Shown: positions 1 to 53,555 of the stretch, piece after piece
How the letters are laid out: each line of letters begins with the position of its first letter
How positions within the stretch are numbered: the first letter of the stretch is position 1
Assembly: GCA_001295935.1 (NCBI GenBank)
Contig: LJHX01000189.1
Span: 1 to 53,555 of the forward strand
Source of the DNA: an alpha proteobacterium AAP81b
GTDB lineage: Bacteria; Pseudomonadota; Alphaproteobacteria; Sphingomonadales; Sphingomonadaceae
Reading direction: 5' to 3'
Length of the DNA stretch: 53,555 nt
Position numbers and translations under genes: made by a program
The notes under the pieces: model-generated
Database searches by the model: none
Told to the model about the DNA's origin: nothing
Seen by the model: only the letters and a program-made list of their open reading frames with translations

Positions 1-20
1 GGGGGGGGGGGGGGGGGGGG
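1..20. other. Poly-G run at the left edge
   Basis: Twenty consecutive G residues open the window. They do not resemble the following GC-rich but mixed sequence. Such runs are a known artefact of two-colour Illumina chemistry, where no signal is read as G. The right edge of the window ends inside a dispersed repeat, so both edges look like contig ends rather than biological boundaries. I infer an assembly artefact; a real G tract cannot be excluded from sequence alone. Confidence 0.6.
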
Positions 21-66
21 TGGGAAGTCCCTGCCCACCCGCACCCGCTCCCCGATCGAAGTCCAT

Positions 67-100
67 TCCCACCCCCGACCCCTCCCGCACACGGCAGGGG
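67..100 (-). repeat. Short form of the dispersed GC-rich palindromic repeat (R1)
   Basis: Read on the minus strand this stretch gives a CCCCT...GGGAGGGG hairpin followed by TCGGGGGTGGG. That is the same arrangement as the copy inside sucB near 9398-9435. It lies just upstream of the serA ribosome binding site and may fold in the leader of the serA mRNA. Confidence 0.5.
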
Positions 101-116
101 AGCAGAGGAGTCTCTC

Positions 117-1697
117 ATGCCCCGCGTCCTCATTTCCGACCAGATGTCCCCCAAGGCCGCCGAAATCTTCAAGGCCCGCGGGATCGAAGTCGATGAAATC
201 ACCGGCCTCACCAAGGACCAGCTGATCGAGATCATCGGCAACTACGACGGCCTCGCCATCCGTTCCTCGACCAAGGTGACCAAGGATGTCCTCGCCGCCG
301 CGACCAATTTGAAGGTCGTCGGCCGTGCCGGCATCGGTGTCGACAATGTCGATATCCCCGCCGCTTCGGCGCGCGGCGTCGTCGTCATGAACACGCCCTT
401 CGGCAATTCGATCACCACCGCCGAACACGCCATCGCGCTGATGTTCGCGCTGGCTCGCCAGCTGCCCGAGGCCGATGCCTCGACCCAGGCCGGCAAGTGG
501 GAAAAGAACCGCTTCATGGGGGTCGAGCTCTTCGCCAAGACCCTCGGCCTCATCGGTTGCGGCAACATCGGCTCGATCGTCGCCGATCGCGCCATTGGCC
601 TCAAGATGAAGGTCATCGCCTATGATCCCTTCCTCACCGCCGAACGCGCCCAGGATCTCGGCGTCGAGAAGATGACCCTCGACGAACTCCTCGCTCGCGC
701 CGATTTCATCACCCTGCACACGCCGCTGACCGATTCGACCCGCAACGTCCTGTCGGCCGAGAACCTCGCCAAGGCCAAGCCCGGCGTGCGCATCATCAAC
801 TGCGCCCGCGGCGGCCTGATCGACGAGGCGGCCTTGAAGGCCGGACTCGATTCGGGCCATATCGGCGGCGCCGCGCTCGACGTCTTCGCCGAGGAGCCCG
901 CCAAGGCGTCGCCGCTGTTCGGCACGCCCAATTTCATCTCGACCCCGCATCTCGGCGCCTCGACCGACGAGGCCCAGGTCAATGTCGCTATCCAGGTCGC
1001 CGAGCAGCTTTCGGATTATCTGCTCACCGGCGGCGTCACCAATGCGCTCAACGTGCCCTCGCTGTCGGCCGAGGAAGCGCCGCGGTTGAAGCCGTACATG
1101 GCATTGGCCGAGCGCCTCGGCGGCCTCGTCGGCCAATTGGGCGGCGAAGGCGTCACTTCGGTAACCGTCGAGGTCGAGGGCGCGGCGGCCGAGCTCAACA
1201 TCAAGCCAATCACCGCTGCGGTGCTCGCCGGGCTGATGCGGACGCATTCGGACACGGTCAACATGGTCAACGCGCCCTATCTGGCGCGCGAACGCAACAT
1301 CGAGATCGCCGAAGTCCGCCACGAGCGCGAGACCGATTACCACACGCTGCTGCGCGTCACGGTGCGCAACCGTGACGGCGATCGCTCGGTCGCCGGCACG
1401 CTGTTCGGCATGACCAAGCCGCGGCTGACCGAAATCTTCGGCATCACCGTCGAAGCCGATCTCAGCGGCCGGATGCTCTACATCGTCAACGAGGACAAGC
1501 CGGGCTTCATCGGCCGCCTCGGTTCGACCCTGGGCGAGGCCGGCGTCAACATCGGCACCTTCCACCTCGGCCGCCGCGATGCCGGCGAGGAGGCGATCCT
1601 GCTGCTCTCGGTCGACGAGGCGATCCCCGACCCGCTGCTGGCGAGCATCTGCCGCCTGCCGGGGGTCAAGGACGTCCGCGGGCTGGTCTTCGGCTGA
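117..1697 (+). CDS. serA: D-3-phosphoglycerate dehydrogenase
   Basis: This enzyme catalyses the first step of serine biosynthesis, oxidising 3-phosphoglycerate to 3-phosphohydroxypyruvate with NAD+ in the cytoplasm. The 526-residue length fits the long SerA type. It has a split substrate-binding domain, a Rossmann NAD domain around residues 100-290 with GLIGCGNIGS near residue 141, an allosteric-substrate-binding domain, and a C-terminal ACT domain from about residue 453 that normally senses serine. The family arginine and His regions are visible (NCARGGLIDE; STPHLGAST). The ATG follows AGAGGAG at a good distance. It is the first gene in the window; serC, often its upstream partner, would lie beyond the left edge. 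Confidence 0.97.
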   Translation: MPRVLISDQMSPKAAEIFKARGIEVDEITGLTKDQLIEIIGNYDGLAIRSSTKVTKDVLAAATNLKVVGRAGIGVDNVDIPAASARGVVVMNTPFGNSITTAEHAIALMFALARQLPEADASTQAGKWEKNRFMGVELFAKTLGLIGCGNIGSIVADRAIGLKMKVIAYDPFLTAERAQDLGVEKMTLDELLARADFITLHTPLTDSTRNVLSAENLAKAKPGVRIINCARGGLIDEAALKAGLDSGHIGGAALDVFAEEPAKASPLFGTPNFISTPHLGASTDEAQVNVAIQVAEQLSDYLLTGGVTNALNVPSLSAEEAPRLKPYMALAERLGGLVGQLGGEGVTSVTVEVEGAAAELNIKPITAAVLAGLMRTHSDTVNMVNAPYLARERNIEIAEVRHERETDYHTLLRVTVRNRDGDRSVAGTLFGMTKPRLTEIFGITVEADLSGRMLYIVNEDKPGFIGRLGSTLGEAGVNIGTFHLGRRDAGEEAILLLSVDEAIPDPLLASICRLPGVKDVRGLVFG

Positions 1698-1753
1698 CCG
1701 CGCGGTGGCGGGGCGGTTGTCAGGCCGCCCCGCCCCGCCTAGGCACCCTGGTC

Positions 1754-2854
1754 ATGTCCATGTCCCCCGGCCTGCTTCCCGAAGGCTTGCGCGATCGCCT
1801 GCCGCCCGAGGCCGAGGCCGCCGATCGCCTCGTCCGCCTGATGACCGACCGCTTCGCGGCGCACGGCTATGAGCGCGTCCAGCCACCGATGGTCGAATAT
1901 GAATCGAGCCTCGGCGCGCGCCTCGGCGGCGAGGCGCGGCGCGAGCTGCTGCGCTTCACCGATCCGGTAAGCCAGCACACGCTGGCGCTGCGGTCGGACA
2001 TCACCGGCCAGGTCGGCCGCATCGCCGTGACGCGGCTGGCGGCGCGCCACCGCCCGCTGCGCCTCGGCTATGCCGGGCCGGTGCTGCGGGTGCGCGGCAC
2101 CCAGCTGGCGCCCGAGCGCGAGAGCCTGCAGATCGGCGCCGAGCTGATCGGCAATGACGGGACCGCCGCCGCCGCCGAAGTCCTCGGCCTTGCCATCGCC
2201 GCGCTCACCGCTGCGGGGCTCGGCGGGCTGTCGGTCGACCTCACCCTGCCGAGCCTGGTCGGCGATCTCGTCGCGGCGGGCTGGCTGGCGGGCCAGGCGC
2301 GCCGCGCCGACCTCCAGGCGCTGCTTGACGGCAAGGACGCCGGCGCCCTTGCCGCCGCCGGCGCACACGCCTTTGTGCCGCTGATCGCCGCCGCCGGCCC
2401 CGCCGATGCGGCGCTGGCGCGGTTGCGCGCGCTGGCGTTGCCGGCGGCGACGTTGGCGCGGCTCGATGCGGTCGAGGCGCTGGTCGCCGGCCTCGGCGTC
2501 CCCGTGACGCTCGACCCGACCGAGCGCCATGGCTTCGAATATCAGACCTGGCTCGGCTTCTCGCTGTTCGGCGCCGGCATCATCGGCGAAGTCGGCCGCG
2601 GCGGCGCCTATTGCATTACCCGCCCCGACGGCAGTCAGGAAGTCGCCATCGGCTTTTCGCTCTATGTCGACGGCCTCGTCGACGCCGGCCTCGGCCGTAG
2701 CCCCGAACGCCGGCTGTTTCTGCCGCTCGGCGTCGACGGCGCCGCGCTGCGCGAGCAGGGCTGGTCGACCGTCGCCGCACTCGACCGTGACGACACCGCT
2801 GCCACCCTCGCCTGCACCCATGAGTGGCGCGACGGCGAAGCAAGGGCAATCTAG
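1754..2854 (+). CDS. hisZ: ATP phosphoribosyltransferase regulatory subunit
   Basis: HisZ is a catalytically inactive relative of histidyl-tRNA synthetase that binds short-form HisG and activates the first step of histidine biosynthesis. The 366-residue protein opens with LLPEGLRDRLPPEAEAADRL and carries degenerate class II synthetase motifs (LRSDITGQVGRIA; GRGGAYCI near residue 281). It lacks the C-terminal anticodon-binding domain of the true HisS encoded at 27384-28658. No hisG is in the window, so its partner must be elsewhere. The gene is followed by a repeat and then purA, a neighbourhood common in alphaproteobacteria. A second in-frame ATG lies two codons downstream of the chosen start. 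Confidence 0.92.
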   Translation: MSMSPGLLPEGLRDRLPPEAEAADRLVRLMTDRFAAHGYERVQPPMVEYESSLGARLGGEARRELLRFTDPVSQHTLALRSDITGQVGRIAVTRLAARHRPLRLGYAGPVLRVRGTQLAPERESLQIGAELIGNDGTAAAAEVLGLAIAALTAAGLGGLSVDLTLPSLVGDLVAAGWLAGQARRADLQALLDGKDAGALAAAGAHAFVPLIAAAGPADAALARLRALALPAATLARLDAVEALVAGLGVPVTLDPTERHGFEYQTWLGFSLFGAGIIGEVGRGGAYCITRPDGSQEVAIGFSLYVDGLVDAGLGRSPERRLFLPLGVDGAALREQGWSTVAALDRDDTAATLACTHEWRDGEARAI

Positions 2855-2914
2855 CTCCCCTCCCGCTTGCGGGGAGTCGCAGACGACGCGTAAGCGTCAG
2901 CGGCTGGGGGAGGG
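2855..2914 (+). repeat. R1 palindromic repeat between hisZ and purA
   Basis: This full-length copy begins immediately after the hisZ stop codon. It consists of a CTCCCCTCCCGC-TT-GCGGGGAG hairpin, a middle segment near AGTCGCAGACGACGCGTAAG, and a tail CAGCGGCTGGGGGAGGG. The same order recurs at 31637-31696 and 53379-53438, and inverted at 32721-32779. It lies between two co-directional genes and could form a structured mRNA segment. Confidence 0.8.
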
Positions 2915-2968
2915 AATAGTCTCGCGCTCCCAGAACGACGACGCCGTAAAAACCAACGAAAGCCCGCA

Positions 2969-4258
2969 ATGCCCAACGTCACCGTGATCGGCGCCCAATG
3001 GGGCGATGAAGGCAAAGGCAAGATCGTCGACTGGCTGAGCGAACGCGCCGATGTCGTCGTGCGCTTCCAGGGCGGCCACAACGCCGGCCACACCCTCGTT
3101 GTCGGCAACCAGGTCTACAAGCTCAGCCTGTTGCCGTCGGGGATCGTCCGCGGCACCCTCAGCCTCATCGGCAATGGCGTCGTCTTCGATCCCTGGCATT
3201 TCGCCGGCGAGGTCGAGAAGCTGCGCGGCCAGGGCGTTACCATCACCCCCGAAAATCTCGCGGTCGCCGAACAATGCCCGCTGATCTTGCCGCTGCACCG
3301 CGATCTCGACGCGCTGCGCGAGGACGCGATGGGCGCCGGCAAGATCGGCACCACCCGCCGCGGCATCGGCCCCGCCTATGAGGACAAGGCCGGGCGGCGG
3401 GCGCTGCGCGTCTGCGACCTCGCCCATCTCGATGCCATCGGTCCGCAGCTCGATCGCCTGCTCGCCCATCACAACGCCCTGCGCGCCGGCTTCGGCGTCG
3501 CCGCGGTCGATCGCGACGAGCTCGTCGCGCAGCTCGCGACGGTGGCACCGGCGGTGCTGCCCTATATCCAACCGGTCTGGGCGCTGCTCCGCGACGCCCG
3601 CGGCCGCCGCGACCGCATCCTGTTCGAAGGCGCGCAAGGCGTGCTCCTCGACGTCGATCACGGCACCTACCCGTTCGTCACCTCGTCGAACGTCGTCGCC
3701 GGCCAGGCCGCCGCCGGCTCCGGCATGGGCCCGAGCGCCACCGGCTATGTACTCGGCATCGTCAAGGCCTATACGACGCGCGTCGGCGCCGGGCCCTTCC
3801 CGACCGAGCAGGACAATGCGACCGGCGAGCGCCTCGGCACCCGCGGCCATGAATTCGGCACGGTGACCGGGCGCAAGCGCCGCTGCGGCTGGTTCGACGC
3901 CGTGCTCGTCCGCCAGGCGATCGCCGTGTCCGGCGTTGCCGGCATGGCATTGACCAAGCTGGACGTTCTCGACGGCTTCGAGACGCTCAACATCTGCACC
4001 GGCTATCGCCTCGATGGGCGCATCATCGATCAACTGCCGGCGCATGCCGCGGACCAGGCGCGCCTCGAACCGCTCTACGAAGCCTTCGAAGGCTGGAGTG
4101 AGTCGACCGCCGGCGCACGCCGCTGGGCCGATCTGCCGGCGCAGGCGATCAAGTACATCCGCCGCATCGAGGAGCTGACTGGCTGCCCGGTGGCGCTGGT
4201 TTCAACCAGCCCCGAGCGCGAGGATACGATCCTTGTTCGCGATCCGTTCCAGGATTGA
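2969..4258 (+). CDS. purA: Adenylosuccinate synthetase
   Basis: PurA couples GTP hydrolysis to joining IMP and aspartate, the first committed step from IMP to AMP. The N-terminus shows the P-loop-like signature [14 protein letters not shown] at residues 8-21, followed by [10 protein letters not shown], whose His is catalytic in the family. The GTP-binding [10 protein letters not shown] region and the conserved [13 protein letters not shown] segment are also present. Length (429 residues) is normal. The start gives the expected [18 protein letters not shown] end. It follows hisZ and the R1 repeat on the same strand. Confidence 0.97.
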
Positions 4259-4276
4259 GTCACAAAGCTTGACCGA

Positions 4277-4294
4277 AGGCGAAAAGAATCGCCT
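4277..4294 (+). terminator. Small hairpin after purA
   Basis: The arms AGGCGA and TCGCCT are separated by AAAGAA, giving a six-base-pair stem 18 bases after the purA stop. No T-run follows, so this is at best a weak terminator or mRNA-end stabiliser. Confidence 0.3.
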
Positions 4295-4323
4295 AAACAT
4301 CGTCTTTCGCGTCATGGCGGACG

Positions 4324-4977
4324 ATGCTGCTTACCCTTGTTGCCGCTACGAGTTTTGCCTGCACGTCGCCGTTGCACCCAGACGGCGCGTCAGTGCAGTG
4401 CGGTCGGAACGCCCGCGTATTGCATCTCCACGGCATCACGGCGCCGCCGCCGCTTGATAGTTGCAAATCCTGGGATATCATGTGCCGCCCCGATCCGGGA
4501 ACAGTGGCTCGCGATAGCCTTGCCGACCTGACGCGCGGCATGCCCGTCGAATGCCATGAAGTTGCCCCCGGCAGCGTCGCCTGTCGCGCCGGCGGCCGCG
4601 ATCTCGCCTGCGCGATGGTCGCCAGCGGCGCGGCCACGCCGCTCGGAAGCATGCGCAATTGCCCGCCACCGCCGCCGCGCGCACCGCTCGTCGACCGCGA
4701 CAATATTCCGCCTGCCTGGGCGATCCTCAGTTTCCTTGGCGCTGTCAACATCGTCGCGGTGCTGGCGGTGGCCTTCGACAATTATCGTCGTCGCCGCGGC
4801 TTCGGTGCCATCGCCGATCGGCTGTTGGTGATGCTGGCACTGATCGGTGCCGGCGGCGGCGTGCTGGCAGCGCAATTTGCTCTCGCCGGACGGGACGAGG
4901 AGCGCCAGCTATCCGGGATGGTCGCCGTCATCCTCGGCCTGCAGATCGGCGCGGCGATCGGCCTGGTGCTGCTATAG
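4324..4977 (+). CDS. Degenerate SNase-like domain fused to a DUF1294-type membrane domain
   Basis: The 217-residue protein has two parts. Residues about 12-115 look like a staphylococcal-nuclease fold in layout (DGASVQCGRNARVLHLHGITAPP, then SLADLTRGMPVEC, then DLACAMVASGAAT). The catalytic acid and arginine positions are not conserved, so nuclease activity is unlikely. It contains several cysteines. After a proline run (PPPPPR), residues about 127-217 form three membrane segments with the DUF1294-like pattern NIVAVLAVAFDNYRRRRG...IADRLLVMLALIGAGGG. The function is unknown. The domain assignment rests on pattern recognition and needs a profile search. The gene converges with the TRIC gene downstream. 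Confidence 0.7.
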   Translation: MLLTLVAATSFACTSPLHPDGASVQCGRNARVLHLHGITAPPPLDSCKSWDIMCRPDPGTVARDSLADLTRGMPVECHEVAPGSVACRAGGRDLACAMVASGAATPLGSMRNCPPPPPRAPLVDRDNIPPAWAILSFLGAVNIVAVLAVAFDNYRRRRGFGAIADRLLVMLALIGAGGGVLAAQFALAGRDEERQLSGMVAVILGLQIGAAIGLVLL

Positions 4978-4986
4978 GCCGGGCCG

Positions 4987-5619
4987 CTATTGCTTGTCGC
5001 CATAGCCCGGCAGCGCCAGGCCACGCGAAATGGCCAGGGCGCGCAGCGCGAAGCCCGCGGCGACGCCGATCGCTCCGGCCGGGAGCGCCCCGGCGCCGAA
5101 CACGGTCAGGACGACATAGAGCCCGGCGCCGAGCGTCGCTGCCGAGACATAGATTTCGGGGCGCAGCAGCACCGACGGTTCATGCGCCAGCACATCGCGA
5201 ACGATGCCGCCGAAGCTGGCGGTCAGCACCCCCATGACGATCGCCGGCAGCGGCGGCAGGCCCGCCCCGAGCGCCTTGGCGGCACCGATGACGGCATAGG
5301 CCGCCATGCCGATCGCGTCGAACCACAGCAGCGCCGGCAATTGCCAGCGCGTCGCGCGCAGCAGCCACACGCCGCCGGCGGCAATCAGGCAGACGCCGAC
5401 ATAGTCCGACCGCCCGACCCAGAAGACCGGCGCGCCGATCAGCAGATCGCGCAGCGTACCGCCGCCGATGCCGGTGACGGCGGCGAAGAAGGCGAAGGTG
5501 ACGATGGTGTGCCTACCACGCGCCGCCGCCAGCGCCCCCGAAATCGCAAAGACCGCGACCCCCGCCATGTCGAGCAGTTCGAGCAGCGGCCTCAAGGCTT
5601 CGAGCGGCAGCGGCGCCAT
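4987..5619 (-). CDS. TRIC/UPF0126-family membrane channel or transporter
   Basis: This 210-residue integral membrane protein has about seven predicted hydrophobic segments and two copies of the family signature (GIGGGTLRDLLIG; FGGIVRDVLAHE). The family is related to trimeric intracellular cation channels and contains the bacterial YadS/YicG-like proteins. Proposed substrates in bacteria include K+ and glycine, so the substrate here is open. Its start codon overlaps the stop of the PepSY gene by one base (TGATG), implying translational coupling. It is the last gene of the lpd-PepSY-TRIC chain. Confidence 0.85.
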   Translation of the reverse strand: MAPLPLEALRPLLELLDMAGVAVFAISGALAAARGRHTIVTFAFFAAVTGIGGGTLRDLLIGAPVFWVGRSDYVGVCLIAAGGVWLLRATRWQLPALLWFDAIGMAAYAVIGAAKALGAGLPPLPAIVMGVLTASFGGIVRDVLAHEPSVLLRPEIYVSAATLGAGLYVVLTVFGAGALPAGAIGVAAGFALRALAISRGLALPGYGDKQ

Positions 5620-6371
5620 CAGCGCACCGGGTCGGGGCGCCGTTGCGACATGGGGCGGCGTCGGCCGAAACGCCCGGCGATGAGAATGATCCCGCTGACC
5701 ACCGACGCCAGCGCCAGCAACGCCGAGGCGATCAGCAGCGGGTGATGGGTGGCCTCGCGACCCGCGGGATCGAGGATGTGCAGCCCCCAGGCAAAATCAT
5801 GCCAGCGCCACAGTTCGGTGCGCACCGCCATCACCTCGCCGGCCGTGCCGATATAGACATGGGTGCCATCGGCGGCGGCGACGCGCCAGGCGCCGCCCGG
5901 TCGCCGCAGTTCGAGCGGTGGCGGATCGCCGACCCGGATGGCGGTGAGCGGCTCGACCAGGACCACCTGCTGGCGGGCGATGGCGAGCGCCTCGCCGCGC
6001 CCGATCGGACGTTCCTGGCCGCTGCGGGCATCGACGAGCCAGTGCCGGCCGCCCGACGACAGGCGATAGACCGGCGCACCGAGCAACGAGGTCAGTTCGG
6101 CGCTTTCGACCGGCGAGGCGAGCACCGCTTCGGGGGGCAGAACCGCCGCCGGCGGCAGCAGCGGCCCGGCGCGGCGCAGGTCGAGCGGCGGCACGTCGCG
6201 GCGCAGGGTGGTGCCGCGCACCGTCTCGATGGCGTTCGACGTCATGAACAGGCCGCTTGCCGTCCACAGCAGCAGTTGCGCAGCCACGACGACGCCCATC
6301 CACAGATGCACCGTCTGTAAGGTTCGCCAAGGCGAGCGGCCGCCGCGCGGCGGCAGGGCGGCGGCACCCAT
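5619..6371 (-). CDS. PepSY-domain membrane protein
   Basis: This 250-residue protein has an N-terminal membrane helix starting at HLWMGVVVAAQLLLW, a periplasmic central part, and a C-terminal helix (LLIASALLALASVVSGIILIAG). The HLWMGV start and the WHDFAWGLHILD segment are typical of PepSY-associated membrane proteins, which are often tied to iron/heme uptake or redox proteins. The central part from about residue 80 contains PepSY-like repeats (GEALAIARQQVV). It is coupled at both ends by TGATG overlaps, to lpd upstream and to the TRIC gene downstream. Why it follows lpd is not clear from the sequence. Confidence 0.8.
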   Translation of the reverse strand: MGAAALPPRGGRSPWRTLQTVHLWMGVVVAAQLLLWTASGLFMTSNAIETVRGTTLRRDVPPLDLRRAGPLLPPAAVLPPEAVLASPVESAELTSLLGAPVYRLSSGGRHWLVDARSGQERPIGRGEALAIARQQVVLVEPLTAIRVGDPPPLELRRPGGAWRVAAADGTHVYIGTAGEVMAVRTELWRWHDFAWGLHILDPAGREATHHPLLIASALLALASVVSGIILIAGRFGRRRPMSQRRPDPVR

Positions 6372-7780
6372 CAGAAGTGGATCGGCTTGCCGGTCACCGC
6401 CATGGCGGCTTCCTTGAGCGCTTCGCTGTGCGTCGGATGGGCGTGGCAGGTCAGCGCGATGTCCTCAGCTGACGCGCCGAACTCCATCGCCAGCGCCGCC
6501 TCGGCGATCATCGTGCCGGCGACCGAACCGATGATGTGGACGCCGAGGACGCGATCGGTCACGGCATCGGCGAGCACTTTCACAAAGCCCTCGATGTCGC
6601 GATTGGCCTTGGCGCGGCTGTTGGCGGCGAAGGGGAATTTGCCGCTCCTGTAGGCGATGCCGGCGGCCTTCAGCTCCTCCTCGGTCTTGCCGACGGTGGC
6701 GACCTCGGGCTGGGTATAGACGACCGCCGGGATGACGTCGTGGTTCACGACGCCGGTCAGCCCGGCGATATTGTCGGCGCAGGCAACGCCTTCGTCCTCG
6801 GCCTTGTGGGCGAGCATCGGGCCGGGGACGACATCGCCGATCGCCCAGATGCCGGGGACGGCAGTCGAGAAATCATGGTTGATGGCGATGCGGCCGCGGT
6901 CGGCGCCGGTGGTGCCGAGGGTCAGGCCGGTCACTTCGATGTTGAGATTGTCGGTATTGGGGCGGCGGCCGATCGACAGCAGCACGACATCGGCGGCGAT
7001 CTCCTCGGCGGCGCCGCCGGCGGCGGGCTCGATGGTGACGATCGCGCCGGCGCCGTCGCGGCGGACGCCGGTCACCTTGGTCGAAGTCTTGATCTCAAAA
7101 CCTTGTTTTCCAAGAATTTTGGCAAAGGCATTGGCGACCTCGACATCCATCGCCGGAACGATGCGCGGGGCATATTCGACGACGGTGACCTTGGCACCGA
7201 GACGCCGCCACACCGACCCCATTTCGAGGCCGATATAGCCGCCGCCGATGACGACGAGATGCGCCGGCACCTTGGGCAGCGACAGCGCTTCGGTCGAAGT
7301 GACGATCACCTCGCCATCGGGCACCATGCCGGGCAGCAGCGCGACTTCGGAGCCGGTGGCGATAATGAAGTTCTTCGCGGTGACGGTTCGGTCGCCGACG
7401 GTGATCGATTTCGCGTCGACGAAGCGGGCCTCGCCCTTCAGCCATTCGACCTTGTTCTTCTTGAACAGGAAGGCGACGCCGTCGGTCAATTCCTTGACCG
7501 CCTTGTCCTTTTCCGAAAGCAGCTGGCCAAGGTCGAGCTCGACGCCCGACAGCTTGACGCCGAACTTGGCGAGCGTGCCATGGCTCGCCTCCGCGAACAG
7601 TTCCGACCCGTGCAGCAGCGCCTTGGACGGAATGCAACCGACATTGAGGCAGGTGCCGCCGAGGCGATCGCGCTTTTCAACACAGGCGACCTTGAGGCCA
7701 TGCTGCGCCGCGCGGATGGCAGCGACGTAACCACCGGGGCCGGCCCCGATCACTACCACGTCGAAATCGAAATCAGCCAT
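6371..7780 (-). CDS. lpdA: Dihydrolipoyl dehydrogenase (E3), copy 1
   Basis: This FAD enzyme reoxidises dihydrolipoamide on E2 with NAD+. The 469-residue protein has GAGPGGYVAAIRAAQ at residues 12-26, the redox disulfide in GGTCLNVGCIPSKALL near residues 42-57, a second Rossmann motif (VIGGGYIGLEMGSVW), and the C-terminal active-site HAHPTHSE. Its position downstream of sucB indicates service to the 2-oxoglutarate dehydrogenase complex. The vapBC2 module is wedged between sucB and this gene, with only 3 nt between vapC and the lpd start. A second, distinct lpd is at 50323-51717. Confidence 0.97.
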   Translation of the reverse strand: MADFDFDVVVIGAGPGGYVAAIRAAQHGLKVACVEKRDRLGGTCLNVGCIPSKALLHGSELFAEASHGTLAKFGVKLSGVELDLGQLLSEKDKAVKELTDGVAFLFKKNKVEWLKGEARFVDAKSITVGDRTVTAKNFIIATGSEVALLPGMVPDGEVIVTSTEALSLPKVPAHLVVIGGGYIGLEMGSVWRRLGAKVTVVEYAPRIVPAMDVEVANAFAKILGKQGFEIKTSTKVTGVRRDGAGAIVTIEPAAGGAAEEIAADVVLLSIGRRPNTDNLNIEVTGLTLGTTGADRGRIAINHDFSTAVPGIWAIGDVVPGPMLAHKAEDEGVACADNIAGLTGVVNHDVIPAVVYTQPEVATVGKTEEELKAAGIAYRSGKFPFAANSRAKANRDIEGFVKVLADAVTDRVLGVHIIGSVAGTMIAEAALAMEFGASAEDIALTCHAHPTHSEALKEAAMAVTGKPIHF

Positions 7781-7783
7781 GGC

Positions 7784-8179
7784 TCAAACTCCTGCCGGCA
7801 GCGCCGGGACAATGTCGGTATGCATAAAGTCGTTGCCCTTGAAGAGCAGCGGCGAGCGCGTTGCCTTGGCGAGCGCATAGGCAAGACAATCGCCGAAATT
7901 GAGCTTCGCCCGGCTTTCCCTGCCAAACCGGACGTTCGCCTCGCGCGCCAAGCGGCCCTGCTCAATGGATACGGGAACCAGCTCGATATCGAGATTGGCG
8001 AGCGCGGCGTCGAGAACGGGGTCCAGGCCTGTTGCACCACTGTCGAGCTTGAGCGCCACTTCGAGGTAGGACGCCGCCGACATCTGTGGCCTTGCAGCGG
8101 CATAGATGGCGAGTGAGAAGGCTTCCTCCTCGGGCTCCGCAAGGATGATGGCGAGCAATGCCGAGCTATCGACGATCAA
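7784..8179 (-). CDS. vapC: VapC-like PIN-domain toxin between sucB and lpd
   Basis: The 131-residue protein is a PIN-domain ribonuclease typical of VapC toxins. Visible acidic residues are D4 in MIVDSSAL, the Glu in SYLEVALKL, and the pair in NFGDCLAYALAKA and FKGNDFMHTD. Predicted activity is Mg2+-dependent RNA cleavage, blocked by the upstream antitoxin. The start codon is TTG and overlaps the vapB stop in a TTGA. The stop is 3 nt from the lpd start. The rare start codon probably lowers toxin synthesis relative to antitoxin. Target RNA is unknown. Confidence 0.9.
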   Translation of the reverse strand: MIVDSSALLAIILAEPEEEAFSLAIYAAARPQMSAASYLEVALKLDSGATGLDPVLDAALANLDIELVPVSIEQGRLAREANVRFGRESRAKLNFGDCLAYALAKATRSPLLFKGNDFMHTDIVPALPAGV

Positions 8180-8442
8180 CGCGGCAATCCGTTCTCGTCG
8201 TACATCCAGTCGTCGAGCTCCTGCTGGGTCGGTAGCGGTTTCGGCATGCGCGCCCGCATTTGCGCGGTAAGTTCGCGCAGCCGCGCCAGCCGTTCCGCAA
8301 TATCGGCTTCCCGGTCACTGCGGACGCGCTGCAGCTTTTCCCGCACCGCCTCCTTCACCGCACTCGCCTTCGTCACGCCGATTTCCTCCGATAATTCGGC
8401 GACAAGGCGATGGGTTTCCGGGTCCTTGATGTTCAGCTGCAT
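8176..8442 (-). CDS. vapB: VapB-type antitoxin (Rv0623/PSK-like)
   Basis: The 88-residue protein begins MQLNIKDPETHRLVAELSEE and matches the PSK/Rv0623-type antitoxins: a short N-terminal DNA-binding strand-helix unit (GVTKASAVKEAVREKL), then an acidic/basic C-terminal tail that would wrap the PIN toxin. An upstream ATG in frame at 8475 exists, but the 8442 ATG has AGGA at a suitable distance and gives the canonical N-terminus. The shorter form is therefore chosen. It precedes vapC with a 4-bp overlap, and an inverted repeat at 8454-8481 lies just upstream. Confidence 0.88.
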   Translation of the reverse strand: MQLNIKDPETHRLVAELSEEIGVTKASAVKEAVREKLQRVRSDREADIAERLARLRELTAQMRARMPKPLPTQQELDDWMYDENGLPR

Positions 8443-8453
8443 GGGACACGTCC

Positions 8454-8481
8454 TGGTAGAATGCTGGCCATCCATCTACCA
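8454..8481 (-). promoter_or_regulatory. Probable vapBC operator between sucB and lpd
   Basis: Perfect 7-bp arms TGGTAGA and TCTACCA are separated by 14 bases, immediately upstream of the vapB start. Type II antitoxins commonly bind such repeats to autorepress. This suggests the module carries its own promoter inside the suc operon. Confidence 0.55.
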
Positions 8482-8497
8482 TAACCAGTCGCCGCGC

Positions 8498-9784
8498 TCA
8501 AAGATCGATCAGCAGCCGCGTCGGGTCCTCGATCGCCTCCTTGACACGGACGAGGAAGGTCACCGCCTCGCGGCCGTCGACGATCCGGTGGTCGTAGCTC
8601 AGCGCCAGATACATCATCGGCCGCGCGACGATGGCGCCGTTCCGCACCACCGGGCGCTCCTCGATGCGGTGCATGCCGAGGACGCCCGACTGCGGCGGGT
8701 TGAGGATCGGCGTCGACATCAGCGAGCCGAAGACGCCGCCGTTGGTGATGGTGAAATTGCCGCCCTGCATGTCCTCAAGCTTGAGTTCGCCCGCCTGGGC
8801 GCGGCGGCCGAAGTCGCCGATCGCCTTTTCGGTCTCGGCGAAGCTCAGCCTGTCGGCGTTCCTGAGCACCGGCACGACAAGGCCGCCCGGCGACGACACG
8901 GCGATGCCGAGATCGGCGTAATCGGCATAGACGATCTCCTCGCCCTCGATGCGCGCGCCGACCGCCGGCACGTCCTTGAGCGCCAGCGTTACCGCCTTGG
9001 CAAAGAACGACATGAAGCCGAGGCGGACCTTGTGCTTCTTCTCGAACAGATCCTTGTAGCGGCCGCGGGCGGCCATCACCTCGGTCATGTCGACGTCGTT
9101 GAAGGTCGTCAGCATGGCGGCGGTGTTCTGCGCCTCCTTGAGGCGACGCGCGATCGTCTGGCGCAGCCGGGTCATCCGCACGCGCTCTTCGTGACGTTCG
9201 GCGGGAGCCGCAACGCCGGCGCTCGCGGAAGCGGTCGCGGGGGCTGCCGTACGCCGTTTCGCCGTGCCCGCGTCAATTGCGGCGAGGATGTCGGCCTTGG
9301 TCAGCCGCCCGTCCTTGCCGGTCGCAGCGACGCTCGCCGGGTCGATATCATATTCTTCGAGCAGCCGGCGCACGGCAGGCCCCATAGCGTCAAGCTCTTC
9401 TCCCCTCCCGCTGGCGGGAGGGGTCGGGGGTGGGGACGCAGGCGCCGCAGCAGCGGGCGAGGCAGCAACGGGGGCCGCCGGCGCGGCGACAGGTGCAGCA
9501 GGTGCCGGAGCCGGAGCAGGCGCAGCGCTCGGCGCCGATGCCGCCCCCGCCGCCTCGATCCGCGCAATCAGCGCGCCGACCGCGACCGTATCGCCGACCT
9601 TGAACAACTGATCGCCCATCGTGCCGGCCACCGGCGCCGGCACTTCGACGGCGACCTTGTCGGTCTCGAGGCTGACGATCGGCTCGTCGGCGGCGACGGC
9701 GTCGCCGGGCTTCTTGAGCCACTCGCCGACAGTGGCTTCAGTGATCGACTCGCCAAGAGCCGGGATGATGACGTCGGTTGCCAT
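8498..9784 (-). CDS. sucB: 2-Oxoglutarate dehydrogenase E2 (dihydrolipoyl succinyltransferase)
   Basis: E2 transfers the succinyl group from E1 to CoA. The 428-residue protein has an N-terminal lipoyl domain ([13 protein letters not shown]; lipoylated Lys in [11 protein letters not shown]), an Ala/Pro linker, an E3-binding domain ([25 protein letters not shown]), and a catalytic domain ending in [13 protein letters not shown], which holds the active-site His and Asp. The start at 9784 follows AGGAAG and gives the canonical MATDV; an in-frame upstream extension to 9838 is rejected. The linker includes residues encoded by an R1 repeat ([14 protein letters not shown]). An unknown gene separates it from sucA. 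Confidence 0.96.
9398..9435 (+). repeat. Short R1 repeat inside the sucB linker
   Basis: CTCCCCTCCCGCTGGCGGGAGGGG forms a near-perfect hairpin followed by TCGGGGGTGGGG. It lies within the sucB coding region between the lipoyl and E3-binding domains. Its reading on the coding strand is in frame and adds a Pro/Gly/Ser-rich stretch to the flexible linker. Confidence 0.7.
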
Positions 9785-9785
9785 A

Positions 9786-10193
9786 TCAGTTTCTTCCTGA
9801 ATCCAAATCGTTCCACCAGCGCAACCGCGTCGCACCACCAGCTTGGCTGAGGATAGCTTCGAGCTCTTCGGCCACCGCCTCGACGACCTGCGTTGTATCG
9901 ATCTTGCGGAACAGGCGGCGGATCATCGGCTTGCTCGGCTCGATGAACACCAACCAGTCGGGCGGCGCCTCATGTGAGGAAGAACCTAGCCACAGAGGAA
10001 ATGCCTCATTTTCCAGCGGCACCATCCAGCCCCAATCCTCGGCAATCACCGCACCGTCGCCCCGACCGCGCTGGGCGAATTGCGTTGCCAGGAACTCGGC
10101 CAATCGCTTGCCGAAGATCCCGGGATTGGTCTCTTCATCTTCGCCCGGCATCGGATCGAAGGCAGGCGAGCTGAATTCCAGATGCGTTCGCAT
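9786..10193 (-). CDS. Conserved-type hypothetical protein between sucA and sucB
   Basis: The 135-residue soluble protein starts [20 protein letters not shown] and has a central [19 protein letters not shown] and a C-terminal helical half ([19 protein letters not shown]...RLRWW). I recognise no named domain. The start at 10193 is chosen because it lies 2 nt after the sucA stop, while the longer open frame to 10592 would run antisense-free but out of frame through sucA. Its stop is 1 nt before the sucB start. The tight packing implies co-expression with the 2-oxoglutarate dehydrogenase subunits; a role in that complex is only inference. Confidence 0.75.
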
Positions 10194-10195
10194 CG

Positions 10196-13021
10196 TCAGC
10201 CCGTCGCCTGCTTCGACTTCAAGCCGCCGCGGATCGCCGCGGTGATCTCCGCCCGGCTCGCCCCCAACGCCTCGGCGACAAGCTTGGCCTGTTCGGCATT
10301 GTGGCGCTTGAGCAGCCCCGTCGCCGTCGCCGCCGCCGCGGCACGGCCGGCATAGCTCGGCCGCTTGCCGAGCGCCTTTTCGATCAGTGGCGCGATGAAG
10401 CGCCAGGCACCGGCGTTCTCCGGTTCCTCCTGCGCCCAGACGACATCCTCGAGATGGTGGAACTTGGCGGCATAATCGGCCACGACATCGGCCGGGAACG
10501 GATAGAGTTGCTCGACGCGCAGCAGATAGACATCCTCGCGGCCGCCCTTTTCGCGCGCGTCGAGCAGGTCGTAGAAGACCTTGCCGGTGCACAGCACCAG
10601 CCGGCGGATCTTCGCCGGATCGGCGGCGGTCGGATCGTCGAGGCAGCGGTGGAAGCTGGTGCCGGCATCCATGTCGGCCAGCGTCGACACCGCGCGCTTG
10701 TGGCGCAGCAGCGATTTCGGCGTCATGATGATCAGCGGCTTGCGGAAATCGCGCAGCAGCTGGCGGCGCAGCAGGTGGAAGTAATTTGACGGCGTCGTCG
10801 CATTGGCAACCTGGATATTGTCCTCGGCGCAGAGCTGGAGGAAGCGCTCGAGGCGCGCCGAGCTATGCTCGGGCCCCTGCCCCTCGTAGCCATGCGGCAG
10901 CAGCATAACGAGGCCATTGGCGCGAAGCCATTTGATCTCGGCCGAAGCGATGAACTGGTCGATGATCGTCTGGGCGCCGTTGACGAAATCGCCGAACTGC
11001 GCTTCCCAGAGCACCAGGGTCTTGGGATCGGCAAGGGCATAGCCGAACTCGAAGCCGAGCACGCCGAACTCGCTCAGCGGTGAATCATAGACCTCGAAGC
11101 CGGGGTCGATTGCCTTGAGCGGCACGTAGCGATGGCCGTCGGCCTGGTCGGTCCACACCGAATGGCGCTGGCTGAAGGTGCCGCGCCCCGAATCCTGGCC
11201 CGACAGGCGAACGCCGAAACCGTCCTTGAGCAGCGATCCGAAGGCCAGCGCCTCGGCGGTCGCCCAATCGATATTCTCGCCGGTGCGCAAGGTCTCGGCC
11301 TTGGCCTCGAGGATGCGCGCCAGGGTCTTGTGGATGTTGAAGCCGTCGGGGACGCTGGTCAGCACCTCGCCTATCGCGCGCAGCTCGCCGGCGGCGACGC
11401 CGGTGATCGCGGCGCGGCGCCCGGTGACTTCCTCCTTGGGGCGGCCAAGGCCGGTCCAGCGGCCTTCGAACCAATCGGCCTTGTTGGCCTTGAAGCCCGG
11501 CGCCGCTTCGAAATCGCCCTCGAGCCCCGCGACATAGCGATCGATTGCTGCCTGCAGATAGGCTGCGTCGATGACCTTCTCGCGCACCAGCCGCTCGGCA
11601 TAAAGCTCGGCGACGCTGCGTTGCTTGGCGATCTGAGCGTACATCAGCGGCTGGGTGAAGCTCGGCTCGTCGCTCTCGTTATGGCCGAAGCGGCGGTAGC
11701 ACCACATGTCGATGACGACGTCGCGCCCGAACTTCTGGCGAAATTCGGTGGCGACCTTGGTGCAGAAGGTGACGGCTTCGGGGTCATCGCCATTGCAGTG
11801 GAAGATCGGCGCCTGGACGATCTTGGCGACATCCGACGGATAGGGCGACGACCGCGCGAACTGCGGCGATGTGGTGAAGCCGACCTGGTTGTTGACGACG
11901 AAATGGATGGTGCCGCCGGTGTTGTACCCCGTCAGGCCCGAAAAGCCGAAACATTCGGCAACAATGCCCTGGCCGGCGAACGCGGCGTCGCCATGCAGCA
12001 GCACCGGCATCGAGCGCTTGTGGTCGGTATCCCCTGCCATCGTCTGAATGGCGCGGACCTTGCCGAGGACGACGGGGTCAACCGCTTCCAGATGCGAGGG
12101 GTTGGGGACGAGCGATAGATGGACGAGGTTACCGTCGAACTCGCGGTTGGTGCTGGTGCCGAGGTGATACTTCACATCGCCCGACCCGCCGACATCATCG
12201 GGGTGCGACGAGCCACCGCCGAATTCATGGAAGATCACCCGGAAAGGCTTCTGCATGACGTTGGCGAGCATGTTGAGGCGACCGCGATGCGGCATGCCGA
12301 AGACGACTTCGGTAATGCCCTGGGCGCCGCCGACCTTGATGATCGATTCCATCGCCGGGATCATCGCTTCGGCGCCATCGAGACCGAAGCGCTTGGTGCC
12401 GACATATTTGCGGCCGAGGAATTTCTCGAACTGCTCGGCCTCGATCAGCTTGGTCAGGATGGCGCGCTTGCCATTGTCGGTGAACTGAATTTCCTTGCCG
12501 CGGCCCTCGAACTTTTCCTGCAGGAAACGCCGTTCCTCGACGTCGTTGATATGCATATATTCAAGCCCGACATTGCCGCAGTAATTGCGCCGCAGGATGT
12601 CGACGAGCTCGCGGATCGTCGCTGTTTCCATGCCAAGGACACCGCCGATATAGATCGGCCGGTCGAGGTCCGCGGCCTGGAAGCCGTGGAAATCCGGCGT
12701 CAGATCGGCGGGCAGATTGCGCTTCATCAACCCCAAGGGGTCGAGCGTCGCGGCGAGATGGCCGCGAACGCGATAGGTGCGGATCAGCATCAGCGCGGCG
12801 ATGGCGTCGCGCGCCGCCTGGGCGATCGCCTGCGGCGAAGCGCCCGCGGCGGCGGCGCGCTCGACCGCCTTCTTCGCCACCTTGTCGTCGCTGATCAGGA
12901 TGTCGGCGGCATCGAGAGCCCGGGTAAGGTCGTCGGCAACCGGCTGCGGCCAGTCGGACCGTGCCCAGGACGGCCCCTCATGGTCGGCAGCCGTCGGCAG
13001 CAGCGGTTCATAGTCCATCAC
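10196..13021 (-). CDS. sucA: 2-Oxoglutarate dehydrogenase E1
   Basis: E1 is the thiamine-diphosphate decarboxylase of the 2-oxoglutarate dehydrogenase complex. The 941-residue length is normal. Landmarks are VGLEYMHINDVEERRFLQ in the N-terminal domain, GMPHRGRLNMLANVM, the ThDP-binding HGDAAFAGQGIVAECF followed by NNQVGFTT, and the transketolase-type C-terminal half with LLPHGYEGQGPEHSSARLERFLQ. It is preceded by sucD and followed at 2 nt by the small unknown gene and then sucB. The start gives MMDYEPLLPTAADHEGP. Confidence 0.97.
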   Translation of the reverse strand: MMDYEPLLPTAADHEGPSWARSDWPQPVADDLTRALDAADILISDDKVAKKAVERAAAAGASPQAIAQAARDAIAALMLIRTYRVRGHLAATLDPLGLMKRNLPADLTPDFHGFQAADLDRPIYIGGVLGMETATIRELVDILRRNYCGNVGLEYMHINDVEERRFLQEKFEGRGKEIQFTDNGKRAILTKLIEAEQFEKFLGRKYVGTKRFGLDGAEAMIPAMESIIKVGGAQGITEVVFGMPHRGRLNMLANVMQKPFRVIFHEFGGGSSHPDDVGGSGDVKYHLGTSTNREFDGNLVHLSLVPNPSHLEAVDPVVLGKVRAIQTMAGDTDHKRSMPVLLHGDAAFAGQGIVAECFGFSGLTGYNTGGTIHFVVNNQVGFTTSPQFARSSPYPSDVAKIVQAPIFHCNGDDPEAVTFCTKVATEFRQKFGRDVVIDMWCYRRFGHNESDEPSFTQPLMYAQIAKQRSVAELYAERLVREKVIDAAYLQAAIDRYVAGLEGDFEAAPGFKANKADWFEGRWTGLGRPKEEVTGRRAAITGVAAGELRAIGEVLTSVPDGFNIHKTLARILEAKAETLRTGENIDWATAEALAFGSLLKDGFGVRLSGQDSGRGTFSQRHSVWTDQADGHRYVPLKAIDPGFEVYDSPLSEFGVLGFEFGYALADPKTLVLWEAQFGDFVNGAQTIIDQFIASAEIKWLRANGLVMLLPHGYEGQGPEHSSARLERFLQLCAEDNIQVANATTPSNYFHLLRRQLLRDFRKPLIIMTPKSLLRHKRAVSTLADMDAGTSFHRCLDDPTAADPAKIRRLVLCTGKVFYDLLDAREKGGREDVYLLRVEQLYPFPADVVADYAAKFHHLEDVVWAQEEPENAGAWRFIAPLIEKALGKRPSYAGRAAAAATATGLLKRHNAEQAKLVAEALGASRAEITAAIRGGLKSKQATG

Positions 13022-13104
13022 GCACGTCCTCGAGCAATCTCAGGGCAGATAGTCACGGCCGCCGCGAATGTCACCTGCATCGACGTGCATGGCTGCCATC
13101 GCCG

Positions 13105-13989
13105 TCAGCCCTTCAGCACCTCGACCAGCGTCTCGCCGAGCAGCGACGGCGATGGCGAGACGCGGATGCCGGCGGCTTCCATCGCGGCGATCTTCGATTC
13201 GGCATCGCCCTTGCCGCCCGAAACGATGGCGCCGGCATGGCCCATGCGGCGGCCGGGCGGCGCGGTGCGCCCGGCGATGAAGCCGACCATCGGCTTCTTG
13301 CGGCCGCGCTTCGCCTCGTCGGCGAGGAACTGCGCCGCCATTTCCTCGGCATCGCCGCCGATCTCGCCGATCATGATGATCGACTGCGTCTCGGGATCGG
13401 CAAGGAAGAGTTCGAGGACATCGATGAAATTGGTGCCGTTGACGGGATCACCGCCGATGCCGACCGCGGTGGTCTGGCCAAGGCCGACCGCGGTGGTCTG
13501 GTGGACGGCCTCATAGGTCAGCGTGCCCGAGCGCGAGACGACGCCGACCGAGCCCTTGCGGAAGATGTTGCCGGGCATGATGCCGATCTTGCACTCGTCC
13601 GGCGTCAGCACGCCGGGGCAGTTCGGTCCGATCAGTTGCGATTTCGAGCCGACCAGCGAGCGCTTGACGCGCACCATGTCGAGCACCGGAATGCCTTCGG
13701 TGATGCAGATGATCAACGGCACTTCGGCGTCGATGGCCTCGCAGATGGCATCGGCGGCGCCGGGCGGCGGCACATAGACGACGCTCGCATCGCAATGGGT
13801 TGCGGCGCGGGCTTCATGCACGGTGTTGAATACCGGCAGGCCGAGATGGCTGCTGCCACCCTTGCCCGGCGCGGTGCCGCCGACGACATTGGTGCCATAG
13901 GCGATCGCCGCCTCGGTGTGGAAGGTTCCCTGCTTGCCGGTGAACCCTTGCGTGATGACGCGGGTGGCTTTGTTGACGAGGATCGACAT
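13105..13989 (-). CDS. sucD: Succinyl-CoA ligase alpha subunit
   Basis: SucD with SucC makes succinate and ATP/GTP from succinyl-CoA. The 294-residue protein has the CoA-binding Rossmann domain ([20 protein letters not shown]), GGTAPGKGG, and the phosphorylated His in [18 protein letters not shown] near the C-terminus. A 19-bp repeat around 13465-13502 encodes [15 protein letters not shown], corresponding to a normal family segment. It starts 3 nt after the sucC stop, so the two subunits are almost certainly made together. Confidence 0.97.
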
Positions 13990-13992
13990 GGT

Positions 13993-15192
13993 TCAGGCGG
14001 CCTTCTTGACTTCGGCGACGATCTTGGCGGCGGCATCCCCGAGATTGTCCCCGGAGATGATCGGCAGGCCGCTATCGGCGAGGATCTGCTTGCCGAGCTC
14101 GACATTGGTGCCTTCGAGGCGGACCACCAAAGGCACCGACAAATTCACTTCCTTCGCCGCGGCGATGATGCCCTCGGCAATGATGTCGCAGCGCATGATG
14201 CCGCCGAAGATGTTGACGAGGATGCCCTTTACCGCCGGATCCTTGAGGATCAGCTTGAAGGCCGCCGTTACCTTCTCCTTCGACGCACCGCCGCCGACAT
14301 CGAGGAAATTGGCCGGCTCGGCTCCGTTCAGCTTGATGATATCCATCGTCGCCATGGCCAGGCCGGCGCCATTGACGAGGCAGCCAATGTCGCCGTCGAG
14401 CTTGATGAAGGCGAGATCATATTCGCTCGCCTCGACTTCGGCGGGGTCTTCCTCGGTCAGGTCACGCAGTTCGACGAGATCGGGATGGCGGTAGAGCGCG
14501 TTCGAATCGAAGCCGACCTTGGCGTCGAGGACGAGGAGCTTGCCATCGTCGGTCACCGCGAGCGGGTTGATCTCCATCTGCGACGCATCGGTGCCGATGA
14601 AGGCAGCGTAAAGCTTCGCCACGACATTCTCGGCCTGTTTGGCAAGATCGCCCGTCAGACCCAGGGTGGCGGCGACGGCGCGGCCATGGTGCGGCATGAT
14701 GCCGGTGGCGGGATCGATGGTCAGCGTCGCGATCTTTTCCGGCGTATCGTGCGCGACGGTCTCGATATCCATGCCGCCTTCGGTCGAGACGACCAGCGCG
14801 ATCCGCCCCGAGCCGCGATCGACGAGCATCGCCAGGTAGAATTCCTTGGCGATATCGACGCCATCGGTGACGTAGAGGCGGTTGACCTGCTTGCCATGTG
14901 GCCCGGTCTGGATGGTGACCAGCGTATTGCCGAGCATGTCGGTCGCGGCAGCGCGGACATCGTCGGCCGAGCGCGCCAGGCGGACACCACCCTTGGCCTC
15001 GGGCGGCAGCTCGACGAACTTGCCCTTGCCGCGGCCGCCGGCGTGGATCTGCGCCTTCACCACATAGAGCGGGCCGGGGAGCTTTTCGGTCGCGGCGACG
15101 GCCTCATCGACGGTCAGCGCGGCAAAGCCTGCCGGCACCGGCACACCGAATTTGGCCAGCAGTTCCTTGGCCTGATATTCGTGGATGTTCAT
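13993..15192 (-). CDS. sucC: Succinyl-CoA ligase beta subunit
   Basis: This ATP-grasp subunit binds nucleotide and forms the succinyl-phosphate site. The 399-residue protein starts [20 protein letters not shown] and contains the ATP-grasp lysine region ([16 protein letters not shown]), [20 protein letters not shown], and the Gly-rich [14 protein letters not shown]. It heads the sucCDA-x-B cluster. The second vapBC module (15257-15903) lies directly upstream on the same strand with a 64-nt gap, and mdh lies before that. Confidence 0.97.
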
Positions 15193-15256
15193 TCTGATCC
15201 TCGGCGCGAGATTCGGTCGCGGGCTGTATGGAAGCGAGCGGCGGCCGCGGCAAGCA

Positions 15257-15640
15257 TCACCATTCGATGAGGGCGAGGCCTTCGATCTCGCGGAAGTCGG
15301 CGGCGTTGCGCGTTATGAGTTGCCCGCCGCGGACAATGGCTTGCGCGGCGATAAGGCGATCGAGGATGCGCCGCCGATCAAACCCCCGCGCTACCACAAT
15401 CCGGCCATAGGCAACGACGTCGGCCTCGCTAAGCGGGATCACCTGGAAGGTGCGCAGCAGGCGCTGCAGCAAAACCACATGTTTGCCAGCCATGGCCGGG
15501 ACGCGGTACGCACCACCCTCCAATTCGATGCGGGTGACCAATGACAGCACCGGCCGGCGATCGAGCAGGGTTACGGCGCTTTCGGTTGCCTTGTCACCGT
15601 CGCGCAGATCGATGGCAATGTTGGTATCGATGAAGATCAA
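15257..15640 (-). CDS. vapC: VapC-like PIN-domain toxin between mdh and sucC
   Basis: The PIN-domain protein begins (M)[14 protein letters not shown]. The first catalytic Asp is in IDTN, a Glu in TRIELEGG, and late acidic residues in [15 protein letters not shown] and TRNAADF. I start it at the TTG that overlaps the antitoxin stop as TTGA (127 residues); in-frame TTG/GTG codons at 15664 and 15661 would add eight residues or seven. It is probably an RNase toxin silenced by the AbrB-like antitoxin encoded upstream. This family differs from the PIN protein at 7784. Confidence 0.87.
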
Positions 15641-15903
15641 AGGCCGGGGCGGTCCGGCCACCAATCGACATCGCGTTCCTCGCGGGGGATGACGGTATCG
15701 CCTCGGATCGCGCGCAGGTCCTCGACCAGCTGACGCATCTCTTTGCGGACAGCGTCCGCCGGCTCGGCCAGCGCGGTCAGCACCAGCCGGTCGCCATCGC
15801 GTTCGATCAGGACCTCGGCGCCGATCCCGAAACCAAGGCCCTTGGGCAGTCGAATGGCTTCGCTGTTGCCAGACTTGAAAGTGCGGGCCGAATGCGCGTT
15901 CAT
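15637..15903 (-). CDS. vapB: AbrB/SpoVT-type antitoxin (VapB)
   Basis: The 88-residue protein begins MNAHSARTFKSGNSEAIRLP, the swapped-hairpin DNA-binding signature of AbrB/MazE-type VapB antitoxins. The rest of that domain is KGLGFGIGAEVLIERDGDRLVL. The C-terminal tail [12 protein letters not shown] would bind the toxin. The open frame extends upstream to 16053, but the 15903 start gives the canonical N-terminus and lies next to a palindromic operator. It overlaps vapC by 4 bp. Confidence 0.87.
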   Translation of the reverse strand: MNAHSARTFKSGNSEAIRLPKGLGFGIGAEVLIERDGDRLVLTALAEPADAVRKEMRQLVEDLRAIRGDTVIPREERDVDWWPDRPGL

Positions 15904-15906
15904 AGT

Positions 15907-15918
15907 CCGTATATACGG
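15907..15918 (-). promoter_or_regulatory. Palindromic operator upstream of vapBC (mdh-sucC gap)
   Basis: CCGTATATACGG is a perfect 12-bp palindrome, 3 bases before the vapB start codon, within an AT-rich patch unusual for this window. It is likely the autoregulatory site of the antitoxin and overlaps any promoter for the module. Confidence 0.6.
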
Positions 15919-15964
15919 TATATTCAACGGCCTCACAAGATCGCCGGCCCGGAGCGCCCAGGGC

Positions 15965-17005
<1,041 letters not shown>

Positions 17006-17620
17006 CTACCCGCAACTTTGTGAGGCCGGCGCCAATACCGCACGCACCGGGGCGAAGCTGCGGCGGTGGTGGATCGTCGCCCCCAGCGCCGCCAGGCTGC
17101 GGGCATGGTCGGGGGTGCCGTAACCTTTGTTGCGCGCCCAGCCATAGCCCGGGCATTCAGCGTCGAGCCCCCGCATCAGCCGGTCGCGCGTTACCTTGGC
17201 GATGATCGACGCGGCAGCGATCGAATGGCAGCGCGCATCGCCCTCGACGATGGCCGTCGCGGCATGCTGCCAGCGCGGCAGGCGGTTGCCGTCGACCAGC
17301 ACATGATCGACGGCGCGGCCGAGCGCGGCGACGGCGCGCTCCATCGCCAGCATCGTCGCCCAGTGGATGTTGAGGGCGTCGATCTCGGCTACGCTGGCGC
17401 TGCCGATGCCGAAGATGACTTGCGCGCAGAGATCGTCGTGCAGCCGCTCACGCACCGGCTCGGCGAGCTGCTTGCTGTCATTGACCCCCGGCGGGCATTT
17501 GCCAAGCTGCAGGATCACCGCCGCGGCGACGACCGGCCCGGCCCAGGGGCCGCGCCCCGCCTCGTCGACCCCGGCGACCAGGCCGCCGGCGCGTTCCTCC
17601 CACGTCCAGTCGAGCGTCAT
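17006..17620 (-). CDS. rnhB: Ribonuclease HII
   Basis: RNase HII removes ribonucleotides and RNA primers from DNA-RNA hybrids. The 204-residue protein shows the signature AGVDEAGRGPWAGPV near residues 16-30 with the first Asp-Glu pair, VNDSKQL, the third acidic residue in VLVDGN, and AAASIIAKVTRDRLM. The start at 17620 overlaps the thiD stop by four bases (ATGA); the longer open frame to 17749 lies over thiD. It ends a glmM-thiD-rnhB chain of overlapping genes. Confidence 0.95.
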   Translation of the reverse strand: MTLDWTWEERAGGLVAGVDEAGRGPWAGPVVAAAVILQLGKCPPGVNDSKQLAEPVRERLHDDLCAQVIFGIGSASVAEIDALNIHWATMLAMERAVAALGRAVDHVLVDGNRLPRWQHAATAIVEGDARCHSIAAASIIAKVTRDRLMRGLDAECPGYGWARNKGYGTPDHARSLAALGATIHHRRSFAPVRAVLAPASQSCG

Positions 17621-18426
17621 GGCAGCGGCGCGAACCCCAACGGGCCATGGCCGCCGCCGAAACCCGGCGCCGTCGCAATGCCCTGCGCGACGAAGGCGCG
17701 CGCGCGGATGACGGCGGCTTCGAGATCGAGCCCCTGCCCCAGCCCGCACGCCAGCGCCGAGGCAAGCGTGCAGCCGGTACCATGGGTGTGGCGGCTGGCG
17801 AGACGTTCGATGGTGAAGGCGCGTTGCAGCCCGCGCGTCACGAGCCAGTCGGTGACGGTGTCGCCCGCCAGATGCCCGCCCTTGGCAAGCACGGCGCGCG
17901 GGCCGGCGTTGAGCAGCTCCTGCGCGGCGAGCAGCGCGTCGGCGGCATCCTCGACGTCGGTCTGGGTCAGTTCAGCGAGTTCGGGGGTGTTGGGCGTCGC
18001 CACGCTGGCGAGCGGCAGCAACCGCAGGATCATCATCTCGGCGGCGTCGGCGTCGATCAGCGCGGCGCCGCCCTTCGCCACCATGACGGGATCGAGAACG
18101 ATCGGCACGCGCACGTCCGCCAAGGCATCGGCAACCGCCTCGACGATCTGCCAGGACCCGAGCATGCCGATCTTGACCGCATCGGCACCGATATCGTCGA
18201 GACACGCACGGATCTGGCCGCTGACGATCTCGACCGGCACCGGATGGATGGCGCTGACCCCCAGGCTATTCTGCACGGTGATCGCCGTCACCGCGGTCAT
18301 CGCATAGCCGCCAAGGCAGGTGATCGTCTTGATATCGGCCTGGATACCCGCGCCGCCCGACGAGTCGGAGCCGGCGATGACGAGGATGCGAGCGGGGATG
18401 CGAGCGGGGATGCGCGCCGGGCTCAC
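17617..18426 (-). CDS. thiD: Hydroxymethylpyrimidine/phosphomethylpyrimidine kinase
   Basis: ThiD phosphorylates HMP and HMP-phosphate to HMP-PP for thiamine synthesis. The 269-residue ribokinase-fold protein has [18 protein letters not shown] near residues 19-36, DPVMVAKGG, and the anion-hole [12 protein letters not shown] near residue 215. It starts with GTG overlapping the glmM stop (GTGA). The N-terminus carries a 12-bp tandem duplication giving [11 protein letters not shown] before the core begins, so length there may vary among strains. ThiE is encoded separately at 42652. Confidence 0.94.
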
Positions 18427-19754
18427 GCCGCCACCACCGCCGCGCAGATATCGTCGACCACCGCCTTGACCAGCGCCCGGTCCTCGCCTTCCGCCATCAC
18501 CCGGATCACCGGCTCGGTGCCCGATTTGCGGATCAGCAGCCGGCCATTGCCGTCCAGCCTCGCCTCGCCATCGGCGATCGCCGCCTTGACCGCGTCGCGC
18601 TCGAGCGGCGCGCCGGTGAAGCGCACCGAGCGCAGCAGCTGCGGCAGCGGATCGAACAGGTGCAGCACCTCGCTCGCCGGCTTGCCCGCCGCGACCAGCG
18701 CCGCCAGCACCTGCAGCGCCGCCACCAGCCCGTCACCGGTCGTCGAATGATCGGCGAGGATCAGATGCCCCGACTGCTCGCCGCCGATGTTGCAGCCGCG
18801 CGCCCGCATCATTTCGAGCACATAGCGATCGCCGACCCCGGCGCGGTGCAGCCCGATGCCGCGCCCCGCCAGCCAGCGTTCGAGGCCGAGGTTGGACATC
18901 ACCGTCGCGACCAGCGCGCCGCCCTTCAAGGTTCCCATCACCGCAGCGCGGCTGGCGATCAGCGCCATCAGCTGGTCGCCATCGACGATCTGGCCCTTCT
19001 CGTCGACGACGATCAGCCGATCGGCGTCGCCATCGAGCGCGATGCCGATATCGGCGCCCGTTTCGAGCACCCGCAGCTGCAATGCCTTCGGGTAAGTCGA
19101 GCCACTGTGATCGTTGATGTTGAAGCCATCGGGGGCAACGCCGATCGCATCGACCTCGGCACCCAACTCCCACAGCGCCGGCGGCGCCACCGCATAAGCA
19201 GCGCCATGGGCGCAATCGACGACGACCTTCAGGCCATCAAGGCGAAGGCTGAGCGGAAAGGTCGCCTTGGCGAAGTGGATATAACGCCCGCGGGCATCGT
19301 CGATGCGCTTGGCGCGGCCGATCTTCGCCGGCGCCGCCAGCGCAATCTCGCTGTCGATCAGCGCCTCGATCTCGGTCTCGTCGTCGTCGGAAAGCTTGTA
19401 TCCGTCGGGGCCGAACAGCTTGATGCCATTATCGTCGTACGGGTTATGGCTCGCCGAGATCATCACACCGAGATCGGCGCGCAACGTCCGCGTCAGCATC
19501 GCCACCGCCGGCGTCGGCATCGGCCCCAATTGCAGCACGTTCATGCCGACCGAGGTGAACCCCGCGGTCAGCGCCGATTCCATCATGTATCCCGACAGCC
19601 GCGTGTCCTTGCCGATGACGACCCGGCTGCCATGGCCGTCGCGCAGGAAGCGCTTGCCGGCAGCCTGGCCGACCTGCATCGCCATTGCCGCAGTCATTGG
19701 CGGGCTGTTAGTGCGGCCGCGAATGCCGTCGGTGCCGAAATATCTGCGCGTCAT
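18423..19754 (-). CDS. glmM: Phosphoglucosamine mutase
   Basis: GlmM converts glucosamine-6-phosphate to glucosamine-1-phosphate for peptidoglycan and LPS precursors. The 443-residue protein begins [16 protein letters not shown]. It has the phosphoserine loop [15 protein letters not shown] around residues 97-111, the metal-binding [11 protein letters not shown], sugar-binding GGEQSGH, and phosphate-binding [15 protein letters not shown] near the C-terminus. Length is normal. It overlaps thiD by four bases. An unknown gene lies 40 nt upstream on the same strand. Confidence 0.97.
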
Positions 19755-19794
19755 GATCGGCTTCTAGGCGCCGGCGCGCCCGAAGGAAACGGCC

Positions 19795-20664
19795 TCACGC
19801 CGGCGACGCCATCAGCGCGGCATGCGGATCGTCGAGTTGCAGCAGCATGAAGCCGCAGGCGGTATAGAGCGCATTGCGCCGCGCCAGCCAGGCATCGAGA
19901 CTGGCCTCGCCCGCCATTGCGCGCGCCTTCATCGCGGCAAGCTCGCGAAGCGCGCGGCCCGGCACCGTGCCGAACTTGGTGGTCCAGATGCTGTCGGGAT
20001 AGGGCATCGGCGTCGCCCGCAGCGACGGGTCGCAATGCAGGAAAGTGGTGAACAGCCGCTCGATCAGGAACGGCCGCATGCCCAGCGACGGATCGGCACC
20101 ATAGCTGCCCGGGGCATCGACCAGCCGACCGACGGCACTGCCGCGCGCCTGCTCGGCATCGCAAAAGGCGAGAACCTTGTCACAAAAGGCGAAATAGCGC
20201 TGCCAAAAGGCCTCGGTGGCGACGAAGTAATTGCAATAGGCGGTGTGCGCCGGGCCGATCGGCGTGCGCATGTCGAAGCCGAGCAGCGCCGCGACCGCGC
20301 TGATCACCGGCATCGTCCGCCCGGCGGTGCCGACCGACCATTGCTCCCAGGGATTGAGCCAAAGCGCTTCGTTGGCAAGCATCGGGTTGATGAAGACGCA
20401 ATCGTCGCCGGCGGCGATGCGTGTCTCGGCGAACGCCCGAAAATCGGCGAGCGGCACTTGGCATTTGTGCTCGAACTTCCACGATACGACCCCCCAGGCG
20501 GCGAGGCCGTCGCGCGGCTCGGCGAAGCGACGCTTGAACAGGCCGTATTCGCGCAAGTCGTTGAGCGGATTGCCGGTGACGTCATAGGGTCGGGCGGCGG
20601 CGGCGACATGGCGCCGCTGCTCGGGGCCCAGATAGGCCTGACAAATTTCGACCGCCCCCGTCAT
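19795..20664 (-). CDS. Unrecognised 289-residue protein upstream of glmM
   Basis: This soluble-looking protein has no signal peptide or membrane segment. It is rich in aromatic residues and has notable blocks: WGVVSWKFEHKCQVPL near residues 57-72, CVFINPMLANEALWLNPWEQW near residues 88-108, PIGPAHTAYCNYFVATEAFW, and MRPFLIERLFTTFL. The lone Asp-Cys-Val-Phe block and the surrounding Trp/Asn residues suggest a carbohydrate-active or glycan-locus protein, but I cannot assign a family and offer that only as a guess. It sits 40 nt upstream of glmM on the same strand and downstream of a crotonase. Confidence 0.75.
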   Translation of the reverse strand: MTGAVEICQAYLGPEQRRHVAAAARPYDVTGNPLNDLREYGLFKRRFAEPRDGLAAWGVVSWKFEHKCQVPLADFRAFAETRIAAGDDCVFINPMLANEALWLNPWEQWSVGTAGRTMPVISAVAALLGFDMRTPIGPAHTAYCNYFVATEAFWQRYFAFCDKVLAFCDAEQARGSAVGRLVDAPGSYGADPSLGMRPFLIERLFTTFLHCDPSLRATPMPYPDSIWTTKFGTVPGRALRELAAMKARAMAGEASLDAWLARRNALYTACGFMLLQLDDPHAALMASPA

Positions 20665-20700
20665 GGCGCGGCTTTGCCGAACTACCGGCGCCGATACAAG

Positions 20701-21492
20701 CTAGCGCCCTTGCCAGACCGGCGCGCGCTTTTCGAGGAAAGCCGCCATGCCCTCGCGGAAATCGGCGGTGGCGGCGCACATCAGCTGGTTGCGGTTCTCG
20801 ATCGCCATCGCGGCTTCGAGGCTCGGCGCGTCGGTGGCGAGCGCCAGGCCTTCCTTGGTCATCCGCAGCCCCATCGGCGAGGTCGCCAGCATCTCGGCGA
20901 CGATGGTGGTGCCGGCGGCCTCAAGCTCGTCATCGGCGACGACGTCGGAAACCAGCCCGGTGGCGAGCGCCCGCGGCGCATGGATGAAGCGCCCCGTCAG
21001 CATCAGCTCGGCGGCGACCGAGGCGCCGACGGCGCGCGGCAGGAAATAGCTTACCCCCATGTCGCAGGAAGAGAGCCCCAGCTTGATGAAGGCGGCATTC
21101 ATTCGCGCGCTCGCCCCGGCGATACGGACGTCGCTCGCCAGCGCAAAAGCGAAGCCGCCGCCGCACGCCGCGCCATGGACAAGGGAAACGATCGGCTGCG
21201 GGCAGCGCCGCATGCGGATATAGACATCGGCAAGCCAGCCCTGGAAGCCGAAGCCGCCACCGAACATGGCGGGGCCATTGCCCTGCTCCTTGATGTCGAG
21301 GCCGGCGCAGAAGGCCTTGCCGGCGCCGCGCAGCACGACGACGCGCGTTTCGGCATCGTGGAACAGCCGACCGAAATAATCGGCAAGCTCCTCGACCATG
21401 GTCGCATTGATGCTGTTTAGCGATTCCGGCCGATTGAGCGTCAACCAGTCGGCGGGCCCACGCTTTTCGACGCTGATCGTGCGATAATCCAT
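20701..21492 (-). CDS. Enoyl-CoA hydratase/isomerase (crotonase) family protein
   Basis: The 263-residue protein shows the crotonase fold: LNRPESLNSINATMVEEL near residue 19, the oxyanion-hole AFCAGLDIKEQG near residue 63, and GAACGGGFAFALASDVRIA near residues 106-124. In the active-site region it reads AFIKLGLSSCDMGVSYFLPRAVG, where classical hydratases have an F..PE..LG segment, so the first catalytic Glu appears missing. The reaction is therefore uncertain. It starts 5 nt after the SDR gene's stop, forming a two-gene unit for acyl-CoA or related metabolism. Confidence 0.88.
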   Translation of the reverse strand: MDYRTISVEKRGPADWLTLNRPESLNSINATMVEELADYFGRLFHDAETRVVVLRGAGKAFCAGLDIKEQGNGPAMFGGGFGFQGWLADVYIRMRRCPQPIVSLVHGAACGGGFAFALASDVRIAGASARMNAAFIKLGLSSCDMGVSYFLPRAVGASVAAELMLTGRFIHAPRALATGLVSDVVADDELEAAGTTIVAEMLATSPMGLRMTKEGLALATDAPSLEAAMAIENRNQLMCAATADFREGMAAFLEKRAPVWQGR

Positions 21493-21497
21493 GGGGC

Positions 21498-22271
21498 TCA
21501 CCTGCGGTTCTGGCCATCGTCGATCTTGACGATCGTGCCGGTGACACATTCGCTCGCCGGCGCGCAGAGGAACAACAGCGTCGAATCCATCTGTTCGGGC
21601 TGCCCCAGCCGCTGACGCGGGAAATGCGAGGTGATGTCGCCGATCCGCGCCAGCATGCCGTCCATCATCTCGGAGGAAAAGGCCCCCGGCGCGATGGCGT
21701 TGACGTTGATGTGGAACTTTGCCCATTCGACCGCGAGCGCTTCGGTCATCCGCACCACCGCCGCCTTGGTGACCGAATAGAGCGCCGCGCCGCCGCCGCC
21801 ATATTCATAGGCGGCGATCGAGGCGATGTTGACGATCCGCCCCGGCGTCTTGGCGGCGATGAGATTGCGCGCCAGCGCGCACGAAATCAGCCAGGGCGCG
21901 CGCTGGTTGACGTTGACCACCTGGTCATACAGCGCCAGATCGATCTTCACCGCGCGCTGGGCATCGGGAATGCCGGCATTGTTGACGAGGATCGTTACCG
22001 GCCCAAGCGCCGCGGCGACGCGATCGACGATCGCCTCGCACTGCACCGGATCGGCGCAATCGAGCTCGAACGCCGCCGCCTTGCCGCCCGAGGCTTCAAT
22101 TTCGGCGACGAGCGCATCGAGGCGGTCACGGCGCCGCGCTGTCACCGCCACCGTCGCCCCGGCGGCGGCGAGCACCCGGGCGAAACGCCAGCCCAGCCCC
22201 GACGACGCCCCAGTGACGATCGCCACCTGGCCATCGAGGCGCTGGTCGGCATTGGGCAGTGGAAAGGCCAT
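21498..22271 (-). CDS. Short-chain dehydrogenase/reductase
   Basis: The 257-residue classical SDR has TGASSGLGWRFARVLAAAGA for cofactor binding near residue 20, NNAG near residue 96, the catalytic Ser in NIASIAAYEYGGGGA, and YSVTK with the Tyr and Lys. An Arg after the first Gly motif (TARRRDR) suggests NADP preference. The substrate is unknown. The start at 22271 avoids an upstream extension with no similarity. It is transcribed with the crotonase and diverges from the serine hydrolase gene. Confidence 0.9.
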   Translation of the reverse strand: MAFPLPNADQRLDGQVAIVTGASSGLGWRFARVLAAAGATVAVTARRRDRLDALVAEIEASGGKAAAFELDCADPVQCEAIVDRVAAALGPVTILVNNAGIPDAQRAVKIDLALYDQVVNVNQRAPWLISCALARNLIAAKTPGRIVNIASIAAYEYGGGGAALYSVTKAAVVRMTEALAVEWAKFHINVNAIAPGAFSSEMMDGMLARIGDITSHFPRQRLGQPEQMDSTLLFLCAPASECVTGTIVKIDDGQNRR

Positions 22272-22325
22272 GGCGGGAAAATCCTGTTTGTTGGCGTCAG
22301 AAGACAAGGCTGCGCGGCCGTCGGC

Positions 22326-22345
22326 GACTGGCGCAATCGCCAGTC
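22326..22345. promoter_or_regulatory. Inverted repeat in a divergent promoter region
   Basis: Arms GACTGGCG and CGCCAGTC, 8 bp each with a CAAT spacer, lie midway in the 160-bp gap between the SDR gene (-) and the serine hydrolase gene (+). The position fits an operator for a regulator controlling one or both genes, or a hairpin in a 5' leader. Confidence 0.4.
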
Positions 22346-22431
22346 CTGTTCGGAAAGGGAGGCGAACGACTGGCAGAATCGCGCCGCCGGAACGATGATC
22401 GGCGCCAAAAGCCAGGGACAGGGGGATCGCC

Positions 22432-24102
22432 ATGCCACTTCACCGCCGTCATTTCCTCGCCGGCAGCGCCGCAAGCCTTGCCGCCGGTGCGGCTGGCGCA
22501 CGGATCAGCGCTGCCGGCGCCAGTGCGGGGCAGCAGCGCGCCCTCGCCGCCATCGCCGACTATCTCGAAGTTCATCGCCGCCATTTCGGCCTGCCGGGGC
22601 TAGGACTCATCATCGTCGACGGCGCTTTCACCGCGATCGTCACCTCGGGAACGCGCGACTATCGCGAGACCGTGCCGCTCGCCGATTCCGACCTCTGGCA
22701 GATCGGTTCGATCTCGAAATCCTTCATCGCGCTGATTTGCCTGCAACTCGCCGGCGAAGGCAAAATGACCCTCGATGCCGATATCCGCAGCGTGTTGCCC
22801 GAGGCGGCGCTGCCCGGCGGCGCCCCCTTCACCATCCGCGGCCTGCTCGATCACACCACCGGCCTGCCCGATTTCGCCCCCGAGTTCGGCATGGACGGCG
22901 GCACGCTGTGGCGCGGCTTCGAACCCGGCGCGCATTGGTACTACAGCAACACCGGCTATGATCTGCTCGGCGCCGCCATCGCGCGGATCGAGGGCCGGCC
23001 AGTCGGTGAGGTCATCGAGGCGCGCATCGCCCGCCCCCTCGGCATGGCGGCAACGCGCGGCGCCATCCGCTGGCGGGACCGCGCCCGCTATCCGGCGAGC
23101 TATGCGCCGCTGCGCCCCGACCTGCCGACCCTGCAGCGCATGGCGCTGGCGCCGGCGCCCTGGGTCGATGCCGCGCTCGCGGCAGGGTCGGTCGCTTCGA
23201 CCTTGCCCGATATAGCGAGATATCTGCGGTACCTGATCAATGCCGGCCAGGGCCGCGGCGCGCCGTTGCTCAGCGATGCCGCCGCCGCCGCCTGGCTCGC
23301 CAACCCGGTGCTCCAGGACCCGGCGGTCAAGGACGAGTTGTACGGCCTGGGGCTGATGCACCGCTTCGACGAGGGCCGCCGCCTGCTTCACCATACCGGC
23401 GGCATGGTCAGCTTCTCGTCGTCCTTCCATGTCGATGCAGCGGCGGGCACGGGGGCGTTCGCCAGCTGCGCGGTCGGCGGGATCAACTATCGCCCGCGGT
23501 TGCTGACGCGCTTTGCCGTCAAGGCGCTGCGGCTGGCGCGCGCCGGGGCGGCGATCCCGGCGCCGCCATCGCTCGGCCCCGATGCGGTCAAGCCCGCCGA
23601 TTATGCCGGGCGTTATGTGGCGCGCGATGGCAGCGGCTTCACCATCACGCCGGGGCTGGCACTGGCCGCCGCCGGTACCAGCGCGGCGATCGAGGCGCCC
23701 TCGCCCGACGCGTTGCTGACCGCGCACCCCGGCTTTGACGCCTTCCCCTTGCTCGCCGTCCGCGCCGGCAAGCAGGGCCCGGTGGTCGCCCTCGATCATG
23801 GTAGCCGGCGCTACGCCCGCGACGGCGCCACCGCGCCGGCGCTGCCGCCGACCCCGCCGGGGCTCGCCGCGCTAGCCGGGCGGTATCAGAGCGATGATCC
23901 CTGGATCGGCGGCGTCACCCTCGTCGCGCGCGGCGACACGCTTTACGCCGGCGGCACCGATGCGCTCGCCGATATGGGCAACGGCCTGTGGCGCCCCGCC
24001 GAGCCACAATGGTCGCCCGAGCGGCTGCGCTTCACGGGCTTCGTCGACGGCCGGCCGCAATTGCTGGTATTCTCGGGGCGGCCGCTCGAGCGGCGCGACT
24101 GA
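22432..24102 (+). CDS. Serine hydrolase of the beta-lactamase/transpeptidase-like family
   Basis: The 556-residue protein has a Tat-like N-terminus (RRHFLAGSAASLAAGAAGA), so it is probably exported folded. The class C beta-lactamase/esterase-type domain has SISK with nucleophile Ser near residue 93 and Lys 96, YSN near residue 171, and a late HHTGGM. The roughly 150-residue C-terminal part is variable and beta-rich, as in other members of this group. Likely activities are esterase, D-aminopeptidase or carboxypeptidase; true beta-lactam resistance is less likely. A GGGGGAT sequence precedes the ATG. Confidence 0.88.
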   Translation: MPLHRRHFLAGSAASLAAGAAGARISAAGASAGQQRALAAIADYLEVHRRHFGLPGLGLIIVDGAFTAIVTSGTRDYRETVPLADSDLWQIGSISKSFIALICLQLAGEGKMTLDADIRSVLPEAALPGGAPFTIRGLLDHTTGLPDFAPEFGMDGGTLWRGFEPGAHWYYSNTGYDLLGAAIARIEGRPVGEVIEARIARPLGMAATRGAIRWRDRARYPASYAPLRPDLPTLQRMALAPAPWVDAALAAGSVASTLPDIARYLRYLINAGQGRGAPLLSDAAAAAWLANPVLQDPAVKDELYGLGLMHRFDEGRRLLHHTGGMVSFSSSFHVDAAAGTGAFASCAVGGINYRPRLLTRFAVKALRLARAGAAIPAPPSLGPDAVKPADYAGRYVARDGSGFTITPGLALAAAGTSAAIEAPSPDALLTAHPGFDAFPLLAVRAGKQGPVVALDHGSRRYARDGATAPALPPTPPGLAALAGRYQSDDPWIGGVTLVARGDTLYAGGTDALADMGNGLWRPAEPQWSPERLRFTGFVDGRPQLLVFSGRPLERRD

Positions 24103-24178
24103 GGCCGCGCCGGCGTTTACCGCGTCAAGCCGACTGGGTGCTCGACCAAAACATATGTCGGTCGGCGGCGATGCCGAG

Positions 24179-24200
24179 CCCCCGCGCCGCGGCGCGGGGG
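24179..24200. terminator. Perfect GC palindrome between convergent genes
   Basis: CCCCCGCGCCG and its complement form a 22-bp perfect palindrome midway between the serine hydrolase (+) and the PEP-CTERM gene (-). It has no T-run on either side. It could act as a bidirectional transcript end or mRNA stabiliser. Confidence 0.4.
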
Positions 24201-24220
24201 TGGCAAAGGACCGCGTCGCC

Positions 24221-24775
24221 TCAGGCGATCACGGCCGCCTTGCGACGACGCATCGCGGCGCCGGTCAGGCCAAAGCCGGCGATCAGCATCGCCCAGCTGG
24301 CGGGTTCGGGAACCGCGCCGGACGTGGCGATGACCTGCAACGTCGCCGAGCGTGGGTCAAAGGAGCCTAGGCTAGAATCGCTTAAGGCACCGAAGCCAAT
24401 CGACGGCGTCGGTTCGCCGACGCAGCTTCTCCCGGCACTCAGGAAGCAGAGATAGGAATTGCCGTCGAAGAAAATTAACTGCTTCTCGGGAACCGAAAAG
24501 TCGAACGACAGCGCGGTCGCGGTGGCGCTGGCGGCGCCGAAGCCGTCGTAGGCGATATAGATGCCGGTACCGCTGCTGATGTTGCCATCGATCAAGAGCG
24601 TATAGCCGAGGAAATTCGGCGCCGACAGCGTGCCGAGCGTGCCATCGGTGGTGATCGTATAGCCGGCCGTTACCCCGGTCGTCGCGGTGACGCTTCCCGA
24701 ACAGGTGATGGCGGCCTGCGCGGCCGAAGCGGCGAGCGTGGCGAGCGCCGCGACCGCGAGAGCAAGTTTCTTCGT
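24221..24775 (-). CDS. PEP-CTERM sorting-domain protein with an apparent ACG start
   Basis: The frame encodes a secreted protein. A signal peptide (KKLALAVAALATLAASAAQA) is followed by a beta-rich, Gly/Thr/Ser-rich body and ends VPEPASWAMLIAGFGLTGAAMRRRK, a typical PEPxxWA-CTERM sorting tail. Such proteins are processed by exosortase or related enzymes in sphingomonads. The signal peptide starts at ACG AAG AAA, where ATG AAG AAA would be expected, and AGGGG lies 8 nt upstream. No ATG, GTG or TTG exists in frame before the signal peptide; the first conventional start is TTG at 24595, which would remove the signal and 60 residues. I annotate the ACG start (184 residues). It is either a true near-cognate start, a mutated start or a base error. 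Confidence 0.7.
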   Translation of the reverse strand, partial: TKKLALAVAALATLAASAAQAAITCSGSVTATTGVTAGYTITTDGTLGTLSAPNFLGYTLLIDGNISSGTGIYIAYDGFGAASATATALSFDFSVPEKQLIFFDGNSYLCFLSAGRSCVGEPTPSIGFGALSDSSLGSFDPRSATLQVIATSGAVPEPASWAMLIAGFGLTGAAMRRRKAAVIA

Positions 24776-24860
24776 GCCAATAACCCCTATTATGACAGTT
24801 AAATGATGGCGCCCGCTGCAGGCGCATTAAAAAATACCAATTCGTAATGAAATGTCAATT

Positions 24861-25700
24861 TCATACGCAGGAAACACTCGACCGTATTTGACCCTTGGCG
24901 GTCAGCACCAGTGCCCGCGCCATCCCGGCGAGATCGTGCCGCAGCATGGCGACCAGGCCCGCCGCCGCCGCCAGCCGGCCGACCGCTGCCGCCTGCGACG
25001 CACCGATTTCGAGCACTGCCACCCCCTCCGGCGCCAGCAACCCCGGCAGCTGCGGCATCAGCCGGCGATAGTCGTCGAGCCCGTCGGCCCCGGCAAACAG
25101 CGCCGCCGCCGGCTCGCGCCGCACCTCGGGGGTCAGGTCGGCGCCGGTTTCGACATAGGGCGGGTTGCACAGGATGAGGTCGAAGCGCTCGGCGAGGCCC
25201 TGTCCCCAGTCGCCGAGTCCAAAGGCGGCACGGTCGGCGAAGCCCAGGCGCGCGGCATTGCCGGCGGCGACCGCGAGCGCGGCGCGCGAAGCATCGACCC
25301 CCAGGCCGGTCGCCGCGGACAGTTCCGACAGCACCGCCAGCAGCAACGCGCCGCTGCCGGTGCCGAGATCGAGCACCCGCCGCGCGTCGGGCCGCGCCGC
25401 CAGCGCCGCCTCGACCAAAGTCTCGCTGTCGGGCCGCGGGATCAGTACATCGGGCGTTACCGCGAGATCGAGCGACCAGAACTCGCGGGTGCCGGTGATA
25501 TAGGCGACGGGATCTCCGGCGACACGGCGTACAATCAAAATTTCAAAGGCTTGCGGGTCGAAGCGGCGATCGGGGTTGAGGAACAGTGCTCCCCGATCGA
25601 CCCCGAGAGCGTGCGCCAGCAGCACCTCGGCATCGAGCCGCGGCGTCGCTCCGCCGATCCGCGCCGCCGCCGCCGCCAGCGCCTCGGCGATAGTGATCAC
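24861..25700 (-). CDS. prmC: Release factor glutamine N5-methyltransferase
   Basis: PrmC methylates the Gln of the GGQ motif in release factors. The 279-residue protein has an N-terminal helical domain, the SAM-binding [18 protein letters not shown] near residue 119, and the catalytic NPPY motif ([10 protein letters not shown]). It starts with GTG overlapping the prfA stop (GTGA), so it is translationally coupled to its substrate gene. The tail is followed by an AT-richer stretch separating it from the PEP-CTERM gene. Confidence 0.95.
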
Positions 25701-26761
25701 GCCAGCGCCGCCAGCCGCGCCGCCTCGTCCTCGGCGATCAGCGCCGTCAGCAGTTCATCGAGGCCGCCGCCCTCGATGATCTCGGGCAGGCGGTGGAGCG
25801 TCAGGTTGATACGGTGGTCGGTCACCCGCCCTTGCGGGAAATTATAGGTGCGGATACGCTCCGACCGGTCGCCCGAGCCGACCATCGCCTTGCGATCGGC
25901 CGAGCGCGCCTGGTCGACCTTGGAGCGTTCGAGGTCGTAGAGGCGCGACCGCAGCACCTTCATCGCTTTCGCCTTGTTCTTGTGCTGCGATTTCTCGTCC
26001 TGCTGCTGGACCATCAGCCCCGTCGGGATATGGACGATGCGCACGGCGCTGTCGGTGGTGTTGACCGACTGGCCGCCCGGCCCCGACGAGCGAAAGATGT
26101 CGATGCGCAGATCCTTGTCGTCGATCTGGATATCGACTTCCTCGGCCTCGGGCAGCACGGCGACGGTGGCGGCGCTGGTGTGGATGCGCCCCTGGGTCTC
26201 GGTCGCCGGCACGCGCTGCACCCGGTGCACGCCGCTTTCGAACTTCAGCCGCGCAAAGACGCTGTCGCCGGTGACGCTGGCGATGATTTCCTTGAACCCC
26301 CCCATTTCGCCGGGGCTCGCCGAGACGAGCTCGACCCGCCAGCCGCGCGTCGCGGCATAGCGATCGTACATGCGATAGAGATCGCCGGCGAACAGCGCCG
26401 CCTCGTCGCCGCCGGTGCCGGCACGGATTTCGAGCATCGCCGGCTTGGCGTCGGCCTTGTCGGTCGGCAGCAGCTTCAGCGCCAGCGCGCGTTCGGCCTG
26501 CGGGATACGGGCTTCGATCTGCCCAAGTTCCTCCTGCGCCATGTCGTGCATCTCGTCGCCGGCGGGGATGGCGCGCAGGGCGTCGGCCTCGTCACGCAGC
26601 GCGCGCAGCGCCGCGGCGGCGTCGACGACGGGGGTGAGCTCGGCATAGTCCTTCGACAGCTGGACGAAGCGGTCGGCGGGCAGGTCGGGGTTGCCCATCT
26701 GCGCCGCAAGATCGGCATGGCGACGCTCGATCTGGGCGATGCGGTCGGTGGGGATCAGCAC
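25697..26761 (-). CDS. prfA: Peptide chain release factor 1
   Basis: RF1 terminates translation at UAA and UAG. The 354-residue protein contains the stop-codon recognition tripeptide region ([20 protein letters not shown]) and the peptidyl-transfer GGQ in [17 protein letters not shown] near residues 223-239. Length is normal. The start is GTG, 1 nt after the hicB stop, which places this essential gene directly downstream of a toxin-antitoxin module. prmC follows with a 4-bp overlap. Confidence 0.96.
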
Positions 26762-26762
26762 C

Positions 26763-27158
26763 TCAGTGGCGCCCTTCGATCTCGTTGCGCGCCGCTTCGG
26801 CGAGGAAGGCCGAACGGCTCAGCCGGCGGCGCGCGGCAGCCTGGTCGACGGCTTCGAGCATTGCCTGATCCAAGGAGATATTGACGCGCGCCGGCCGCCC
26901 CGACCTGCCGATCCAGGGCACGAGAACGAGAAAGGCGCCTTCGGCAAGATCGGCCGCGGCGACGGCGCGGATCGCCTCGATGGCGCTGGGCTCGGGTCGC
27001 TGGTCGGCGGCGTCGAACCACAGGCCGAGCGCTTCGACGGCATTGGGGATAACGTCGTCGATGGCGTCGGCCGCCGAGAAACAGCCCGGCAGATCGGGGA
27101 AATGCACGCCGAAGGCCGAATCGGCGTCCTTGTGCACCACGGCGTAGAATGATCGCAT
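26763..27158 (-). CDS. hicB: HicB-type antitoxin
   Basis: The 131-residue protein starts [20 protein letters not shown] and has the HicB degenerate RNase-H-like domain ([23 protein letters not shown]), which binds and blocks HicA. The C-terminal part ([24 protein letters not shown]) is a ribbon-helix-helix-like DNA-binding segment for autoregulation. It follows hicA by 9 nt and ends 1 nt before the prfA GTG start. Confidence 0.93.
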
Positions 27159-27167
27159 CCGCTTGTC

Positions 27168-27362
27168 CTAAAGCCATCCTGCCTGCCGGGCGATGGCGCG
27201 TGCCGTGCCAAGCGGCAGGTCCTTCTTGGGATGCGGCACGATCACCACGCGCACGCCGGCTGCTTCGGTCCGGGTGAACTTGTGATGCGATCCGCGCACC
27301 CCTGCCAGCACGAAGCCGTCGGCGAGCAACCGCTTGACGATCTTACGGCTGTCTCGTTCCAT
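27168..27362 (-). CDS. hicA: HicA-type mRNA interferase toxin
   Basis: The 64-residue double-stranded-RNA-binding-fold protein has the catalytic His in RGSHHKFTR near residue 26 and the usual C-terminal PHPKKDLPLGTARAIARQAG. It is expected to cleave mRNA and arrest translation unless bound by HicB. It precedes hicB, the common order in this family. The start codon lies inside an inverted repeat, and no strong Shine-Dalgarno sequence is visible, so expression is probably low. Confidence 0.93.
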   Translation of the reverse strand: MERDSRKIVKRLLADGFVLAGVRGSHHKFTRTEAAGVRVVIVPHPKKDLPLGTARAIARQAGWL

Positions 27363-27382
27363 TGTGTAGTCAAATACACAAT
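27361..27382 (-). promoter_or_regulatory. hicAB operator overlapping the hicA start codon
   Basis: ATTGTGTA and TACACAAT are perfect 8-bp arms with a 6-base spacer. On the minus strand the proximal arm runs into the hicA ATG. A TTGACA sequence overlaps the distal arm, resembling a -35 element. HicB binding here would block both transcription and start-codon access. Confidence 0.6.
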
Positions 27383-27383
27383 G

Positions 27384-28658
27384 TCAAGATGTAGCAAGGC
27401 TGACGGCGCCAACCATGCTGTCGAGTCCGGCCGTCAAGCGTGCTGCCGACCGCAAGGTGGCCTCGTCAAAAAATGGCACCAGCGGCTGGACGTGGAATGC
27501 CGGGCCGCCCTCCTCCGCTGTCCGGACGAACAGGATCGCCATTGCGCCACGCTTCTTGGCCAGTTCGACCTGTCGCTTGGCATTTCCGCGATATGCCATT
27601 TCACAAGCCCAACCCAGCTTTCGCAGCCTGTCGGTAGTGAGATACGCGAAGGCCTCATTTTCCGGCCGGTCCGCCACAACGGCCACCAGACCACCAATCT
27701 TCGGCTCCGCCACCAGCATCGCCAATCGCTCGATCCCGCCGGCCCAGCCGACCGCCGGCGTTTCCGGGCCGCCCATCATACCGATCAGCCCATCGTAGCG
27801 CCCACCGCCGATCACCGTGCCCTGCGCCCCCAGCGCGTCGGTGATGAACTCGAAAACGCTGTGGCGATAATAGTCGAGCCCGCGCACCAGCCGCGGCGCG
27901 CGTTCCCAGGTGATGCCGCTCGCCTGCAGGCCCTTCTGCAGCGCCTCGAAGAACGCCCCGGCTTCGGCCGTCAGAAAATCGTCGATCCGCGGCGCGTCGG
28001 CGACCAGCGCGCGGTCGCCGTCATCCTTGCTGTCGAGTATCCGCAGCGGATTCGCCACCAACCGGCGCTGGCTGTCGGCACTCAAGGCATCGCGATGCGC
28101 GGCGAAATGCGCCGCAACTGCCGCGCTCCAGGCGCTGCGCGTCGCCGGATCGCCCATGGTGTTGAGGTGCAGCGTCACATCGCCGGCGATCCCCAGCTCA
28201 TCGAGCAGATGCGCCGCCAGCGCGATCACCTCGACATCGGCGGCCGGCTCGGCGGCGCCGAGCACCTCGGCATCCAGTTGGTGAAACTGGCGGAAACGCC
28301 CCTTCTGCGGGCGTTCATAGCGGAACAGCGGCCCCCAAGCGGCGAGTTTCAGCGGCGCGTGCTGCTGCCAGCCATTCTCGATATAGGCGCGCGCGATGCC
28401 GGCGGTGAATTCGGGGCGCAGGGTGATCGACTCGCCGCCGCGATCCTCGAACGAGTACATTTCCTTCGAAACGACATCGGTGGTCTCGCCGAGCGAGCGC
28501 GCGAAAACGCTCGTCGCCTCGAACACCGGCACTTCGACGCGGCCGAAGCCATAGAGGCCGCGCAGGCGGTTGAAAGTCGCGATGACATGATCGAAGCGCG
28601 CCGCCGCCTCGCCGAAAATGTCCTGGGTACCGCGGGGGCGTTGTGGGGCCTTGCTCAT
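27384..28658 (-). CDS. hisS: Histidyl-tRNA synthetase
   Basis: HisRS charges tRNA-His. The 424-residue class II synthetase starts [20 protein letters not shown]. It has motif 2 ([23 protein letters not shown]), the histidine-specific [15 protein letters not shown], and motif 3 ([28 protein letters not shown]), then a C-terminal anticodon-binding domain. The open frame extends upstream to 29042, but the 28658 ATG gives the canonical start. The gene lies immediately upstream of hicAB on the same strand and diverges from the M61 peptidase gene. Confidence 0.96.
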
Positions 28659-28737
28659 AGTCCCGCCGCCTCTAGGCGACCCCCGCCGGCTTGTCATCCC
28701 GCCGGCACCGTGACAGTCAAGGCGCCGAGGGAGACCC

Positions 28738-30645
28738 ATGAAAACCAGCCTGATGCTCGCGGCCCTGCTCGCCGCGCCCGCCACAGCCACCCCCATCCGC
28801 AGCCTGCCGCAGCCGCTGCCGCTCGCGAATACCATCCCTGCGGCGCGCGATATCGCCTTCCCCGGCACCATGACGATCAAGGTCGATGCCACCGACGTCA
28901 CCCGCGGCATCTGGCGGGTCGAACAGACCATCCCCGTCCCCGCCGCCGGGGCGATGACGCTGCTCTTCCCGAAATTCCTGCCCGGCAAGCATGCGCCGCG
29001 CGGCGAGGTCGAAAAGCTCGCCGATCTGCGCATCACCGGCAACGGTAAGCCGATCGCCTGGACGCGCGACCCGGTCGACGTCCACGCCTTTCACATCAGC
29101 GTCCCCGACGGCGTCCGCAGTCTCGACCTGCGCTTCGCCTTCCTGACCGCGACGGTCACCGGCCAAGGCCGCATCACCGCCACCGCCGACATGCTCAGCC
29201 TGCAACCCGAGCAGGTGTCGCTCTACCCCGCCGGCTGGTTCACCCGCCGCATCCCGGCGAGCCTGACCGTCACCTGGCCCAAAGGCTGGCAGGTCGCCGG
29301 CGCGCTGCGCGCCGACAAAACCGACGGCGACACCGTCACCTATGGCACCGTCGATTACGAGACGCTCGTCGACAGCCCCTTCCTCGCCGGCCGCTACATG
29401 AAGCGCTGGGACCTCGGTTCCAACGTCGCCCTCAACGTCGCCGCCGACGATCCGCGTTTCCTTGCCGCCACCCCGGCACAGATCGACGCCCACAAGCGCC
29501 TCGTCGCCCAGGCGCTGAAGACCTTCGGCGCGCGGCATTTCGACCATTACGACCTGCTGCTGTCGCTGTCGGACACCCTCGGCGGGATAGGCCTCGAACA
29601 TCAGCGCAGCAGCGAGAATGGCGTGCCGACGCCGTACTTTACCGAATGGGAAAAGGGCCCCGGCCGCCGCAATTTGCTGCCGCACGAATTCAGCCACTCG
29701 TGGTGCGGCAAATACCGTCGCCCGGCCGACCTCTTTACCCCCGATTACCGCACGCCGATGCGCAATTCGCTGCTCTGGGTCTATGAGGGCCAGGACCAGT
29801 TCTGGGGCTTCGTCCTCCAGGCGCGCGCCGGCCTCGTCAGCAAACAGGACACCCTCGACCAGCTGGCGATCATCGCCGCGACGCAGGATACCCGGCCGGG
29901 GCGCGAATGGCGGCCGATGGTCGATACCACCAACGATCCGATCATCACCCCGCGGGCGCCGAAAGGCTGGGTCAGCGAGCAACGCAGCGAGGATTATTAC
30001 AATGAAGGCATGCTGATCTGGTTCGAGGTCGATGCCGTGCTGCGGCGGGAAAGCGGCGGCGCCAGGGGCATGGACGATTTCGCCCGCGCCTTCTTCGGCG
30101 TCAACGACGGCGACTGGGGCACGCTGACCTATGATTTCGACGAGATCGTGCGGACGCTGAACAAGCTGCAGCCCTATGATTGGGCGGGGCTGCTCCGCGC
30201 CCGGACCACCGAAACCCTGCCCCAGGCACCGCTCACCGGCTTCACTGCCTCGGGCTACACCCTGACCTATACCGATACCCCGACCGGCGCCGTCGCCGAT
30301 ACCCAGCGTCTTGCCAAGCAGGTCAATCTGTTCTGGTCGGGCGGGCTGGTGCTTGGTGCCGGCGGCAAGGTCGAGCAGGTGCTATGGGACAGCGCCGCCT
30401 TCGCCGCCGGCCTCCAGGTCGGCGACGAGATCGTCGGCATCGACGACAAGCCGTACAGCGACGACGCGCTGAAGGCAGCGGTCGCCGCGGCCAAGGGCGC
30501 TGCCACGCCAATCCGGCTGATCGTCAGGACCCAGGACCGCCTGCGCGCCGTCGATTGGGCCTGGAACGGCGGCCTGCGCTATCCCCGTTTTGCCAAGACC
30601 GGCAGCGATGGCAGCCTCGATCGGCTACTGACGCCGCTGCCCTGA
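28738..30645 (+). CDS. Secreted M61-family (glycyl aminopeptidase-like) metallopeptidase
   Basis: The 635-residue protein has an N-terminal signal peptide ([17 protein letters not shown]), an N-terminal beta domain, and the zinc site HEFSHSW near residues 318-324 within [18 protein letters not shown] downstream Glu-rich helix ([11 protein letters not shown]) probably supplies the third ligand. Residues from about 530 form a PDZ-like domain ([18 protein letters not shown]). M61 enzymes trim N-terminal residues, often glycine, from peptides in the periplasm. It converges with the SMR gene, with 4 nt between stop codons. Confidence 0.93.
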
Positions 30646-30649
30646 CCGA

Positions 30650-30964
30650 TCACCCCACCAGCTTCAACCCGACAATACACAGGATCAGCCCCGCCAGCAG
30701 CGCCAGCCGCGCCGCGCTCGCCGGCTCGCCGAACAGCGCGATGCCGAGCACCGCGGTGCCGGCGGCGCCGATGCCTGCCCATACCGCATAGGCGGTGCCG
30801 AGCGGGATCGTCCGCCCGGCATATTCGAGCAAGCCCATCGACAGGCTGACCGAAACCAGGAACGCCGCCACCCACAGGCCGTTACGGAAACCGTCGACGA
30901 AACGCAGCGCGGTGGTGAACCCCACCTCGAACAGCCCGCCGAGCACCAGTGCCACCCACGCCAT
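30650..30964 (-). CDS. SMR-family small multidrug/guanidinium exporter (SugE-like)
   Basis: The 104-residue protein has four membrane helices and the SMR membrane glutamate in [15 protein letters not shown] (Glu13). The [23 protein letters not shown] segment is the family signature and resembles SugE/Gdx exporters more than EmrE drug pumps. The start at 30964 gives [14 protein letters not shown]; the longer open frame to 30991 adds a charged extension. Function would be proton-coupled export of a small cation such as guanidinium, which is an inference from subfamily resemblance. Confidence 0.88.
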
Positions 30965-31045
30965 AAAGTCACCTTTCCGCAATCGCTTCACCGTGGACGC
31001 CGGCGCAACCTTCGCCTAAGCCGCCCCAAAACAAGAGAGGCCCGC

Positions 31046-31630
31046 ATGCGCATCGACCAGATTCCGATCGGCGTGAACCCGCCGCACGACGTCAATGTCG
31101 TCATCGAATGCCCGCTGGGCGGCGAGCCGGTCAAATATGAGCTCGACAAGGCCTCGGGCGCGCTGTTCGTCGATCGCATCCTCCACACCGCAATGCGCTA
31201 TCCGACCAACTATGGCTTCATCCCGCATACGCTCGCCGACGATGGCGACCCCATCGACGCGCTCGTCGTCGCGCGCACGCCCTTCGTGCCGGGGTGCATC
31301 AGCCGCGTCCGCCCGGTCGGCGTGATGATGATGGAGGATGACGCCGGCGGCGACGCCAAGCTGCTGTGCGTCAGCGTCAACAAGGTCCATCCCTATTACG
31401 CCAATGTCGCCGAATATACCGACCTGCCGGCGATCCTGCTCCAGCAGATTGAGCATTTCTTCACCCATTACAAGGACCTGGAGCCCGGCAAATGGGTCAA
31501 GTTCCAGGGCTGGCAGGATCGCGCCACCGCCGAGCGACTGATCATCGAATCGATCGACCGCTACAACGCCGCTGAAAGGGGTGCCGTCATTCCGGCGCTG
31601 CGCGAACACCCCGGCGCACCGCGCGGCTGA
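31046..31630 (+). CDS. ppa: Inorganic pyrophosphatase (family I)
   Basis: Ppa hydrolyses pyrophosphate and drives biosynthetic reactions forward. The 194-residue protein begins [20 protein letters not shown]. It has [39 protein letters not shown] with the signature Asp cluster, and [15 protein letters not shown]. Length and motifs match cytoplasmic Mg2+-dependent enzymes. An R1 repeat lies just after the stop. Confidence 0.97.
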
Positions 31631-31636
31631 CCCGTG

Positions 31637-31696
31637 TTCCCCTCCCGCTCGCGGGGAGTCGAAGACGGCGCGCAGCGCCAGCGGCTGGGGGTGGGA
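31637..31696 (+). repeat. R1 palindromic repeat between convergent ppa and SRAP genes
   Basis: This full copy has the TCCCCTCCCGC-TC-GCGGGGAG hairpin, the middle AAGACGGCGCGCAGCG and the tail CAGCGGCTGGGGGTGGG. It starts 6 nt after the ppa stop and lies before the convergent SRAP gene's stop at 31722. The position allows a role as a bidirectional transcript end. Confidence 0.8.
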
Positions 31697-31721
31697 AAGG
31701 CCTTGATGCAGCGGTCGACGT

Positions 31722-32300
31722 CTAACTCGCGTCGACCGCCATCAACTGCGACGGGAAAGCCACCGCCAGCGCCTCGGCGGGGTCTCCCGCCAGCCAGCGC
31801 GCCTCGTCTTCCTCGGGAAGGATCACCGGCATCGCCTTGGGGTGGACCGCGGCGACGAGCGGATTGGGGTCGCAGGTCAGGAAGGCAAAGACGTCACCTT
31901 CCGCCGTTGGCCGCCAGATGCCGGCAAAGGCGAACAGCGACCGATCGACAACGCGAAACCAATGCGCGATCTTGGCGCCGCTTTCGCCCTGCCATTCGCA
32001 AAAGTCGCTGACCGGCACCAGGCAGCGGCGTTCGGGATTGGCCAGCGCGCTGCGCCAGAAGGGCGAGGCGAGGTTGCGGACGTTGGTGACCGGCGCGCGG
32101 CCGACGGCGGGCGGCGGGAAGCCCCAGCGCATCGCTGCGAGGTGACGGCCGGCGCTATCCTGGCGGACCACCCAGCCGATGCGCTTCGGGAACAGCTCGG
32201 GCGGCAGCAGGCTGACCGGATCGATCTCGGCGGCGCCGTCGATACTGAAGCGCTTCAGCAGCTCGATGCGGCTGGCGGTCATGCGGAAGCGGTTGCACAT
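31722..32300 (-). CDS. SRAP-domain protein (YedK/HMCES-like abasic-site shield)
   Basis: SRAP proteins form a covalent bond between Cys2 and abasic sites in single-stranded DNA, protecting them during replication. The 192-residue protein starts MCNRFRM, leaving Cys at position 2 and supporting the 32300 start over an in-frame one 39 nt upstream. NVRNLASPFWRSAL, CLVPVSDFCEWQ with the conserved Glu region, and PKAMPVIL near the end are family landmarks. A LexA-type box was not recognised upstream. Confidence 0.9.
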   Translation of the reverse strand: MCNRFRMTASRIELLKRFSIDGAAEIDPVSLLPPELFPKRIGWVVRQDSAGRHLAAMRWGFPPPAVGRAPVTNVRNLASPFWRSALANPERRCLVPVSDFCEWQGESGAKIAHWFRVVDRSLFAFAGIWRPTAEGDVFAFLTCDPNPLVAAVHPKAMPVILPEEDEARWLAGDPAEALAVAFPSQLMAVDAS

Positions 32301-32391
32301 CTCGGCGCCGAACCTAGCGGGCTTTGCGCCGACGGTCACGCGCGGGGGCCAATGTCGCTGCGGGGCGTTACGATGGCGAAGGAGCCTCCCG

Positions 32392-32634
32392 ATGACCCAT
32401 ATTGCCCAGCATCTCCACGATGCCTTTCCCGAACACAGCGCGCTGATCGCGACGTTGAAGATCGACGATGCGCATTTCCAGGGCCTGGCGGAAGACTTCG
32501 ACGCGCTCGACCAGGCGATCGTCCATGCCGAGGCCGGCGACGACCCGGCGACCTACGAGCGGATCGAAGCGATGAAGAAGGAGCGGCTGGCGCTTCTCGA
32601 TACGGTGGCGGCTTATCTGGCGGGGAAAGTCTGA
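32392..32634 (+). CDS. DUF465/YdcH-family small helical protein
   Basis: The 80-residue protein begins MTHIAQHLHDAFPEHSALIATLK and ends ERIEAMKKERLALLDTVAAYL, the typical two-helix pattern of YdcH/DUF465 proteins. The function is unknown. AAGGAG sits 8 nt before the ATG. The longer open frame from 32179 overlaps the SRAP gene antisense and is rejected. Confidence 0.87.
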   Translation: MTHIAQHLHDAFPEHSALIATLKIDDAHFQGLAEDFDALDQAIVHAEAGDDPATYERIEAMKKERLALLDTVAAYLAGKV

Positions 32635-32655
32635 TACTCTCGAACTGAAGGGGTC

Positions 32656-32676
32656 ATCCCGGGCTTGACCCGGGAT
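32656..32676. repeat. ATCCCGGG palindrome (repeat class R2)
   Basis: ATCCCGGG and CCCGGGAT are perfect 8-bp arms around CTTGA, in a GTCAT..ATCAGG context. A related, shorter-stem copy is at 34319-34340. It lies between convergent ydcH-like and nuoF genes and may serve as a transcript end. Confidence 0.65.
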
Positions 32677-32720
32677 CAGGCCTACTTTGGCGGACGGAAC
32701 GCCCCCCGGCCGCGGAGCTT

Positions 32721-32779
32721 CTCTCCCCCAGCCGCTGGCGCTGCGCGCCGTCTTCGACTCCCCGGGAGCGGGAGGGGAG
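32721..32779 (-). repeat. R1 palindromic repeat abutting the nuoF stop
   Basis: This is an inverted full-length copy: CTCCCCTCCCGCTCCCGGGGAG on the minus strand with the AAGACGGCGCGCAGCG middle and the CAGCGGCTGGGGG tail. It begins right after the nuoF stop codon and marks the 3' end of the nuo cluster. Confidence 0.8.
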
Positions 32780-34083
<1,304 letters not shown>

Positions 34084-34084
<1 letters not shown>

Positions 34085-34311
34085 CAGTGGGCATCCACCA
34101 GATCGAGGCGACGCTCGATACGTTCGATTCGGACATCGAGCCGGTCCAACCGTTCATTGGTAAGCTGTTGGGCAGCAATCAGACCACGCATATGCGATCC
34201 CATAATGCCGACGCGGACATTGAGATCGCGGACTTCCTGCTTGATCTCAGCAACATCGCCCTGCATTTTCTGCAGGATCGACAGGATGAGCGAGCCATCG
34301 ACTTCGGTCAT
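34084..34311 (-). CDS. Small coiled-coil protein A in the nuo operon
   Basis: The 75-residue protein ([20 protein letters not shown]...) is helical with heptads and ends [15 protein letters not shown]. It is paralogous to the proteins at 34425-34652 and 36027-36272. I prefer the 34311 start because the upstream extension, up to 34428, is encoded by an R2 repeat and looks non-native. The stop codon overlaps the nuoF start, so it is translated with nuoF. Function is unknown; a scaffold or assembly role near complex I is only an inference. Confidence 0.7.
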
Positions 34312-34318
34312 GCTTGTC

Positions 34319-34340
34319 ATCCCGAGCTGTGTAGCGGGAT
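34319..34340. repeat. R2-class palindrome upstream of coiled-coil gene A
   Basis: ATCCCG and CGGGAT arms flank a 10-base loop, in a GTCATCCCG context like the copy at 32656-32676. It lies between coiled-coil genes B and A and extends the open frame of A artificially at its 5' end. Confidence 0.5.
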
Positions 34341-34424
34341 CGCCTTTGGGGCAGCCCGCTGGACGGCCAAAGGCGCTACCCATCGCCGGCGTTCTGCTTC
34401 GCAAGGCGCGAAGCGGTGTCGTCA

Positions 34425-34652
34425 TCATGGTGCTTCCACCAGGTCGAGGCGACGCTTGATTACCCGCAGGTCGCCCCGCATTTCATCGAGCTCTTCGCGG
34501 ATGCCCTGCAAGGTGACGACAACATTGGTCAGATGACCTTCGACGACAGTCTGGCGCAATTCGAGGCGATGGATATCGCGCTTGATATCGCCGACGTCGG
34601 CACGGATCTCGCGCAGCATCTGATCGAGAAAGGACAAATCGGCGCCGGTCAT
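34425..34652 (-). CDS. Small coiled-coil protein B in the nuo operon
   Basis: This 75-residue helical protein starts MTGADLSFLDQMLREIRADV and ends DLRVIKRRLDLVEAP, almost the same end as protein A. It overlaps the nuoE stop by four bases (ATGA), so it is coupled to nuoE. The heptad pattern suggests a coiled-coil oligomer. No known family was recognised. Confidence 0.7.
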   Translation of the reverse strand: MTGADLSFLDQMLREIRADVGDIKRDIHRLELRQTVVEGHLTNVVVTLQGIREELDEMRGDLRVIKRRLDLVEAP

Positions 34653-35296
34653 CCCGCCACCTCCAGCAGCGACGTCGGCCCGCCCTCGGGGCAACTCGCG
34701 GTGCGGCCGATCGCGCTGCCCGGCGTCGGCATCTCGCCGCGCGCCAGCGCTTCGAGGATCGCCGTCATGCTGTCGTAGGTCAGGTCTTCGTAATTGTCGT
34801 CGTTGATCTGGACCATCGGCGCATTGGCGCAGGCGCCGAGGCATTCGACCTCGGTCAGGGTGAACAGGCCATCGGGCGTACTGCCGCCCTTCTTCAACCC
34901 CTTGTCCTTGCAGGCGCGCATGATGTCGTCGCTGCCGCGCAGCTGACACGGCGTCGTGCCGCAGACCTGTACGTGGAAGCGGCCAACCGGCTTCAGATTG
35001 TACATGGTGTAGAAGCTGGCGACCTCATAGGCGCGGATATAGGGCATGCCGAGCTGGCGGGCGACGAACTCGATCACCGGCACCGGCAGCCACGCCGAGC
35101 CGGTCGCGTCGCGCATCTGATACTGCGCCAGCCAGAGCAGCGGCATCACCGCCGACGCCTGGCGTCCCGCCGGGTAGAGCGCGATGATCCGCGCTGCCTC
35201 GGCGGCGTTGTCGGCCGTCCAGGCGAAATCGACGAATTCGCGCGGCGGCGTGCCGGGGTTCTGCTGCGAGACCGGGGTGTAGGTCGAGGAGGTCAT
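34649..35296 (-). CDS. nuoE: NADH-quinone oxidoreductase subunit E
   Basis: NuoE is the 24-kDa-type subunit carrying the 2Fe-2S cluster N1a. The 215-residue protein has the thioredoxin-like fold with cysteines in CGTTPCQLRG and, later, VECLGACANAPMVQINDDNYEDL. ASFYTMYNLKPVGRFHVQVC is also typical. It is separated from nuoD by three small ORFs and from nuoF by two. A 25-codon ORF ends in an ATGA overlap with its start codon. Confidence 0.96.
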   Translation of the reverse strand: MTSSTYTPVSQQNPGTPPREFVDFAWTADNAAEAARIIALYPAGRQASAVMPLLWLAQYQMRDATGSAWLPVPVIEFVARQLGMPYIRAYEVASFYTMYNLKPVGRFHVQVCGTTPCQLRGSDDIMRACKDKGLKKGGSTPDGLFTLTEVECLGACANAPMVQINDDNYEDLTYDSMTAILEALARGEMPTPGSAIGRTASCPEGGPTSLLEVAG

Positions 35297-35370
35297 TTCG
35301 CGCTGTCCAGGGCGCTGAGGACCAACACGCGCCGCGCCACCGGCGCCCGTGCCTGTGCAGCGTCCTTCAT
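35293..35370 (-). CDS. Possible 25-residue leader ORF coupled to nuoE
   Basis: An ATG at 35370 opens a frame of 25 codons (MKDAAQARAPVARRVLVLSA...) whose TGA overlaps the nuoE ATG as ATGA. GGTGGAG lies 11 nt upstream of this ATG, while nuoE itself has only a weak Shine-Dalgarno. It could be a translated leader that delivers ribosomes to nuoE. The evidence is positional only. Confidence 0.3.
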   Translation of the reverse strand: MKDAAQARAPVARRVLVLSALDSAK

Positions 35371-35413
35371 CAACTAACTCACTCCACCTGCGGCCGCGGC
35401 GCCGCTGCGCCGA

Positions 35414-35578
35414 TTACAGCCGGTTGATGGCCATCCGCAAGACCATATAGGCGGCGCCGAGCAGCGTGATCAGCACCAGCAGGCTGGTGAATACGCCCGG
35501 CTCGCGCTGTGTCGACCAGAGCGCGAAATCCGCCAACAGCAGCGCGATGAACACCGATTCATTGTCGAGAAGTTGCAT
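35414..35578 (-). CDS. Putative 54-residue membrane protein in the nuo operon
   Basis: From the ATG at 35578 the frame gives MQLLDNESVFIALLLADFAL and a second hydrophobic stretch VFTSLLVLITLLGAAYMVLRM. The result is a two-helix membrane peptide. A longer version to 35650 is possible. No family was recognised. It lies between two other small ORFs and nuoE on the same strand. GAGG is very close to the start, so the ribosome binding site is not convincing. Confidence 0.4.
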   Translation of the reverse strand: MQLLDNESVFIALLLADFALWSTQREPGVFTSLLVLITLLGAAYMVLRMAINRL

Positions 35579-35701
35579 TGCCTCATCCACCCCCGATAGC
35601 AAGACCTGCGCGACGCGGCCGATCGCCGCCCCGCCGACCGTTCTTGGCACAGGACGGCGGCCGATGACAAATCCTGCCGGCTCGCCGGCCAGACGCCGCC
35701 T

Positions 35702-35950
35702 TCACGGCCCACGGTCGCGCTGCTCGCGACGCGCCTCCAGCCTGGGCGTCACAAAGCCGTCCCAAACGGCATAGCGCAGCACGGCCAGGATCGTGCCGAG
35801 CGCGGCCGGGAGCACGACCAGCGTCGGCAAGCGGAGGAAGCCGGCATAGCTGGCACAGCCCAGGACGAAGCCCACGATACCGATCGCGTCGAGCAGCCGC
35901 GCGTGACGATGCATCAGGTCGTCGGCCGCGGTGATTATCCCCCAAAGCAT
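35702..35950 (-). CDS. Putative 82-residue membrane protein in the nuo operon
   Basis: From the ATG at 35950 the frame encodes MLWGIITAADDLMHRHARLL, then two adjacent hydrophobic segments (AIGIVGFVLGCASYAGFL; TLVVLPAALGTILAVLRYAVW), and a charged tail (RLEARREQRDRGP). The open frame extends to 36067, overlapping coiled-coil gene C. It may be a small inner-membrane protein. The function is unknown. Confidence 0.45.
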   Translation of the reverse strand: MLWGIITAADDLMHRHARLLDAIGIVGFVLGCASYAGFLRLPTLVVLPAALGTILAVLRYAVWDGFVTPRLEARREQRDRGP

Positions 35951-36026
35951 CACCGGCCGGCGGTCTTCGGGCAAGGGCGGAGACAGCCCAACCACGAGGC
36001 AATGCCCGGATCGCAACGTGCCGGGC

Positions 36027-36272
36027 TCATGCTTCGACGAGGCTGAGCCGGGTTTCAATGCGATCAAGGCGATGCTCGATCCGGTCGATCCGCTTGTGGG
36101 TGCCCGAGACCGTCACTTCCACCGACGCAATCCGCGCCGACATGCTCGCAGTGGCTTCCTCAAGGGTTGCGACTCGGCCTTCGATGTCGCCGAGCTTGAG
36201 CAAGATCTGCGACATCTGGCCCTGCATCTTGCGCAGGATCTCCAGCATCAGTTCATTCGTCGCTTCGGGCAT
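36027..36272 (-). CDS. Small coiled-coil protein C in the nuo operon
   Basis: The 81-residue protein begins MPEATNELMLEILRKMQGQM and ends DRIEHRLDRIETRLSLVEA. Heptad repeats are very clear (IDRIEHRLDRIETRL). It is 33 nt after the nuoD stop and resembles proteins A and B at both ends (IL.KMQ near the start; RL.LV near the end). Repeated duplications within one operon suggest a function connected with the complex I genes, though this is inference. Confidence 0.7.
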   Translation of the reverse strand: MPEATNELMLEILRKMQGQMSQILLKLGDIEGRVATLEEATASMSARIASVEVTVSGTHKRIDRIEHRLDRIETRLSLVEA

Positions 36273-36305
36273 CCGATCGTTTCCGCTAAAGGCAACGACA
36301 ATCTA

Positions 36306-37553
36306 TCACCGATCGACCTCGCCGAAAACGATATCGAGCGACCCCAGGATCGCCGGCGCATCGGCGAGCATATGGCCCTTGCAGAGGAAATCCATCGCCT
36401 GGAGATGCGCCATGCCCGTCGCGCGGATGTGGCAGCGATAGGGCTTGTTGGTGCCATCGGCAACCATGAAAACCCCGAACTCGCCCTTGGGGCTTTCGGT
36501 GGCGACATAGACCTGCCCCGCCGGCACGTGCAGGCCTTCGGTATAGAGCTTGAAATGATGGATGAGCGCTTCCATCGAGCGCTTCATCTCGCTGCGCGAC
36601 GGCGGGCTGACCTTGCGGTCGAGCGTCGCGTGGCGGCCGGCGGGCATCTGATCGAGGCACTGGTAGATGATTCGCAGCGACTGCCGCATCTCCTCCATCC
36701 GCACCATGAAGCGCGCATAGCAATCGCCGTCGTCGGACACCGGCACGTCGAAGTCCATCAGATGATAGGCGTCATAGGGCTGCGACTTGCGTAGGTCCCA
36801 CGCCACCCCCGAAGCGCGGATGCACGGGCCCGTGAAGCCCCAGGCGATCGCATCTTCCTTGGAGATCACGCCGATATCGACATTGCGCTGCTTGAAGATG
36901 CGATTGTCGGCGACAAGGCCCTGCATCTCGTCAAGGACCTTGAGATAGCCGTCGGCCCAGGCGCGGATATCACCGAGCAGCCCGTCGGGCAGGTCCTGGT
37001 GGACGCCGCCGGGGCGGAAATAGGCGGCGTGAAAGCGCGCCCCGGAGACGCGCTCGTAGAAGCCGAGCAGCGCCTCACGTTCCTCGAACATCCACAGGAT
37101 CGGCGTCATCGCGCCGACGTCGAGGGCGTGGGCGGTGACGTTGAGGATGTGGTTGAGGATGCGGGTGATTTCGGCGAACAGCGTGCGGATGTATTTCGCC
37201 CGCAGCGGCACCTCGATGCCGGCGAGCTTCTCGATCGCCAGCACATAACTGTGCTCCATGCACATCGGGCTGACATAATCGAGGCGGTCCATATAGGGCA
37301 GCGCCTGGAGATAGGTCTTGTATTCGCAGAGCTTTTCGGTGCCGCGATGGAGGAGGCCGATATGCGGATCGCAGCGCTCGATCAGCTCGCCGTCGAGTTC
37401 CATGACCAGCCGCAGCACGCCATGCGCCGCCGGGTGCTGCGGCCCGAAGTTGATCATGTAGTTCTGGATGTCGTTGCCGGGCTTCGACGGCGGCAGCACG
37501 TCGGCGGTGTCTTCGGCGGTCCAGGCGACGGTGGAGGCGGCGAGATCAGCCAT
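36306..37553 (-). CDS. nuoD: NADH-quinone oxidoreductase subunit D
   Basis: NuoD is the 49-kDa-type subunit lining the quinone pocket. The 415-residue protein has [16 protein letters not shown] near residues 31-46, with the quinone-region His, and [12 protein letters not shown]. It also has [18 protein letters not shown] and ends with [12 protein letters not shown], the usual C-terminus. Its start overlaps the nuoC stop by one base (TGATG). Confidence 0.97.
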
Positions 37554-38197
37554 CAGCTCTTGGCCTTTTCATCGCCGGGGAGGACATAGTCCGTCCCCTC
37601 CCAGGGCGAGAGGAAATCGAAATTGCGGAAATCCTGGGCGAGCTTCACCGGTTCATAGACGACGCGCTTGTGCTCTTCCGAATAGCGCAGCTCGACATGG
37701 CCGGTCAGCGGGAAGTCCTTGCGGAAAGGATGCCCCTCGAAGCCATAGTCGGTAAGGATGCGGCGCAGGTCGGCATTGCCGGCGAAGAGCACGCCGAACA
37801 TGTCCCAGGTCTCGCGCTCATACCAGCCGGCGACGGGGTAGAGCCCGGTCACCGACGGCACCGGCGCGCGGCCGTCGCTCGTCACCGTGACGCTGAGGCG
37901 CAGATTCTTCGCCATCGACAGCAGCTGATAGACAACATCGAAGCGCTCGGGGCGTTCGGGATAGTCGACCGCGGTGATGTCGATCAGCTGGTTGAAGCGC
38001 AGGTCAGTGTCGTCGCGCAGCGCGGTGAGCACGGTGGCGATGCTGTCGCGGGGCACGATGATGCCGATCTCGCCGGCATGGGCGGTGACCGCAAGCACGG
38101 CATCGCCGAGCACGGCGCGCAGCTTCGCCTCGGCGTCATCCAATCCGGCGACGGCCGGCCAGCTATAGCTGCCGGTGGTGGCGGCGACGAGGCTCAC
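37553..38197 (-). CDS. nuoC: NADH-quinone oxidoreductase subunit C
   Basis: NuoC is the 30-kDa-type subunit of the peripheral arm. From the GTG at 38197 the protein has 214 residues and contains [24 protein letters not shown] and the signature [37 protein letters not shown]. The longer open frame to 38446 lies over nuoB in another frame and is rejected. The GTG overlaps the nuoB stop as GTGA; both overlaps keep nuoB-C-D translation coupled. Confidence 0.95.
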
Positions 38198-38757
38198 CGT
38201 TCGAAACTCCCGACGCGGCGGATCTTCCGCTGCAGGGCCAGAATGCCGTAGAGCAGCGCCTCGGCGGTCGGCGGGCAGCCCGGCACGTAGATGTCGACGG
38301 GAACGATGCGATCGCAGCCGCGCACCACCGAATAGCTGTAATGATAATAGCCGCCGCCATTGGCGCAGCTGCCCATCGAGATGACGTAACGCGGTTCCGA
38401 CATCTGGTCGTAGACCCGCCGCAGCGCCGGCGCCATCTTGTTGCACAGCGTGCCGGCGACGATCATCACGTCCGATTGCCGCGGGCTGGCGCGCGGCGCG
38501 ACGCCGAAGCGCTCGAGATCATATTTCGGCATGTTGGTGTGCATCATCTCGACCGCGCAGCAGGCGAGCCCGAAGGTCATCCACCACAGCGAGCCGGTGC
38601 GCGCCCAATGGACAAGGTCCTCGGCGCTGGCGACGAGAAAGCCCTTGTCGGAAACTTCCTTGTTCACATCAGCAAGCCACTGGTCGCGGTTGCCTTGCGG
38701 CAGCAGCAGCGACTGCCGCACCTGCTGGTCTTCGGTCAGAAGCGGCATGTCACTCAT
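38194..38757 (-). CDS. nuoB: NADH-quinone oxidoreductase subunit B
   Basis: NuoB carries the terminal 4Fe-4S cluster N2 that reduces quinone. The 187-residue protein has the adjacent cysteines in [12 protein letters not shown], then [37 protein letters not shown] with the other ligands. The 38757 start overlaps the nuoA stop by four bases (ATGA). Confidence 0.97.
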
Positions 38758-39131
38758 TCCCAATCCAGCGCCCCGACCTTCCAAGCATAGGCGAGGCCGA
38801 TCGCCAGTTCGCCGAGAAACTCCATCATCGCCCACCACGCCGGCTGGCCGCCCCAGTGCAGCGACACCGCCCAGGGGAAGAGAAACGCCGCTTCAAGGTC
38901 GAAGACGATGAACAGGATGGCGACGAGGTAGAAGCGCACGTCGAACTTGGTCCGCGCGTCCGAGAAGGCCGGAAAGCCGCTTTCATATTCGCTGAGCTTG
39001 ACGCTGTCGGGCTTCGACGTGCCGGCGAGCGCCGACACCGCGATCGGCGCCACCACGAAAATGCCGGCAAAGACGATGGCGACGCCGAAAAACAGCAGGA
39101 TCGCAAGATATTGCGAGGCGATGGCGGACAT
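38754..39131 (-). CDS. nuoA: NADH-quinone oxidoreductase subunit A
   Basis: NuoA is a three-helix membrane subunit at the junction of the arms. The 125-residue protein has an N-terminal helix ([20 protein letters not shown]), the conserved loop [41 protein letters not shown], and a final helix. It is the first gene of the nuoABCD...E..F cluster. Confidence 0.96.
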
Positions 39132-39224
39132 GGCCGAAACGGACTTTCCCTGGGGGCACGCGATGCTGGCGGCCTTCTAGGCGCGCGCTGCCCGGCGGGC
39201 AAGGCGGCGATTGCCGCGCCTTTC

Positions 39225-40835
39225 CTACTGCTCGTCGGGATCGACATAGCCGAAAGGATCGCTCTCCTTCGGCTGGGTCGGCAGCGGCGGCCGTGGCAGC
39301 GGTTCGGCGCGGTTGGCGGCGTTCCACAGGAAGCTCGCCATGATCACCGCCGCCTGGCGCAGATCGGCCGGGCGCAGATGGTCGAAAGTGTCGACGTCGC
39401 TGTGATGGGTGCGGCTGTCGTAATCGAGCGGGTCCTGGACGAACTGGAAGCCCGGGATGCCGATCGTCTGGAGATAGACATGGTCGGTGCCGCCGGTGCG
39501 GCTGGCGACGACCGCGCTCGCACCCATCGACGCGAAGGGCGCCAGCCAGGACCGGAAGATCGGCGCCACCGCCGGGTTGCCCTCGGTGTAGATGCCGCGA
39601 ACCTTGCCGCTGCCATTGTCGAGGTTGAAATAGGCGGCGAGCTCCCCGAACCCGGACTTGGGGGTGATCGGGTAGCGATATTGCCAGCGGCGCTCGGCGT
39701 TGAACGGCGGCGTCGGGCCAGGATCGGCGGGACGCGACGCGAGATGGCGGTCGATATAGGCGAGGCTGCCGAGCAGGCCCTGTTCCTCGCCCGCCCAAAG
39801 CGCGAAGCGGATGGTGCGCTTCGGTGCGACGCCCAGGCTGGCGAGAATCCGCGCCGCCTCCATCACCACTGCCGAGCCCGCGGCATTGTCGGTGGCGCCG
39901 TCGGCCGCCACCCAGGAATCGAGATGGGCGCCGGCCATGACATAGCCGGCCTTGGGATCGCGGCCGGGGATTTCGGCGATGACATTGTTGGCGCGCGTGT
40001 CGGCGTCGTGGAAGCTGACGCGCGTGTCGATTTCCAGAGTCACCGGCTCGGCGCCTTTCGCGAGGCGCGCGAGGCGGCGATAGTCTTCTGCCGCCATCTG
40101 GATGCCCGGCACCTGGCGCTGGTCGGCAACGCGATAGCCGCTGCCCTCACCCGAGACGAGGCCGCCGTCGCGATAGGATTTCGATACCCAGGCCTTTGCC
40201 CCTTCGGCGGCCAGAAAGGCATCGAGCTGGCGCCCGAAATCCCCGCGGACGAGGTTGCGCTCGACGCGGGCGCTGTCGGTCACCGGCGGCTCATATTTGT
40301 CGAGTTTGGCGATGTCCTCGGCAGTCAACCGCTGGAAAGCCGCTTCCTTGGGCTCGTCGCTGTCGCCGGGCAGGCTGACGAGGACGATCTTGCCGGCGAG
40401 CTTGCCGCGCCAGGTGGCGAAATCACGCGGCCGTTTGACTACCGCGACGACGATCGGCGCGCTGATGGCGGCGCCGGTGCCGGGGGTCCAGGCGACTGGG
40501 ATGGCGGTCAGCGGCAGGACGCGAGGGCTCACCATCCGCACCGCGACATGCTCGATCGACCAGCCGCGACCGAAGTCGAAGGGTTCGAGATGGACGTTGG
40601 CCAGGCCCCATTGCCGAAAGCGCCCCTGGGTCCAGGCTTCGGCAGCGCGCATCGCCGGTGAATTGGTCATCCGCCCGCCGATACGGTCGGTCAGATAGGC
40701 GACGGTGTCGACAACCTCGCCATGGTTCATCCCGGCGTCGATGATCCGCGCCAGCATGGCGGGATCGGGCGTATCGTCGGCATGCGCCGTTCCCGACAGC
40801 AGCAGCACCGCCATGGCGGCCGACACGAAACGCAT
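39225..40835 (-). CDS. Secreted M28-family zinc aminopeptidase
   Basis: The 536-residue protein has a signal peptide (MRFVSAAMAVLLLSGTAHA), a PA-like insert domain in the middle, and the M28 catalytic core. The zinc ligands appear as AGAHLDSW, ATDNAAGSAVVMEAARIL, and WAGEEQGLLGS with the paired Glu. A late ligand lies in the HHSDVDTFDHL region. The start at 40835 follows GGGGGAAAG; the open frame to 41315 is antisense to the next gene pair and is rejected. It probably trims peptides in the periplasm. Confidence 0.94.
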   Translation of the reverse strand: MRFVSAAMAVLLLSGTAHADDTPDPAMLARIIDAGMNHGEVVDTVAYLTDRIGGRMTNSPAMRAAEAWTQGRFRQWGLANVHLEPFDFGRGWSIEHVAVRMVSPRVLPLTAIPVAWTPGTGAAISAPIVVAVVKRPRDFATWRGKLAGKIVLVSLPGDSDEPKEAAFQRLTAEDIAKLDKYEPPVTDSARVERNLVRGDFGRQLDAFLAAEGAKAWVSKSYRDGGLVSGEGSGYRVADQRQVPGIQMAAEDYRRLARLAKGAEPVTLEIDTRVSFHDADTRANNVIAEIPGRDPKAGYVMAGAHLDSWVAADGATDNAAGSAVVMEAARILASLGVAPKRTIRFALWAGEEQGLLGSLAYIDRHLASRPADPGPTPPFNAERRWQYRYPITPKSGFGELAAYFNLDNGSGKVRGIYTEGNPAVAPIFRSWLAPFASMGASAVVASRTGGTDHVYLQTIGIPGFQFVQDPLDYDSRTHHSDVDTFDHLRPADLRQAAVIMASFLWNAANRAEPLPRPPLPTQPKESDPFGYVDPDEQ

Positions 40836-40931
40836 GATGCTTTCCCCCGGAAATCCTTGTGGCGATCCTAGGCAGGCGCCGCGGCACCGGCAAGCTTGCA
40901 CCGCCGCGACTGCCGCGCCATACTGAACCCG

Positions 40932-41285
40932 ATGGTTCACTATTCCGCTACCCGCCTTGATGCCGCCTTCGCAGCGCTCGCCGATCCGACCCGGCGCGGC
41001 ATCGTCGAGCGGCTGGGACGCGGCGAAGCGTCGATCAGCGACCTCGCCACCGATTTCCGCATGTCGCTGACCGGGTTGAAGAAGCACGTCAGCGCCCTCG
41101 AAGCGGCGGGGCTGGTTACCACCGCCAAGATCGGCCGCGAACGCCGCTGCCGCTTCGGCGGCGACGGCTTCGCCGACGCGGCAGCCTGGCTCGAAGGCTA
41201 TCGCCGGCTTTGGGACGCGCGTTTTGCCGCGCTCGATCGCCTCACCGAGGAACTGCAAGCGAAGGACGCCATGGATGCCCGATAA
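40932..41285 (+). CDS. ArsR-family winged-helix regulator
   Basis: The 117-residue protein has the ArsR-type HTH: ALADPTRRGIVERLGRGEASISDLATDFRMSLTGLKKHVSALEAAGL. It lacks the usual metal-binding Cys motif (ELCVCD-like), so it likely senses something other than arsenic. It overlaps the next gene, an SRPBCC protein, by 11 bases. Such ArsR-SRPBCC pairs are common, with the regulator controlling its neighbour. Confidence 0.92.
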   Translation: MVHYSATRLDAAFAALADPTRRGIVERLGRGEASISDLATDFRMSLTGLKKHVSALEAAGLVTTAKIGRERRCRFGGDGFADAAAWLEGYRRLWDARFAALDRLTEELQAKDAMDAR

Positions 41286-41769
41286 TCCCAGCCCGCCCGC
41301 CCCCGGGCCGCACACCCATCTCGAGCGCCTGTCCGATACCGAGATGCAGGTGACGCGCCACTTCGCGGCGCCGCCCCGCCTCGCCTTTGCCGCCTGGACT
41401 GAGGCCGAGCTGTTCCGCCGCTGGTGGGTGCCGCCGTCGCTGCCGATCCCGCTGCTGCGTTGCGAGATGGATGTGCGGACCGGCGGCAGCTATCGCCTGG
41501 TGTTCGGGATGGACGACGGCACCACCATGGCCTTCTTCGGCCGCTACCTCGAAGCGACGCCGCCGTCGCGGCTGGTCTGGACGAACGACGAGGACCCCGA
41601 GGCGCCGGTCACGACGGTGACTTTCGAGGAGCATGACGGCGGCACCCGACTGGTGCTGCACGAGCTTTACCCCTCGCCGCAAGCTCTCGAGGCTGGCCTC
41701 GCCGGATCGGCGGCCGCCCTGCCCGAGCAGTTCGCCGAGCTCGACGCGCTGCTCGCGACAGCGCCCTAA
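41275..41769 (+). CDS. SRPBCC/AHSA1-family protein
   Basis: The 164-residue protein has the AHSA1-like START fold: TRHFAAPPRLAFAAWTEAELFRRWWVPPS at residues about 27-55, then DVRTGGSYRLVFGMDDG and VWTNDEDPEAPVTTVTFEEHDGGTRLVLHE. Members bind hydrophobic ligands or act as Hsp90-activator-like proteins; the ligand here is unknown. It is co-transcribed with the ArsR regulator and converges with suhB, 10 nt away. Confidence 0.9.
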   Translation: MPDNPSPPAPGPHTHLERLSDTEMQVTRHFAAPPRLAFAAWTEAELFRRWWVPPSLPIPLLRCEMDVRTGGSYRLVFGMDDGTTMAFFGRYLEATPPSRLVWTNDEDPEAPVTTVTFEEHDGGTRLVLHELYPSPQALEAGLAGSAAALPEQFAELDALLATAP

Positions 41770-41779
41770 GCGTCGCGGC

Positions 41780-42580
41780 TCAGCGCAGCGCCCCCGCCAG
41801 GAGCTTGTGCAGCTTCGACTGGACGAAGTTATTGCCGGCGATGATTTCGCGCCGCGCCACCATATTGTCCTGGCCGCGGAAGTCCGAAACGAAACCGCCG
41901 GCTTCCTTGACGATCAAAATGCCCGCCGCGACATCCCAGTGCGACAGCGCGGTCTCCCAATAGCCGTCGAAGCGGCCGGCGGCGACCCAGGCGAGATCGA
42001 GCGCCGCCGAGCCGAAGCGCCGCACCCCGGCGACCTCGGGGATCACCGCGCCGAGCACCGCCTGGAATTGCGCGCCATCGCCATGGCCGCGGAAAGGAAT
42101 GCCGGTGGCGATGACGCAGTCGGCGAGATCGCGCCGCGCCGAGACACGCAGCCGGCGATCCGACAGCCACGCGCCGGCGCCCTTTTCGGCCCAGAAGCTC
42201 TCGCCGGTCAGCGGCTGGTGGATCAGGCCGGCGACGACCTCGCCGTCGATCTCGGCGGCGATCGAAATGGCGAAATGCGGCATGCCGTGGAGGAAGTTGG
42301 TCGTGCCATCGAGCGGGTCGACGATCCAGCGCGCCCGGCCGCCGTCCTTGCCCTCGGTGATGCCGCCCTCCTCGAGCAGCAGCCCCCAATCGGGACGGGC
42401 ATGGGCGAGGGTCTCGACGATCGTCGCCTCGGCGGCGCGATCGGCGTTGGAGACGAAATCGGCCGGCCCCTTGCGGCTGACCTGCAGCGCGTCGACCTCG
42501 CCGAAGTCGCGCCGCAGCTTGGGCGCCGCCTTGCGCGCCGCCTTTTCCATGATGGTGATGAGCGAGGAATGGGCGACCAT
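41780..42580 (-). CDS. suhB: Inositol monophosphatase family protein
   Basis: The 266-residue Mg2+-dependent phosphatase has the metal-binding LLEEGGITEG near residue 68, WIVDPLDGTTNFLHGMPHFAIS near residues 85-106, and WDVAAGILIVKEAGG near the C-terminus. In bacteria this family includes SuhB, which also acts in rRNA transcription with NusA. The substrate could be inositol-1-phosphate or another phosphate ester. It lies 71 nt downstream of thiE on the same strand. Confidence 0.92.
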   Translation of the reverse strand: MVAHSSLITIMEKAARKAAPKLRRDFGEVDALQVSRKGPADFVSNADRAAEATIVETLAHARPDWGLLLEEGGITEGKDGGRARWIVDPLDGTTNFLHGMPHFAISIAAEIDGEVVAGLIHQPLTGESFWAEKGAGAWLSDRRLRVSARRDLADCVIATGIPFRGHGDGAQFQAVLGAVIPEVAGVRRFGSAALDLAWVAAGRFDGYWETALSHWDVAAGILIVKEAGGFVSDFRGQDNMVARREIIAGNNFVQSKLHKLLAGALR

Positions 42581-42651
42581 CGGGTCCCTTGCGCTGACGT
42601 TGAGTCGAGCGCGCGGCTCTTAACGGCGATTGCCGCCGCTGCCAACCACGG

Positions 42652-43344
42652 TTACTTCCAGCCGAGCACGTCGCCGAACGCCGCCACCCCTGCCCCCGGA
42701 CCGTCGGGATGATCCCAGACAGCGCGCACCACGGCGATGAAGTCGGCGCCCGCGGCGACCAGCGGCGCGGCGTTGTGCGGAAAGATGCCGCCGATAGCGA
42801 CGCAGGGGATCTGGCTGAGGGTCGTCCACCAGCCGAGGATTTCGGGCGCCGGGCGATAATGGCTCGGTTTGGTGGTGGTGTCGTAGAAGGCGCCGAAGGC
42901 CACATAATCGGCGCCCTGCTCGCCCGCCTCCATCGCCAGGTGGCGGCTGTCGTGGCAGGTGCGGCCGATCTGGGCATCGCGGCCGAGCAGCGCACGGGCA
43001 TCGGCGATGCTGCCATCCGACTGGCCGAGATGGACGCCATCGGCGCCGGCGACCTTGGCCAGGTCCATGCGATCGTTGAGGATGAAGGCGACGTCGGCGG
43101 CTTGGGCTATCGGCAGCAGCGCCTCGCAGGCGCGCAGCACGTCATCGTCGGGCACGTCCTTCAGCCGCAGCTGGAACGCCGCCACCGGGCCGCCGTCGAC
43201 CGCCGCCTTTAGGCTGTCGACAAAGGCCGGCAGCACGATCGCCGGCGGCGACACGACGTACAGCTGGCACGCCGGGCGGAACTGCGGCTCGAAGCGCGTC
43301 GCGAACTCCGCCGGCAGCGGAATCGTCTCGTCAGGTTCGATCAT
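42652..43344 (-). CDS. thiE: Thiamine-phosphate synthase
   Basis: ThiE joins HMP-PP and THZ-P to form thiamine phosphate. The 230-residue TIM-barrel protein has [39 protein letters not shown] for pyrophosphate binding, and [17 protein letters not shown]. Two starts are possible: ATG at 43344 (chosen) or a TTG at 43356 overlapping the aspS stop as TTGA. No TPP riboswitch was recognised. It follows aspS closely. Confidence 0.92.
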
Positions 43345-43352
43345 GCCCTCGC

Positions 43353-45134
43353 TCAATCGACGACGCGGATGTGAAGCTCGCGCAGCTGCTTCGCCGTCGC
43401 CGGGCCGGGGGCGTTCATCATCAGATCCTCGGCCTTCTGCGTCATCGGGAAAACGACGACCTCGCGGATGTTGGGCTCGTCGGCGAGCAGCATGACGATG
43501 CGATCGACCCCCGGTGCCGAGCCGCCGTGCGGCGGCGCGCCGAACTTGAAGGCGTTGATCATGCCAGAGAAATTCTCGTCGACCTGCGCCTGGGTATAGC
43601 CGGCGATCTCGAACGCCTTGTACATGATCTCGGGCCGATGGTTGCGGATGGCGCCCGATGACAGTTCGACGCCGTTGCAGACGATGTCATACTGGAAGGC
43701 CTTGATTTCGAGCGGGTCCATCGTTTCGAGCGCCTCGAGCTCGCCCTGCGGCATCGAGAAGGGATTGTGGCTGAAGTCGATTTTCCCCGTATCCTCGTCG
43801 CGCTCGAACATCGGGAAATCGACGATCCAGCACAGCTTGAAGGTATTCTGCTCGATCAGCCCCAGTTCCTGGCCGATGCGGGTGCGGGCGAGGCCGGCGA
43901 GCTTGGCCGCCTGGGCGGGCTTGCCGGCGGCGAAGAAGGCGCCGTCGTCGGGGCCGAGGCCAAGGGCGTTGTAGATCGCCGCCATGCCCGCCTCGCCATG
44001 GTTCTTGGCGATCGGGCCGCCGAAGTCACCGCCCTTGCGGGTGACATAGCCCAAGCCGGCGAAGCCCTCGGCGCGTGCCCATTCGTTCATGTCGTCGAAG
44101 AATTTGCGGCTCTTCTCGGCGGTAGCCGGCGCCGGGATGGCGCGGACGACATTGCCGGCCTCGACCATCCTGGCGAAGATGCCGAAGCCTGAACCACGGA
44201 AATGCTCGGTGACGTCGGTGATGACCAGCGGGTTCCTGAGATCGGGCTTGTCATTGCCGTATTTCAGCATCGAGTCAGCATAGGGAATGCGCGGGAAGGC
44301 GCCCTGTGTCACCGCCCAGCGGGTGCGACCGCCGAAGCCGGCGAACTCCTCGAAAACGCCCGCCAGCACCGGTTCGATCGCCGCGAAAACATCGTCTTGC
44401 GTGACGAAACTCATTTCGAAATCGAGCTGGTAGAATTCGCCGGGCGAGCGATCGGCGCGGGCATCCTCGTCGCGGAAGCATGGCGCGATCTGGAAATAGC
44501 GGTCGAAGCCGGCAACCATCAGCAGCTGCTTGAACATCTGCGGCGCCTGGGGAAGCGCGTAGAATTTCCCGGGATGGACACGGCTCGGCACCAGATAGTC
44601 GCGGGCGCCCTCGGGGCTCGACGCGGTCAGGATCGGCGTCTGGAACTCGGTGAAGCCCTGCGCAATCATGCGGCGGCGAAGCGAGGCGATGACGCCCGAG
44701 CGCAGCATCATGTTGGCGTGCACCTTCTCACGCCGCAGATCGAGGAAGCGGTATTTCAGCCGGATCTCCTCAGGGTATTCGGCATCGCCGGCGACCGGCA
44801 TCGGCAGTTCGGCGGCGGCCGACTGGACCATCACCTCGGCGGCGCGCACCTCGATATCGCCGGTGGCGAGGTTGGGGTTCACCGCGCCGCCTTCGCGCGC
44901 CACGACCTCGCCGGTGATCGTCAGCACCGATTCGAGCCGAGCACGGTCGAGCGTCTCGAACGCCGGCGAACCCGGCCCGCAGACGATCTGGGTCAGGCCA
45001 TGATGATCGCGCAGATCGACGAAGAGCACCCCGCCATGATCGCGCTTGCGATGCACCCAGCCCGACAGGCGGACGGTCTGGCCGGCGTCGCCGGCGCGAA
45101 GCTGGCCGCAGTTATGGGTGCGATAGGCGTGCAT
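43353..45134 (-). CDS. aspS: Aspartyl-tRNA synthetase
   Basis: AspRS charges tRNA-Asp, and in many alphaproteobacteria the non-discriminating form also makes Asp-tRNA-Asn. The 593-residue class II enzyme begins [20 protein letters not shown] with an OB-fold anticodon domain. It has motif 2 ([25 protein letters not shown]), the bacterial insert domain, and motif 3 ([14 protein letters not shown]). The start at 45134 is canonical; an ATG three codons upstream and an open frame to 45365 exist. Confidence 0.96.
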
Positions 45135-45514
45135 GGGCAACATTCTCGGCTGAAAACAGGGGGGCTTGCGAGGCCGTCGCTGACACACGCGCATCGGCGC
45201 TTTGTCAAGGCAAGGCCGGCGCCGGACCGGCGGGGCGCCGGCGATCAACATATGTAACGTCGTTACGACAGTGTAAAATCCTCCGACCCTTTGGTGTTGC
45301 AATATGGCACCGCTTGCCGGCTTCGCGGCCGGATGCTCACCTGCGCTGTTGGGTTCCCTCAACAATCACAGTGACATAGTGTTGAGTTAACATGCCGTAA
45401 TAGTTAACCATTTCGGTCCCGAGTTTGCATGGGAGTCGTCGGAGCAGCACTCAGGTCGGGTGCCGGCGCCAACCCAATCAAAGGCCCGCCAGTGGCCGAA
45501 CCAGGGATATGTTC
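45135..45514. promoter_or_regulatory. 380-bp divergent intergenic region
   Basis: This gap separates aspS (-) from the PEP-CTERM gene (+) and is visibly richer in A/T than its surroundings between about 45245 and 45420. It contains GTAACG-T-CGTTAC (45254-45266), two GTTAAC hexamers 11 bases apart (45387-45408), and a TGTTGGG/CTCAACA hairpin (45347-45364). These could be promoter or operator elements. I saw no tRNA or coding gene in it. Confidence 0.5.
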
Positions 45515-46306
45515 ATGACCATCAAGACCATCGCCATCGCCGCGATCGCGCTTGCCGCCGCCTCGGGCGCCAATGCCGCCAACCTCGTCGTCAACGGCAG
45601 CTTCAACAACACCACCGCGGCCAATGCCGGCGCTGGCGACATCCTGTCGGGCGACGGCTTCGCCAACCTCAGCAATGATAGCGGCTTCATCGATGGCTGG
45701 ATCGTCCGCGATTACAGCTTCGGTCCCCAGCCCGGCCACGCGGCGCAGGCCTGGTACATTCCGAACGGCCTCGCCGACACCGTGCCGAGCAGCGGCTTCT
45801 GGTACAACGGCTGGGCGCTGCACGGCCCCAACACCGGCAGCAACAACGGCCTCGGCCCCAGCCCCGATGGCGGTCCGCTCGTCGAGATCGACGGCGGCGG
45901 TGACTATCGCGCGTCGCTCGACCAGGATCTGACCGGCCTCACCGTCGGCAAGACCTACACGGTCAAATTCTACTGGGCCGGCGGCCAGCAGAGCTGCTGC
46001 GGTGGCAGCACCACCGAACAGTTGCAGGTCAGCTTCGGCAACAGCACCCAGTCGACCGCGGTCTGGAACAACCCCGAAGCCGGTTTCTCGGGCTGGTTCA
46101 GCGAGAGCTTCAACTTCGTCGCCGGTGCCTCGACGCAGACGCTGTCGTTCCTCGCCATCGGCACCCCCTATGGCCAGCCGCCGGTCGTCCTGCTCGACGG
46201 CGTCTCGGTCCAGGGCGTTCCGGAAGCCTCGACCTGGGTCATGCTGATCGCCGGCTTCGGCATCGTCGGCGCCGCCGCGCGCCGCCGTCGCGCCGTCGCC
46301 GCCTGA
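45515..46306 (+). CDS. PEP-CTERM-type secreted protein
   Basis: The 263-residue protein starts MTIKTIAIAAIALAAASGANA (signal peptide), has a mature beta-rich body with N-rich and W-rich blocks (NLVVNGSFNNTTA; WYIPNGLADTVPSSGFWYNGW), and ends VPEASTWVMLIAGFGIVGAAARRRR. The VPEAxTW tail is a variant of the PEP-CTERM signal, followed by a membrane helix and basic end. The body resembles choice-of-anchor/carbohydrate-binding beta-sandwich domains; the function is unknown. The ATG at 45515 lies 7 nt after AGGGA. A strong terminator follows. Confidence 0.85.
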   Translation: MTIKTIAIAAIALAAASGANAANLVVNGSFNNTTAANAGAGDILSGDGFANLSNDSGFIDGWIVRDYSFGPQPGHAAQAWYIPNGLADTVPSSGFWYNGWALHGPNTGSNNGLGPSPDGGPLVEIDGGGDYRASLDQDLTGLTVGKTYTVKFYWAGGQQSCCGGSTTEQLQVSFGNSTQSTAVWNNPEAGFSGWFSESFNFVAGASTQTLSFLAIGTPYGQPPVVLLDGVSVQGVPEASTWVMLIAGFGIVGAAARRRRAVAA

Positions 46307-46328
46307 TCCTGACCACATGACACCGGAA

Positions 46329-46358
46329 GGGGGCGTTGCCGCGGCGACGCCCCTTTTT
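46329..46358 (+). terminator. Rho-independent terminator after the PEP-CTERM gene
   Basis: GGGGCGT and ACGCCCC arms enclose TGCCGCGGCG (itself containing GCCGCGGC), followed by TTTTT. This is a classical hairpin plus T-run, 23 nt after the stop codon and just before the convergent FAD monooxygenase's stop. Confidence 0.85.
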
Positions 46359-46361
46359 CGT

Positions 46362-47867
46362 TCAGACCGGCAACCGCCGCGTCGGGTCGAGCTTGAAAGC
46401 CGCGACATAGCCGGCGAGATTCCCCGCATCGGCGCCGGCCAACCCGACATAGCCATCAGGGCGCACCAGATAGGCGGCATTGGCGGCATAGCCGGCGCTT
46501 TCCGCCGCCTCGCTCCACCGCCAGCAGTGCAGCGCGACGCCGAGGCGGCTGGCGGTGGCGACCAACCGCGGATCGACATCGCCATGGACGTGCAGCTGCC
46601 AGGCGAGCGACCGCAGCGGCGCGTAATTGTCGGGCTGCGCCAGCCATGGCAGCCGGTCGCCGCCGGCGATGCCGCCCGCCTCGCCGCGGCTGAGCGGGCT
46701 ATGAGGATAGTGCAGCTTGACCTGGCTGACCGTTTCGAAAAGCGTCCGCTGCAGCACGCCGATGCTCGTCAGCACCGGGAAGAGGATCGGCACGATCAGC
46801 ATGCGCAGCGCCGTGCCCGCGACGCCGGGGCTGACCACCGCCTGGAATACCCGATCGGTCGTCGCCACCAGCGACTGCGCGAACGCCATGCGCTCGGGCT
46901 CATAGCTGTCGAGCACCGTCGGGCAGGCGCCGCGGCAGCCGACCCCGGCGAGTTTCCAGCTGAGGTTCATTGCGTCGCCGATGCCGGTGTTCATCCCCTG
47001 CCCGCCGGCCGGGCTGTGCACATGCGCCGCATCACCGAGCAGGAAGCACCGCCCCTGGCGGAAGCGTTCGGCGACGCGGTGGTGGACATGATAGGTCGAG
47101 AACCAGTTGACTCGCGCCACCTTGACCCCGAGCAGGCCCTCGACATGCCGCCGCAGCGGCTCGAAGCCGAGATCGGCCTGCCCCGCCAGCGCCGCCGGCA
47201 CCAGCCCGACCAGCCGCGACGATTCCTGCGACCGCACCGGCATGCGCAGCGCGAACGACCGCGCGCCCAAATTCATCACCATGTCGCTGTCACGCGCGCC
47301 GTCGAGTTCGACATCGGCGACGTAGAACAATTGCCCATAGCTGCCGCCCGGAAAGCCGATGCCGAGCGCCTCGCGCACCCGGCTGTGGCTGCCGTCGCAA
47401 CCGGCGACATAGGCGAAGTCGGCAATTTCCTCGCGATGGCCGTGATGGAGGGTCACCGTCACCGCCTCGGCGGCGTCCCTGAGGTCGACCAGCTCGACGT
47501 TCCACTCGACCGCGACCCCCAGGCGGCGCAGTTCGGCGACGAGGAAGCGTTCGTGATCGTCCTGGGGATAGGACAGCAGATAGGGAAAGGGACTGAGGTC
47601 GCCGCCCATGCCGGCAAGATCGATCGCCGCCACCGCCATGCCTGCCTCGCGCAGCCGGATGTGGCGGATCGGGATGCCGCCGGCGACGATTTCGTCGGCC
47701 AGGCCGAACTGGTCGTAGAGTTCGAGGGTGCGGGCATGCACGGCGATGGCGCGCGACGCCAGCCCCGGCCCCGGCCGGCGATCGACGATGCGGAACGGGA
47801 TACCCCGCCGCGCCAGCCCCAGCGCCAGCACCAGCCCGGTCGGCCCGGCGCCCGTGATCAGGATCAT
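46362..47867 (-). CDS. FAD-dependent aromatic-ring-type monooxygenase
   Basis: The 501-residue protein is a group A flavin monooxygenase: GAGPTGLVLALGLARRGIPF at the N-terminus, the substrate/NADPH region VAGCDGSHSRVREALGI, and FLLGDAAHVHSPAGGQGMNTGIGDAMNLSWKL with the FAD-binding GD motif. The C-terminal thioredoxin-like extension resembles phenol or polyketide hydroxylases. The substrate is unknown. The start at 47867 gives MILITGAGPTG. It diverges from rnd. Confidence 0.92.
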   Translation of the reverse strand: MILITGAGPTGLVLALGLARRGIPFRIVDRRPGPGLASRAIAVHARTLELYDQFGLADEIVAGGIPIRHIRLREAGMAVAAIDLAGMGGDLSPFPYLLSYPQDDHERFLVAELRRLGVAVEWNVELVDLRDAAEAVTVTLHHGHREEIADFAYVAGCDGSHSRVREALGIGFPGGSYGQLFYVADVELDGARDSDMVMNLGARSFALRMPVRSQESSRLVGLVPAALAGQADLGFEPLRRHVEGLLGVKVARVNWFSTYHVHHRVAERFRQGRCFLLGDAAHVHSPAGGQGMNTGIGDAMNLSWKLAGVGCRGACPTVLDSYEPERMAFAQSLVATTDRVFQAVVSPGVAGTALRMLIVPILFPVLTSIGVLQRTLFETVSQVKLHYPHSPLSRGEAGGIAGGDRLPWLAQPDNYAPLRSLAWQLHVHGDVDPRLVATASRLGVALHCWRWSEAAESAGYAANAAYLVRPDGYVGLAGADAGNLAGYVAAFKLDPTRRLPV

Positions 47868-47972
47868 GGCGGTGCCCTTCACAACCCGCCTGACATGCCG
47901 CAAGCGGCGGACTTTCGCCAGTGCCCGAACGAGGCACTGGCGGTTGCGACGTTAAGCTTTTAAGGCAGGGCG

Positions 47973-49187
47973 ATGCATATCCATCCGCTGGTGACCGACA
48001 CCGCGACGCTTGCCGCGCTGTGCGAGCGACTCTCCCACGCCGACTTCGTCTGCGTCGATACCGAATTCATGCGCGAAAGCACCTATTACCCCGAGCTGTG
48101 CCTCGTCCAGGTGGCCAGCTCGACCGAAGCCGCGGCGATCGACCCGATGGCCGCCGGGCTCGACCTTGCGCCGCTCTTGAAGCTGCTCGTCGAGGACGAA
48201 GTGCTGAAAGTCTTCCACGCCGGCGGCCAGGATCTCGAGATTATCTACAACCTGACCCGCAAGACCCCGAGCCCGCTGTTCGATACCCAGATCGCCGCCA
48301 TGGCCTTGGGGCTCGGCGAGCAGATCGGCTATACCAACCTTGTTGCCGCCTATTCGGGGGTGCAGGTCGACAAGGGCGCGCGCTTTACCGACTGGGCGCG
48401 GCGGCCGCTCAACGATCGCCAGCTCGATTATGCCATTGGCGACGTTACCCATCTCGCCCGGCTGTTCCCCAAGATGCTCGATCGCCTGCGCAAGACCGGC
48501 CGCGGCGAATGGCTCGACGACGAAATGGCGCGCGCCGCCGATCCCGCCACCTATGCCAATGATCCCGACAAGGCCTGGACGCGGCTGCGATTGCCGAGCC
48601 GCAAGCCCGAGGTGCTCGGCCGGCTGAAGGCGCTGGCGCGCTGGCGCGAACTCGAAGCGCAGGACAAGGATGTGCCGCGCGGCCGCATCGCCAAGGACGA
48701 GACGCTCGCCGACCTGGCGACGGCGCCGCCGCGGTCGCAGGCCGATCTCGCCAAGGTGCGCGGGCTGTCGGCGACCTGGGGCGGCAATGCTATCGGCGAC
48801 CGCCTGATGCGCGCGCTGGAAAACGCCGAGCCATTGCCGCTGGACGAGCTGCCGGCGCGCGAACCGCAGCGGCCGGGGCTGAGCAGCGAAGGCTCGCTGA
48901 TCGCCGATCTCCTGAAACTGCTGCTGAAAGTCCGCGCCAAGGAAAGCGGCGTCGCCCCGAAACTGATCGTCCGCGGCGACGACCTCGACGCTCTGGCGGC
49001 GGGCGTCCGCGACGGCCTGCCGGTGCTGCAAGGCTGGCGGCGCGGGCTGTTCGGCGAGGACGCGCTGGCGCTGGTCGAAGGCCGGCTGGCCTTTTCGGTT
49101 CGCGACGGCAAGATGCTGATGACCCGCGCCGAAATCGCCGGTGAGCCGGGCGATGTGGCGAGCGCCGATTGGTTCGAGCCGGGCTGA
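47973..49187 (+). CDS. rnd: Ribonuclease D
   Basis: RNase D is a 3'-5' exonuclease that trims tRNA and other RNA ends. The 404-residue protein has the DEDD residues in FVCVDTEFMRE near residue 28, VFHAGGQDLEIIYNL, and RQLDYAIGDVTHLARL, followed by an HRDC domain (ALARWRELEAQDKDVPRGRIAKDETL). Length is typical for alphaproteobacterial Rnd. AAGGCAGGG precedes the ATG. Confidence 0.96.
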   Translation: MHIHPLVTDTATLAALCERLSHADFVCVDTEFMRESTYYPELCLVQVASSTEAAAIDPMAAGLDLAPLLKLLVEDEVLKVFHAGGQDLEIIYNLTRKTPSPLFDTQIAAMALGLGEQIGYTNLVAAYSGVQVDKGARFTDWARRPLNDRQLDYAIGDVTHLARLFPKMLDRLRKTGRGEWLDDEMARAADPATYANDPDKAWTRLRLPSRKPEVLGRLKALARWRELEAQDKDVPRGRIAKDETLADLATAPPRSQADLAKVRGLSATWGGNAIGDRLMRALENAEPLPLDELPAREPQRPGLSSEGSLIADLLKLLLKVRAKESGVAPKLIVRGDDLDALAAGVRDGLPVLQGWRRGLFGEDALALVEGRLAFSVRDGKMLMTRAEIAGEPGDVASADWFEPG

Positions 49188-49230
49188 CGGCCGCCCCGCC
49201 GGGCATTGCCGGCGCCGCCCTGAAAAAAGA

Positions 49231-49266
49231 GGCGCGCCCGGCATGACAGGGGGAGCCGGGCGCGCC
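49231..49266 (-). terminator. Strong minus-strand terminator hairpin
   Basis: GGCGCGCCCGGC and GCCGGGCGCGCC are perfect 12-bp arms with a 12-base loop. On the plus strand the A-run GAAAAAAGA precedes it, so on the minus strand the hairpin is followed by TCTTTTTTC. It thus terminates leftward transcription from the 50.3-49.4 kb genes, and its stem may also help end the rnd transcript. Confidence 0.8.
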
Positions 49267-49406
49267 CAAAGGCGGCGGGCGGATCGAACCGCGAGAGGGA
49301 CGCCGCCGCTGACACCACTCTAGGTTTGTATCGCTCCCGAACAATTCATGAAGTTTCAGCGATAGCGCCATTTTGGCAGCGATTGCCCGTGGCTTGCGCA
49401 ACTTTC

Positions 49407-49772
49407 CTAACGCGAATCGCTGTCGGCAAAGATTCGGCGGCGGCTGTCGCCTGCCCCTGCCACCTGCTCAACGTTGCGCTTGAAGTCGCGATAGCGGCAG
49501 CCTGTGCAACCGCCCGGGCCGATACCCGAGCGCCTGCCCAGGCTGGCGTTGTCGGGCTCGATCAGGGCATTGCGCTCGCGCGAGACGCTGGCCGTGCCGC
49601 GCGCGCCGACAATTGGTTCGTTGCCGCACGGCAATCGCCACGGTGACCGTGCCGGTTCGCGATCGGCGCAAACGATGACTTCGCCCGGCCGGGGCGGGAG
49701 ACAGCGCGCGCTCAGCACGGGCGGGCTGGAATCGACGGCTGCCCCCGCGCGCAGTGCCGCAATCAGTATCAG
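49407..49772 (-). CDS. Putative small secreted protein with a CTG start coupled to the SEL1 gene
   Basis: The frame codes for 121 residues: a short hydrophobic start (LILIAALRAGAAVDS), then a Cys-containing GEVIVCADREPARSPWRLP block similar in style to many sphingomonad envelope proteins, and a charged C-terminus with CTGCRYRDFKRN. No ATG, GTG or TTG occurs near the natural start. A CTG at 49772 overlaps the previous gene's stop as CTGA, mirroring ATGA couplings elsewhere. The strong minus-strand terminator downstream supports transcription through it. No family was recognised. Confidence 0.45.
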   Translation of the reverse strand: MILIAALRAGAAVDSSPPVLSARCLPPRPGEVIVCADREPARSPWRLPCGNEPIVGARGTASVSRERNALIEPDNASLGRRSGIGPGGCTGCRYRDFKRNVEQVAGAGDSRRRIFADSDSR

Positions 49773-50290
49773 AAGCCCTTGGCCTTGAGCGCATCGTGCA
49801 GGATCGCGGCTTCCTTGTCTTTCTCGCGGGCCCTGTTGAGCCAGTGCATCGCCGCGGGCACGTCCTTGTCGCCCCCCTGCCCCAGCAGCATCATCTTGGC
49901 GAGTTCGCGCATCGCCGGCGGATAGCCCGCGGTCAGCCATTCCTCGGCGGCGGCGCCGCTGGCATCGAGCGCATAGCTGCGCGTCCGCGCCCCCAGCGCG
50001 CCGCGGATCTCGCCGCCGTTGCGCCCCGTCGCCAGCACCTTCAGCTGTTCACGCGCGCCCTTGGGATCGGCGGGAACGCCGCGCCCGGTCTTGGTCAGCA
50101 TGGCGAGGATGAAGCCGGCTCCGGGATCGCCGAAGCGGCTATGGCATTGCAGCGCCAATATGTCGGCCGGCGCCGGATTGGCGGTCTTTGCCTCGCTCCA
50201 TTCCAGTTTCGCGCAGCTGACCAGCGGCGCCGTCGCTGCCGGCACCGCCGCCAGAATGGTGATTGCCAGGGCAAGGACAAACTTCTTCAT
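49769..50290 (-). CDS. SEL1-like repeat protein with signal peptide
   Basis: The 173-residue protein has a signal peptide (MKKFVLALAITILAAVPAATA) and helical repeats typical of SEL1/TPR-like proteins (GAGFILAMLTKTGRGVPADPKGAREQL; PPAMRELAKMMLLGQGGDKDVPAAMHWLNRA). Such proteins mediate protein-protein contacts in the periplasm. It lies 32 nt downstream of lpd copy 2 on the same strand, so it may be co-transcribed with the pyruvate dehydrogenase genes. Confidence 0.82.
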   Translation of the reverse strand: MKKFVLALAITILAAVPAATAPLVSCAKLEWSEAKTANPAPADILALQCHSRFGDPGAGFILAMLTKTGRGVPADPKGAREQLKVLATGRNGGEIRGALGARTRSYALDASGAAAEEWLTAGYPPAMRELAKMMLLGQGGDKDVPAAMHWLNRAREKDKEAAILHDALKAKGF

Positions 50291-50322
50291 GGCACGGCGC
50301 CCCCAACGTTGCGGCAGCCTGA

Positions 50323-51717
50323 TCAGATGTGCAGCGCCCGGCCATAGGCGCCCAGCACGCTCTCGTGCATCATTTCGGAAAGCGTCGGATGCGCGAACAC
50401 TGTCTCCATCAATTCGGCCTCGGTGGTTTCGAGCCCGCGGGCGATGACATAGCCCTGGATCAGCTCGGTGACTTCGGCGCCGATCATGTGCGCGCCGAGC
50501 AGCTCGCCGGTGGCGGCATCGAACACCGTCTTGACGAACCCCTCGGCCTCGCCGAGCGCGATCGCCTTGCCATTGCCGATGAAGGGGAATTTGCCGACCT
50601 TGACCTCGCGCCCGGCGGCCCTGGCCTTGGCTTCGGTCAGCCCGACGCTGGCGACCTGCGGGCGCGAATAGGTGCAGCCAGGGATGTTCCAGATGGTGAA
50701 TTCATGGGGCGAGCCGCCGGCGAGCTTCTCGACGCAGACGACGCCTTCATGGCTGGCCTTGTGCGCTAGCCAGGGCGGCCCGGTAACATCGCCGATGGCG
50801 TGCAGCCCCGCCACATTGGTACGGCCAAAGCCATCGACAAGGATGTGGCCGCGCTCCGTTGCGACACCGAGGGCTTCGAGGCCGATGTTCTCGGTATTGG
50901 GAACGATGCCGATCGCGACAATGACATGGCTGAAGGCTTCCGGCGTCGCCTTGCCGTCGGCGGTGGTGATCGTCGCCGTCACCTTGTCGGGCGCCGGGGT
51001 GATGTCGCTGACCTTGGCGCCGGTCAGGATACGCATCCCCTGCTTGGCCAAGGTCTTGGCCATGAACGCCGAGACTTCCTCATCCTCGACCGGCAGGATG
51101 CGATCGACCATTTCGACGACCGTCACCTCGGCGCCCATGTCGCTGTAGAAACTGGCGAATTCGATACCGATGGCGCCCGAGCCGATGACCAGCAGGCGCG
51201 TCGGCATCTCGGGCGGCACCATGGCGTGGCGATAGGTCCAGATTCGCAGGCCATCGGCGGCCAGCCCCGGCAGGTCGCGCGCCCGCGCGCCGGTGGCGAC
51301 GATGACGTTCCTGGCATCGAGGATGCGTTCGCCGGTGCCGGTCTTCACCGTCAGCTGCGTCGCCCCGGTCAGCCGCCCCTCGCCTTCGACGACGGTGACC
51401 TTGTTCTTCTTCATCAGCGTCTTGACGCCGGCGTTCAACTGCCCGGCGACCTTGCGGCTGCGTTCCGTCACCTTGGCGAGATCGAAGCCGATATTGTCGG
51501 CCTTGAGGCCATAGGCGTCGGCATGGGTCATATAATGATAGATTTCGCTCGTTCGCAGCAGCGCCTTGGTCGGGATGCACCCCCAGTTGAGGCAGATGCC
51601 GCCGAGCTTCTCGCGCTCGACGATGGCGACGCTGAGGCCGAGTTGCGCCGCACGAATGGCCGCGACATAGCCGCCGGGCCCCGAGCCGAGGATGGCGAGA
51701 TCGAAGGATTCAGGCAT
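50323..51717 (-). CDS. lpdA: Dihydrolipoyl dehydrogenase (E3), copy 2
   Basis: The 464-residue flavoprotein has GSGPGGYVAAIRAAQLG near residue 11, redox-active GGICLNWGCIPTKALL, a second Rossmann motif VIGSGAIGIEFASFYSDMGAEV, and HAHPTLSE-like FAHPTLSEMMHES near the C-terminus. It differs clearly from copy 1 (GGTCLNVGCIPSKALL). Its place downstream of pdhC suggests it serves pyruvate dehydrogenase. Its start overlaps the PIN gene's stop by 8 bases. The open frame extends to 51912 but the 51717 ATG gives the canonical MPESFDLAILGSGPGG. Confidence 0.96.
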   Translation of the reverse strand: MPESFDLAILGSGPGGYVAAIRAAQLGLSVAIVEREKLGGICLNWGCIPTKALLRTSEIYHYMTHADAYGLKADNIGFDLAKVTERSRKVAGQLNAGVKTLMKKNKVTVVEGEGRLTGATQLTVKTGTGERILDARNVIVATGARARDLPGLAADGLRIWTYRHAMVPPEMPTRLLVIGSGAIGIEFASFYSDMGAEVTVVEMVDRILPVEDEEVSAFMAKTLAKQGMRILTGAKVSDITPAPDKVTATITTADGKATPEAFSHVIVAIGIVPNTENIGLEALGVATERGHILVDGFGRTNVAGLHAIGDVTGPPWLAHKASHEGVVCVEKLAGGSPHEFTIWNIPGCTYSRPQVASVGLTEAKARAAGREVKVGKFPFIGNGKAIALGEAEGFVKTVFDAATGELLGAHMIGAEVTELIQGYVIARGLETTEAELMETVFAHPTLSEMMHESVLGAYGRALHI

Positions 51718-52117
51718 GGTTGGCCCCGATGAATTGCAGATTGGCAGTGCACCAGACAGGAACGCCGACGCCGAAGAAATCGACATCCTCGGACCATATC
51801 GGTCCCTCCACCGCCAGTGCGGCCGCAAGCGCCGGCCAGTCGGATTGGCCGCCCGCCCGCAGCCGTGAACCGGCGACGGTGCGCATATGGGCGTATTGCT
51901 CCGGGCCGACAATCTCGATCGGATCGAGAACCCGCTGCACGCGCTGGTCGATCATATCAGCCGCCAGCAGGAACTTGTTTGCCAGGCGATCGATCAGTTC
52001 ATCGACATTATGCGCGGTAGTCGCGAGATCGATACCGCGGTAGCGAAGCGCCTCGACATGGCGGGAAGCCCGGCCCAGGCAACATCGCACCAGAACATTG
52101 GTATCGATCAGGAGCAA
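51710..52117 (-). CDS. PIN-domain toxin between pdhC and lpd
   Basis: The 135-residue PIN protein starts MLLIDTNVLVRCCLGR, with the first catalytic Asp in IDTN. An Asp/Glu cluster occurs in NVDELIDRLANKFLL and in WSEDVDFFG near the C-terminus. The start is TTG at 52117, inside the antitoxin gene and 10 bases before its end. The stop overlaps the lpd start by 8 bases, an unusually tight link between a toxin and a housekeeping gene. Predicted activity is RNA cleavage. Confidence 0.87.
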   Translation of the reverse strand: MLLIDTNVLVRCCLGRASRHVEALRYRGIDLATTAHNVDELIDRLANKFLLAADMIDQRVQRVLDPIEIVGPEQYAHMRTVAGSRLRAGGQSDWPALAAALAVEGPIWSEDVDFFGVGVPVWCTANLQFIGANHA

Positions 52118-52389
52118 CGATCGAGCTCGTCAAGTTCCGCAATCTCGGCTTCAGGTGTGTCGCAGTCGCGCAGCAGCTCGCGCCAGTTCGGCGTTCGGGC
52201 CCGCCACGCCCGCCCGAATTCCTCCATGCCGCGAACCCAGGCTTTCATGTCGATATCCGCGGCAGGTTTGCTCAGACCTTCGGGGATATAGCGACCGACG
52301 CGCTTGCCGTGATGGGTGACGATCACGACTTCGCTGCCGGCAGAAACTTCACTGATCCGCTCGCGGAACTCCTTGATCCCCATTTTCAT
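52108..52389 (-). CDS. Phd/YefM-type antitoxin
   Basis: The 93-residue protein begins MKMGIKEFRERISEVSAGSEVVIVTHHGKRVGRYIP, the N-terminal DNA-binding fold of Phd/YefM antitoxins. The Trp/Glu-rich C-terminus would bind the PIN toxin. An in-frame extension to 52437 overlaps the pdhC end; the 52389 start is preceded by GGAGC and gives the canonical N-terminus. An inverted repeat lies immediately upstream. Confidence 0.87.
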   Translation of the reverse strand: MKMGIKEFRERISEVSAGSEVVIVTHHGKRVGRYIPEGLSKPAADIDMKAWVRGMEEFGRAWRARTPNWRELLRDCDTPEAEIAELDELDRCS

Positions 52390-52401
52390 GGCGCGGCTCC
52401 G

Positions 52402-52428
52402 AAAAGTGTGACCGGGGGATACACTTTT
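52402..52428 (-). promoter_or_regulatory. Operator upstream of the Phd/PIN module
   Basis: AAAAGTGT and ACACTTTT are perfect 8-bp arms 11 bases apart, in the gap between the end of pdhC and the antitoxin start. It is A/T-rich compared with the surrounding DNA. It probably binds the antitoxin and may carry an internal promoter for the toxin and lpd. Confidence 0.55.
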
Positions 52429-52433
52429 TGTCG

Positions 52434-53555
52434 TCACGCCACCAGCGCCAACGGGCTTTCGATCACCTCGCGCAGTGCTTTCATCAGCTCGGCGCCATCG
52501 GCACCATCGATGGCGCGGTGATCGAAGCTGCCCGTCGCCGACATCACCGTCGCGATGCCGAGCGCATCGTCGATGACGAACGGCCGCTTCTCGCCGGCGC
52601 CGACGGCCAGGATCATGCCCTGCGGCGGATTGATCACCGCGTCGAACTGCTTGATCCCATACATGCCGAGGTTGGACAGCGATGCCGTGCCGCCCTGATA
52701 TTCGTGCGGCGCCAGCTTGCCGTCGCGCGCCTTGTCGGCGAGCGCCTTCATTTCGGTGGCGATCACCGACATCGGCTTGAGGTCAGCGCCGACGACGATC
52801 GGCGTGATCAGCCCCGACGGCGCCGCCACCGCCACCGAGATATCGGCGCGATCGTAACTGACCAGGCTGTCGCCGATGAAGCTGACATTGGCCTTGGGGA
52901 CGAGGCGGAGTGCCACCGCCAGCGCCTTGATCAGCATGTCGTTGACGCTGAGCTTGATCTGGCGGGCAGCGAGTGCGGTGTTCAATTCGCCGCGCAGCTT
53001 CAAGAGCGCATCGAGGCGGATGTCGCTGGTCAGGTAGAAGTGCGGCACCGTCTGCTTGGCTTCGGTCAGGCGGCGGGCGATGACCTTGCGGACATTGCCG
53101 AGCTTGGCGACGCTGTGCGGGATGTCGCTGAACGGCGGGGCGAAGGCGGGGGCCGCGGCGGGGGTAGGCGCGGGCACAGCGGCGGGAGCGGTCTCGGCGG
53201 CTGCCGGCGCGACGGCCGTCGGGGTGGCTGCGGGCGCGGGTGCCGAACGCGGCGCGGTGACGGCGGCTTCGACGTCAGCCTTGACGATCCGACCGTTGGG
53301 GCCGGAGCCCGTCACCGTCGCAAGATCGACTCCCTGCTGCCCGGCGATGCGCCGCGCCAGCGGGGAAGCAACAACGCGCTCCCCTCCCGCTTGCGGGGAG
53401 TCGGAGACGGCGCGCAGCGCCTGCGGCTGGGGGTGGGAAGTTGCTGCGGGCTGCAGCGGCGAGACGGCCGCCGCGGGCACAACTGCTCCTGTTGCCAACT
53501 CCGGCGCCGGGGGAACGTCCTTCCCTCCCCCAGCCCCTCCCGCAAGCGGGAGGGG
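52434..53555 (-). CDS. pdhC: Pyruvate dehydrogenase E2 (dihydrolipoyl acetyltransferase), 5' end cut off
   Basis: The visible 373 codons lack the lipoyl domain, which lies past the window edge. They start in a Pro/Ala-rich linker, followed by an E3-binding domain (VVASPLARRIAGQQGVDLATVTGSGPNGRIVKADVEAAV), a second linker, and a catalytic acyltransferase domain ending in ATGSFDHRAIDGADGAELMKAL with the active-site His and Asp. The linker contains two R1-encoded stretches: SHPQPQALRAVSDSPQAGGE and the residues at the window edge. The frame is open to base 53555, so the internal TTG at 53498 is not the real start. The antitoxin gene follows after 44 bases. Confidence 0.94.
   Translation of the reverse strand, partial: PLPLAGGAGGGKDVPPAPELATGAVVPAAAVSPLQPAATSHPQPQALRAVSDSPQAGGERVVASPLARRIAGQQGVDLATVTGSGPNGRIVKADVEAAVTAPRSAPAPAATPTAVAPAAAETAPAAVPAPTPAAAPAFAPPFSDIPHSVAKLGNVRKVIARRLTEAKQTVPHFYLTSDIRLDALLKLRGELNTALAARQIKLSVNDMLIKALAVALRLVPKANVSFIGDSLVSYDRADISVAVAAPSGLITPIVVGADLKPMSVIATEMKALADKARDGKLAPHEYQGGTASLSNLGMYGIKQFDAVINPPQGMILAVGAGEKRPFVIDDALGIATVMSATGSFDHRAIDGADGAELMKALREVIESPLALVA
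53379..53438 (+). repeat. R1 palindromic repeat inside the pdhC linker
   Basis: A full-length copy (CTCCCCTCCCGC-TT-GCGGGGAG hairpin, GGAGACGGCGCGCAGCG middle, CTGCGGCTGGGGGTGGG tail) lies inside the pdhC coding region between the lipoyl and E3-binding domains. It keeps the reading frame open and encodes about 20 linker residues. Confidence 0.8.
53521..53555 (-). repeat. R1 repeat cut by the right edge
   Basis: TTCCCTCCCCCAGCCCCTCC followed by CGCAAGCGGGAGGGG is a second repeat copy within the pdhC linker, in opposite orientation to the copy 80 bases away. The contig ends within it, as expected when an assembler cannot resolve a repeat. Confidence 0.7.

Follow-up and report, generated by a model that had tools for sequence, protein, structure and literature searches.

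Bacterial complex I is commonly described as a 14-subunit core, to which some Alphaproteobacteria add a few mitochondrial-type extras. UbiK (YqiC) is a small coiled-coil protein of the UbiK/membrane fusogenic protein family, whose Pfam model we take to be BMFP, and we know of no coiled-coil kinship for the tiny protein CydX. In Paracoccus denitrificans, the extras of complex I are NDUFS4, NDUFS6, NDUFA12 and a PIMT subunit according to the accessible text of PMC11522691, and the accessible text of PMC8115037 likewise gives three extras. UbiK acts as an accessory protein of the ubiquinone-synthesis complex, as stated in the part of PMC9499169 available to us, and CydX, with 37 residues, belongs to a respiratory complex, cytochrome bd, as stated in the available part of PMC4325964.

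Here we analysed a stretch of 53,555 nt from the sphingomonad AAP81b (hereafter the window), in which three small genes, A, B and C, are interleaved with nuoD, nuoE and nuoF. Their products resemble the alphaproteobacterial supernumerary subunits, as far as the accessible part of PMC11522691 describes these, in being small non-core proteins linked to complex I. However, Pfam and NCBIfam searches with A, B and C returned none of NDUFS4, NDUFS6 and NDUFA12 up to E 1, and the term coiled-coil is absent from the main text of PMC11522691. With UbiK they share the outline of a small coiled-coil helper of respiratory assembly, but the partners differ and BMFP is not among their Pfam matches up to E 1. 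With CydX they share small size and a tie, in their case through the operon, to a respiratory complex, but CydX differs in its length of 37 residues. In the literature searched, with thin coverage of subscription journals, nothing describing such proteins in nuo operons was recognised. As set out below, we tentatively read A, B and C as recruited, slot-specific and probably trimeric candidate helpers of the peripheral arm of complex I, a reading whose probability we put close to, and a little short of, even.

Three small genes within the nuo operon of the window

Genes nuoA to nuoF lie on the minus strand of the window. NuoD (36306..37553; NCBIfam NF004739 and TIGR01962), NuoE (34649..35296; TIGR01958) and NuoF (32780..34084; NF010120 and TIGR01959) were matched above the cut-offs of all these models, and the other subunits were assigned by eye; nuoG and nuoF are on different contigs in this genome. 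On the same strand, C (36027..36272, 81 aa) starts 33 nt past the nuoD stop, B (34425..34652, 75 aa) follows nuoE, and A (34084..34311, 75 aa) lies between B and nuoF, all three encoding coiled-coil proteins. The TGA stop of A overlaps the nuoF ATG (TGATG), and the ATG of B overlaps the nuoE stop (ATGA). A preliminary description of this locus had reported the interleaving and these two couplings, and both hold in the sequence. C is without coupling to nuoE, as about 730 nt and two other small ORFs intervene. Both ORFs (minus strand, 35414..35650 and 35702..36067, the latter with a start probably near 35950) appear membrane-protein-like by eye and have no Pfam match. Between B and A, an open frame runs through a spacer of 113 nt (34312..34424, minus strand) upstream of A. 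This spacer gave short, weak matches at 8 other sites of the genome (E 0.007 to 0.63) and is perhaps repeat-like.

Tight coupling of this kind raises the possibility that the small genes matter mainly as in-line cistrons, adjusting ribosome flow and the relative amounts of NuoD, NuoE, NuoF and NuoG irrespective of the protein encoded. Indeed, of 47 distinct nuo copies from beyond the window whose upstream gene could be read, 34 have a start (called automatically) that overlaps the stop of that gene, TGATG or TAATG is frequent ahead of the next gene, and B has a ribosome-binding-like stretch, GGAGGTGG, inside the end of nuoE. We nevertheless consider this explanation improbable, since the protein sequence itself is under purifying selection (see below), the slots hold related proteins rather than arbitrary frames, and relatives without any nuoE-nuoF spacer are common.

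A, B and C belong to one alphaproteobacterial family

Pairwise identity is 32% between A and B and 41% between A and C. Scores were compared with those of 1000 shuffles in which residues were permuted only within their own heptad position: no shuffle reached the local scores of A-B or A-C, and two reached that of B-C. A profile built from 35 members outside nuo operons scored A at 59.8, C at 66.8 and B at 27.0 bits, values matched by 0, 0 and 4 of 1000 shuffles, respectively; B is the most divergent of the three. The family comprises complete ORFs of about 67-89 aa, along which A, B and C align colinearly over their full length, with the pattern L-x-L-E-x-L-(R/K)-x-(I/M) at the N-terminus, R-I-E-R-R-L-D-L at the C-terminus, and internal gaps of 7 or 14 columns. 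In one set of fetched loci, the matches were nearly all short complete ORFs.

Coiled coils of unrelated origin can look alike, and such chance likeness would agree with the Pfam, NCBIfam and PDB matches, which are to generic coiled coils and lie below the cut-offs where these are given. The colinear full-length alignment with shared ends, heptad-sized gaps and mostly short complete ORFs argues against it, as do the shuffles, which almost never reach the observed scores; for A and C chance is unlikely, and B, with the weakest score, is nevertheless closely related to a gene that occupies this junction in another genome. We therefore regard chance likeness as highly improbable. The proposed homology of A, B and C is thus supported by shuffle controls and full-length alignment, and the three are members of a real alphaproteobacterial family that is thinly spread and without described function in the libraries searched.

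Searches of A, B and C against Pfam and NCBIfam gave no model at its cut-off, in agreement with the earlier statement that they match no recognised complex I subunit. The PDB profile search returned generic coiled coils alone, many of them trimeric constructs. The best profile match of the family was to phrog_5553 of PHROGs (viral, function unknown), which 17 of 24 members match with E values no higher than 0.01 and A matches across residues 9-72 at E 1.9e-7, for a profile without a curated cut-off and with coiled-coil bias uncontrolled; other coiled-coil families also match family members. Judged from this match, an old link of the family to viral proteins may exist. A phage or plasmid origin was considered: a query of one type (L071) found no match in phage records, and C had a single plasmid match, in Acidiphilium cryptum (42%). 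The NCBIfam model matched by most members (8 of 24, best E 3.2e-5) was that of the GTA head formation protein (RCAP_rcc01685 family, NF048001), but its cut-off of 50 bits was not reached by C (17.0, over the last third of C only) or A (13.6), and B was not listed.

A single heptad helix with a trimer motif

The hydrophobic period is 3.50 residues in A, B and C, and one a/d register runs across both halves of each protein. AlphaFold2 modelled A as a single helix of residues 3-74 (mean pLDDT 95.8, pTM 0.58), and this lone long helix is compatible with a coiled-coil oligomer, without being proof of one. The architecture suggested earlier, a short helix followed by an end pattern, is replaced by a near-continuous helix with an unbroken heptad register.

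Of the 87 members, 78 (47 of 51 nuo copies and 31 of 36 others) carry a motif R-h-x-x-h-E in their final 25 residues, whereas 200 rounds of heptad-preserving shuffling gave 14.2 on average and never more than 24; as the members are mutually related, this count reflects conservation and not 78 independent cases. A carries RIERIE near its C-terminus, C several such motifs, and B solely RLDLVE at its extreme end. According to the accessible part of PMC5940361, this motif in a g-a-b-c-d-e register marks parallel trimers, and A and C carry it in that register. Most likely, A, B and C form parallel three-stranded coiled coils, a trimeric state that we infer from the motif.

The link to nuo operons is confined to Sphingomonadaceae

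The genome of the window contains five members: A, B, C and two outside nuo. One of the latter (on C197) follows a PHA-synthase-like gene (NCBIfam match below cut-off); the other (on C194) has an internal stop and adjoins a gene for a xanthine-dehydrogenase-type 2Fe-2S subunit (also below cut-off). Among the 24 genomes of the genus, other members were found only in G010 (one copy in the nuoE-nuoF gap), G013 and, doubtfully, G004, whose match lies inside a 778-aa frame and was rejected. A single-sequence search with A detected members in just 2 of 41 near genomes.

Scanning 397 genomes of Sphingomonadaceae gave 42 matches in at least 28 genomes; 27 of these, one of them weak (G668), lie in nuo operons of at least 21 genomes, as determined from the locus and tblastn of nuo genes. 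They occupy the D/E, E/F and F/G junctions and, once, C/D. The remaining 15 comprise two between sdhA and sdhB, two between sucC and an etfB-like gene, two beside a 2Fe-2S subunit gene, two stretches of long frames and seven with assorted neighbours. The sdhA-sdhB setting was identified by NCBIfam above cut-off for L098 and by likeness to L098 for L184, the two copies between sucC and the etfB-like gene are L089 and L110, a setting that L112 shares, and the stretches of long frames (L099 and L100, in frames of 2987 and 445 aa) were rejected as members. Because 14-17 first-look candidates were scored per genome, all counts are lower bounds. Of the profiles used, A3 includes 5 nuo copies in its 24 rows and A5 includes 22 in 43, which favours the finding of more such copies.

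A scan of the order gave 25 matches in at least 14 of 326 genomes, 18 of them in nuo, and all 14 genomes belong to Sphingomonadaceae; many of the 326 genomes are shared with the family scan, so that the two scans overlap. At class level, 42 matches were obtained in at least 30 of 385 genomes, 36 of them from outside Sphingomonadaceae, and the roughly 10 weakest (below about 36 bits) are perhaps not members. None of the 35 fetched loci among these 36 had a nuo gene in flanks of up to 1.5 kb, and many neighbours of the copies have nothing to do with respiration. Named loci were nuo operons in 16 of 24 cases, among them those of Sphingomonas citri, S. folli, S. yunnanensis, S. gei, S. phyllosphaerae and S. 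albertensis, and lacked nuo genes in 8, proportions biased by the use of a nuo copy as query. Some genomes occur twice, under a G handle and as a named record (L081/L136 and L087/L135 each share one protein), and the family name Sphingomonadaceae is taken from records so named in these pairs, whose proteins are identical.

Location in nuo operons is far beyond the scatter expected over a genome of 3-4 Mb, and the link to nuo is real but restricted to Sphingomonadaceae. To the question raised earlier, whether homologues always lie in nuo operons, the answer is that 27 of 42 matches do so in this family and that none of the 35 fetched loci from outside it does. Scatter through unrelated operons, which the preliminary description had named as evidence against its proposal, was accordingly found in part, in those 35 loci and in two of the five members in the window's genome.

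Position and lineage of nuo copies go together

A tree was calculated from 87 members and 76 columns; with so few columns for 87 rows, many of its forks are weak. It does not include members outside nuo with less than 45 bits or more than 110 aa, nor a number of class-level loci. All seven F/G copies form one supported clade (99/89). Distributing five labels (the four junctions and non-nuo) over the tree requires 10 changes, compared to a mean of 42.6 for shuffled labels, a clustering to which near-copies contribute. Taken separately, nuo versus non-nuo is explained by 4 changes, where shuffling the non-nuo label gives a mean of 27.8; the D/E label needs 5 and the E/F label 6. Position and lineage of the nuo copies thus go together.

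A groups with the D/E gene of G499 (L075), and B with the gene at the same E/F junction in G606 (L096), its closest kin. C belongs to a supported group of four with L085 and L141, each the first gene after nuoD, and the long-branched sdh copy L098. Although it lies elsewhere, the copy on C197 in the window's genome groups with the F/G clade. Recent tandem duplication in the window's operon was rejected, as A, B and C fall into three separate supported groups and each is closest to a gene from a different genus than the window's. The preliminary description had suggested repeated duplication inside the nuo operon, under selection for dosage or for interaction with the NADH-dehydrogenase module or its assembly. 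Neither duplication nor dosage is supported: the nearest kin of A, B and C lie in other genera, and all three are absent from the closest relative found, G013, whose NuoE is 92-93% identical.

A candidate role at the peripheral arm of complex I

Based on these data, the Sphingomonadaceae copies would have been recruited into the nuo operon from the alphaproteobacterial family, and separate lineages would have settled at given junctions, after nuoC, nuoD, nuoE or nuoF. In the mechanism that we consider most likely, each predicted trimeric rod, encoded in line with the neighbouring subunit and made by the same ribosomes, would serve the NADH-oxidising peripheral arm of complex I as a local accessory factor. 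It might aid folding of NuoD, NuoE, NuoF or NuoG, their uptake of flavin and iron-sulphur clusters, or their joining; alternatively, it might remain bound as an additional stabilising subunit. Both binding to Nuo subunits and a role in assembly are what we infer from location, protein type and conservation. In line with a helper, the 27 nuo copies are encoded together with complex I genes, as an accessory subunit of complex I would be, and the family also occurs beside sdhA/sdhB and etfB-like genes, which encode other enzymes feeding electrons to quinone. On the other hand, at the sensitivity of the scan a nuo copy was detected in only 21 of 397 Sphingomonadaceae genomes and close relatives lack one, so that complex I works without these proteins.

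In a broader version, sphingomonads would possess exchangeable trimeric coiled-coil helpers, one per junction, for complex I, complex II and electron-transfer flavoprotein, each lineage serving the neighbouring subunit co-translationally, with whole ORFs gained, lost or swapped to retune the complex. We regard this broader version as unlikely. A lineage-specific layer of coiled-coil proteins between nuoD, nuoE, nuoF and nuoG, exchanged among close species, would be a new route to accessory parts for a respiratory complex.

Whole genes gained or lost, and exchanged, at the junctions

Three copies, in the order nuoD-cc-nuoE-cc-nuoF-cc-nuoG (cc, coiled-coil gene), are found in S. folli (L143; strain RHCKR7) and in a Sphingomonadales MAG (L149), and S. 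citri RRHST34 has two nuo copies. The nuoD-nuoG regions of S. folli, S. citri, S. yunnanensis and S. phyllosphaerae are roughly 95% identical, except that a single ORF, adding 227 nt, stands precisely at the nuoF-nuoG junction of S. folli and is absent from its three relatives. At nuoE-nuoF, S. phyllosphaerae carries a different family member, with 47-63% DNA identity in three inner 60-column windows and likeness that recovers as the start and stop codons are approached. Such cases show how a core metabolic operon can gain and lose whole genes with translation coupling intact, and natural species pairs that differ by exactly one ORF make the helper idea directly testable.

The same exchanges would be expected if the genes were operon passengers of generic, non-respiratory or weak function, at nuoD-nuoE-nuoF junctions that accept any small ORF keeping the coupling and where ORF-sized pieces come and go. 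The D/E and E/F gaps of 22 nuo operons in the window's genus vary from an overlap to more than 1 kb, and in other species they contain a variety of unrelated small ORFs, by eye SnoaL-like, cupin-like or tiny membrane proteins, so that the site tolerates passengers; elsewhere, the family adjoins unrelated genes. This main rival is quite possible, if on the whole rather doubtful. Against it, 27 of the 42 matches lie in one operon, and the lineages are bound to position across genera. Moreover, recurrence at sdhAB and etfB-like genes and a dN/dS near 0.18 exceed what a passive insertion site predicts.

Nuo copies are under purifying selection. Their dN/dS had a median of 0.18 and a maximum of 0.44 among 70 pairs with usable dS, out of 73 pairs at least 75% identical; these pairs are not independent, as they have members in common and some records stand for the same genome. 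The median of 0.18 indicates that the protein is maintained and not the frame alone. Taken together, we favour complex I helpers over operon passengers, a coupling device or roles not listed here.

Of two further candidates from these junctions, the first was rejected and the second was not upheld. Apparent NuoD-coiled-coil fusions in G513 and G776 (open frames of 478-500 aa) arise because the nuoD frame ends 13 nt past the called start of the small gene, and a suspected deletion scar at the nuoE-nuoF junction of G013 has much the same letters in G014. The nuoD-nuoE gap of G013 contains an ORF alike to that at 35414..35650 of the window.

Small-gene cargo at the nuoD-nuoE and nuoE-nuoF junctions

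Comparing 22 nuo operons of the window's genus (loci L027-L048) showed that the nuoD-nuoE and nuoE-nuoF gaps range in length from an overlap to more than 1 kb, and that they are occupied by differing small ORFs, which by eye include SnoaL-like, cupin-like, and tiny membrane proteins. These two gaps are a hotspot of small cargo within a core operon. In genome G677 (L085), a second copy of the last 30 codons of nuoD, with 77% identity, lies between the small gene and nuoE, marking a partial duplication at the nuoD-nuoE junction.

Among close Sphingomonas species compared over nuoD-nuoG, single ORFs differ as whole units within surrounding DNA that is roughly 95% identical. S. folli shows one exact whole-ORF difference of 227 nt at the nuoF-nuoG junction (L143, 8427-8657), and in S. 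phyllosphaerae a whole ORF is swapped between nuoE and nuoF (L147, 6881-7123). A short GAGT repeat flanks the S. folli difference and might permit the nuoF-nuoG ORF to be lost cleanly.

In the source genome, the nuo cluster is in two pieces: the part in the window (nuoA-F) stops at nuoF, followed by a SRAP-like ORF and an inorganic pyrophosphatase gene (32780-31046; both identified by eye), and nuoG is located on a separate contig (C192, 12242-13726). In other genera of the window's family, locus comparison showed that nuoF and nuoG are often neighbours.

Family members beside genes other than nuo

In G707 (L098, 1498-1752) and G737 (L184, 1528-1779; placed by likeness), two genomes that belong to one genus, the complex II genes sdhA and sdhB are separated by a member of the short coiled-coil family that includes A, B, and C. 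In three genomes (G668, G499, and G934; L089, L110, and L112), a member lies between sucC and an etfB-like gene, so named from a profile scan of L112 only, with etfB matches under the cut-off. In two genomes (loci L069 and L071), a member has an AAA ATPase gene on one side and, on the other, the gene for an FAD subunit of the molybdenum-hydroxylase type, both named from below-cut-off matches in a profile scan of L071 only; by eye, the surroundings form a CO-dehydrogenase-like cluster.

The spacer between B and A (34312-34424), which is perhaps repeat-like in sequence, has short, weak matches at eight other places in the genome. An open frame runs through it and prolongs A upstream.
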